35,444 nt of DNA from an uncultured Clostridia bacterium (GTDB taxonomy: Bacteria > Bacillota > Clostridia > Oscillospirales > Ruminococcaceae): positions 1 to 35,444 of the forward strand of contig CANRNN010000018.1 in assembly GCA_947632025.1 (NCBI GenBank), read 5' to 3'. The notes below the pieces were generated by a model. The model saw nothing but the letters and a program-made list of their open reading frames with translations, was not told the origin of the DNA and did not search any database. Shown here in pieces: positions 1 through 35,444 of this stretch. The position numbers were made by a program, and so were the translations under genes. Position 1 is the stretch's first letter. Each line of letters starts with the position of its first letter.

Positions 1-1563
1 GGCGAGCGTTTGCCGAGCGTTGACGGGTTGATTGTAGGCTGTCAGGAAACGGCGACCGGCATGACTGCGCTTGTCGACGACGCGGATATTCACACGCTGA
101 TGATAGGCGCGTCGGGCGTCGGCAAGACCGCGAATTTCTTGTACCCGAACATCGAATACTGCTGCGCGGCGGGAATGTCGTTCGTCACGACCGACAGCAA
201 GGGGGACCTCTATCGAAACACTGCCACCATCGCCGAACGTTATTACGGCTACAAAATTTCTGTGATTGATTTGCGAAATCCGACGCGCAGCAGCGGCTAC
301 AATATGCTGTATCTTGTCAACAAGTACATGGATTTGTACAAGGCTGAAAACAAGTTGGAATTCAAGGCGAAATCCGAAAAGTTCGCAAAAATAACCGCCA
401 AAACCATAATTTCGGCGGGCGGCGATGTTTCAAATATGGGGCAGAACGCGTTTTTCTACGAGGCTGCGGAGGGATTGCTGACGGCGGTCATTCTGCTTGT
501 TGCGGAATTTTGTCCGCCCGAAAAACGGCACATAATAAGCGTTTTCAAACTGATACAAGACCTGCTCGCGCCGTCCGAGGTAAAGGGCGTTTCGCGGTTT
601 AAGCAACTTATAGACAAGCTGCCGAGCGAACACAAAGCGCGGTGGTTCGCGGGGGCAGCGCTCAACTCCTCCGAACAGGCAATGGCAAGCGTTATGTCAA
701 CTGCGCTGTCCCGACTGAACTCGTTCATTGACTCAGAACTTGAACAAATCCTCTGCTTTGACACTTCGATTGACGTTGAGGAATTCTGTTCACGAAAATC
801 CGCGATTTACCTCGTTCTGCCGGAGGAAGATACCACGAAACACTTTCTCATTTCGCTTATTTTTCAGCAACTTTACCGCGAAATGCTGACGGTAGCAGAC
901 GAGAAAAACGGTAAGCTTGATAAGCGCGTGATGTTCTACATGGACGAAATAGGCACGCTGCCGAAGATTGAGGGATTGGAGATGATATTTTCCGCGTCGC
1001 GATCCCGAAAAATTTCGATTGTAGCAATCATACAATCCCTCGCGCAGTTTGAGAAAACCTACGGCAAAGAGGGCGCGGAAATTATCGTTGACAATTGCCA
1101 ATGCACGCTGTTCGGAGCGTTCGCGCCTAACTCCAAGACCGCCGAGGCGATGTCTCAAAACCTTGGAAAGCAGACCGTTCTCAGCGGTTCTGTGTCGCGA
1201 TCTTCGGGGAATGGCGGTGGTTCTCGGCAATTACAAATGATCGAACGCCCGCTTATGACGGTTGACGAGCTGAAATCCATGCCGAAAGGGAATTTTATTG
1301 TGATGAAAACAGGTTGCTATCCTATGAAAACAAGGCTCAAGCTGTTCTTTAAGTGGGGGATACAGTTTGAGGACGCATACTCGATTGAGGAAAAGTCCGA
1401 AAGAAGGGTGCAGTACGCCGATTGCCGAGAAGTTGAAAACGAGATAATTAAGGCATACCCGCCGAAGGCTGCGGCAATAGAGTTTGGCGACAGGTTCGAG
1501 GACAATGTTCCCGAACCAACAGAACGAACACACTCGCCGAGGACGAAAAAATACTCGGAATAA
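1..1563 (+). CDS. VirD4/TraG-type conjugative coupling ATPase, 5' truncated by window edge
   Basis: The reading frame is open from base 1, so the N-terminus lies outside the window. The product is a type IV secretion coupling protein that docks the relaxase-DNA complex at the membrane mating channel. A Walker A motif (GASGVGKTA) sits about 35 residues into the visible part. The Walker B region (VMFYMDEIGTLP) is near residue 305 and is followed by the typical SRSRKISIVAIIQSLAQ segment. The expected N-terminal membrane helices are missing only because of the window edge. It resembles the VirD4-like proteins of clostridial ICEs of the CD1115 group. It ends with TAA, a few bases before the 23-bp palindrome at 1578. 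Confidence in the family is high; which ICE family it belongs to is inferred. Confidence 0.93.
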   Translation, partial: GERLPSVDGLIVGCQETATGMTALVDDADIHTLMIGASGVGKTANFLYPNIEYCCAAGMSFVTTDSKGDLYRNTATIAERYYGYKISVIDLRNPTRSSGYNMLYLVNKYMDLYKAENKLEFKAKSEKFAKITAKTIISAGGDVSNMGQNAFFYEAAEGLLTAVILLVAEFCPPEKRHIISVFKLIQDLLAPSEVKGVSRFKQLIDKLPSEHKARWFAGAALNSSEQAMASVMSTALSRLNSFIDSELEQILCFDTSIDVEEFCSRKSAIYLVLPEEDTTKHFLISLIFQQLYREMLTVADEKNGKLDKRVMFYMDEIGTLPKIEGLEMIFSASRSRKISIVAIIQSLAQFEKTYGKEGAEIIVDNCQCTLFGAFAPNSKTAEAMSQNLGKQTVLSGSVSRSSGNGGGSRQLQMIERPLMTVDELKSMPKGNFIVMKTGCYPMKTRLKLFFKWGIQFEDAYSIEEKSERRVQYADCREVENEIIKAYPPKAAAIEFGDRFEDNVPEPTERTHSPRTKKYSE

Positions 1564-1577
1564 TTATCAACCCCTTC

Positions 1578-1600
1578 AACTCTGCAACGATTGCAGAGTT
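1578..1600. promoter_or_regulatory. 23-bp palindrome, putative operator (copy 1)
   Basis: Two perfect 10-bp arms, AACTCTGCAA and TTGCAGAGTT, surround a CGA spacer. A near-identical copy, differing at two positions, lies at 14840-14862 in front of the MocR-type regulator. The palindrome ends 23 bp before the -35 box at 1624. The second copy ends 13 bp before its -35 box, so the offset differs by about one helical turn. This suggests an activator site upstream of the P-II/permease promoter. It also follows the VirD4 stop codon, but with no T-run, so a terminator role is less likely. Confidence 0.7.
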
Positions 1601-1623
1601 AAACTGTAAATCACAAAAAGCGG

Positions 1624-1652
1624 TTGACTTTTAAAAAATATTGAAGTATAAT
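1624..1652 (+). promoter_or_regulatory. Sigma-70 promoter of the P-II/permease unit
   Basis: TTGACT (1624-1629) and a perfect TATAAT (1647-1652) are separated by 17 bp. Transcription would start near 1659. The first transcribed bases then form the hairpin at 1660-1690. Confidence 0.8.
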
Positions 1653-1659
1653 AATATCA

Positions 1660-1696
1660 AAGCAAGGGTGCTTTATATACGCCCTTGCTTTTTTTT
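1660..1696 (+). terminator. Leader terminator/attenuator hairpin
   Basis: AAGCAAGGG (1660-1668) pairs with CCCTTGCTT (1682-1690), and a run of T follows. It lies right at the predicted +1 and 35 bp before the P-II gene. Unmodified transcription from the promoter at 1624-1652 should mostly stop here. The structure therefore looks like a conditional attenuator, but no alternative antiterminator fold was identified. Confidence 0.7.
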
Positions 1697-1731
1697 ATTT
1701 CATCAAATAGAACAGAGAAAGGAACAAAGAA

Positions 1732-2091
1732 ATGGGTCTTGTCAGAGTAGAAATTATTGTGAATGTCCTCAAAATGGACGCGCTTCTTGAAATTATCAAG
1801 AAGAACAAAATAACAGGAATGACCGTTTTCAAAGGGCTTGGCTGCGGCGTTCAGTACGGAACTCCCGAATACCGCGAAAACGACACGAGCGTTATCGAAC
1901 TTCTCGATAAGGTCATTGTTATGATCGTAATGCCCGAGGAGGAGCTGGACAACTTTATAAAACACGTTGAAAAAGGTCTTTATACGGGGCATATCGGCGA
2001 TGGTAAAATTTTCGTTTCACGCGTCGAAAATGCGTTCAGAATACGAACCGGCGAAGAAGGTCAAGAGGCTATCGTGCCGGGGAATTTGTGA
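1732..2091 (+). CDS. P-II family nitrogen regulatory protein
   Basis: The product is a 119-residue P-II (GlnB/GlnK-like) trimeric signal protein. Family members bind ATP/ADP and 2-oxoglutarate and control ammonium transporters or enzymes by contact. The C-terminal signature TGHIGDGKIFVSRVENAFRIRTGE is nearly canonical. The T-loop region (about residues 38-58) departs from the classical GlnB T-loop, so the usual uridylylation site cannot be assigned. The ATG is preceded by AAAGGA at good spacing. It overlaps or abuts the downstream permease and is probably co-transcribed with it. This pairing suggests that it gates that transporter, as GlnK gates AmtB. The target is inferred. Confidence 0.88.
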   Translation: MGLVRVEIIVNVLKMDALLEIIKKNKITGMTVFKGLGCGVQYGTPEYRENDTSVIELLDKVIVMIVMPEEELDNFIKHVEKGLYTGHIGDGKIFVSRVENAFRIRTGEEGQEAIVPGNL

Positions 2092-2099
2092 GGCGCAGT

Positions 2100-3488
2100 A
2101 TGGAAAAGAAAATCGGTCTTGCGAGCGCGGTCGCCACGGGCGTTGGGCTTATTTTAGCCACAAGCTGTCTGTTGGTAATAGGTCAGGGCGTTTCGCAAAT
2201 AGGAAATTCGTTCGTTTTTTCAATGCTTATTGCCCTCGCGTTCAACGCCTTTACCGCGCTTTCGGTAAGCGAACTTAATGCGCTTATGCCGCAGCTTACG
2301 GGCGGACTGGCGCAATATACGCTTGTCGGAATGGGGAGATTTTTTTCCGTTTTGACAATGGTCGGCGGATATGTTGTCGGAATGACGATATTCGGAAGTC
2401 TTGAGGGAACGATGTTCGGAAGAACCATGAATATGCTGTTCCCGAATTTGGGCATACCGATGCCGATTTACGGTATTGTGCTTATGGCGGTCATTGTCCT
2501 TGCGAATTGCCGCGGAGTTGATATGTTTGCAAAGGTGCAAAATGTCGTAGCATATTCGCTTATAATCTCGCTGATTTTAATGGGTCTTGTAGGTTGCTTT
2601 CATCTCGGTCAGGGCGAAATTATCGAACAGGACACGGGATTAAACGCCTCCTTCGGTGAAATTATGGGACTTGTGGGAACGGCGTTTTATATGTTCGTCG
2701 GCTGTGAATTTGTTGTACCGTTAAGCCCGTTTGCAAAAAAGCCGCACATAACCATTCCTCTCGGTATGATAGGAAGTCTTGCGGTTGTGTTTATAATGCA
2801 GCTGTTCTGCGTTTTCGGATTTTCAAACTACGTTTCGTTTGCAGATTTGGGAACAAGCGAGTCGCCTCATATGCTGTACGGCGTGGCGGTACTCGGCGAA
2901 TTTGGGCGGTACTGGATGGGAGTAGTGTCAATTCTCGCGGTTATAAGCACGGCGAATACTGTTGTAAACTCTATTTCCTATCTTCTTTCGGGAATGTCGC
3001 GGATAAATCTTGTTCCTGAAATTTTCGGCAGGAAAAACAAAAAAGGCGCGCCGTACATAGGGATAATTACAATAGGCACAGCGATGACGGTTCTGGTAGT
3101 ATTAAGTCTTGTAGCTTCCGATTTGCTGAACTTTTTCCTGAAAGTTGCAAGCGTTTTCTGGATAATCGTGTATCTTGTACTTCACGTTGACGTTATCATT
3201 CTGCGTTTTCGTATGCCGAAAGTGCCGAGAACATTTAAAGTGCCGCTTGGAATTGTAATACCGATACTCGGAATAATAGGCGACATTTATATGATTTACG
3301 GAATTGACAGCAACCCCGAAGTGCGGAAAAACGTATTTATCGCCTGCGGAGTGATGTTTGTGGTGCTTACGGTATACTCGCTTTTCTGGGTGAAGAAAGT
3401 GATGAAAAAGCCGCTGTTCGAGCCTGTTCCGATAAAGGACGTTATGGCAATGGAAAACGAACGGTATTACAAATATCATAAACGATAA
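2100..3488 (+). CDS. APC-family amino acid/amine permease, likely methylamine importer
   Basis: The product is about 462 residues with some 12 hydrophobic segments, consistent with an APC-superfamily cation-coupled transporter. The ATG at 2100 is preferred over the upstream GTG at 2088, because GAGG lies just before it and overlaps the P-II stop. The gene sits between a P-II gene and the convergent pyl/mtm cluster. In Methanosarcina an APC permease (MtmP) is encoded with mtmC and mtmB, so monomethylamine is the likely substrate. An amino acid substrate cannot be excluded. A strong terminator follows at 3499-3527. Confidence 0.85.
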   Translation: MEKKIGLASAVATGVGLILATSCLLVIGQGVSQIGNSFVFSMLIALAFNAFTALSVSELNALMPQLTGGLAQYTLVGMGRFFSVLTMVGGYVVGMTIFGSLEGTMFGRTMNMLFPNLGIPMPIYGIVLMAVIVLANCRGVDMFAKVQNVVAYSLIISLILMGLVGCFHLGQGEIIEQDTGLNASFGEIMGLVGTAFYMFVGCEFVVPLSPFAKKPHITIPLGMIGSLAVVFIMQLFCVFGFSNYVSFADLGTSESPHMLYGVAVLGEFGRYWMGVVSILAVISTANTVVNSISYLLSGMSRINLVPEIFGRKNKKGAPYIGIITIGTAMTVLVVLSLVASDLLNFFLKVASVFWIIVYLVLHVDVIILRFRMPKVPRTFKVPLGIVIPILGIIGDIYMIYGIDSNPEVRKNVFIACGVMFVVLTVYSLFWVKKVMKKPLFEPVPIKDVMAMENERYYKYHKR

Positions 3489-3498
3489 TATCACAAAT

Positions 3499-3527
3499 GC
3501 GCGGTTTGATAAAAGCCGCGCTTTTTT
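3499..3527 (+). terminator. Intrinsic terminator after the permease
   Basis: GCGCGG plus TTT (3499-3507) pairs with the complementary arm at 3513-3521, followed by six T. It separates the plus-strand permease unit from the convergent pylSc gene, which ends at 3529. Confidence 0.85.
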
Positions 3528-3528
3528 G

Positions 3529-4377
3529 TTATTTAACGTTCAATCTTGCTCCGTCAAGAAACGCAATGCTCTTTGAAAACCGGTGAATGCCATGAGAATT
3601 TTCGCGGTACATAAGCAGTCTTTCCAGCCCGAAACCTATACCTACCCATGTTGAATTTATCCCCCAACGGGCGTCAAGCGGGTGCGGACCCATTGACGTC
3701 GAGGCAAGCTCCAAACCGTCACGTCCGACAAAATCAAGCCCCTCCCCGTAAACCACGGAATTTTCCAAAATCATATCGTACTCGTCAATTCCCGCCGCCG
3801 AAAGAACAGCTTTTCCGAATTGCTTCAGGTGTTCGCTGCGTTCATTTTCGGGAAGTCCCCACTCCACAAGGTTCAGCATGGTAAACTCTTTCAGGTGAGA
3901 ACGCCCCTCGGTTTCCCTGCGAAAACAGCTGCCTATCTCAAATATCCTGAGCGGTTTTCCTGCGGTTATTTTCAAGAGGTCTTTTGAAACGCTGTACAAA
4001 TTCGGCGCAAGCATGGGTCTTAAGCATTTGTTTTTGTCAACTCTGAAAACCTGTTCGTTAAGCGGGTGAGAGCCGTCTATCGTCATACGTTCAAGAAACT
4101 TGTCGGAAATAATTATCGGAGTTGTCACCTGAGTAAAACCGAGCTTACAAAGCGCGTCTGACAATGCGTATTCAAGCGCGCAAAGCTCTGGTCTGTGCTT
4201 AGTGTTCAGCAAATCGAGCAAATGCTCCTTGTTTTCGCGCGAAAGGTGTTTTTCGGTTTCCTGAAAGTATTTGTCGCGCTCCTCGCTTGTGCTGAAAACA
4301 GGCGTTTGTTCAACATCTGCGCCAAGATCCGAAAGGCGGTTTTGCTGAGTTTCGGAAAGTTTAAATTTGTCGTCCAT
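3529..4377 (-). CDS. pylSc: Pyrrolysyl-tRNA synthetase catalytic subunit (PylSc)
   Basis: The 282-residue class II synthetase core charges tRNA-Pyl with pyrrolysine. Recognisable pieces include RPMLAPNLY, the motif 2 region CFRRETEGRSHLKEFTMLN, and motif 3 WVGIGFGLERLL. These align with the C-terminal half of archaeal PylS and with free bacterial PylSc (about 290 residues). The tRNA-binding N-terminal domain is absent and is encoded next door as pylSn. The ATG at 4377 has GAGGTGA in front, overlapping the pylSn stop codon, so translation is probably coupled. In the pocket, the residue matching M. mazei C348 appears to be Val, while the N346 equivalent is kept. It is the last gene of the minus-strand pyl operon. 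Confidence 0.97.
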   Translation of the reverse strand: MDDKFKLSETQQNRLSDLGADVEQTPVFSTSEERDKYFQETEKHLSRENKEHLLDLLNTKHRPELCALEYALSDALCKLGFTQVTTPIIISDKFLERMTIDGSHPLNEQVFRVDKNKCLRPMLAPNLYSVSKDLLKITAGKPLRIFEIGSCFRRETEGRSHLKEFTMLNLVEWGLPENERSEHLKQFGKAVLSAAGIDEYDMILENSVVYGEGLDFVGRDGLELASTSMGPHPLDARWGINSTWVGIGFGLERLLMYRENSHGIHRFSKSIAFLDGARLNVK

Positions 4378-4385
4378 AATTCACC

Positions 4386-4691
4386 TCAAACAATATGCTT
4401 TTTGGAATTTGTGAATACCGTCGCGGAATATTTTTCGAGTTTCCATGACGGGATTTTGCATTTTGGGCAAGGCTCTTTGCAAAATCGGTTTCTGAGCCAC
4501 CTCGCGCTTCGGCTGTTTTTGGAATTTCGGCAGGTGAAAACTAACCCGCAATGGGTGGTTATCGTCAGCATATCCTGCGTTTGGACGATTGACTTCACCC
4601 CGTGAAGCACTCCCGACCGCGACGCCCACAGCTTTACTTTATCGACCAGCGCGAACAGCGTCTGCCGCTTGAAAATATAACGCTTTTCCAA
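4386..4691 (-). CDS. pylSn: PylSn, tRNA-Pyl-binding subunit of split PylS
   Basis: A small basic protein of 101 residues matches the N-terminal domain of PylS: VKLWASRSGVLHGVK, then SKNSRSARWLRNRFCKEPCPKC. The family zinc ligands are visible (a His/Cys pair, then CKEPCPKC). It grips the T-arm and the small variable loop of tRNA-Pyl. The start is a TTG at 4691 with GGAG 7 bases upstream. A longer reading to 4838 would overlap pylD and add unrelated sequence. It lies 5 bases after pylD and 8 bases before pylSc, in a different frame from pylSc, so the two are not a recent split of one frame. Confidence 0.93.
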   Translation of the reverse strand: MEKRYIFKRQTLFALVDKVKLWASRSGVLHGVKSIVQTQDMLTITTHCGLVFTCRNSKNSRSARWLRNRFCKEPCPKCKIPSWKLEKYSATVFTNSKKHIV

Positions 4692-4696
4692 GTTAA

Positions 4697-5485
4697 TCAC
4701 TCCATTCTGCTTATGCAATCGTAGTACATGGCAATCGTTCCGAGTTCCAAAGGATTGTGTATAAGCGTTATCTTCGCGGCGGCTTTCGGCGTAAGGCTTA
4801 ACGGCATTCCCGGAACGGAATACACGGCGTTTTCGCAAACGTCATTTTCGGAAATCCAGTCCCCGACGGGCGTTGCGTCAAGGACAAATTTATAATTACA
4901 AAGTTTCGGCAACTCGCATAATACTGCGGTATTATCATTTTCAAGCCGCCTTGATTTTTCTGATACGGGGTCGTAAACTTCAACCCTCGCGCCGTTGCTG
5001 CTTAAATACTCGCAGGCTGCCGCACCGACGGGTCCCGCGCCCAGAACAAGAACGGTTTGCCCGCTGCAATTTGCCGCGCTGTTCAACGCCGCCGCGAACG
5101 CTGTTCCCGTGGCGTAACCATTGTCGGAGCAAACGCGCGAGGTTGTCGAAAATGCGACATATGCGTTGTCGTCCGCCGCGAAAATCAACTTGGCTTTTTT
5201 AAGAAATGCCTCCTGGAACCCGAACACATCAGTTTGCTCTGTTACAAAAGCGTCTGCGCCTATGTGCCTTAAAATATCGCATACCGACGCGGAAAAACGC
5301 TCTATCGTCCCCAGACCGCTCGTTATCGGAACAACTGCGGTTTTAAGGCTTTCGGGCTTTGTTATGCCGAAAATTTCGCGGCATAATGCGTCCATCGTTT
5401 TCCCCGTCTGACTTTTAAAAATTTCGTCATATTCGGCGATATCGCGGCTAATATTTTTTATATCGCCCGGCAGAAGTCTTGACAT
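4697..5485 (-). CDS. pylD: Pyrrolysine synthase PylD
   Basis: The 262-residue dehydrogenase oxidises L-lysine-N-epsilon-3-methylornithine to the semialdehyde, which cyclises to pyrrolysine. A Rossmann dinucleotide site GAGPVG lies at residues 149-154. The N-terminal part (MSRLLPGDIKNISRDI, then PITSGLGTIERFSASV) is typical of PylD. The ATG at 5485 has AAAGGAG at 7 bases. It is tightly packed between pylC (15 bases) and pylSn (5 bases). Confidence 0.95.
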   Translation of the reverse strand: MSRLLPGDIKNISRDIAEYDEIFKSQTGKTMDALCREIFGITKPESLKTAVVPITSGLGTIERFSASVCDILRHIGADAFVTEQTDVFGFQEAFLKKAKLIFAADDNAYVAFSTTSRVCSDNGYATGTAFAAALNSAANCSGQTVLVLGAGPVGAAACEYLSSNGARVEVYDPVSEKSRRLENDNTAVLCELPKLCNYKFVLDATPVGDWISENDVCENAVYSVPGMPLSLTPKAAAKITLIHNPLELGTIAMYYDCISRME

Positions 5486-5500
5486 ATTTTTCTCCTTTCG

Positions 5501-6631
5501 TCAATCCGAAATTATGGGAATATTGAATTTTTCCGAGATGAGTTTCAGTGAGCGGTTTCTTTTGTTTTCAGCTTCTGAAATGCTGTCAGCGGTAAATATC
5601 ATAATTGCGCGGAAATCGCCTGTTCCGCGGTAGTTTGAAACCGCTTCGTCCGCGCCGAAAAATCCGCTTATAATGCGAAGTTTTCCGCAGTCTGACATGA
5701 TATGTTCGCCGAGGATTTCAACCCCGCGCGGCGATGATTTTATCTGACAATAACAGCAAAATTTGCGTTTATTTTTCTTTTCATTTGAGCTTCCGAAAAC
5801 CTTCATCTCCGCAAGCCATTTCACCATATTAAACCCGCTTGCATGATATACCGAAACGGGCGTTTGACTTGGCAGCCGCGCGTCAATTTCAAGTATTTTC
5901 AGCACGCCGCCGTGAGAAATGACTTCAATATCGAAAATCCCCTCGCAATGAAGCGCGCTGTCAAGTTTTTCGGCGATTTCAAACATTTGCGCGGTTTCGT
6001 TTTCGGAAATTTCGGCGGGTGCAATTATTTCCTTGCAGTCGTAATTATTATCAACGACAACCTCGGTTATCATCGGGAAAACCGTCTTCCCGTTTATCCT
6101 CAGCACCTCAAGCGAATAGGATTTTCCCGAAAGATATTCGCCGATTATCGGAGTATGCCCGTCGTATTTTTCGAGAACGGCTTCGAGGTCATTTTCGTTC
6201 TCCGCTTTGAAAACCATTTTGCTTCCGCTTAAGTCGTCCGGCTTTATAATCACCGGAAAACCACAATCGGGATATTTTTGCGGAACAAGGAGTTCAAGCG
6301 TTCCGAAAAGTTTATCCGAGCGTGATTTTGATGATGAAACTGCATAAGCGCGCTTGTCAAAAATCACGGGAGTATTGGTGAGTTCTCCGTATTGCAAAAG
6401 CCTTTCGCAGACTTCGATATTTTCAACTGCGGGCAAAACAGCATCATTTTCCCTGAAAAGTTTTGTCATAATTTCGCTGTCAAAAAAATCACAGCATACA
6501 AACCTGTCCGCAAGTCCCGCCGCGCAGGAGTTTTCGTCCCTGTCAACCGCTGTCGTGAAAAATCCCGCTTTCTTCGCAAGATAAACCGCCTCAACCCCCT
6601 GAAGCCTGCAGCCGATTATCAGAATATTCAT
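5501..6631 (-). CDS. pylC: 3-methylornithine-lysine ligase PylC
   Basis: The 376-residue ATP-grasp ligase joins 3R-methyl-D-ornithine to the epsilon amine of lysine, the second step of pyrrolysine synthesis. The N-terminus MNILIIGCRLQGVEAVYLAKK matches the archaeal start of PylC. Central segments FPVIIKPDDLSGSKMVFKA and ILEIDARLPSQTP are the ATP-grasp nucleotide- and metal-binding parts. The start at 6631 lies inside pylB, a 41-base overlap, which points to translational coupling. Confidence 0.95.
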   Translation of the reverse strand: MNILIIGCRLQGVEAVYLAKKAGFFTTAVDRDENSCAAGLADRFVCCDFFDSEIMTKLFRENDAVLPAVENIEVCERLLQYGELTNTPVIFDKRAYAVSSSKSRSDKLFGTLELLVPQKYPDCGFPVIIKPDDLSGSKMVFKAENENDLEAVLEKYDGHTPIIGEYLSGKSYSLEVLRINGKTVFPMITEVVVDNNYDCKEIIAPAEISENETAQMFEIAEKLDSALHCEGIFDIEVISHGGVLKILEIDARLPSQTPVSVYHASGFNMVKWLAEMKVFGSSNEKKNKRKFCCYCQIKSSPRGVEILGEHIMSDCGKLRIISGFFGADEAVSNYRGTGDFRAIMIFTADSISEAENKRNRSLKLISEKFNIPIISD

Positions 6632-7664
6632 ACCTTAATTCCTCTATCGTTTCTCTGTATTTTTGCGGAGTTGAGATTTTCAGCCCGCATTTTAAAATTG
6701 TGTCGGAAATTCCCGAAACCGTGCGGTGTCCGTCGTCAATGTCAAGTTCCGACTGCGCAACGCCCGCTAGTCCCTCGTTCGGCGGGATAATTGAAGTTAC
6801 CACATTCGCGCCTGCCATAAGCCTTTGTTCAAGTCCCGAAATCCCGTCAACGTCAAGCGATGCGGGGATTAGCTTGTCGGGGAACAACAGCCGCATTATC
6901 GCTATATCCAGAAGTTCTCCCGAAAAATCGGGGATTTTCGGCGTTTCCATGGGTGTGTTTTTCTGCGAAACAAACGTCATTACCCTGACCTGCGAAGCAG
7001 AAATCCTTTGCATTTCTCTGAACGAATGTACCTTGTCGTCAGCCGTTTCGCCGACACCCGTAAGAAGCCCTTCTTCAATCAACATTCCCGATGATTTCGC
7101 GGTTTTCTTGCAGTTCATGCGCTCGTCATAGCTTTGCTCAACGCGCAGTTTTCTGAATAATTCCCGCGAATGTGTTTCCTGATAAAGCGCGTACCAGTCA
7201 GCGCCTGCATTTGCGAGTTGCTTGATTTGCCCGTCGGAAAGCACTCCCGGAGATACCATAACCGCAAGGCGAGTTTTTGCTTTGACTTCTTTTACAATAT
7301 TTACAAGTTCGTCAAAATGCTCCTGAAAATACCTGTCCTCGCCCATTGTAAGGTCGATTAAATGCACTCCCGAATTTGCAAGCCTCACAGCCGCGTTGAT
7401 AATTTCTTCGGCTGACTTTCGGTATCTCGGTGAAACTCCGTTGTTCCTGCGGTAAAAGCAGAAATTGCAGTTGTTTTTGCAGAACGTGCTGAAATAAACA
7501 AAGCCGTAAAGGAAAACCTCGTTTCCGAAATATCTCTCGCGGACTTTCCTCGCAAGAGCAAAGATTTTTTCACGTTCATTTTGGTTTGCACCAAGCAATA
7601 TTTTTATATCCCCGTCCGAAAGAGGGATTTTGCTTTCGTATTTTTTCAATACCTTGTCAACCAT
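6591..7664 (-). CDS. pylB: Methylornithine synthase PylB (radical SAM)
   Basis: The 357-residue radical SAM mutase converts L-lysine to 3-methylornithine, the first pyrrolysine step. The [4Fe-4S]-SAM motif CKNNCNFC uses Cys62, Cys66 and Cys69, followed by FYRRNN, which is typical of PylB and its BioB/HydE-like relatives. The ATG at 7664 overlaps the end of the upstream reactivator gene by 8 bases. The genetic context (pylC, pylD and pylS directly downstream) makes PylB far more likely than HydE. Confidence 0.96.
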   Translation of the reverse strand: MVDKVLKKYESKIPLSDGDIKILLGANQNEREKIFALARKVRERYFGNEVFLYGFVYFSTFCKNNCNFCFYRRNNGVSPRYRKSAEEIINAAVRLANSGVHLIDLTMGEDRYFQEHFDELVNIVKEVKAKTRLAVMVSPGVLSDGQIKQLANAGADWYALYQETHSRELFRKLRVEQSYDERMNCKKTAKSSGMLIEEGLLTGVGETADDKVHSFREMQRISASQVRVMTFVSQKNTPMETPKIPDFSGELLDIAIMRLLFPDKLIPASLDVDGISGLEQRLMAGANVVTSIIPPNEGLAGVAQSELDIDDGHRTVSGISDTILKCGLKISTPQKYRETIEELRYEYSDNRLQASGG

Positions 7665-9501
7665 TTTTCCACACTCCTATTTTCATGGCTTTCGCAAATC
7701 TTGTCTGAAACTCGCTGTCTGCGGCGGTTTCCACGAATATAACATTTCGGGCAAGCTTTTCCGCCTCGGCGCGTTTTTCAACGCTCAACAGCGCGTATCT
7801 TGCACCAACTCCCGCGGCATTTCCCACGGCGGTAATTATGTCAGCGTTGTCAAACGGCAGCATTCCCATTGCAACAACGGATTTCGAGTCGATAAAACTG
7901 CCGAACGCTCCTGCCAGAACCACCCTTTTCGGGAAAGCCATTCCGCTTTTTTCAATGATAAGTTCCGCTCCCGTGCAAAGCGCGGATTTCGCAAGCTGAA
8001 CGGCTCTGATGTCCTTAGAAGTTACTACAATATCCCGCTCGTTTTCGTTCTGAGCAAAGTACAGAACATATTCGGGCTTGTTGTCCTGCCCTAAACGTAT
8101 ACGCGGATTGCCGGCAATATCTGCGAATTTTCCGCTCGGCAGAATTATCCCCGAAATCGCCATCTGCGCGACCGCGTCAATTATCCCCGAACCGCAGATA
8201 CCGACGGGTTTTCCGCCGCCGATAACACTGAATGTCGGCTCAAAAGTTGTCGGGTCAATCGAAATATGCTCTATCGCGCCGTTCGCCGCCCTCATTCCGC
8301 ACTTGATATGCGCGCCCTCGAGGGCAGGTCCCGTAGCGCAGGACGTGACGTAAATTTTGTCCTTGCAGCCGAACGCAATCTCGCTGTTTGTGCCGATGTC
8401 CACCACAAGTTCGGGTTCTTGTTTTTCGTAAAGTTCCTCTGCAACAAGCACGGCTACGTTGTCCGCTCCGATAAAACCCGCCTCGCTCGGCAAAAAGCAG
8501 ACGTTCGCGCCGTCCATAAGCTGAAGTCCGACGTCGCTTGCCCTTACATCAACGCTCTCTGAAATCACCGCCGAAAACGGGGAAACTCCTATTGTCGCAG
8601 GGGAAATTCCGAGCGCGATATGCTGCATGACCGTATTGCCTGCGAAAACCGCTTCTGCTATTTGGTTTGGCTCTATTTCGGCATTTTCGCACATCTCCTT
8701 TGCAAGCGACATAATCCCGTCGACAAGCGCGCTGTGCATTTCACAAAGCCCGTTTTCGTTCATCATCGAATACGAAACGCGCGCCAGAACATCGTCTCCG
8801 TACCGCACCTGCGGGTTCATCATTGACGCGGAGGACACGGTATATCCTGTTTCAAGGTCAAGCAGAAACGCCGCAAGAGTTGTCGTTCCGATATCGACGG
8901 CAATCCCGAAAATTCTGACGTTCGCCCTCGGAAAAACGCCGATTATCCTCTTTCCTTTCCACACCGCCGCAGTTATGGTGTTTCTCCCTTTTTTAACGGC
9001 AGCAGGCAGACTTTTGAGGGCGTTGTAATCAATTTCGGGCTTTTCGGAAAATGCCTTTTGTTTTTCAAGTTCACGGCAGAGCCTTGTAAATTCATCAGTG
9101 CAGTTTTCGAGAGTTGCATTCGGCAGCGTCACCGTAAACGACTTTACAGCCGCGTTCGGTTTAAGTTTTCGGCTCTTTCCCTCGGACAGCACTACCTGAT
9201 TGAAAACGCGGTTTTCGGGCAGTATTTCTGCCGTTATATTGCCGTAAATTTTAGTAAGGCAGGCAAGGCGCATTCCGCTGTCAATTTCACTTTGAGAGAA
9301 AATTTTCCGTTCCTTTTTGGTAATTTCGGAAACGTTTTCCATACCTCTTGCAATCCGTATCACACAACGTCCGCACATTCCCGCTCCGCCGCAGTCCGAA
9401 GCGAGATTTTCCCCGCACCGCCTTGCAATATCCAGGAGATTATCTCCCGCTTCGGCATTTTCGCAGACAATCTCCGACGGCTCAAATTCTACCTTAAACA
9501 T
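7657..9501 (-). CDS. Corrinoid reductive activator, 2Fe-2S/ASKHA (RamA/RACo-like)
   Basis: The 614-residue protein re-reduces inactive Co(II) corrinoid to Co(I) in an ATP-dependent step, serving MtmC. The N-terminal ferredoxin-like domain has Cys37, Cys43, Cys46 and Cys81 (C-x5-C-x2-C then C). The C-terminal part is the DUF4445 ASKHA fold, with phosphate-binding segments IAVDIGTTTLAAF and ELVVDIGTNSEIAFG and the segment VFAGNTVMQHIALG between them. The plant-type 2Fe-2S domain makes it closer to bacterial RACo-type activators than to archaeal RamA, which carries C-terminal 4Fe-4S clusters. The ATG at 9501 has GGAGGA upstream. A terminator hairpin lies just ahead of that ribosome site. Confidence 0.92.
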   Translation of the reverse strand: MFKVEFEPSEIVCENAEAGDNLLDIARRCGENLASDCGGAGMCGRCVIRIARGMENVSEITKKERKIFSQSEIDSGMRLACLTKIYGNITAEILPENRVFNQVVLSEGKSRKLKPNAAVKSFTVTLPNATLENCTDEFTRLCRELEKQKAFSEKPEIDYNALKSLPAAVKKGRNTITAAVWKGKRIIGVFPRANVRIFGIAVDIGTTTLAAFLLDLETGYTVSSASMMNPQVRYGDDVLARVSYSMMNENGLCEMHSALVDGIMSLAKEMCENAEIEPNQIAEAVFAGNTVMQHIALGISPATIGVSPFSAVISESVDVRASDVGLQLMDGANVCFLPSEAGFIGADNVAVLVAEELYEKQEPELVVDIGTNSEIAFGCKDKIYVTSCATGPALEGAHIKCGMRAANGAIEHISIDPTTFEPTFSVIGGGKPVGICGSGIIDAVAQMAISGIILPSGKFADIAGNPRIRLGQDNKPEYVLYFAQNENERDIVVTSKDIRAVQLAKSALCTGAELIIEKSGMAFPKRVVLAGAFGSFIDSKSVVAMGMLPFDNADIITAVGNAAGVGARYALLSVEKRAEAEKLARNVIFVETAADSEFQTRFAKAMKIGVWKNG

Positions 9502-9510
9502 AATTCCTCC

Positions 9511-9543
9511 AAAAAATAGAGGGAGAAACGCTAAGTTTCTCCC
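9511..9543 (-). terminator. Intrinsic terminator between pylT and the corrinoid activator
   Basis: On the minus strand GGGAGAAAC (9543-9535) pairs with GTTTCTCCC (9529-9521) across a 5-base loop. A T-rich tail follows and runs into the ribosome site of the next gene. It should end most transcripts that contain pylT, leaving the activator and pyl genes dependent on readthrough or a cryptic promoter. Confidence 0.8.
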
Positions 9544-9568
9544 TTGTATTATTGATGAATAAGCTGTT

Positions 9569-9640
9569 TGGCGAAGAGTTCCGGTGCTGCCCCCGACTGT
9601 ACGGATTTAGGGTCCGCATGATCACTTCGATCCACCCTCC
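9569..9640 (-). tRNA. pylT: tRNA-Pyl (anticodon CUA)
   Basis: This 72-nt gene has the tRNA-Pyl hallmarks. There is one base between acceptor and D stems, a 4-bp D stem (GATC/GATC) with a 5-base loop, a 6-bp anticodon stem TGCGGA/TCCGTA, a 3-base variable loop CAG, and an encoded CCA. The acceptor GGAGGGT pairs with ACTCTTC through two G-U pairs. The anticodon loop is CCCTAAA, giving CUA to read UAG. Two features are odd: base 33 is C instead of the near-universal U, and the T arm (TCGGG, loop GGCAGCA, CCGGA) contains a G-G mismatch and lacks a canonical T loop. It lies downstream of mtmB. Confidence 0.93.
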
Positions 9641-9646
9641 GCGATT

Positions 9647-9676
9647 TGCCCGACTGCCGTTTAAAGCTGTCGGGCA
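9647..9676. other. Hairpin between mtmB and pylT
   Basis: TGCCCGAC (9647-9654) and GTCGGGCA (9669-9676) form a perfect 8-bp stem with a 14-base loop and no T-run. It could stabilise the mtmB mRNA end or mark a processing point for a shared mtmB-pylT transcript. No good promoter for pylT was seen in 9677-9768. Confidence 0.55.
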
Positions 9677-9768
9677 GGAGCGGTGAAAACTGCCGAATAT
9701 AACGCATTTACGACTGCCCTGAGCCGAAAACGCCGTATTTTGGCAATATTGTGCCGCTCGCTTTAAGT

Positions 9769-11160
9769 TCACTTATTCCAATAAGTAAGACCAAGTTCTG
9801 TAAGGATCTTGACCGCCTCGTTGTAAACCTCGATATATTCGTCAGTCGGAACAAGCTTTACAACATCATAGCACTCAGAAAACGTCTTGCCCGCAGGCGC
9901 GGTTTTATAATCTTTCTCGTACATTCCTACAAGTTTGTCGAGAATAACGTTTACCTCGTGCAAATCCATTCCCGCAACAGCGTGAGCCGCCTCGCCCATC
10001 ATTCTCGCTTCCATGGCGGTAAACTGGTCAGTGTAAACGCCCTTTCTGGAGGCTACGCCGGACAGTATCTCGCGTCCGCTTATGGTGTCGGTAATCGCCT
10101 GAGCCGCAGTTTCAAGCAGGCACATTACTGTGCAAGGTCCTGCAAGCGTATAATACTGATTGCCGAGAATGAGGTGAGTGTTCTCCTCTATTGCACGCGC
10201 TGCATGACCCGCAACCGCAAGCGCCTCGCGAGCGGTCGTTATGCCCCAGCGAACGTGAACAGGTCCGTCAAGATGCCAAGAACCCTGCATCATAACAAAG
10301 GAGTTTAAAGTTGTCGCAACGTCAACTATAGCGGTTTCCTCCAGACCTCCGGCATACCCGCCGAAAATAGGCATCTGCTCAACCATAACACAGCTTCCGC
10401 TCAACGCGTAATGTGCGCCCTGGCACAATGCGTTGATGTCGATCTTGAGTTCGTTAAGCTGAGACACCTCGTGAGAATCGCTTGTTCTCATTCCGCCCGG
10501 AAAATCCGCTTCGATAACGCCTGCGGCACTAAGAGAAGTTTCGTTCCCCTAGAGCCCCATGCCCGCTCTGCCTGCTCTGCACTGTGCCTCGCGCACCTGC
10601 AAAGCCTCCGAACGGACAGCCATAAGTTCCCAGGGAGAACCGGGAGTAGGGTCCTTGCCCATAACCGTCTGCAAAACGCCGTCAACTATCGTATCGACAA
10701 TAGGCTCCTGCGCATACGCCTGATGAATAGGCAGGAACAGCGCTTCCGAACAGGGAGAGCCTGTAGGTCCGCCCTGAATTACGGGCGCTTTTGCGTCATT
10801 GTAAGCGCGGGGAGTGACGTTTATTGCTTCCTGACCTTCGCCGTACTGGAAATGGTCGGGAGCGGATTCGATTGCGTGCAGAATTTCATCTCTCGTGTAC
10901 TTGATAACGCGTCCCGTATCAATGCAGTAAATTCCGCAGGTCTCAAGCATTTCAAGACCCGCCTGGAACAGGTTGTTGATAAGCTCCTTATCTTCGGGAA
11001 CGATAACGGTCTTATCCATTTTTATGTTGTACTTCTTTTTGAGTTCACGGGCAGTCGAGGGAATAACTTCATAGTCCCACTTTTTCTCTTCCATTTTAGG
11101 ACCAGTTTTCGCACGGTCGTAAACATCAAAAACAGTTACGTTCTTTCCTACCGTTTTCAT
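9769..11160 (-). CDS. mtmB: Monomethylamine:corrinoid methyltransferase MtmB (pyrrolysine protein)
   Basis: The 463-residue enzyme moves the methyl group of monomethylamine to the corrinoid of MtmC. The frame contains one amber codon at 10549-10551 (codon 204), in the context AGRAGMGL-Pyl-GNETSLSA. This is the same site as Pyl202 of Methanosarcina MtmB. After the amber the frame continues with SDSHEVSQLNELKI, EQMPIFGGYAGG and SGREILSGVASRKG, all MtmB-specific. The Pyl position excludes the trimethylamine (Pyl334) and dimethylamine (Pyl356) enzymes. The ATG at 11160 has GGGGG upstream and is 4 bases from the mtmC stop. A caller that treats UAG as stop would split the gene at 10549, giving 9769-10491 and 10549-11202. 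The true stop is TGA. Confidence 0.97.
10549..10551 (-). other. In-frame UAG decoded as pyrrolysine
   Basis: TAG on the minus strand with mtmB homology continuing without a break on both sides. The cognate tRNA, synthetase and biosynthesis genes are all in this window. Confidence 0.96.
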
Positions 11161-11164
11161 TTGT

Positions 11165-11827
11165 TCATGCCCCCTTTTTCTTTGCGATAAGCTCTTTCGC
11201 AACGTTTACCGCGTCGGTTGCAGTTTCGGAATAGCCGTCAGCACCGATTTGCGCGCACCATTCCTTTGAAACGGGTGCTCCGCCGAACATACAGATAAAC
11301 TTGTCGCGGTCGCCGTCTTCTTTAAGATGGTCGACAATATCCCTCTGCGCGGGCATTGTCGTTGTCATAAGCGCAGAACCCGCGATTATGTCCGCACCGA
11401 TTTCGCGCGCCTTGCTGATAACGTCCTCAACGGGAACGTCGCGCCCCATATCCACAACTTCAAAATTGTTCGCAGACAGCATTGTCTTTACGATATTCTT
11501 TCCGATGTCGTGAATATCTCCCTGCACCGTGTGGAGAACGACTTTTCCCTGAGATGCGCTTGACTTCTGCTCCTCGCTCATTCCCGATGTGAGGATAGCC
11601 ACCGCCGCCTCAAACGCCTCCGACGCCATAAGCAGCTCCGGCACGAAAGCCTCGCCCTCGTCAAACAGGTCGCTCATGTGCTGCATACCTGCGGAAAGTC
11701 CGCTTGAAATGCATTCCAGAGGATCAAGTCCCGCCTCTACAGCCGCTTTCGCAGCGTCCGACGCCATGTCGGAGTCCATTTCGATAATGGAATTTTTGAG
11801 CTTTTCGTAAATTTCTTCCTTGCTCAC
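11165..11827 (-). CDS. mtmC: Monomethylamine corrinoid protein MtmC
   Basis: The 220-residue methyl carrier has an N-terminal helical cap domain (about 1-90) and a C-terminal cobalamin-binding Rossmann domain. The base-off/His-on motif D104-I-H106-D-I-G109 supplies the lower cobalt ligand, His106. It accepts the methyl group from MtmB and passes it to a second methyltransferase. The start is a GTG at 11827 with AAGGAGG upstream. It lies directly ahead of mtmB and 75 bases after the PucR-type regulator, with no strong promoter seen between them, so it is probably co-transcribed with the regulator. Confidence 0.95.
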   Translation of the reverse strand: MSKEEIYEKLKNSIIEMDSDMASDAAKAAVEAGLDPLECISSGLSAGMQHMSDLFDEGEAFVPELLMASEAFEAAVAILTSGMSEEQKSSASQGKVVLHTVQGDIHDIGKNIVKTMLSANNFEVVDMGRDVPVEDVISKAREIGADIIAGSALMTTTMPAQRDIVDHLKEDGDRDKFICMFGGAPVSKEWCAQIGADGYSETATDAVNVAKELIAKKKGA

Positions 11828-11902
11828 AAGAAAACCTCCTTTGCCTTTCTTTTGTTGTTATAAAAGTCTGCGGTAACTTCTCCCGCCGACATTTACATTT
11901 TA

Positions 11903-13519
11903 TCACACTGCTTTGTCGGTTTCAATACTTTTCAGCTGTTTTCCGCATTTATGATGAAACGTTCGATTTATTTCATCAATTTTGACGAAATCGGTATTTT
12001 CGTTTTCGCAAAACTCTTCGCCTATGCCGAATTGCTCGTCGACAGCACGGAAAATGATCCCTAAATACAGAACTTCGTCCTCGCCCGTAAACTCCGTATC
12101 AAGCATTTTCTTTATCTTGTCAAGGCGGTAGATAAACGAACTTCTGTGAAGATAAAGCTTTGCTGCGGCTTCAGAAACATTGAGGTTTGCGCGGATAAAT
12201 GCGCGGAGTATTTTGTAATTTTCAAAGCCAAGGGTGCTGTCATTCTGAAGAAATTCAAAAAGTTTCGGAGTAAGCAACGCATTTATCGGCAGACTTGAAT
12301 ATCCCTTTTTCAGCAGATATTCAAGCCTGCAGTCGTCAAAGCAATAAACGCCCTTTTCCGACTGCTTGTTTTCGCAGAACGAAAGCACCGCCCTCGACTG
12401 GTTAAAATAATCCCGCACAAGTGAAATATCCGAAAATTCCGAGCTTATCCCCACAGACATTCCGAAATCTTTCGAAATACGTACAATCTCGGCAATACGC
12501 TCGTTTTTTTCGGAATTAGAGCGGGTAAGGTTGCACAAAAGATAAATAGCCTTGTTTTCGCGGACAGCTAAAGCGCCGCTTAAATGATGCCCGATATATC
12601 CGCACAGATAATTCAGAATATTGCGCTCGTTCTGCCCAAATCTCAGCTTTATAACGCAGCACAGATATTCGTCATCAATTCCCCAACCGTAAGCCGAAAG
12701 CGACGATATAAGCTCCGCAAGGCGGGTTTTCTTTGAGAACAAATAGCCGTACAGGCTGTTTTTAAGCTCGTTCAGGGCAATTCCCCCGTTCGGAGAATAT
12801 TCGAGGTAACGGCTTAAATATTGCCCGAAAACGGCAAATCTTGTTATATCTCCGTCCGAAAACTCCTTGTCGGAATTGTCCGCAATTATCTGCCAGATTA
12901 CCTGCTGTTCGCGCTCCATTGTCACGACAAGTTTGCGGTTGACTATGCCGAAATGAAGCGAGTTGTCAGAGTTGTCTGTTTCAACCGCGCCCACAATTTC
13001 AACAACGCTTTCTTCTTTAAGAAAGCCTTTTTCGGAAACAGACGAGTCCTGAAAACGTCCGCCGTCATCGCTCACCGCAAGCACTCTGTAATCGCTTGAC
13101 GCAATCAGAAAAGGCTTGTTTATAATCGGACGGCAAACGGCGCATAACTCTTCAAAAGTTCCGTCTTTCATCAATACTTCGTTCATTTCGCTGTGCCACC
13201 TTGCGTAGCGTTCGAGCAGTTCAACGACAAGTTCGTAAATTTTCCCTATCTCGCTGTCCCTCGGCAGACAAATTACATCATGCGGCGTTTCGCTCATGGT
13301 ATTTTCGTCAAGTTCGCCTATTACAATAAACGTGCTTGGCTGACCTTCCTGCGGGAAATCTTTCGGGTCTATGACGATATACACCGCGTTTTCTTTTATC
13401 GTGATAAGCGGGTTAAAGATTGTCGCGTACACAACAGGAAAACGGCTTTTCGCGCTCTGAAGCTTCATCGACAGCTTATTTGGAAAAAGCTCGCTTATAA
13501 TATAACTGCTTACCGCCAT
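11903..13519 (-). CDS. PucR-family transcriptional regulator
   Basis: The 538-residue protein has a long N-terminal sensory part, a central GGDEF-like region typical of CdaR/PucR proteins, and a C-terminal HTH_30 domain. In that domain the segment LRAFIRANLNVSEAAAKLYLHRSSFIYRLDKIKKML is diagnostic. The ATG at 13519 has AAAGGAG at 7 bases and is chosen over a TTG at 13540. It sits between the corrinoid adenosyltransferase (spacing about 27 bases from the chosen start) and mtmC. This suggests local control of methylamine genes. Which operator it binds is unknown. Confidence 0.85.
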   Translation of the reverse strand: MAVSSYIISELFPNKLSMKLQSAKSRFPVVYATIFNPLITIKENAVYIVIDPKDFPQEGQPSTFIVIGELDENTMSETPHDVICLPRDSEIGKIYELVVELLERYARWHSEMNEVLMKDGTFEELCAVCRPIINKPFLIASSDYRVLAVSDDGGRFQDSSVSEKGFLKEESVVEIVGAVETDNSDNSLHFGIVNRKLVVTMEREQQVIWQIIADNSDKEFSDGDITRFAVFGQYLSRYLEYSPNGGIALNELKNSLYGYLFSKKTRLAELISSLSAYGWGIDDEYLCCVIKLRFGQNERNILNYLCGYIGHHLSGALAVRENKAIYLLCNLTRSNSEKNERIAEIVRISKDFGMSVGISSEFSDISLVRDYFNQSRAVLSFCENKQSEKGVYCFDDCRLEYLLKKGYSSLPINALLTPKLFEFLQNDSTLGFENYKILRAFIRANLNVSEAAAKLYLHRSSFIYRLDKIKKMLDTEFTGEDEVLYLGIIFRAVDEQFGIGEEFCENENTDFVKIDEINRTFHHKCGKQLKSIETDKAV

Positions 13520-13546
13520 AAAACCGCTCCTTTCGTTCAATTCGTG

Positions 13547-14062
13547 TCAGAATTCTATTCCCTTTCGGGCGGGAATATTTTTGTCATAAGGGTGCTTTTT
13601 GCACCTTATTTCTGAGATGTAATCCGCCGCATCGCAAAGCCGTTTGTCGGGCTCTCTCCCCGTTAAAACAATTTCAATTTCTTGATTTTCCCGAAGAAAA
13701 TCGCACAATGAATTAATGTCAATTAAACCCGTATTTACGCAGGATATTATCTCGTCAAAAACTACCATACCGAATGTTTTATCGTCCGCGAGAAATTGCT
13801 TTATTTTCCCAAAATCCGCAGTATATTCCTTATGTGCGTTTTCCTTTTCAAAATCGTTCATTTCATATACGAATTTTCGTATTCTGAAACACGGGAAAAC
13901 AACGATATTCGCAATTGAGCTTAAAACGTCGAGTTCGCTTGAATTGCCGCTTTTCATAAACTGACAGAAAAGCACTTTCCCGCCTGCTCCTGCAAATCTC
14001 GCCGCAAGTCCGACGGCAGCGGTCGTTTTCCCTTTGCCGTCGCCGCAATATATGTGTAACAT
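13547..14062 (-). CDS. cobO: ATP:corrinoid adenosyltransferase, CobA/CobO type
   Basis: The 171-residue P-loop enzyme (MLHIYCGDGKGKTTAAVGLAARFAG, Walker A at residues 7-14) adenosylates Co(I) corrinoids. Later segments VVFDEIISCVNTGLID and IEIVLTGREPDKRLCDAADYISEI are characteristic of the CobA/BtuR fold. It is packed between the MetH-activation-like gene (3 bases) and the PucR gene. Its presence in a methyl-transfer operon suggests corrinoid salvage, or a supply of adenosylcobamide that the riboswitch at 17429-17506 may sense. Confidence 0.92.
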   Translation of the reverse strand: MLHIYCGDGKGKTTAAVGLAARFAGAGGKVLFCQFMKSGNSSELDVLSSIANIVVFPCFRIRKFVYEMNDFEKENAHKEYTADFGKIKQFLADDKTFGMVVFDEIISCVNTGLIDINSLCDFLRENQEIEIVLTGREPDKRLCDAADYISEIRCKKHPYDKNIPARKGIEF

Positions 14063-14065
14063 TCT

Positions 14066-14752
14066 TTACCTCGCTTGTCGTCCCGCTTTGCAGTAATAGC
14101 ACATTTTGCCTTTTCCGAGGCAGTTTTTGCAGTCCATTACCGGCAGCGACTCTTTATTTTTGCTGATAATAAAAAATCCGACGCAGCTTTTTGCGGGCAG
14201 CATAAACCCGCTCGGCAAAAGCGTTATGCCTATACTCCCGCAGTCGAGAAGTCTGAAAAACTTCACCACGTCCGACGCGGGCATTCCGTAAAACCCCGGA
14301 CCAAATGACGCTGAAACAAAAACGCCCTCGCCGAAATGCCCGATAATTTTCTCTCTCAGCAAGTCGCGTCCTGCGTCTGTCACCGCCGTGCCGCCGATGT
14401 CAAAATACGCCTGATCTAAAACGCGGATGTTGTCGGTATAAATATCCCCGCTTGTAATTGCAAAGCATATGACGGAAATTATCCCGTCCGAGATTTTGTT
14501 TTCAAGCGCGGGGCAGGGGAAATGTTCATTTTCAATAACAAGCTCGCCGTTTCCTATACACTCGGGTTCATATTCCGAAACCACCGCTTTTATGTCGGCT
14601 TTTTTCATTACCGCGTCAAGGCATTCCATAGCGTGCGGATAGATTTTTTTAAGCGCGGGTTTGTCTTTGGAAAGCCCGCAGGTCAGTATGTAATTTTGCT
14701 CGATAAGGCGTGCGCCGCGCGTCTTGTCAAGCTGTATAACGCTGTTTTTCAC
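14066..14752 (-). CDS. Protein with MetH-type activation domain and C-terminal Cys cluster
   Basis: The product is about 228 residues. The central-to-C-terminal part (VFVSASFGPGFYGMPASDVVKFF, then IGITLLPSGFMLPAKSCVGFFI) matches the B12-dependent methionine synthase activation domain, which binds SAM and helps reductive methylation of cob(II)alamin. The last 25 residues hold CKNCLGKGKMCYYC, a C-x2-C-x6-C-x2-C cluster likely to bind a metal. Such stand-alone proteins accompany corrinoid methyltransferase operons and probably aid corrinoid reactivation. The start is uncertain: GTG 14752 has GGAG ten bases upstream, while GTG 14761 lies only one base from it. It is the first gene of the minus-strand operon. 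Confidence 0.82.
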   Translation of the reverse strand: MKNSVIQLDKTRGARLIEQNYILTCGLSKDKPALKKIYPHAMECLDAVMKKADIKAVVSEYEPECIGNGELVIENEHFPCPALENKISDGIISVICFAITSGDIYTDNIRVLDQAYFDIGGTAVTDAGRDLLREKIIGHFGEGVFVSASFGPGFYGMPASDVVKFFRLLDCGSIGITLLPSGFMLPAKSCVGFFIISKNKESLPVMDCKNCLGKGKMCYYCKAGRQAR

Positions 14753-14774
14753 CGCGCTCACACTCCTTGATTTA

Positions 14775-14803
14775 ATTATACTCTCAAGTTTTTGGGTTGA
14801 AAA
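14775..14803 (-). promoter_or_regulatory. Promoter of the minus-strand corrinoid/methylamine operon
   Basis: A perfect TATAAT (14780-14775) lies 17 bp from a weak TTTTCA -35. A weak -35 next to the repeats at 14804-14836 suggests activator dependence. Confidence 0.65.
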
Positions 14804-14836
14804 GATACAATTTCACTTAAAATGATTGGGACAATT
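14804..14836 (-). promoter_or_regulatory. Direct-repeat box, copy 1
   Basis: On the minus strand AATTGTCC (14836-14829) and AATTGTATC (14812-14804) form direct repeats 24 bp apart. Exactly 23 bp separate the proximal repeat from the -10 box. The same arrangement occurs at 17542-17574 and 19592-19623. Confidence 0.65.
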
Positions 14837-14839
14837 ATA

Positions 14840-14862
14840 AACTCTGAAACAATTGCAGAGTT
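14840..14862. promoter_or_regulatory. 23-bp palindrome, putative operator (copy 2)
   Basis: AACTCTGAAA, CAA and TTGCAGAGTT. It matches copy 1 (1578-1600) at 21 of 23 positions. It sits in the divergent region between the minus-strand operon and the MocR regulator, 13 bp ahead of the regulator's -35 box. Confidence 0.7.
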
Positions 14863-14875
14863 TTGGGGAAATTGC

Positions 14876-14904
14876 TTGACAATAATTGTACAAAAAGATA
14901 TAAT
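14876..14904 (+). promoter_or_regulatory. Promoter of the MocR-type regulator
   Basis: TTGACA (14876-14881), a 17-bp spacer and TATAAT (14899-14904) make a consensus promoter. The spacer holds AATTGTAC (14884-14891), which is the direct-repeat motif in the opposite orientation. This may be an autorepression site. Confidence 0.8.
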
Positions 14905-14942
14905 ATAAAGAAAGCCTTTATTTTGACAAAAGGAGAACAGCT

Positions 14943-16367
14943 GTGATATACATTAATGAAAATGACGACCGTCCTCTTTATCTTCAAATATACGATAACG
15001 TCCGTTCAAGCATACTTTCGGGCGCAGTCCAGAAAGACACTCCGCTGCCGCCCATCCGTGTGCTGTCGAAAAACTTGAAAGTCAGTAAAAACACCGTTGA
15101 ACACGCGTATCAGGAACTGCTTGACGAAGGGTTAATACGTTCGGTTGTAGGTTCGGGATACTATGTAAACGACATTTCGGGGATGCGGTTTTCGTTTCCG
15201 ACTGAGGAGCATATTGCCGAGGCGGTAAAACATAACACGGATTTCGCGCAATATGACTTTCGGTATTCTGTCGGCGATACTCAGCATTTTCCGTGGACAA
15301 AATGGAAGCAGTATGTCGACGACGCCGTATTGACAGAAGCGTCAAATCAGTTCGGAAAATACGAAAGCAACAAGGGCAGTTTTTTTCTCCGCGACGAGAT
15401 AAGGGGCTTTTTGAAACGCGCCCGCGGAGTTGAATGCGAAACCGAGCAGGTCATAATCTGCGCGGGAACTCAATACGCGCTTGAAACGGTGCTTTCTCTG
15501 CTCCCCGCGCAAAAGAAACGCGCTGCATTTGAAGATCCGGGATATATAGGTATGCGGCAGGTTTTTCTGAACTGCGGATTTACCGTAAACTCAATCGGAA
15601 TTACAAGCGACGGAATTGACATAAATCAGCTTGACAGCCTTGCTCCGGACGTTATCTACCTCACCCCGTCAAGGCAGTTTCCCACGGGCGTAACAACGTC
15701 GCTTGAAAAGCGGATTAAAATTCTCGAATGGGCAAAACTTCACGACGCATACATAATTGAAAACGATTATGACAGCGAATTTATGCAAAACAACCGAGTT
15801 ATCCCGTCAATTCAGGCATTAGGAAAAGGCGAGCGCGTGATATATCTCGGAACGCTTTCCAAAGCCATTTCTCCGTCTATAAGATGCGCGTATTACATTC
15901 TCCCGAAACCGCTTGTTGAGGTTTACGAGGAAAAATATAAACATTACAATTCCGCGCTCCCAAGCTTTGTTCAGCTTGCAATTGCAAACTTCATAAAAGA
16001 CGGTCATCTTGAAAAATATATCCGCAAGGTATCCGTTTTAAGCGACAAGAAATTCAAGAAGCTGTCAGATTCTCTGAAGAAATATCTGCCGAAGGACGTT
16101 GAAACAATAGGTTCTTCGGGAACGCATATTCTTGTCAGAATTCGCTGTTGTACAAACGAACGCGAGCTTATAGCGTTTATGAAAGAACGCGGAATAGGCA
16201 TTCACGGAATAAAGAAAAATTACAACTCTCTCAAAGCACCCGAAAATGTGTTTATACTGGGATTTAGCTCTATCTCTGAAGAAAAAATTGAGAGCTATGT
16301 AAAACACCTTGCCGACGCTTTGAATGAATTTATTTCTTCAAAACAAAGCATCGGCAAGGCGAAATGA
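14943..16367 (+). CDS. MocR/GabR-type PLP-dependent transcriptional regulator
   Basis: The 474-residue protein fuses an N-terminal GntR winged helix (about 10-78, PLPPIRVLSKNLKVSKNTVEHAYQELLDEGLI) to a class I aminotransferase-like domain. The PLP lysine is Lys307 in YLGTLSKAISPSIR. NDYDSEF near 274-280 supplies the pyridine-binding aspartate, and YLTPSRQFPTG is the conserved cofactor loop. Family members such as GabR sense an amine as an adduct with bound PLP. Being divergent from the methylamine operon, this one may sense an amine of that pathway; the ligand is inferred. The start is GTG with AAAGGAG at 8 bases. Confidence 0.9.
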   Translation: MIYINENDDRPLYLQIYDNVRSSILSGAVQKDTPLPPIRVLSKNLKVSKNTVEHAYQELLDEGLIRSVVGSGYYVNDISGMRFSFPTEEHIAEAVKHNTDFAQYDFRYSVGDTQHFPWTKWKQYVDDAVLTEASNQFGKYESNKGSFFLRDEIRGFLKRARGVECETEQVIICAGTQYALETVLSLLPAQKKRAAFEDPGYIGMRQVFLNCGFTVNSIGITSDGIDINQLDSLAPDVIYLTPSRQFPTGVTTSLEKRIKILEWAKLHDAYIIENDYDSEFMQNNRVIPSIQALGKGERVIYLGTLSKAISPSIRCAYYILPKPLVEVYEEKYKHYNSALPSFVQLAIANFIKDGHLEKYIRKVSVLSDKKFKKLSDSLKKYLPKDVETIGSSGTHILVRIRCCTNERELIAFMKERGIGIHGIKKNYNSLKAPENVFILGFSSISEEKIESYVKHLADALNEFISSKQSIGKAK

Positions 16368-16384
16368 AAGGAACTGTTAAATTA

Positions 16385-16891
16385 TTATTTGCGATTTTGG
16401 GGAAGATTTTTTATCTTCCCTAAAGCCAGATCAAGCGGTTTTCCGAGAATTACTGCCATTGCGAAATTTCCCGCGCAATGCACCAGGTCGAACGGTATTC
16501 CCGAAATCCAGTATGAAAGCGCATACGCGGGCGATACGAAAATGTACGGAACGGAGAAAATTGCTCCGAAACATAAACCGAACGCAGCGTTTATCAATGC
16601 CCAGACAAGCCAACTGTCGATTTTGCGAAGTTTGTTTACAAGCAGAGAATACCCTGCCCAAACCACGAGATACGTTGCCCACCAAAGCCCGAAACCCCAG
16701 GTAAACGCCGTGAGGAAAACGTAAACGAAACATGACAGCGTTCCCTCTTTTCCGAAATGCTTTGTAAACAACACCACCAGAAGCGTCACTATTTCAACGT
16801 TCGGCAAAAACGACAATGCAAGCTGTGATGCGTAAAGCAACGCACCGAGGAGCGCAATTCGGGTGATACTTTGAACCTTTAACTTTGCCAT
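16385..16891 (-). CDS. ECF transporter S component, probably corrinoid
   Basis: A 168-residue, very hydrophobic protein with about five or six membrane segments has the ECF substrate-binding subunit pattern (ALLGALLYASQLALSFLPNVEIVTLLVVLFTKHFG, then a small C-terminal helix). It would use the shared EcfAAT module encoded elsewhere. It overlaps the DUF4430 gene by one base (TAATG), and both lie behind a cobalamin riboswitch. Corrinoid uptake is therefore the likely role. Confidence 0.8.
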   Translation of the reverse strand: MAKLKVQSITRIALLGALLYASQLALSFLPNVEIVTLLVVLFTKHFGKEGTLSCFVYVFLTAFTWGFGLWWATYLVVWAGYSLLVNKLRKIDSWLVWALINAAFGLCFGAIFSVPYIFVSPAYALSYWISGIPFDLVHCAGNFAMAVILGKPLDLALGKIKNLPQNRK

Positions 16892-17304
16892 TACATATCA
16901 TACCCGATTTTTAACTGCAATGTATAAACACCGCCGTCATTGAGCGCAATTTCGTCAACGCCCGTCATTGCGGACTCTCCGTTTACGAGAATGTTCCACC
17001 ACGACTGATCCTCGTCAAGAGCCTTATAGCCTTGCACGGCGTTTATGTATCTGCCGAACTCGGAAGTTGTAAATTCAATCAAGCCTTTTTCTTCGAGCAA
17101 ATCGCCCAGATACTCAAGGTCGGTTTTATAGCTTTCCTTAAAGCTGTAATTGTCGCGCTCGGAAAGCACTTCGACCGTCACGGTTTTACTGCCCTCTGAC
17201 GGCACGTCCTTGTTTGCCTGATAAACAAACCAAAGCGAAACTGCGACGGCAACCAGCACCACAATGCCGATTATAATTCCTGCTGTTTTTCTTGTCTTGC
17301 TCAT
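16891..17304 (-). CDS. Membrane-anchored DUF4430 protein, probable corrinoid-binding partner
   Basis: The 137-residue protein has an N-terminal membrane anchor (about residues 8-29) and an extracytoplasmic DUF4430 domain, related to the C-terminal domain of transcobalamin/intrinsic factor. Visible motifs are AVQGYKALDEDQSWWNILVNGESAMTGVDEIALNDGGVYTLQL. The domain is often paired with ECF S components and probably captures the corrinoid at the cell surface. The ATG has GAGAGGAA upstream. The leader contains the riboswitch at 17429-17506. Confidence 0.82.
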   Translation of the reverse strand: MSKTRKTAGIIIGIVVLVAVAVSLWFVYQANKDVPSEGSKTVTVEVLSERDNYSFKESYKTDLEYLGDLLEEKGLIEFTTSEFGRYINAVQGYKALDEDQSWWNILVNGESAMTGVDEIALNDGGVYTLQLKIGYDM

Positions 17305-17428
17305 GATAAATTCCTCTCTTTGTTCTGAATTAGAAGGAAAGAGCCAAACGCAAAACAGCCAAACTGTCTAATTACGCAACTGTACAACTGCAATTCATCG
17401 CTCGTAAATTGCAGTGAAGATTACATTT

Positions 17429-17506
17429 AAAGAGCATTCCGACTTGACAGCAATAAGCTGAACTACGGCAGCGTGACTGCAGGGATTTTGACCCATTTCC
17501 CTCTTT
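17429..17506 (-). promoter_or_regulatory. Compact cobalamin riboswitch
   Basis: On the minus strand a closing stem AAAGAG/CTCTTT (17506-17501 with 17434-17429) encloses cobalamin-riboswitch landmarks. These are GGGAAATGGGTCAAAATCCC (hairpin with the conserved AAA), TGCAGTCACGCTGCCGTAG, and a B12-box-like AAGTCGGAATGC. Downstream, ACTGCAATT pairs with AATTGCAGT, a likely expression platform. It precedes the corrinoid uptake pair. The short length fits a class II-like variant; the exact class needs covariance scoring. Confidence 0.75.
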
Positions 17507-17512
17507 GATTTG

Positions 17513-17574
17513 ATTATATAACGTTTTTCTTTGTAATTAAAGATACAATTCGACAATATTTTCGAGTGACAATT
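17513..17574 (-). promoter_or_regulatory. Promoter of the uptake pair with direct-repeat box, copy 2
   Basis: The -10 TATAAT is at 17518-17513 and a weak -35 TTTAAT is 17 bp upstream. AATTGTATC (17550-17542) and AATTGTCA (17574-17567) are 24 bp apart. The spacing to the -10 box (23 bp) equals that in copy 1. The distal repeat touches the stop codon of the MerR gene. Confidence 0.65.
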
Positions 17575-18425
17575 TATGAAGTTAAAATCATCACTTCAAA
17601 AATACATTCCGTATAATCATACGGATAAATCCCGACATTTTTGAGATACACGCGTTCTGGCGTAAAGCCGTGTTCGCAGAGATAATTATTCATCAGCGTT
17701 ATCCAGCTGTCGGACTTGAAAATCTCCGCATAACAGCAAATGTAATTCCCCGCGGGGATTGACACTATCCTGTTGTCTGGCAGCAGCGCCAAACTCGGTA
17801 TTTCCGCAGTTTCTCCGCAAAGCGCGATATTGCCCTTTGCAAATTCATTTGCCGACAGCGAATAGCCGTACTGAACGCGCGCGGAATAGTGGTTTTCACG
17901 CGTGTATTTCAGCATTTCCTGCATACATTTATGAAGTTCAAAATATTGAATAGCGGTTGTTTCATTCCTGAGCGCGGGGGACAACTCGCAAATGGGGAAA
18001 AATGCCGCGCGTTTTTCGGGCAGCCACTTGAAAAACACCGTGTCACAGGGGTGCTGTTTTATTTCAAAACAGCGTTTCCACTGTTCCTCAAAAAAGAGCA
18101 GATCATCGCGCAAAATGGCATAACGGCGAAGCTTTTTCGTTGCCGATATTGCCGAATGATGAATGTGACTTAAAAGCTCCGACAGGCTTTTTGACTGTTT
18201 TAATTCCCGCAGTTTTTTCACGGGAATATCAAGCCTGCGGCAAATATAAACCGTTTCCACTTCCCAAAAATTTACCGCGTCATAATACCGATAACCCGTT
18301 TCTTTGTTTACATACGCGGGTTCAATCAAGCCCATTTTCTCGTAATATCTCAGCATTGCAACGCTCACTCCCGTTGCCGCGCTTATGTCGCCTATCGAAT
18401 AATAACCGTCCTTCAATTCACTCAA
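17574..18425 (-). CDS. MerR-family regulator with GyrI-like effector domain
   Basis: The 283-residue protein starts with a MerR winged helix (YYSIGDISAATGVSVAMLRYYEKMGLIEPAYVNKETGYRYYD). A coiled-coil segment (about 85-125) and a C-terminal BmrR/GyrI-like ligand domain (about 130-283) follow. The TTG start at 18425 is tentative because AAGGAAG lies close to it. It sits between the MtbA-like gene and the corrinoid uptake pair, all on the minus strand. Target and ligand are unknown. Confidence 0.82.
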   Translation of the reverse strand: MSELKDGYYSIGDISAATGVSVAMLRYYEKMGLIEPAYVNKETGYRYYDAVNFWEVETVYICRRLDIPVKKLRELKQSKSLSELLSHIHHSAISATKKLRRYAILRDDLLFFEEQWKRCFEIKQHPCDTVFFKWLPEKRAAFFPICELSPALRNETTAIQYFELHKCMQEMLKYTRENHYSARVQYGYSLSANEFAKGNIALCGETAEIPSLALLPDNRIVSIPAGNYICCYAEIFKSDSWITLMNNYLCEHGFTPERVYLKNVGIYPYDYTECIFEVMILTS

Positions 18426-18444
18426 ACTTCCTTTTCAAATCAAT

Positions 18445-18477
18445 AAAGTCCCATAGATACAGCGTCTATGGGACTTT
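18445..18477 (-). terminator. Strong hairpin after the MtbA-like gene
   Basis: AAAGTCCCATAGA (18445-18457) and TCTATGGGACTTT (18465-18477) form a perfect 13-bp stem with a 7-base loop. The T tract after it is short on both strands. It separates the MtbA-like gene from the MerR gene and probably ends transcription. Confidence 0.65.
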
Positions 18478-18489
18478 GTTATTCGCATT

Positions 18490-19503
18490 TCAGGCGTTTG
18501 CCGAATTGTATTCCTCGCACGCGCTGTAAAACGCCTCTATGTTTTCAATCGGCGTTTTCGGGGGAATATCGCAGCCAGATGAAAGCACGAAATGCGGATA
18601 TTCTTTCATTGCGTCAAGCAGCGCAAGCGTGCTTTCTCTGATGTGTTCGGGAGTGCCCTGGCAAAATTCCGTTGTGGGGTCGATGTTGCCGAACACAAGG
18701 CAATCTGACGGCACCTGCGGGAGAATATCCGTCATCTTGACCGCGTTTCCGAAATGAAGTCCCTTTGCGCCCGTATCATGCATCTGACCGCCCATTTTCT
18801 TGACATTTCCGCAGTCGTGAAGAATAACGAAGAAATAATCGTCCTGTACGCTGTCTACAATGCGCTTTACATATTTGTCAGAATATTCGGCGCACATTTT
18901 CGGCGAAAGCAGTCCCGCAGTAGGCTCTGCAAGAAGTATACCGTTTGCGCCCGCTTTTTTGTACTCTTTCGCTCTTGCGATAAGGAACTCGGTCGCGGTG
19001 TCAACAAGATTGTGCAGACGCTCCTTGTCGTTTATCGTCATCATAAGTACGGTCTGGATATTTACGAGATTTGCCGCAAGCGAAAACGGACCTAATTGTC
19101 CGCCCATAACGGGACGGTCGGTGATAAGTTTTTCAGCTTCTTTCACCGCGTCAAGGAAAATATCTACGCGCCCCGAATGAACATCAGGTGCTTTAAGCGT
19201 ATCTATATCCTCGGGCTTCAGCGGAGCGTCGGGAATGCTCGGAGCCTCCGTATCCTTGAACACAACTTTCGCGCCGAATGCTTCGGTATCAACAGTAAGA
19301 TCCATACCCGTTATCGCGGCAATGGTTTTCGGGAATTTATCTATCACCGCTTTCATATTGCGCGCCATTTTCTTGCCGTCCTTTACCGTATCGACAATTC
19401 CGTCGCCTGTAAGCGTCAGGCACGGGAAATAAAGCACGGGGAGCACTCTTCTGTCGGGCGCGTCAATGATTTCCTGCGCCCAGTTTTGCATATTGATTTT
19501 CAT
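18490..19503 (-). CDS. UroD-family methylcorrinoid methyltransferase, MtbA/MtaA-like
   Basis: The 337-residue uroporphyrinogen decarboxylase-like barrel has the zinc triad of MtaA/MtbA: His229 and Cys231 (ILHDCGN) and Cys311 (SSGCDIP). Family members demethylate a methylated corrinoid protein. In methanogens the acceptor is coenzyme M; in acetogenic bacteria tetrahydrofolate is the likely acceptor. Here it would take the methyl group from MtmC. The ATG has AAAGGA at 9 bases. The promoter carries the same direct-repeat box as the corrinoid operon, which supports a shared pathway. Confidence 0.87.
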   Translation of the reverse strand: MKINMQNWAQEIIDAPDRRVLPVLYFPCLTLTGDGIVDTVKDGKKMARNMKAVIDKFPKTIAAITGMDLTVDTEAFGAKVVFKDTEAPSIPDAPLKPEDIDTLKAPDVHSGRVDIFLDAVKEAEKLITDRPVMGGQLGPFSLAANLVNIQTVLMMTINDKERLHNLVDTATEFLIARAKEYKKAGANGILLAEPTAGLLSPKMCAEYSDKYVKRIVDSVQDDYFFVILHDCGNVKKMGGQMHDTGAKGLHFGNAVKMTDILPQVPSDCLVFGNIDPTTEFCQGTPEHIRESTLALLDAMKEYPHFVLSSGCDIPPKTPIENIEAFYSACEEYNSANA

Positions 19504-19562
19504 TGTAATTGTCCTTTCTTTCGTTTGAACTTTTGGGATTTATAGACGTTGTCTATGCTTTA

Positions 19563-19623
19563 ATTATATATTAAACAACATTTTTTCAAAAGGTACAATT
19601 CCGTATTATTTTGTGAGTACAAT
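19563..19623 (-). promoter_or_regulatory. Promoter of the MtbA-like gene with direct-repeat box, copy 3
   Basis: The -10 TATAAT is at 19568-19563 and a TTTTGA-like -35 is upstream. AATTGTACC (19600-19592) and AATTGTAC (19623-19616) are 23 bp apart, and 23 bp again separate the proximal repeat from the -10 box. Confidence 0.65.
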
Positions 19624-19644
19624 TCCAAAAACACGGTTTTTCTA

Positions 19645-19673
19645 TTGACTTTAAAAGTTTAGCATTGTATAAT
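19645..19673 (+). promoter_or_regulatory. Promoter of the gamma-glutamyl hydrolase gene
   Basis: TTGACT (19645-19650), a 17-bp spacer and TATAAT (19668-19673). The distal direct repeat of copy 3 lies 21 bp upstream, so the box could serve both divergent promoters. Confidence 0.8.
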
Positions 19674-19723
19674 ATTTTGTAAACAAGCTTGAATAATTTC
19701 AAATTGAAAGCGAGGAGCGAATT

Positions 19724-20425
19724 TTGAAACCAATAATCGGAGTTATGCCGCTGTGGGACGACAAATTAAACAGCATATGGATGCTGCCAGACTATATGGA
19801 TTGTATAAGAGAGTCGGGCGGGATACCCGTTATTTTTCCGCTTACGGCAAGCGAGGACGACCTGTGCAGACTTTCTGGAATGTGCGACGGTTTTCTTTTA
19901 ACGGGCGGGCATGACGTTTCCCCGGAAATATACGGTGAAAAGCCGCTTGACGAGCTTATTTCCTGCTGTGAGGAAAGAGATAAAACGGAGAGCGTTATAC
20001 TTGACAAAGCAATTAAAGACAACAAATCCCTTCTCGGAATTTGCCGCGGAATACAATTTATAAACGCAAAACTAGGCGGGACATTATATCAGGATATTCC
20101 GACGCAATATCCAACTAAAATAGAACATCACCAGCACGCGCCGTATGACATTCCGTGCCACAAGGTGGAAATTGTGAATAATTCCCCGCTATATAACTGC
20201 CTTGGAGCTGAAAGCATTTTAGTGAACAGTTATCATCATCAAGCGGTAAAACAGCCCGCGCCCGCGCTTGAAATAATGGCGCGCTCACCTGACGGTCTTG
20301 TCGAGGCATTGTATATGCCGAGCCGCCGTTTCCTTTGGGCTGTGCAATGGCACCCGGAATTTTTATACAGGAAAGATGTTTACAGCCGGAAAATTTTCGA
20401 CGCATTTATCGCGTCCATAAAATGA
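19724..20425 (+). CDS. Gamma-glutamyl-gamma-aminobutyrate hydrolase family protein (class I GATase-like)
   Basis: The 233-residue PuuD/peptidase C26-type hydrolase has nucleophile Cys107 (LLGICRGIQF) and His210/Glu212 (QWHPEF). TGGHDVSPEIYGE is a family signature. These enzymes cleave gamma-glutamyl amides. In this island a plausible substrate is gamma-glutamylmethylamide, whose hydrolysis would free methylamine for MtmB; that is inference. The start is TTG with GAGGAG at 7 bases. Confidence 0.85.
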   Translation: MKPIIGVMPLWDDKLNSIWMLPDYMDCIRESGGIPVIFPLTASEDDLCRLSGMCDGFLLTGGHDVSPEIYGEKPLDELISCCEERDKTESVILDKAIKDNKSLLGICRGIQFINAKLGGTLYQDIPTQYPTKIEHHQHAPYDIPCHKVEIVNNSPLYNCLGAESILVNSYHHQAVKQPAPALEIMARSPDGLVEALYMPSRRFLWAVQWHPEFLYRKDVYSRKIFDAFIASIK

Positions 20426-20505
20426 GATTTATGCAGAACCGCTTGAAGCTGTTTTGCATAAATCTTAGCGTTAATTGCGTTGTTTTATAAAACCGATTTA
20501 AATTA

Positions 20506-20566
20506 AGACCGCAAGAAATCGACATATGTACAGACACATAAACGATATTCTTGGCGGTCTTTTTTT
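20506..20566 (+). terminator. Intrinsic terminator with long loop
   Basis: AGACCGC-AAGAA (20506-20517) pairs with TTCTTGGCGGTCT (20548-20560) with one bulge. Seven T follow. It ends the gamma-glutamyl hydrolase unit. Upstream, 20427-20465 holds another 11-bp inverted repeat (AGATTTATGCA) without a T-run. Confidence 0.65.
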
Positions 20567-20579
20567 ATATTAAAATATG

Positions 20580-20612
20580 CTCGCGGTTTTAATAAAAACT
20601 GCGAGTTTTTTT
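20580..20612 (+). terminator. Second intrinsic terminator
   Basis: CTCGCGGTTTT (20580-20590) pairs with AAAACTGCGAG (20595-20605), with loop AATA and seven T. It marks the right end of the methylamine island. Confidence 0.8.
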
Positions 20613-20726
20613 ATGCTGCAAATTATTCAGATGTCTTTTGATTTTTTCTTGCAGTAATAAATTATAAAAAAACTTGTAGGAAATATATGTAAATTATGTT
20701 GCTTTGTCGATGTCGATCCCCGCCGA

Positions 20727-20762
20727 CCTATCTTGAAAATTATAAAAATAATTCAAGATAGG
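20727..20762 (+). promoter_or_regulatory. Inverted repeat overlapping the sigma-factor ribosome site
   Basis: CCTATCTTGAA (20727-20737) and TTCAAGATAGG (20752-20762) form an 11-bp stem. The 3' arm ends in the first G residues of the AGGAGG that serves the ATG at 20774. It could mask the ribosome site in mRNA or act as an operator. The rest of 20613-20726 is AT-rich with no gene. Confidence 0.6.
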
Positions 20763-20773
20763 AGGATAACAAA

Positions 20774-21166
20774 ATGGTTATCAAATATAAGTTTTTGGAC
20801 AATACGACTTCCGAGGTGGAGGTCGATGACGAACTCGGCAAGCACATTATCAAGATGGATGAGGCTGACTACAACCTCAACCGCAAAGAAACTCGCCGTC
20901 ACATTTATATGTCTGTGTTGGAGGAACAGGGGCGTTACATAACCGATGACAACGACCCGTTGGACGATATTCTCAAGGAAGAACGGATCAAAGAACTCAT
21001 GGCAGCGATTGAAAAGCTTCTGCCGGAGCAGAAAGAGCTTCTGATTCGTGTGTACTGGAACAATGAACTTCAAAAGGATATTGCCGCCGAGGAGGGCGTG
21101 TCCGAAATGGCTATATCAAGCCGACTGAAGAGAATTATAAAAAAATTAAAAAAATTTTTAGAATAA
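20774..21166 (+). CDS. ICE-type small sigma-70-like factor (region 4 protein)
   Basis: The 130-residue protein has a C-terminal sigma region 4 helix-turn-helix (LPEQKELLIRVYWNNELQKDIAAEEGVSEMAISSRLKRIIKKLKKFL). The N-terminus (MVIKYKFLDNTTSEVEVDDELGKHI) is typical of small regulators next to serine recombinases in clostridial ICEs. It has an excellent GGAGG. Its likely role is control of element genes. It marks the return to ICE sequence on the right of the methylamine island. Confidence 0.85.
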   Translation: MVIKYKFLDNTTSEVEVDDELGKHIIKMDEADYNLNRKETRRHIYMSVLEEQGRYITDDNDPLDDILKEERIKELMAAIEKLLPEQKELLIRVYWNNELQKDIAAEEGVSEMAISSRLKRIIKKLKKFLE

Positions 21167-21375
21167 GGGGGTTTATTTTTCTGTTTTTCGTGGCTTATAT
21201 ATAGAGGGTTAAATTTTGCCCTCGGTTGTTCATTGAAAATTTAATAGCAGTATTTCAGATACTTTCCCTCGCGCAGCCTTTATGGTTGAAAGCGAAAGGA
21301 GCGCCGCGCCATGAAGTGTGCGAAGCATTTATAAGGAATTTTTCGGTATAAGATGTGATGAAAAGAGGTGAGAAA
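21167..21375. other. ICE leader sequence without a gene
   Basis: No convincing gene is seen here. GAGGG and CCCTC arms near 21205-21225 form a weak hairpin after the sigma gene. The stretch ends with a ribosome site (GAGGTGAG) that serves the short recombinase start at 21376. Confidence 0.4.
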
Positions 21376-21411
21376 ATGGCTCAGGTAACAATAATTAACG
21401 CAAAATCATGA
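21376..21411 (+). pseudogene. Remnant start of an ICE recombinase-like gene
   Basis: ATG with a good ribosome site opens MAQVTIINAKS and then stops at TGA. This start resembles serine recombinases that follow such sigma factors. A one-base shift would continue as HDDEIIRTAENAAERLFSS up to about 21468. The rest of the gene is absent, and cassette 1 follows directly. The original identity is uncertain. Confidence 0.5.
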
Positions 21412-21497
21412 TGATGAAATTATTAGAACGGCGGAAAATGCTGCCGAAAGGCTCTTTAGCTCGTAAATATTGATATGCGAAAAACTTTTGAATTTGC

Positions 21498-21545
21498 TTT
21501 TTCGGGGAAAGTGTGGTATAATTGTATATAGTCGGTTAGGAAGTA
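21498..21545 (+). promoter_or_regulatory. Cassette family alpha, 5' block (copy 1)
   Basis: A promoter block with TATAAT at 21517-21522. A 26-bp run (21512-21537) is identical to 22617-22642 ahead of the GNAT gene. It is followed by a leader hairpin GGTTAGG/CCTAACC (21535-21553). The close match in front of an unrelated gene marks it as a cassette module. Confidence 0.75.
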
Positions 21546-21580
21546 CGCCTAACCAATCGGCATTTAAGGAGAAAGCAAAA

Positions 21581-22174
21581 ATGATTTCTGAAATTTATGA
21601 TAGACGAAGCATAAGGAAATTCATAGATAAGCCTATATCTCAAAAAGATATTACAGATATTATCCAAAGCGGAATAAAAGCTCCTTCTTCTAAAAACAGA
21701 CAACCTTGGAAGTATATTGTAATACAAGGAAATTCCAAAGAAGAAATGTTAAAAGCCTTTCGTCAAGGAATTGAAAGGGAAGAAAATGATAGCTCGTTAT
21801 TGCCGGAAAGCAAACAGCATATATCTGCGGCAAAATACACTGTTGATATAATGACAGAAGCACCAACCATAGTTTTTGTCGTTAATTCGCTAGGGAAAAG
21901 TATTCTGTCAGAATTAACACCGGAAGAACGTGTTTTTGAAATCTGTAATATTCAAAGTATAGGTGCTTCTATACAAAATATGCTCCTTGCCGCTACCGAA
22001 AAAGGAATAGGCAGCCTTTGGATATGCGACATTTATTTTGCGTATTTAGAATTGTGCAAATGGTTGAATAGTGACGGGCAGCTTGTTGCAGCCATTGCAT
22101 TTGGTTATCCAAATGAATTTCCTAAAGAAAGACCTCGCAAGAAAATTGATGATATAATTGAGTGGAGGAACTAA
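21581..22174 (+). CDS. Nitroreductase family protein (cassette gene)
   Basis: The 197-residue FMN-dependent nitroreductase-like protein has the typical start ISEIYDRRSIRKFIDKPISQKDI, then APSSKNRQPWKYIVI (FMN-binding segment) and AATEKGIGSLWICDI. The likely role is NAD(P)H-dependent reduction of nitro or quinone compounds; the substrate is unknown. It has AGGAG at 9 bases. It is flanked by the alpha 5' block and by a terminator block at 22205-22264. Base composition is richer in A and T than the methylamine island, which suggests separate acquisition. Confidence 0.88.
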   Translation: MISEIYDRRSIRKFIDKPISQKDITDIIQSGIKAPSSKNRQPWKYIVIQGNSKEEMLKAFRQGIEREENDSSLLPESKQHISAAKYTVDIMTEAPTIVFVVNSLGKSILSELTPEERVFEICNIQSIGASIQNMLLAATEKGIGSLWICDIYFAYLELCKWLNSDGQLVAAIAFGYPNEFPKERPRKKIDDIIEWRN

Positions 22175-22204
22175 TTTGTCAGAATAACAAACCACCGTTT
22201 GTCG

Positions 22205-22264
22205 AGCAGAAGATAAATCAAAAACATATTAAAAGCATCGCATCAAGCGGTGCTTTTTATGCAA
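22205..22264 (+). terminator. Cassette family alpha, 3' block with terminator (copy 1)
   Basis: AGCATCGC (22234-22241) pairs with GCGGTGCT (22247-22254), followed by T. The whole 60-base stretch, including the AGATAAATCA segment upstream, aligns with 23183-23243 after the GNAT gene at roughly 80 percent by eye. Confidence 0.75.
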
Positions 22265-22330
22265 TGCGGTTGAGGAGCTTATAATAAAATGCGCCCAACT
22301 AAAATATTCAGCGATAAAGGAAGTGATAAA

Positions 22331-22558
22331 ATGAACGAACAAAAAATTGTCGTTATTCCCGCTAAATCACGCGAGGAAATTCAGCAGACAAAACGCCTGA
22401 AAGTGGCGGCGTACTGCCGCGTCAGCACCGACGAGGAGGAGCAGGAAACGAGCTACGAGGCGCAGATTTCCTACTACACCGACAAGATAAAAAATAACGC
22501 GAACTGGACGCTTGCAGGTATTTTTGCGGACGAGGGAATTTCGGGAACACAAGCGAAA
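22331..22558 (+). pseudogene. Large serine recombinase, N-terminal fragment
   Basis: [45 protein letters not shown] and [13 protein letters not shown] are the resolvase catalytic domain start of a clostridial ICE recombinase. The catalytic Ser is in CRVST. Homology stops after QAKN, and the frame runs into the alpha 5' block, ending at a chance stop (22636). The matching C-terminal end lies at 23277-23402. The roughly 400-residue middle is missing. Confidence 0.85.
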
Positions 22559-22601
22559 AACTATGTGTTTCATACTTTTAGATGTTTAAATTTAGTGCTT
22601 T

Positions 22602-22650
22602 CATTTTCGGAGAAAATGTGGTATAATTGTATATAGTCGGTTGGGTAGTA
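22602..22650 (+). promoter_or_regulatory. Cassette family alpha, 5' block (copy 2)
   Basis: It contains CATTTTC-GGA-GAAAATG (a small palindrome), TATAAT at 22622-22627 and the 26-bp run identical to copy 1. It follows the break in the recombinase frame. Confidence 0.75.
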
Positions 22651-22687
22651 ATGTTAATTAACAAATAGAGATTTGTAGGAGAAGGTC

Positions 22688-23161
22688 ATGGAGTACAAGA
22701 TAAGAACTATATTAGATGGAGAAGAAGGCTTACTGAACGACTTTTTATATGAAGCTATTTTTGTGCCTCCGGGAATTTCTCCGCCGCCTAGAGCAATTAT
22801 AAAACGGCCTGAATTGCAAGTTTATGTAACCGGCTTTGGAACGAAAAAAGATGATATTGGCTTGATCGCGGAAATTGATAATAAGCCTGTCGGTGCTGTC
22901 TGGGTTCGTATTATGAATGACTACGGACACATAGATGATGATACTCCCTCATCTGCAATATCATTGTACAAGGATTATCGGGGAATGGGAATAGGTACTG
23001 CATTGATGAAAGAAATGCTACGCATTCTCAAAGACCGAGGATATAAACAGGCGTCGCTTGCTGTGCAAAAAGCAAACTATGCTGTAAGAATGTATAAAAA
23101 AACGGGATTTGAAATTATAGATGAAAACGAGGATGAATATATCATGCTTTGTCGTTTGTGA
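22688..23161 (+). CDS. GNAT-family N-acetyltransferase (cassette gene)
   Basis: The 157-residue acetyltransferase has the acetyl-CoA motif A at about 99-115 (LYKDYRGMGIGTALMKEML, R-x-x-G-x-G). The typical end ANYAVRMYKKTGFEIIDENEDEYIML follows. The substrate is unknown. It has AGGAGA at 9 bases. It sits inside the broken serine recombinase, between alpha 5' and 3' blocks. Confidence 0.88.
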   Translation: MEYKIRTILDGEEGLLNDFLYEAIFVPPGISPPPRAIIKRPELQVYVTGFGTKKDDIGLIAEIDNKPVGAVWVRIMNDYGHIDDDTPSSAISLYKDYRGMGIGTALMKEMLRILKDRGYKQASLAVQKANYAVRMYKKTGFEIIDENEDEYIMLCRL

Positions 23162-23182
23162 TACTACAAATTACAATTTATC

Positions 23183-23243
23183 AAGCGAAAATAAATCAAT
23201 CACATATGAAAAGCATCGCACTAAGCGGTGTTTTTTTATGTAA
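23183..23243 (+). terminator. Cassette family alpha, 3' block with terminator (copy 2)
   Basis: AGCATCGC (23212-23219) pairs with GCGGTGTT (23225-23232), followed by a seven-T run. It aligns with 22205-22264 along its length. Confidence 0.75.
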
Positions 23244-23276
23244 TTTTGGAAATACAGCAGTTATTAAACGGCTTAA

Positions 23277-23402
23277 AAAGAGGATTTCAAGCTGACGGAG
23301 TATAACGATACGGCAGCAAGACGGCTTGTTGAACAAGTTGTTGTAAACGGCAAAAACCGCATAACAATACGGTTTAAGGGCGGGTTTGAGGTGCAAAAAT
23401 AA
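23277..23402 (+). pseudogene. Large serine recombinase, C-terminal fragment
   Basis: The frame reads LTEYNDTAARRLVEQVVV, then NGKNRITIRFKGGFEVQK and stop, the usual C-terminal end of clostridial ICE serine recombinases. It has no start of its own. Together with 22331-22558 it brackets the GNAT cassette, so the recombinase was interrupted and its middle lost. Confidence 0.82.
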
Positions 23403-23420
23403 CTATAAGGGGGTGGCAGA

Positions 23421-23555
23421 TTGAAGATTGAAATTTCGCAGGAGCTCTATCAGTTGTTGCTGTTACAGTCGGCAGAATCAGGGCTGACAGTTGACGAATT
23501 GATTTCGTATGCATTTGGAAATTACATCAAGGAGAGTGACAAGAGTGGCGGTTGA
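23421..23555 (+). CDS. Small ICE protein, 44 residues
   Basis: A TTG start behind a GGGGGTGG ribosome site opens KIEISQELYQLLLLQSAESG, then LTVDELISYAFGNYIKESDKSGG. The pattern (short strand, then two helices) resembles a half ribbon-helix-helix unit. It overlaps the next gene by 11 bases, so the two are probably translated together. Function not assigned. Confidence 0.55.
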   Translation: MKIEISQELYQLLLLQSAESGLTVDELISYAFGNYIKESDKSGG

Positions 23556-24096
23556 AAAGAAAGGAATAACGGTCAAAATTGATGCCGAACTTCACGCAGA
23601 GGTTCGGCAATTTTCGGACAGTCATGAGATGACAATGGCGGAGTTTGTGACGCTGGCATTTCAGAACGAACTTCAACCCAAACTTAATATTAAGGAGGAA
23701 AAGACTATGGGCAACATAAGAACTTTGGCATTCCAAGTACCGGAGGAGCTTTTTCAAAAAATTAAAGATTATCTTCAGCGCAACAACATGACGCAGAAAG
23801 AGTTTGTGATCGGGCTTATCGAGAATGAGATCGAGCGAGATCTGACGCAGAGAGCAGGTCAATCGGAACAACCTGAAACAACCGCTGTGAGTGATTTCGA
23901 GGACGTTTCCAACGGTGAAAGTGAGGACGAGGAATCCGAAGATGAGGATCTCAGTGATGATGAGGGAGAGTTCGAGGGTCAGGGAATGGCGATGGAAGTG
24001 CAAGTCAATGGTTTTGCCGCAGTTCAAGTCGTATGGGCAGGGACTGCGGCAAAACACTCATTTGTGGAATCGCAGAAAATATGCCTGAAAAATTAG
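23545..24096 (+). CDS. Double ribbon-helix-helix ICE protein with acidic tail
   Basis: The product is 183 residues from the GTG at 23545 (AGGAG upstream). Two RHH-like units are visible: KGITVKIDAELHAEVRQFSD... (about 5-50), and RTLAFQVPEELFQKIKDYLQRNNMTQKEFVIGLIENEIE (about 57-98). A very acidic segment with repeated E, D and S lies at about 115-150. The second unit has its own AAGGAGG and ATG at 23707, so a shorter form could also be made. Such proteins occur near conjugation genes of clostridial ICEs. The last 25 residues look unlike the family and may come from a junction. It ends in TAG, unlike the methylamine genes. Confidence 0.78.
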   Translation: MAVEKKGITVKIDAELHAEVRQFSDSHEMTMAEFVTLAFQNELQPKLNIKEEKTMGNIRTLAFQVPEELFQKIKDYLQRNNMTQKEFVIGLIENEIERDLTQRAGQSEQPETTAVSDFEDVSNGESEDEESEDEDLSDDEGEFEGQGMAMEVQVNGFAAVQVVWAGTAAKHSFVESQKICLKN

Positions 24097-24165
24097 CTAA
24101 TTCAACAAACAATTTTTGCATTTTACGCAGGATTTTTACATCTTACGCAAAACCTTAGATTTTTG

Positions 24166-24194
24166 TTGACTTTTGGAAAATTGTGTGATATAAT
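24166..24194 (+). promoter_or_regulatory. Promoter of the HEPN-motif gene
   Basis: TTGACT (24166-24171), a 17-bp spacer and TATAAT (24189-24194). Two TTACGCA direct repeats lie upstream at about 24123-24130 and 24143-24150, a possible operator. Confidence 0.75.
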
Positions 24195-24314
24195 AATTAA
24201 TAGATAATTGTATATTATCTTAAAGGTTGAATGGTAAAAAGTTTTCGGGGTGTATGTTTATTGCTAAATAAATTGAACAAGTAATTATAATTATTTTTTT
24301 GCGAGGTATTAACT

Positions 24315-25646
24315 ATGAAAAATTCTTTATCTTGTGGTGTTGAGTTACCTGAAACGTTAAGTGCTACTTTGCCATCTATTAATAGTTTAATGAATGCATT
24401 TAATTTGCCCCGCGAATTGATTGCAAGCGATGAGGAAATCCTATATGCTTGGAAAGAACTTCCTAGGGAAATATCAAGGATTCCTGATAATTTAAGGGAT
24501 GGTATGATTGTAAAAATGTGTGTAGCTGTATCTGTTGGACTTTTCGATGGCGCTATTAACTACATATGGAATGCGGTTATTACTACATTAAGACAGAAAA
24601 TCCGAAATTTTGGATTTTCTCTTATTCATGAAACTTTGGGGAAAAAGTTTGATGAGAACGATTTAATCGAATTAAAAGATTCGGAATTGTTGGATTTGTG
24701 CTATAAAGTTCAACTTGTTTCGGAAGATGGCTATTTTTTCTTAAATCAATGTAGAGATATCCGCAATAACTTCTCAACTGCTCATCCAAGTATAGCTCAG
24801 ATTGATGATCGGGAGTTGATAATCTTCATCAACCGTTGTTGTAAATATGGTATTACAGACGACTATTCTGTGCAAGGCATTAAAATATCAGATTTTATTG
24901 TGGCAGTTAAGGAACAAAAATTAGATGATACAATGTTAGGAGTTTGGACTCAAAGATTATCGGAAACTTTTCATAGGCAACGTCAGATGCTAGTAATGAT
25001 GCTTATGGGAATTTACTGCGATTCAAATTCAACAGAGGAATCTAGATTAAATGCTCTCAGAATTTGCTTAGCAATCAAAGAAGCTATTGATGAGCCTATT
25101 CAATCATCTCTAATTGAACAATACAATGAATATTTTGTCAAGGGCAAAACCGATAAGTACAAGGCGGCTAAGGTATTCTTTGAAAAGTTGGGAATGCTTA
25201 ATCTGTTAAGCGAATCGGAAAAGAATTCAATTGTAAAAATCGCCTGCAAGAACTTGTTGAGTGCTCATCTTGAATTCAATAATTTTTATAACGAACCCCC
25301 TTTTGCAGAGCGTCTCTATGAAATTTCCAAGTCAATGGAAATTCCGGAAATGGCTAAATACGAATACGTTTTTACTGTCCTTATGGGGTATGTGGGAAAT
25401 CCTTATGGTGTGTCTAATGGGGCAGTATGGTACTATGAAAAGATGATCAGAGGTTTTTCGCCCAAAGAAATCAACTGCTTGTTATCACTTACTGATTCAC
25501 GTTCTCTGTTTTCTGAAAAAATTGAATATCATTCTTGCTGCAAGAAAAGGTATGTGGCTGCTATAAATATGGTTGAAGAGGATAGTATAGATGCTCAACA
25601 AATTGCTAAGCGAAAAATGCTTCTTTCAAAATTGCAAAGTCAGTGA
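24315..25646 (+). CDS. HEPN-motif protein, possible defence RNase
   Basis: The 443-residue, mostly helical protein belongs to no family I can name. Residues 144-159 read NQCRDIRNNFSTAHPS and contain Arg150-x6-His157, the R-x4-6-H motif of HEPN ribonucleases, in a helical context that fits (VGLFDGAINYIWNAVITTLR upstream). No membrane segment or signal peptide is seen. The gene is AT-rich, has its own promoter and sits in an ICE accessory region next to a broken HNH gene. An abortive-infection or toxin role is possible but unproven. Confidence 0.6.
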   Translation: MKNSLSCGVELPETLSATLPSINSLMNAFNLPRELIASDEEILYAWKELPREISRIPDNLRDGMIVKMCVAVSVGLFDGAINYIWNAVITTLRQKIRNFGFSLIHETLGKKFDENDLIELKDSELLDLCYKVQLVSEDGYFFLNQCRDIRNNFSTAHPSIAQIDDRELIIFINRCCKYGITDDYSVQGIKISDFIVAVKEQKLDDTMLGVWTQRLSETFHRQRQMLVMMLMGIYCDSNSTEESRLNALRICLAIKEAIDEPIQSSLIEQYNEYFVKGKTDKYKAAKVFFEKLGMLNLLSESEKNSIVKIACKNLLSAHLEFNNFYNEPPFAERLYEISKSMEIPEMAKYEYVFTVLMGYVGNPYGVSNGAVWYYEKMIRGFSPKEINCLLSLTDSRSLFSEKIEYHSCCKKRYVAAINMVEEDSIDAQQIAKRKMLLSKLQSQ

Positions 25647-25789
25647 AAATATTGTATGAAACGTTTGGCAGAATCTGTTTTCAAAAATTGGATAATGATT
25701 TGAATGGATGGTTTTGTGTGTTAGATAATATGGATATGAAATATTTTCGCATTGATACAATAGTATATTAGTTAAGGATGGTGGTTTGT

Positions 25790-26869
25790 ATGAATATGGA
25801 TTGGATTTTAGGGTGTTGTCCTGATTATGAAATCTTAACTGAATTTGATAACATTGAAACAAAAGAAGTAAAGCAGGAGATACATGGACTGAAAGAAAGG
25901 GATAACACAAGATGTATGTTTTGTGGAAAACCATTTAAAAATTGGGAAAAGAAAGACGTGGCACACGCTGTTTCAGAATGTATAGGCAATAAAAAACTGA
26001 TTAATTTTTGTGATGTTATAATGTAACCACTTGTTTGGCGAAATTGCAGAAAATCATCTTGGCAAATTTATAATGCCCTATCGAATCGTAAATGAAATAT
26101 ATGGGAGAGGAAAGTACAAGAACGTTGTCAAAGACATGCCTGTGGATGAAAATTTGTCATATGGTACATATAGATTTGAGCAGAAAATAAATAATCTATT
26201 TTTCAAAGCGAAACTTTTGACATCCATAATATGCTTATTGAAAGTTAGAGAACTGGAAGACTGACACCAATAGAGGGTGGATTTAGGCTTTCAATTCCTC
26301 GGCAAAAATATGACCCGAAATTGGTGTACGTTTCATTGCTGAAGGTAGCATATACTTTGTTGCCGCAGAATGAATTACCACATCATATAAAGGGATTGTT
26401 GAGATTATTTTCAAATATTTCACTAAAACATTTTTATGATGAGAAGGGAAATCAAACAACTGAAACAGCGAGTGAAGACGACAAGCAGAAATATATTGAC
26501 AGCCTTCCTAATTTCGGGATAGAGATATCAGTGTTGAGCAAATCTGTATCAGATGGGGTGAATATATGTTTACTGAAACGTATTAAACAAGTTGAGATAG
26601 AAGCGAAACTCTTACTTGCAATACAAATGAAATGGCACACAATAATTATACCTATATTGAGTGATGACTATGTGTCTGGTGAAGTATGTAAAATCGGGCT
26701 TATTAATAGTGATAATATCGCTTTAAGAAAACTTGATTTTAGCAAAATGGAGAATGAATTCATATGCGTTATGGCAGGTGACTTAATAGAAATACAACCA
26801 GGGTTTTATGAAGAACTTAAAGATGACTTGAGGAATAGCGGCTTATTGAAAAAACATATGAACAAGTGA
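25790..26869 (+). pseudogene. HNH endonuclease-like gene broken by frameshifts
   Basis: The first piece (25790-26026) holds TRCMFCGKPFKNWEKKDVAHAVSECIGNKKLINFCD, an HNH_5-like zinc and active-site region. A single extra base near 26020 moves the continuation (CNHLFGEIAENHLGKFIMPYRIVNEIYG) to another frame. A second shift near 26255 leads to RLTPIEGGFRLSIPRQ and the C-terminal piece ending at 26869. Joined, it would be about 355 residues. Two shifts suggest decay; sequencing error is possible. Confidence 0.7.
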
Positions 26870-26983
26870 ATTACCTGCCAAAATCCGAAACTCAAGGTTC
26901 GGACATTGTTAAGGAATAGAAATTTGATTTTCTAAAAACAACACAGAAGTCAAATCTTTTTAGTCACGATATCACAGTTTTTT

Positions 26984-27028
26984 ATCCCGCCGTTGGCTTA
27001 ACAGAGCCGTTTGCGGGATTTCTTTTTT
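26984..27028 (+). terminator. Intrinsic terminator
   Basis: ATCCCGC (26984-26990) pairs with GCGGGAT (27013-27019), with an inner GGCT/AGCC stem. A T-rich tail follows to 27028. It ends the HEPN/HNH accessory unit. Confidence 0.75.
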
Positions 27029-27079
27029 GCAGATTTCGGGTTTTGTCCGCTACGAGGAATTTTTCTGTTTTTTGCAACT

Positions 27080-27391
27080 TTACGCCCCGTGTTTTTTCTT
27101 CAAGAACCCGAACGCCCCGTCCATAGCCTCGCAGACACGAGCCTGCGCGGTCTGGAATTGATGTGAATAGACGTTCAGCGTGGTGGTTGAGTTGCTATGC
27201 CCGAGCGCACCCGAAACGGTCGTTACATCAAGTCCCGCCGAAATCAATGAGCTTGCCGCGAAGTGCCTAAAGCTATGCAACCCGTAAAACGGCAGATTTT
27301 CGCGCTTGCAGAACCGTTTCAGCCAAGTGTAGGTAGTGTTCAGGCAGGGCAATGCCCTGCACCGTTTCCCAGCATATGTGGCTCTTTTCAA
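27080..27391 (-). pseudogene. Tyrosine recombinase/integrase, C-terminal fragment
   Basis: The fragment LKRFCKRENLPFYGLHSFRHFAASSLISAGLDVTTVSGALGHSNSTTTLNVYSH carries the H-x-x-R box (HSFRH), the GHS/T histidine and the tyrosine (NVYSH) of phage/ICE integrases. The first catalytic arginine and the N-terminal DNA-binding domains are gone. The break falls next to the dispersed repeat at 27444-27517. The TTG that opens the reading at 27391 is probably not a natural start. It may be the integrase of the element that left the tRNA-end scar at 31265. Confidence 0.85.
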
Positions 27392-27443
27392 ACGCCCTTT
27401 TCTGTACGGCGGTGGGGTGGACGAAGGCTCGTCAATTTTTAAT

Positions 27444-27517
27444 TTTTGTTACAATCTAAAAAGCCGCGAAGCGGCACATTTTACTATTCACTGTCAACTG
27501 TACACTGTAAACTGCCA
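27444..27517 (-). repeat. Dispersed repeat, copy 1
   Basis: On the minus strand it reads GGCAGTTTACAGT, then ACAGTTGACAGTGAATAGT, a small GCCGC/GCGGC hairpin and TTTTTAGATTGTAAC. The order matches copy 2 at 30834-30912. It lies at the broken end of the integrase. The minus frame 27484-27750 across it looks like shadow or remnant coding. Confidence 0.55.
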
Positions 27518-27691
27518 ACAGGCGGTAGCTTGAAACGCGAGATTTCCACCGTCATATTCAGAATTGTTGCGTGGAATTTTCTTTCAATCGCGCTTGCGAA
27601 GTTCAACTTTTCACGCTTGATTTCATAACCACGCCCTTGGTCAGGCACTTCGCATTTGAGGAGTGCTTGCCTTTTTTCTTTCAGAAGGCGG

Positions 27692-27764
27692 TTGACATTT
27701 TCAATGTGGTGGCGTATAATATTGATATGGGGAGATATTGATATCTTCATATAAATCGGAATTT
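27692..27764 (+). promoter_or_regulatory. Cassette family beta, 5' block (copy 1)
   Basis: TTGACA (27692-27697), 17 bp, TATAAT (27715-27720), then ATTGATAT, a palindrome AGATAT-TG-ATATCT (27733-27746) and AAATCGGAATTT (27753-27764). The same order occurs at 31569-31641. The hairpin sequence differs but stays self-complementary. Confidence 0.75.
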
Positions 27765-27784
27765 AGCGGGAGGATTGAAAATAT

Positions 27785-28133
27785 ATGAACAGCACAATTT
27801 TAGAACATATTAACGAATTGTTTGATTCGTATGATTTGTTTTCCGGTAAAGGTAAAGAAAAGATACGCAGTTCAATTACAAAAAAAATTTCCTGATTTAT
27901 CAGAAAGAGAAATTAAAGAAGTAGAAAAATATTTAGGTTTGCTTTTTGAGTATTGCGTGAAATATGCAGATTTATTAGCTGAAAAATATAAAACACCATT
28001 TTTACCTAAAGGAGAAGAAGCTCAAAAGGAAATATTAGAATATGTAAGTGAATGTCAAAAACAATACCCTGAAATTGATACGAATCATATTGTAAATATT
28101 TTTTCTACTGTCTGCTGGTTAGCAAATAGGTAA
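27785..28133 (+). pseudogene. Frameshifted small helical protein (beta cassette gene)
   Basis: The ATG has GGGAGGA upstream and opens MNSTILEHINELFDSYDLFS, then stops after an A8 tract near 27884. Removing one A joins it to QKKFPDLSEREIKEVEKYLG and on to ANR at 28133, a helical protein of about 115 residues. The shift sits exactly in the homopolymer, so it may be decay, phase variation or sequencing error. Function unknown. The beta inverted repeats flank the gene. Confidence 0.65.
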
Positions 28134-28581
28134 GAGCTTTTAAATTCTGATTTACCATAACAGGCAATCCGTATAACCATAGCTATAAATCGTTCCAGTG
28201 CTGCAAACAGTCCCGCACGTTGCCGAGTTTCAAAATGAAATTTCTCGAATTAAATAAAATTAAAATTTAATACGAAACTGCCCCTGCAACCCCTCGCGCG
28301 ATTTTTTCGGAAACCGAAAAAACACTTGAAAATCCGTTACCCGCTGTCCACGCTTTTTCGTGCCGTGCCATAATCCGCTCCAAAACCTTGTCAATGTCAA
28401 ATGAGGAATTTGGCAGTTTAAATTTTTCCTTTGGAGAAAACTGCATTTTACTGCACAAAATATTAAAAAGGCAAAAAAAGACCTCCGCAAAACGCGGAGA
28501 TTAGCGATTTAATTCAAATTAAATTATTATCTTGCAAAGGCTCAAAATTCGCTATACTGTGCGGGGACGGAGCAAACTCCG
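28134..28581. other. Intergenic stretch with beta 3' repeat and gene debris
   Basis: AAATTCTGATTT at 28142-28153 is the right-hand beta repeat, an inverted copy of the one at 27753. The minus strand from 28458 to 28267 reads KMQFSPKEKFKLPNSSFDID and VLERIMARHEKAW, which looks like a short piece of a mobile-element protein with no ribosome site. The hairpin ACGGAG/CTCCGT lies at 28564-28579. No intact gene is seen. Confidence 0.5.
28473..28499 (-). terminator. Intrinsic terminator of the sigma/anti-sigma operon
   Basis: On the minus strand CTCCGC (28499-28494) pairs with GCGGAG (28488-28483), followed by a T run at 28479-28473. It lies about 85 bases after the anti-sigma-like gene. Confidence 0.8.
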
Positions 28582-30108
28582 TTAATAATTGATCGCCAGA
28601 TATTTCCCAGTGTCCTCGCACGCCGTCAGTTTTCCCGAAGTATCAAACGTATAACGGTATACCTTGCAGTTTCCTGTGAAGGGACAACTGCTTACATACG
28701 GCATAAATCCCGCATTCACTATGCTTTTGACATCCCAGATAAGCTCCCCGCCCGAAACGTTAAGACAGCCTCCGAGCGCGTTTTTTGCGGACCAAAATGT
28801 TTCGGGCTTACCGCCGTTCGGGTCGCATACAAGCAACACAGCCGTGTAATATTCACGGACAAGCTCGGTTATATCCAACATATTATCCCACGGTTCATCC
28901 GAGTTTCTGCTTGCAATAGCCTCAAAGAGCGAATCGTGTTCGCTATATGCGCCGCTTTCACCTTTCGGGAATGAACGAGCCGACAGATAAATTTTACCCT
29001 CAAATTCCGTCATATCAAATATGCTGTAGTCGCAGTCGTCGCTTTCGTAGAAATAATTTTCGGTCACATTTCCGTTTTCGTCAATTTTTACGAGCCTTTC
29101 GCCGTCATCGGTCCAAATCTGCGCAAGATACCCGCTGCCGAGCTTAACGGCGTTTCTTACGTTAATAATGCCGTCAATTTTCGTCTTGTTGAAATTTATT
29201 TCGTTTCCGTTTTCGTCAAGCTCGGTGACAAAGAAATAATCATCGCCTATGCCAAAACAAATCAGATTATCCCCGTTTTCAACGATTTTAAACCCATACA
29301 CCCAATCAAAACCGTAGTCGAAATTATATGTCCAAAGCTTGTTTCCGCTGTTGTCAATCATAGTCAGAAAGCCGTGTGTAACGCCGTTCGACTTACTGCC
29401 GGAGGTAACTACTCTGTAGTGGCAGGTCGAACCGATAACAGCGGTCTTGCCGGAAATAAACTGCGCCCGTTCAACATAAAGGTCGTCGTCCTCCCACCTC
29501 GTGCCGAAATTCGGAAAATCAGCCGTCCATAAAACAGCGCCGTCCTTTTCGCATTTTACTATAATTTTTTCATAATCATCGCCTGTTTCGCTGTCTACAA
29601 AATCAATGGAATATTTAACAGGCATTTCTTTGGCGTATGCATAGGCGTTTGCATTTACGTTGTTGTTCCAGAAAAATTCAAGCTCGTCGGGCGAGGGCTC
29701 ACTTTGAAGTATCTCCGTGCCTTTGACCGAGTTTCTGAACACCTCGACAGTCTTTCCGTTTGTAAAGCTGTTTGTGGTTATATCACGGTATACTGCCTTT
29801 AAATCCGCGCGGCTAAGCCCCTCGGACGACAAGCCGTTCTCCTCGAAAAATTCAATCGCCGAGTTGTATTCCCTCGCGTCCTCTGCAATAGCAAAGCCAC
29901 CTGCTCCCGCAGTAATCGCAACGCATACGGCGGGAACGGCTATCTTTACGCTCAAATTCAGAGGTCTTATCTTTGCATTTTTTAGAACGCTTTTTCTGAT
30001 GCCGCGAAGTGCCTTTCCCGACAAATTGACGTCAATATTATCGGGCATTATTTCATCAAGCTCATCGGGCGTTAATTCATCATAAAAATTGTCCAAAGAA
30101 TATTTCAT
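28582..30108 (-). CDS. Putative anti-sigma/membrane sensor with propeller-like outer domain
   Basis: The product is 508 residues from the ATG at 30108, which has GGAGG at 8 bases. The N-terminal 45 residues (SLDNFYDELTPDELDEIMPDNI, acidic) would be cytoplasmic. One membrane helix follows (about 53-72, VKIAVPAVCVAITAGAGGFAIA), then a long outer region. That region repeats patterns such as GNKLWTYNFDYGFDWVYGFKIVENGDN and LGSGYLAQIWTDDGERLVKIDENGN, suggesting a beta-propeller. It directly follows an ECF sigma gene, so it is probably its membrane-bound regulator. The signal is unknown. Confidence 0.75.
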   Translation of the reverse strand: MKYSLDNFYDELTPDELDEIMPDNIDVNLSGKALRGIRKSVLKNAKIRPLNLSVKIAVPAVCVAITAGAGGFAIAEDAREYNSAIEFFEENGLSSEGLSRADLKAVYRDITTNSFTNGKTVEVFRNSVKGTEILQSEPSPDELEFFWNNNVNANAYAYAKEMPVKYSIDFVDSETGDDYEKIIVKCEKDGAVLWTADFPNFGTRWEDDDLYVERAQFISGKTAVIGSTCHYRVVTSGSKSNGVTHGFLTMIDNSGNKLWTYNFDYGFDWVYGFKIVENGDNLICFGIGDDYFFVTELDENGNEINFNKTKIDGIINVRNAVKLGSGYLAQIWTDDGERLVKIDENGNVTENYFYESDDCDYSIFDMTEFEGKIYLSARSFPKGESGAYSEHDSLFEAIASRNSDEPWDNMLDITELVREYYTAVLLVCDPNGGKPETFWSAKNALGGCLNVSGGELIWDVKSIVNAGFMPYVSSCPFTGNCKVYRYTFDTSGKLTACEDTGKYLAINY

Positions 30109-30110
30109 AT

Positions 30111-30650
30111 TTATTTCCTCCAATCTTCAAGGCTTCGGCGCAGCTTTTCAACGGCGCGGCTTGTTCTTGTGTCAACGTTTGAAACCGTCATTTTCAGCCG
30201 TTTTGCTATGTCCTTTGAGCTTTCGCCGAGGTAAAATTTTCGCATAAGTATTTCGCGGTCAGGTTCGGCTAATGACTTCACCGCCTCTAAAACGGCTTTT
30301 CGCATTTCCTGCTCTTCGAGGTCGCTTTCAAGCGAGCATTCGGCGGCGTTCATTTCGTCGTCCAAAGGCAAGGGCGCGTTTCGTCTTATAAGGTCTGCGG
30401 CATTATGCCGCGCAATAACGCAAAGCCATGCTTTTATACTGCCTTTTGCGGGGTCGAATTTGCAAAGGTCGGTATAAAACTCGCTGAAGGTGTCGGCGGC
30501 GCAGGCTTCGATATCCGCTTCGGCAATATTCAGCCCCGAAAGTTTTCGCCTGACTACCGCATACACAAGCCCGCCATATTGCTTTAAAAGCGCATTTATG
30601 CCCTTTTCGGGCTTTGATTTCAGCAGTTCAAGCAGTTCTCTGTCTGTCAC
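30111..30650 (-). CDS. ECF-type RNA polymerase sigma factor
   Basis: The 179-residue protein has region 2 (GGLVYAVVRRKLSGLNIAEADIEACAADTFSEFYTDLCKFDPAKGSIKAWLCVIARHNAADLIRR) and region 4 (LAEPDREILMRKFYLGESSKDIAKRLKMTVSNVDTRTSRAVEKLRR). It starts at GTG 30650 after GGGGGTGA. It ends 3 bases before the ATG of the downstream membrane protein, so the two form a sigma/anti-sigma operon. Confidence 0.92.
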   Translation of the reverse strand: MTDRELLELLKSKPEKGINALLKQYGGLVYAVVRRKLSGLNIAEADIEACAADTFSEFYTDLCKFDPAKGSIKAWLCVIARHNAADLIRRNAPLPLDDEMNAAECSLESDLEEQEMRKAVLEAVKSLAEPDREILMRKFYLGESSKDIAKRLKMTVSNVDTRTSRAVEKLRRSLEDWRK

Positions 30651-30801
30651 CCTATCACCCCCGCATTTGTTATCAAGCTTGATCTATATATTTATGCGCA
30701 GTAAATCCCGAAATCTTACAAAAAAAGAGCAAGATATATGAATAATAATCTCCGCTTACAATCATTGTACCATATAAATCAGTGAAAATCAACACGCAAA
30801 G

Positions 30802-30826
30802 AAAAAAAGCGAGGGTTGCCCTCCGC
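30802..30826 (-). terminator. Intrinsic terminator after the 26-codon frame
   Basis: On the minus strand GCGGAGGG and CCCTCGC (one bulge, 3-base loop) are followed by seven T. It lies 42 bases after the stop of the short frame at 30868-30948. Confidence 0.6.
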
Positions 30827-30833
30827 TTTCCCA

Positions 30834-30912
30834 TTTGTAACAATTAAAATCCGTTCGCGCCAGCGAACTAACCGACTACTGCACACTTTTCACTTTCAAC
30901 TGTAAACTGCCA
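30834..30912 (-). repeat. Dispersed repeat, copy 2
   Basis: On the minus strand GGCAGTTTACAGT, then TGAAAGTGAAAAGTGTGC, a small hairpin TTCGC-TGGC-GCGAA and TTTTAATTGTTAC. The order equals that of 27444-27517, with the hairpin sequence changed. It overlaps the 3' part of the short frame 30868-30948. Confidence 0.55.
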
Positions 30913-30948
30913 CCCGTCCCAGCGACCGATTTCAAGTTCCTCGTTCAT
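30868..30948 (-). CDS. Possible 26-residue peptide or gene relic
   Basis: The frame MNEELEIGRWDGWQFTVESE, then KCAVVG and TAG stop, follows a near-perfect AAGGAGGA with six T before ATG. A terminator follows at 30802-30826. The ribosome site argues for translation. The overlap with a dispersed repeat argues that only the start of an older gene survives. No family recognised. Confidence 0.35.
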   Translation of the reverse strand: MNEELEIGRWDGWQFTVESEKCAVVG

Positions 30949-31111
30949 AAAAAATCCTCCTTTTTTGGCTTTTGCCTGTTATACTTATGGTTTACCACAT
31001 TAAATCGTAAAATCCAAGAGAGTTTTAGAGTTATTTTGGGCAAAAATCAGAGCCGACTTTGCTTGAAATCGGCTCTGTTATGCAGAGAGTACATCAAATT
31101 TTTGCCCGCTA

Positions 31112-31143
31112 TTTGAGCGTTTTGCGCGAAGCGAATAATGCGT
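31112..31143 (+). repeat. Direct repeat related to 31457-31488
   Basis: GAGCGTTTTGCGCGAAGCG, then AATAATGCGTGC here. GAACGTTTTCGCGCAGCGG, then ATAATGCGTAC at 31457-31488. The second copy is the upstream part of the methyltransferase tail, so this is probably a decayed duplicate of the same coding region. Confidence 0.55.
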
Positions 31144-31264
31144 GCTAAAACTATAAAAACTTGCTGAAATTCACAGAAATCGTCCTTGTGAAAATTTGTT
31201 GAAAATGGCTTTACAATGCGCTTTTTCGGAAGTTACTAAAAGTTACAAAAAGCGTTTCAATATC

Positions 31265-31287
31265 TTCGAATCCTGTCACTCCGACCA
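31265..31287 (+). other. 3' end of a proline-type tRNA, putative att scar
   Basis: TTCGAATCCTGTCACTCC, then GACCA. This is a T loop, the 3' side of a T stem, a 7-base acceptor strand CACTCCG, discriminator A and CCA. The upstream bases (AATATC) do not give the 5' side of the T stem, so only the 3' end is present. The acceptor implies a 5' start CGGAGTG, as in clostridial tRNA-Pro. Elements that integrate into tRNA genes leave such ends. A stem CCAGCAG/CTGCTGG begins at the CCA (31285-31306). Confidence 0.7.
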
Positions 31288-31459
31288 GCAGGGGTGGCTC
31301 TGCTGGGAATGTTGTTTTCTGTACGGATATTATGTAGCAGAGCAATGCACTAATTGAAACGTTTCACAGATTGCTGCGGAATGTTTTGTTAGGCTCGTTT
31401 CGAGTCGCCCTCGACTTTGAGGAAATCTTTTTATAAAGGTTAGACATTATTGCAATTTT

Positions 31460-31546
31460 GAACGTTTTCGCGCAGCGGATAATGCGTACAAGCAAGCCGG
31501 AAATGCCGTCACAACTAACGTTATCGAGGCGATGGCAGGCGGCTGA
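31460..31546 (+). pseudogene. C-terminal tail of a C5-cytosine DNA methyltransferase
   Basis: The frame reads ERFRAADNAYKQAGNAVTTN, then VIEAMAGG and TGA. YKQAGNAVTTNVI is motif X of Dcm-type methyltransferases. No other part of the enzyme is present. It ends 23 bases before the -35 of the next beta cassette. Confidence 0.65.
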
Positions 31547-31568
31547 CAAATACTTTTTCATAAAGTCA

Positions 31569-31641
31569 TTGACATTCTTAGTAGAATTTTGTATAATATT
31601 GATATAGGAAAGAATTTAATTTCTTACTTAAATCGAAATTT
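31569..31641 (+). promoter_or_regulatory. Cassette family beta, 5' block (copy 2)
   Basis: TTGACA (31569-31574), 17 bp, TATAAT (31592-31597), ATTGATAT, a self-complementary AAGAA/TTCTT segment (about 31610-31625) and AAATCGAAATTT (31630-31641). It matches 27692-27764 in order and spacing. Confidence 0.75.
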
Positions 31642-31657
31642 ATGGAGGAATCAGATA

Positions 31658-32125
31658 ATGCCTCAAATGAATAAAGGTGGCAAATTTATATTTGGGAAAT
31701 CATTGATCCGAAGTGATGGTGTCCTGCAATTTCCCTCTCAGGCGATTCAAGAGTATAATATCGCAACAGAAGGGAAGGTTTATCTGTTTACGGGCAGCAA
31801 AAGCACAGGCGGGTTTTGTGTTACACGGAAAGGATTGCTTGAACCGTCAAAGCTCGGACATATTGTCACCGAAACACCGGAATTGAGAGAATATACTTCC
31901 AAGGAAGGTGATTTCATCAAATATAAAGGGAGATCCTATGCTTGGGTAAGTATTACAGAAGATGGAAGAATCGCGCTGACAGAAGACATGATGAAGTTTC
32001 TGAAAATTGGAATTGGGATGAAATTATTGTCGATTCGCAGTAGCGATATTGCATTTACAATGGGTGCTTATGGAAGATTAGTCGAGGAATCAATAAAACA
32101 CGAAAGCGAAATTCCAATATACTGA
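31658..32125 (+). CDS. Conserved-looking hypothetical protein (beta cassette gene)
   Basis: The product is 155 residues from the ATG at 31658, which has GGAGGA at 8 bases and is preferred over 31589 because that lies in the promoter block. The N-terminal part (KFIFGKSLIRSDGVLQFPSQAIQEYNIATEGKVYLF) and the later ISEDGRI-like strand pattern (WVSITEDGRIALTEDMMKFLKIGIGMKLLSIRSSDIAF) look like two AbrB/SpoVT-type swapped-hairpin units. Function unknown. No membrane segment. The beta repeats bracket it. Confidence 0.7.
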   Translation: MPQMNKGGKFIFGKSLIRSDGVLQFPSQAIQEYNIATEGKVYLFTGSKSTGGFCVTRKGLLEPSKLGHIVTETPELREYTSKEGDFIKYKGRSYAWVSITEDGRIALTEDMMKFLKIGIGMKLLSIRSSDIAFTMGAYGRLVEESIKHESEIPIY

Positions 32126-32132
32126 GAGATTC

Positions 32133-32144
32133 AAATTCTGATTT
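32133..32144 (+). repeat. Cassette family beta, 3' inverted repeat (copy 2)
   Basis: AAATTCTGATTT lies 7 bases after the stop codon. The same 12-mer is at 28142-28153, 8 bases after the other beta gene. It is an imperfect inverted copy of AAATCGRAATTT in the 5' blocks. Confidence 0.65.
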
Positions 32145-32224
32145 ATCTAAGCCGTCAAATCTTTTGGCACGCTCGAAAAGCGTTTCGCACAAGTCCAAAT
32201 CAGCATTCTCGAAAATACCGAATT

Positions 32225-32263
32225 AAAGCACGTTCTCAAAGCTTTTGAGGGCGTGCTTTTTTT
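32225..32263 (+). terminator. Intrinsic terminator
   Basis: AAAGCACG (32225-32232) pairs with CGTGCTTT (32252-32259), with an inner CTCAAA/TTTGAG stem. Seven T end it. The stretch 32152-32269 reads as an open fragment (AVKSFGTLEKRFAQVQISIL...) without a start, possibly gene debris. Nothing clear is seen in 32270-32460. Confidence 0.75.
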
Positions 32264-32505
32264 GGAATAGAATTCCGTAACGCAGCTCGGATGGCGAGCG
32301 TGCGGAATACAAAGCCAAAAGAAAAATGTCATTATCGTGCTTGAGCTCTGTTTCTTTTATGCTTTTATCCGTCTTAAGAACAGTGATCCAATTCGGTGTC
32401 ATTATGGCAATTGATTCGGCAGGTTAGGCGAGAATTTCGGCAGCTTGCGCAAAAACGGATTGAAAATTTATGCAAATTGTGATACTCTATATAAGGGGTG
32501 GTCAG

Positions 32506-32946
32506 GTGAAAATAACTATCAATGTCGATCCGACACTTTGTGACACGGAAATAGTGATAAACTGCGCTAAAGTTACTGCGGAAATTGAACGGCTCATGGC
32601 GGCTTTGCGGATAATGGACAACCGGATGACTGTTCTAAAAGATAACGAGGTGTTTATTCTTGATATTGCCAAAATCATATATATCGAGAGTGTTGATCGA
32701 AAAACTTTCGTATACACCGAAAACGACTGTTACGAAACAAAGCTTAAACTTTATGAAATGGAAGACCGTTTGAGCAGCAGCGGATTTCTGCGGATAAGCA
32801 AATCTTGCCTTGTTCACTTAAAATTTATTCGTTCAATTAAATCCGAATTTGACCGAAAACTTCGCTTAACCTTTGAAAACGGCGAACAAATGATAGTTTC
32901 AAGGCAATATGCCGATGAGCTGAAAACGCGATTGGGGGTAAAATAA
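32506..32946 (+). CDS. LytTR-domain transcriptional regulator
   Basis: The product is 146 residues from the GTG at 32506, behind a GGGGTGG ribosome site. Residues about 45-145 form the LytTR DNA-binding fold (IYIESVDRKTFVYTENDCYETKLKLYEMEDRLSSSGFLRISKSCLVHL). The N-terminal 45 residues are short and lack a receiver domain. It is paired with a DUF3021 membrane protein 1 base after its stop. LytTR/DUF3021 pairs commonly control adjacent ABC exporters and themselves. Confidence 0.9.
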   Translation: MKITINVDPTLCDTEIVINCAKVTAEIERLMAALRIMDNRMTVLKDNEVFILDIAKIIYIESVDRKTFVYTENDCYETKLKLYEMEDRLSSSGFLRISKSCLVHLKFIRSIKSEFDRKLRLTFENGEQMIVSRQYADELKTRLGVK

Positions 32947-32947
32947 A

Positions 32948-33421
32948 ATGGACAAAAGATTTACATTTTTTGGGTTTCTCTCGCAAGTATTTATGATTTA
33001 CGGTATAACTACGGGACTGCTGAATATTTTCTGCCTTGTTTTCGGGAAAAAAGCGGTCGGATATTCAACAATTTTTTCTCTCGCAAACTCAGGGATTAGC
33101 GCTGGCACAAGTTTTCAATTCCTGCTTGCAATGACATTGACAATGACCCTCCGTATGATTTTTATGACGGATATTTTAATAAAAAAAATGCCGCTTTATG
33201 CGAGGATAATTTCAATGTTCGTCGGCACTGTTGCGGTAATTGTTGCATTTATTTTAATATTCGACTGGTTCCCCGCAAACGAAATTATACCGTGGATAAT
33301 GTTCGCGGTTTGTTTTGTAATAAGCTGCACGGCAAGCGTACTGATTTCTGCGGCTGCGGAACGATTGGAAAACCGTCGTCTGGAAGAAGCATTAAAACGT
33401 TCAAAGGAGGCAGATAAATGA
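32948..33421 (+). CDS. DUF3021 membrane protein
   Basis: The 157-residue protein has four predicted membrane helices (about 8-28, 47-70, 83-105 and 115-137) and a charged cytoplasmic tail. The family is almost always beside a LytTR regulator and probably restrains it at the membrane. It overlaps the ABC ATPase start by 4 bases (ATGA). Confidence 0.85.
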   Translation: MDKRFTFFGFLSQVFMIYGITTGLLNIFCLVFGKKAVGYSTIFSLANSGISAGTSFQFLLAMTLTMTLRMIFMTDILIKKMPLYARIISMFVGTVAVIVAFILIFDWFPANEIIPWIMFAVCFVISCTASVLISAAAERLENRRLEEALKRSKEADK

Positions 33422-34278
33422 GAAAATTGAACGGTTCAATAAAGACTTCAAAAATCTCAAAATCATTTAGCGGGAAAACGGTTTTGAAGAGCATTGACCT
33501 TGATATAAAAAACGGAGAAATATTCGGGCTGCTGGGTCCGTCGGGCGCGGGAAAAACTACGCTTATCAGGATCCTTACGGGACAGCTTTCGCCCGACAGC
33601 GGAAATGCGTTTATTGGCGGGACAGATATACGAAAAATTACGGGCAGAGAACGCAGGTGTTTTGGGATAACAATGGACGATTTCGGAGTGTATGAACGGC
33701 TCAATTGCTATGATAATCTGAAAATATTCGCGGGTATCTACGGACTTTCAAAGGCGAATATCAAAAACGCGCTTAAAAAAGTCGGTCTTTCAAACGCAGA
33801 AAAAACTGCTGCGGGAAAGCTGTCAAAGGGAATGACGGGGCGGTTAAAGCTTGCGCGGGCGTTTATGACAGACCCCGATATACTGTTTCTCGACGAGCCT
33901 ACAAGCGGTCTTGACCCTGCCGCAGCCGCTGAAATTCACAAGATGATACTCGAAGAAAAACGGCATGGCAAAACGGTTTTTCTTACAACTCACATAATGA
34001 CCGAAGCGGAAAAACTCTGCGACAATATTGCTCTGCTGAACGACGGCAAAATAGTTGAATACGGCAAGCCAAAGGAAATATGCCGAAAATTTAACGATAA
34101 AAAAACGCTGAAAATTCATTTGACCGATGGTCGGGATATTGAAATTCCCTTAGATAAAAATTCGGCGGAAACTGTAGCCGAGCTTATCAGCACAGGCAAA
34201 GCGGAAACAATGCATACCACCGAACCCGACCTTGAAACAGTGTTTATGGAAATCACGGGAAAGGAGCTTTTCGCATGA
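33418..34278 (+). CDS. ABC transporter ATP-binding protein
   Basis: The 286-residue ATPase has Walker A GPSGAGKTT (residues 40-48), signature LSKGMTGRLKLARA, Walker B DILFLDEPTSGLDP and the switch His in LTTHIMTEAEKLC. The Q-loop region is weak: the segment reads GITMDDFGVYERLNCYDNL. It pairs with the permease that follows, overlapping by 4 bases. It is likely an exporter under LytTR control. Confidence 0.93.
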   Translation: MRKLNGSIKTSKISKSFSGKTVLKSIDLDIKNGEIFGLLGPSGAGKTTLIRILTGQLSPDSGNAFIGGTDIRKITGRERRCFGITMDDFGVYERLNCYDNLKIFAGIYGLSKANIKNALKKVGLSNAEKTAAGKLSKGMTGRLKLARAFMTDPDILFLDEPTSGLDPAAAAEIHKMILEEKRHGKTVFLTTHIMTEAEKLCDNIALLNDGKIVEYGKPKEICRKFNDKKTLKIHLTDGRDIEIPLDKNSAETVAELISTGKAETMHTTEPDLETVFMEITGKELFA

Positions 34279-34979
34279 GAAATATCTGTGTTATCTTCCG
34301 AAAACAGGTCATTGACACGCTGAAAAATAAAACGATTTTGATACAATTTCTTATGTTCCCCGTGCTGGTAATAATTATGGAAAACGCCGTAAAAATTGAA
34401 AATATGCCGGAACATTTTTTTGTGAAACTGTTTGCGGTAATGTTTATCGGAATGGCTCCGCTTACCTGTATGTCGGCGATAATCTCCGAAGAAAAGGAGA
34501 AAAAGACCCTGCGCGTGCTTTTGATGAGCAACGTAAAATCCGCCGAATACCTTATCGGAGTGGGGTCGTATGTGTTCATTATGTGCGCGGCGGGAACGGT
34601 GATTTTCGCCATAGTCGGCAGCTACAGCGGCGTGGAGCTTGCACAGTTTATCATGGTAATGTCGGTTGGAATTGTGCTGTCGGAACTTACGGGCGCGGTT
34701 ATCGGAATATTAAGTAAAAATCAGATGACAGCTGCGGGAGTTGCCGTTCCCGTGATGATGATTTTTTCGTTTTTACCTATGCTTTCAATGTTCAACGAAA
34801 CAATAAAAAATGTCGCGAGAATAACCTACTCGCAGCAAATAAGCGATATTATAAACAACATTGGCGTATCGGGAATTACTGCCGAAAACATAATTGTAAT
34901 TACGGTGAATTTTGCCGCTGCGGTCGCGCTGTTTACGGCGGCGTATATTAAACAATTTTCTGCGATAAACAGGGTATAA
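34275..34979 (+). CDS. ABC-2 type permease
   Basis: The 234-residue protein has about six membrane helices and the ABC-2 segment ISEEKEKKTLRVLLMSNVKSAEYLIG (coupling region) near residues 70-95. It is translationally coupled to the ATPase gene. The substrate is unknown; peptide or drug export fits the LytTR context. Confidence 0.88.
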   Translation: MRNICVIFRKQVIDTLKNKTILIQFLMFPVLVIIMENAVKIENMPEHFFVKLFAVMFIGMAPLTCMSAIISEEKEKKTLRVLLMSNVKSAEYLIGVGSYVFIMCAAGTVIFAIVGSYSGVELAQFIMVMSVGIVLSELTGAVIGILSKNQMTAAGVAVPVMMIFSFLPMLSMFNETIKNVARITYSQQISDIINNIGVSGITAENIIVITVNFAAAVALFTAAYIKQFSAINRV

Positions 34980-35106
34980 CCAAGCTGCTTTGCGGTGCTG
35001 AGTTTGGAATTTAATATAGAATTTACAAAATCGTTGCCTATATCGACCAACACTTCGTTATTTTCGCAGCGGTAAGCAAACGTATGAAAAGGATAGATAT
35101 TTTCAG

Positions 35107-35132
35107 CGGCAGTTTTATAACTGCCGTTTTTT
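35107..35132 (+). terminator. Intrinsic terminator of the LytTR/ABC operon
   Basis: CGGCAGTT (35107-35114), loop TTAT, AACTGCCG (35119-35126) and six T. No gene is seen in 34980-35106. Confidence 0.85.
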
Positions 35133-35220
35133 ATTATTTTTGATGGAGTTGGAGATAGGGATAAAATATTTTTTCCTCTCTTTTGACTCTCCACCCAAGC
35201 GGATCTTTTCCGTTTGTTTA

Positions 35221-35252
35221 TTTCGAGTCCCCGATCACTCGAAAACTTTTTT
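35221..35252 (+). terminator. Leader hairpin before the secreted protein gene
   Basis: TTTCGAGT (35221-35228) pairs with ACTCGAAA (35237-35244), followed by CTTTTTTA. It lies just upstream of the AGGAGG at 35261, so it could terminate upstream transcripts or attenuate this gene. Confidence 0.55.
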
Positions 35253-35272
35253 ATCTTTTTAGGAGGACTATT

Positions 35273-35444
35273 ATGTTGAAAAGAAGAATTTTTGCTGCTT
35301 CATTGGCTTCCGTTCTCGCTCTTTCCTCTTTCTCTGTTTCTGCCTTCGCTGCTGACGAGAAGACCCCTGCCTATGCAAGCAAAAGCGACCTTTCTAAGCT
35401 CGTTGAGGATATGAAGAAATTCGACGAGGAAGAAAGCTCCGATT
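35273..35444 (+). CDS. Secreted protein, N-terminal part (runs off window)
   Basis: The ATG has AGGAGG at about 6 bases. The first 27 residues (MLKRRIFAASLASVLALSSF, then SVSAFAA) are a clear Sec signal peptide with a likely cleavage after AFA-A. The mature start is charged (DEKTPAYASKSDLSKLVEDMKKFDEEESSD). The frame is open to the window end. The family cannot be judged from 57 residues. Confidence 0.8.
   Translation, partial: MLKRRIFAASLASVLALSSFSVSAFAADEKTPAYASKSDLSKLVEDMKKFDEEESSD

Follow-up and report, generated by a model that had tools for sequence, protein, structure and literature searches.

The repeated sequences that enclose unrelated genes in the DNA analysed here probably represent a superfamily of single-ORF cassettes, whose ORFs would be exchanged between outer frames at two short joints, P2 and P3, most likely by recombination. 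The window, by which we mean the whole stretch of DNA that was analysed, is 35,444 nt long and comes from an uncultured Clostridia bacterium of the family Ruminococcaceae (contig CANRNN010000018.1). In the proposed scheme, a cassette would be composed of an outer frame, with a promoter, often a leader hairpin and a terminator on the far side, and an inner ORF preceded by a Shine-Dalgarno sequence of its own. Frame and ORF would meet at two inverted copies of a near-palindrome, P2 and P3, and ORFs would swap between frames, both within a genome and between species, with breaks at these two sites. The palindromic joint, as the apparent point at which homology starts and stops, is a new finding that goes beyond the original prediction of cassettes with shared promoter and terminator blocks. 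To our knowledge, little is known about the acquisition and immediate expression of single genes outside integrons in uncultured Clostridia. A defined joint makes such acquisition testable, since one can compile frames, ORFs and breakpoints and look for an enzyme or pathway that tracks with them.

Cassette structure in the window

Two cassettes with a frame referred to as alpha are located close to each other on the forward strand, as are all cassettes and recombinase remnants in the window for which coordinates are given below. The 5' frame of the first (21462..21570) contains a promoter, with the -35 box TTGCTT at 21494-21499, a 17-nt spacer and the -10 box TATAAT at 21517-21522, and a leader hairpin at 21534-21554. 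It is followed by the left joint P2 (21551..21567), an ORF for a nitroreductase (21581..22174; Pfam PF00881), a poorly matching right joint P3 (22187..22203) and a 3' frame (22185..22262) with a terminator hairpin at 22231-22258. The second cassette likewise has a 5' frame with promoter and leader (22567..22680; P2 at 22661-22677), which precedes an ORF for a GNAT acetyltransferase (22688..23161; PF00583), and ends with P3 (23166-23182), a 3' frame and a terminator (together 23166..23244).

As had been predicted, these two unrelated genes are enclosed by the same blocks. A repeat search paired the 5' blocks over 63 nt (21483-21545 and 22588-22650; 83% identity), and the predicted identity of 26 nt, TGTGGTATAATTGTATATAGTCGGTT, was confirmed in both. 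The shared 3' block was also confirmed, although its length is not the predicted 60 bp or so, but 50 nt when aligned without gaps (22209-22258 and 23187-23236; 86%) and about 80 nt with gaps; its start is no more than about 15 nt from the stop codon. When the complete genome (2.36 Mb) was searched, the second copy of the 5' block had an E-value of 8.1e-13 and that of the 3' block 2.4e-12, and the best match to the 5' block outside the cassettes had an E-value of 0.009. The similarities of both blocks in the window are thus far beyond chance in a genome of this size. No Rfam family scored above the cut-off in the segment 21200-23400, where the best hit was SpF25 with 31.4 bits against a cut-off of 48. 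At the related locus L226, SpF25 scored 22.7 bits and the sole match above the cut-off was a tRNA. No known structured RNA was thus recognised in the blocks.

Two further cassettes in the window have another frame, beta. One of these (27692..28268) consists of a promoter at 27692-27720, a left joint at 27752-27765, a right joint at 28141-28154 and a 3' frame that extends to 28268; its ORF, here called ORF X, begins at 27785 and has a broken reading frame, with one extra base compared with a copy on contig C16. The other (31568..32147) has a promoter, a left joint at 31629-31642 and a right joint at 32131-32147, with an ORF (31658-32125) that matched neither Pfam nor PADLOC. PADLOC gave no match among the window cassette ORFs examined.

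Strong matches to the 5' block were found by BLAST at five places in the source genome. The 3' block was recovered at E < 1e-4 by BLAST for four of these five copies and by the 3' models for all five; it ends in a hairpin resembling an intrinsic terminator in three, and the hairpin is cut in the copies at C6:120k and C16. The cargo consists of the nitroreductase and the GNAT of the window, a GNAT at C6:132k, another GNAT at C6:120k and a NUDIX gene at C16. The three GNATs match each other at no more than 30% identity over 53-90 residues, and the five ORFs represent four unrelated or barely related kinds. The ORFs vary between these copies and the leader and the 3' block are constant. Because several GNATs and a NUDIX gene are found in the frame and diverged members are found elsewhere, the blocks are not the ordinary flanks of two gene families passed on by descent, the outcome that would have spoken against the cassettes; they occur with NUDIX and other cargo, and in other species.

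Homology breaks at the joints

The joint is a near-palindrome of 14-17 nt, approximately (GA)TAAATCGGAATTT. P2 is located just ahead of the Shine-Dalgarno sequence, while P3, in inverted orientation, is located at or just past the stop codon. When the members are read side by side, the left joint is approximately TGAYAAATCGGGATTT before the Shine-Dalgarno sequence and the right joint approximately TAAATTCCCGATTTATC at the stop. It bounds ORFs in the alpha, beta and gamma frames and in two further frames. The joints are variable and some are poor, such as the right joints of the first cassette in the window and of C6:120k.

Four pairwise comparisons break at the joint: either the frames differ around a shared gene, or the genes differ within a shared frame. 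Members are few, with one or two pairs per class of breakpoint. ORF X in the beta frame of the window and in a gamma frame on C16 can be aligned over 194 columns that contain a single mismatch and a single gap. This near identity sets in exactly with the left joint, whereas the preceding 20 nt and the promoters differ; the gamma frame of C16 is shared with G330:C6, and the 3' side of the C16 copy is cut. The GNAT gene in the window is identical to the GNAT gene of G330:C3 at 427 of 471 ORF nucleotides, with homology that begins at the left joint and 3' blocks that are similar but diverged. Conversely, the cassettes of G330:C2 and C3 match over 872 columns (91%) outward from the right joint, including a gene with a RadC domain, but their ORFs are unrelated and the match between their 5' frames stops within the left joint. 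Likewise, the first beta-frame cassette of the window and C3:2.3k have unrelated ORFs and are alike over 128 nt (5 mismatches), a match whose first base is also that of the right joint; the beta frame is also present in another genus (L021 of G063). These four breaks lead us to conclude that ORFs and frames are separate modules with the joint between them. At the level of the alignments, modularity, coinciding breakpoints and the presence of one ORF in different frames in two species are all shown. The modular design that had been suggested is also borne out by the five copies in the source genome, by unrelated ORFs beyond the two original families and by members in other genera.

To quantify the occurrence of the joint, we searched 1.05 Mb of loci, a redundant set enriched in cassettes, for the left-type word with up to 2 mismatches. 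This yielded 36 lines, compared to 1 for the reversed word, and 24 of the 36 were at cassette joints as judged by reading, a few of them being the same place twice. By scanning 134 non-redundant loci (685 kb) with a matrix, we identified 26 ORFs with an inverted pair of joints above 14 bits (best 41.5), versus 14 with a pair in direct orientation (best 28.0). These scores are partly circular since the matrix was mostly built from the same sites, but sites outside the set used for building it still scored 39.2 (L154) and 21.7 (the transporter of L021). G000, G330 and G334 were each represented by 400 kb of spread sequence, in which there were 4, 8 and 0 sites above 16 bits, against 1, 0 and 2 for the reversed matrix, and 1, 1 and 1 ORFs with pairs above 20, against 0, 1 and 0; none of these pairs was convincing. 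Joints are rare in these 1.2 Mb of sampled genome. One cassette in the G000 sample, C3:1.5-2.3k with an Rce1/CAAX-like ORF, was recognised via its right joint and was missed by the pair scan. A separate observation is a 208-aa ORF on the reverse strand of L016 (7328-7954) with an inverted pair of joints scoring 27.4.

A possible, though not a likely, alternative is that P2 and P3 are kept for a function in the RNA, as pairing between the 5' and 3' UTRs or as part of the leader hairpin, and that the swaps are due to ordinary homologous recombination in the flanks. In line with this, hairpins with z < -1 were predicted in 11 of 22 leaders with differing stem sequences (mean -0.92 relative to letter shuffles), and P2 and P3 are complementary by consensus, with a mean duplex value of -12.3 versus -8.9 for shuffled letters. 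However, P2 and P3 from the same cassette paired at -12.3 compared to -11.4 for swapped partners (19 cassettes, permutation p = 0.14), which does not support cassette-specific pairing in the mRNA, and homologous recombination in the flanks cannot by itself put ORF X behind non-homologous promoters.

Probable exchange of ORFs between frames

These patterns are best accounted for by frames that recombine with each other and cross over at the joints. The exchange of ORFs between frames is known from comparisons of sequences, from which we infer the exchange step itself. Incoming or duplicated cassettes would most likely recombine through homologous frame sequence, and unrelated frames most likely at the palindrome, by illegitimate recombination or annealing, after which selection would favour a gene that is expressed at once. 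For frames of one family, we infer that nothing more is needed than homologous recombination in the frame sequence to either side. Frames of different families have only the joint in common, so that exchange between them would need an event of another kind, illegitimate, annealing or site-specific.

Breaks at the same short palindromic site in unrelated frames, the inverted and hairpin-like nature of these sites and a GNAT gene that moved between species without its frame could also be the work of a dedicated enzyme, either a site-specific recombinase or an HUH/Y1-like transposase, that acts in trans, recognises P2 and P3 and moves promoterless ORFs between frames. We consider this unlikely, since the loci that were compared have no recombinase gene in common, and a tyrosine recombinase beside the cassette of G277 was matched at none of the other 17 loci. 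Furthermore, the accepted ORFs are all in sense orientation relative to the promoter, whereas inverted sites would also yield inversions, and we found a decayed frame, in G342, but no empty one. It is correspondingly doubtful that Clostridia have an undescribed gene-cassette system, in which a dedicated recombinase acting in trans moves promoterless ORFs with inverted sites of 14-17 nt between resident frames; if true, this would be a counterpart of the integron in which each frame is its own single-slot platform.

Comparison with known systems

The feature works like a single-slot gene cassette, and we class it neither as an integron cassette nor as a mobile insertion cassette. It resembles integron gene cassettes in that single exchangeable ORFs of similar kinds (GNAT, NUDIX) are involved, with one case of a tandem arrangement. 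The cargo is of the detoxifying or small-molecule-modifying kind, which integron cassettes also carry. In contrast to these, each cassette has its own promoter and terminator, and the ORF is surrounded by two inverted palindromes rather than followed by a single attC site. The attC site of integrons is located behind the ORF and its core ends are RYYYAAC and GTTRRRY. This core was not found in the blocks that were read: some of the leaders have single GTTRRRY or RYYYAAC words, but these are unpaired or wrongly ordered, and the 3' blocks have none. The leader hairpin was ruled out as an attC site by reading, and no integrase was found beside the cassettes at the loci read.

Mobile insertion cassettes (MICs) are similar in that passenger genes without a transposase are located between conserved ends. 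The ends observed here do not look like IS ends with insertion, and only the ORF changes between constant frames. MICs and MITEs have terminal inverted repeats of an IS and a target-site duplication. The inverted joints observed here are inside the promoter-terminator frame, and no target duplication was seen by reading, there being no empty alpha site for comparison. Mobile promoters share with our cassettes a promoter sequence that recurs before unrelated genes, but here the leader, the joint and the 3' block recur as well and it is the genes that move. Elements of the IS200/IS605 type have palindromic ends that are worked by a Y1 transposase. The likeness is in the palindromes at both ends and in that no target duplication is expected, but no Y1 transposase was seen here and no constant target motif precedes the left joint. 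A full-text search of the open-licence literature, judged by titles and the starts of abstracts, found no description of such cassettes.

Association with a three-serine-recombinase element

The alpha cassettes of the source genome are associated with an element that is intact in relatives, where a conserved leader is followed by three serine recombinases in tandem and then by a small ORF that matched no Pfam family, with other genes behind it. The recombinases of G334 are 505, 166 and 536 aa long, with Resolvase and Recombinase domains in the first and the third and a Recombinase domain alone in the second. DNA of the leader region was matched in 21 and the 3' part in 20 of 43 genomes of the genus, including the source genome. 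An intact copy at L096 (G334:C6:66000-80000) is followed by a second remnant, with the last part of recombinase 3 and the DNA after it, as though elements accumulate one behind another. At L139 (G094:C5:85000-87730), a piece of the promoter region from behind the small ORF is repeated five times about 170 nt apart (~1644-2460), ahead of a recombinase-like frame.

In the window, a remnant of the leader (21228..21319; 93% identical to the leader of L096) is followed by the start of recombinase 1 (21376..21434), which is broken after about 20 codons; homology to L096 and L097 stops at 21434. The end of recombinase 2 and the start of recombinase 3 (22263..22560; ATG at 22331, Resolvase domain), broken at about residue 75, separate the two cassettes, and the end of recombinase 3 remains downstream (23264..23402). 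The original prediction placed one cassette inside a serine recombinase and the other behind a recombinase-like start. The former position is correct for the GNAT cassette, which is located between residues 2-75 and 491-531 of the third recombinase. The nitroreductase cassette has on one side the start of recombinase 1, to which homology stops at about codon 20, and on the other residues 145-165 of recombinase 2. Relative to G334, where the locus is intact, about 1.9 and 1.2 kb of recombinase sequence are gone at the two cassettes, which are thus replacements rather than simple insertions. No target duplication was seen by reading at the junctions of filled loci. The proposed definition of exact ends from empty and filled recombinase loci yielded these replacements, but no empty alpha site. 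After the remnants, in the part of the window with the lowest GC content, there is an ORF of 443 aa (24315-25646) without a Pfam or PADLOC match.

All five alpha copies in the source genome adjoin remnants of the element, with element sequence on at least one side of the other three, and some of their breakpoints are in common, so that the copies are related by duplication. The alpha frame appears to have multiplied in this genome along with the remnants. By contrast, a comparison with 15 loci of other genomes (stretches of 2-8 kb), at all of which except L193 a cassette or remnant had been accepted, gave no match to the recombinases, the small ORF or the leader, and the element was present only as remnants beside the alpha copies of the source genome. 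The predicted role of the recombinase locus as a landing site therefore holds for the source genome (5 of 5 copies), but not as a general rule. It is improbable that the cassettes are simply the cargo of this element, with genes taking the place of the recombinases in copies that are non-autonomous and depend on intact elements for mobilisation in trans. The remnants and shared breakpoints of the five copies would agree with this, and it may describe the spread of the alpha frame in the source genome, but it fails as a general account given the loci of other genomes and the beta and gamma cassettes, which are outside the element.

Members in other genomes

Searching genomes for the two blocks, as had been proposed, retrieved diverged members with various genes in between. 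The exact 5' pattern was present only in G000 among 43 genomes of the genus, with one match each at 3 mismatches in G323 and G240; it had no match in the collections of genome contigs or viral contigs, and blastn of the 5' block against plasmids and phages gave none. BLAST matched the 5' block in 8 of 297 genomes of the family, including the source genome. Nine 5'-block loci outside the source genome were read, of which L019 is a cassette and L021 holds two, and the other seven were judged to be promoter-only or chance matches.

A feature private to one species was ruled out by the sequence models R1-R3, which found diverged members. Within the genus, diverged alpha members are present in G330 (C2, C3 and C7) and G240 (C1, and a 5' block at C3), and in other genera in G213, where the 5' side is missing at a contig end, and G277, with a decayed one in G342. 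The 3' model reached E 0.01 in 9 of the 43 genus genomes, with accepted members in G000, G330 and G240. At 3e-4, R2 listed 15 of 396 family genomes, of which 5 were accepted and the other 10 are candidates, and R3 listed 6 of 396 at 1e-3, namely the same 5 and a candidate match in G183. The family counts are lower bounds, since only 11-12 candidates were scored per genome and G330 was outside the sample. It is highly improbable that the blocks are common regulatory sequences of the clade, a strong promoter and a common terminator kept by descent with no cassette involved: most of the nine loci do have the promoter part only, before ordinary genes, and R1 has some match at E <= 0.01 in 36 of the 43 genus genomes, mostly weak and promoter-like, but the homology runs through the leader, the joint and about 40 nt before the terminator, there are five full paired copies, and the breaks are at joints that are rare in sampled genomes.

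The exact 3'-block pattern was found in 9 genome contigs and 1 viral contig, of which L226 and L228 were judged real and the rest chance. The same metallo-hydrolase cassette as in G277 is present on CANRIA010000011.1, and on CANQLI010000002.1 the genes for tRNA-Pro and tRNA-Gln flank two tandem cassettes, a kinase-like one and then a GNAT one, the second of which has no recognisable 3' block; both contigs are from uncultured Clostridia bacteria. At L228, a gene for a tyrosine recombinase (3488-4327; PF00589) is located behind the metallo-hydrolase cassette and is absent from the other cassette loci. The cargo comprises GNAT, NUDIX, nitroreductase, metallo-hydrolase, CAAX-like proteases, flavodoxin and an EamA-like transporter. 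On plasmids, the cassette GNAT matched 2 records and the nitroreductase 62, all below 60% identity and at the protein level only. About 600 nt after the GNAT cassette of G330:C7, PADLOC identified an AbiQ-type gene (L190, 3896-4444). The cassettes of G330:C3 (L192) and G240:C1 (L195) contain different GNATs and have a flavin-reductase gene directly ahead of them, perhaps an orthologous slot.
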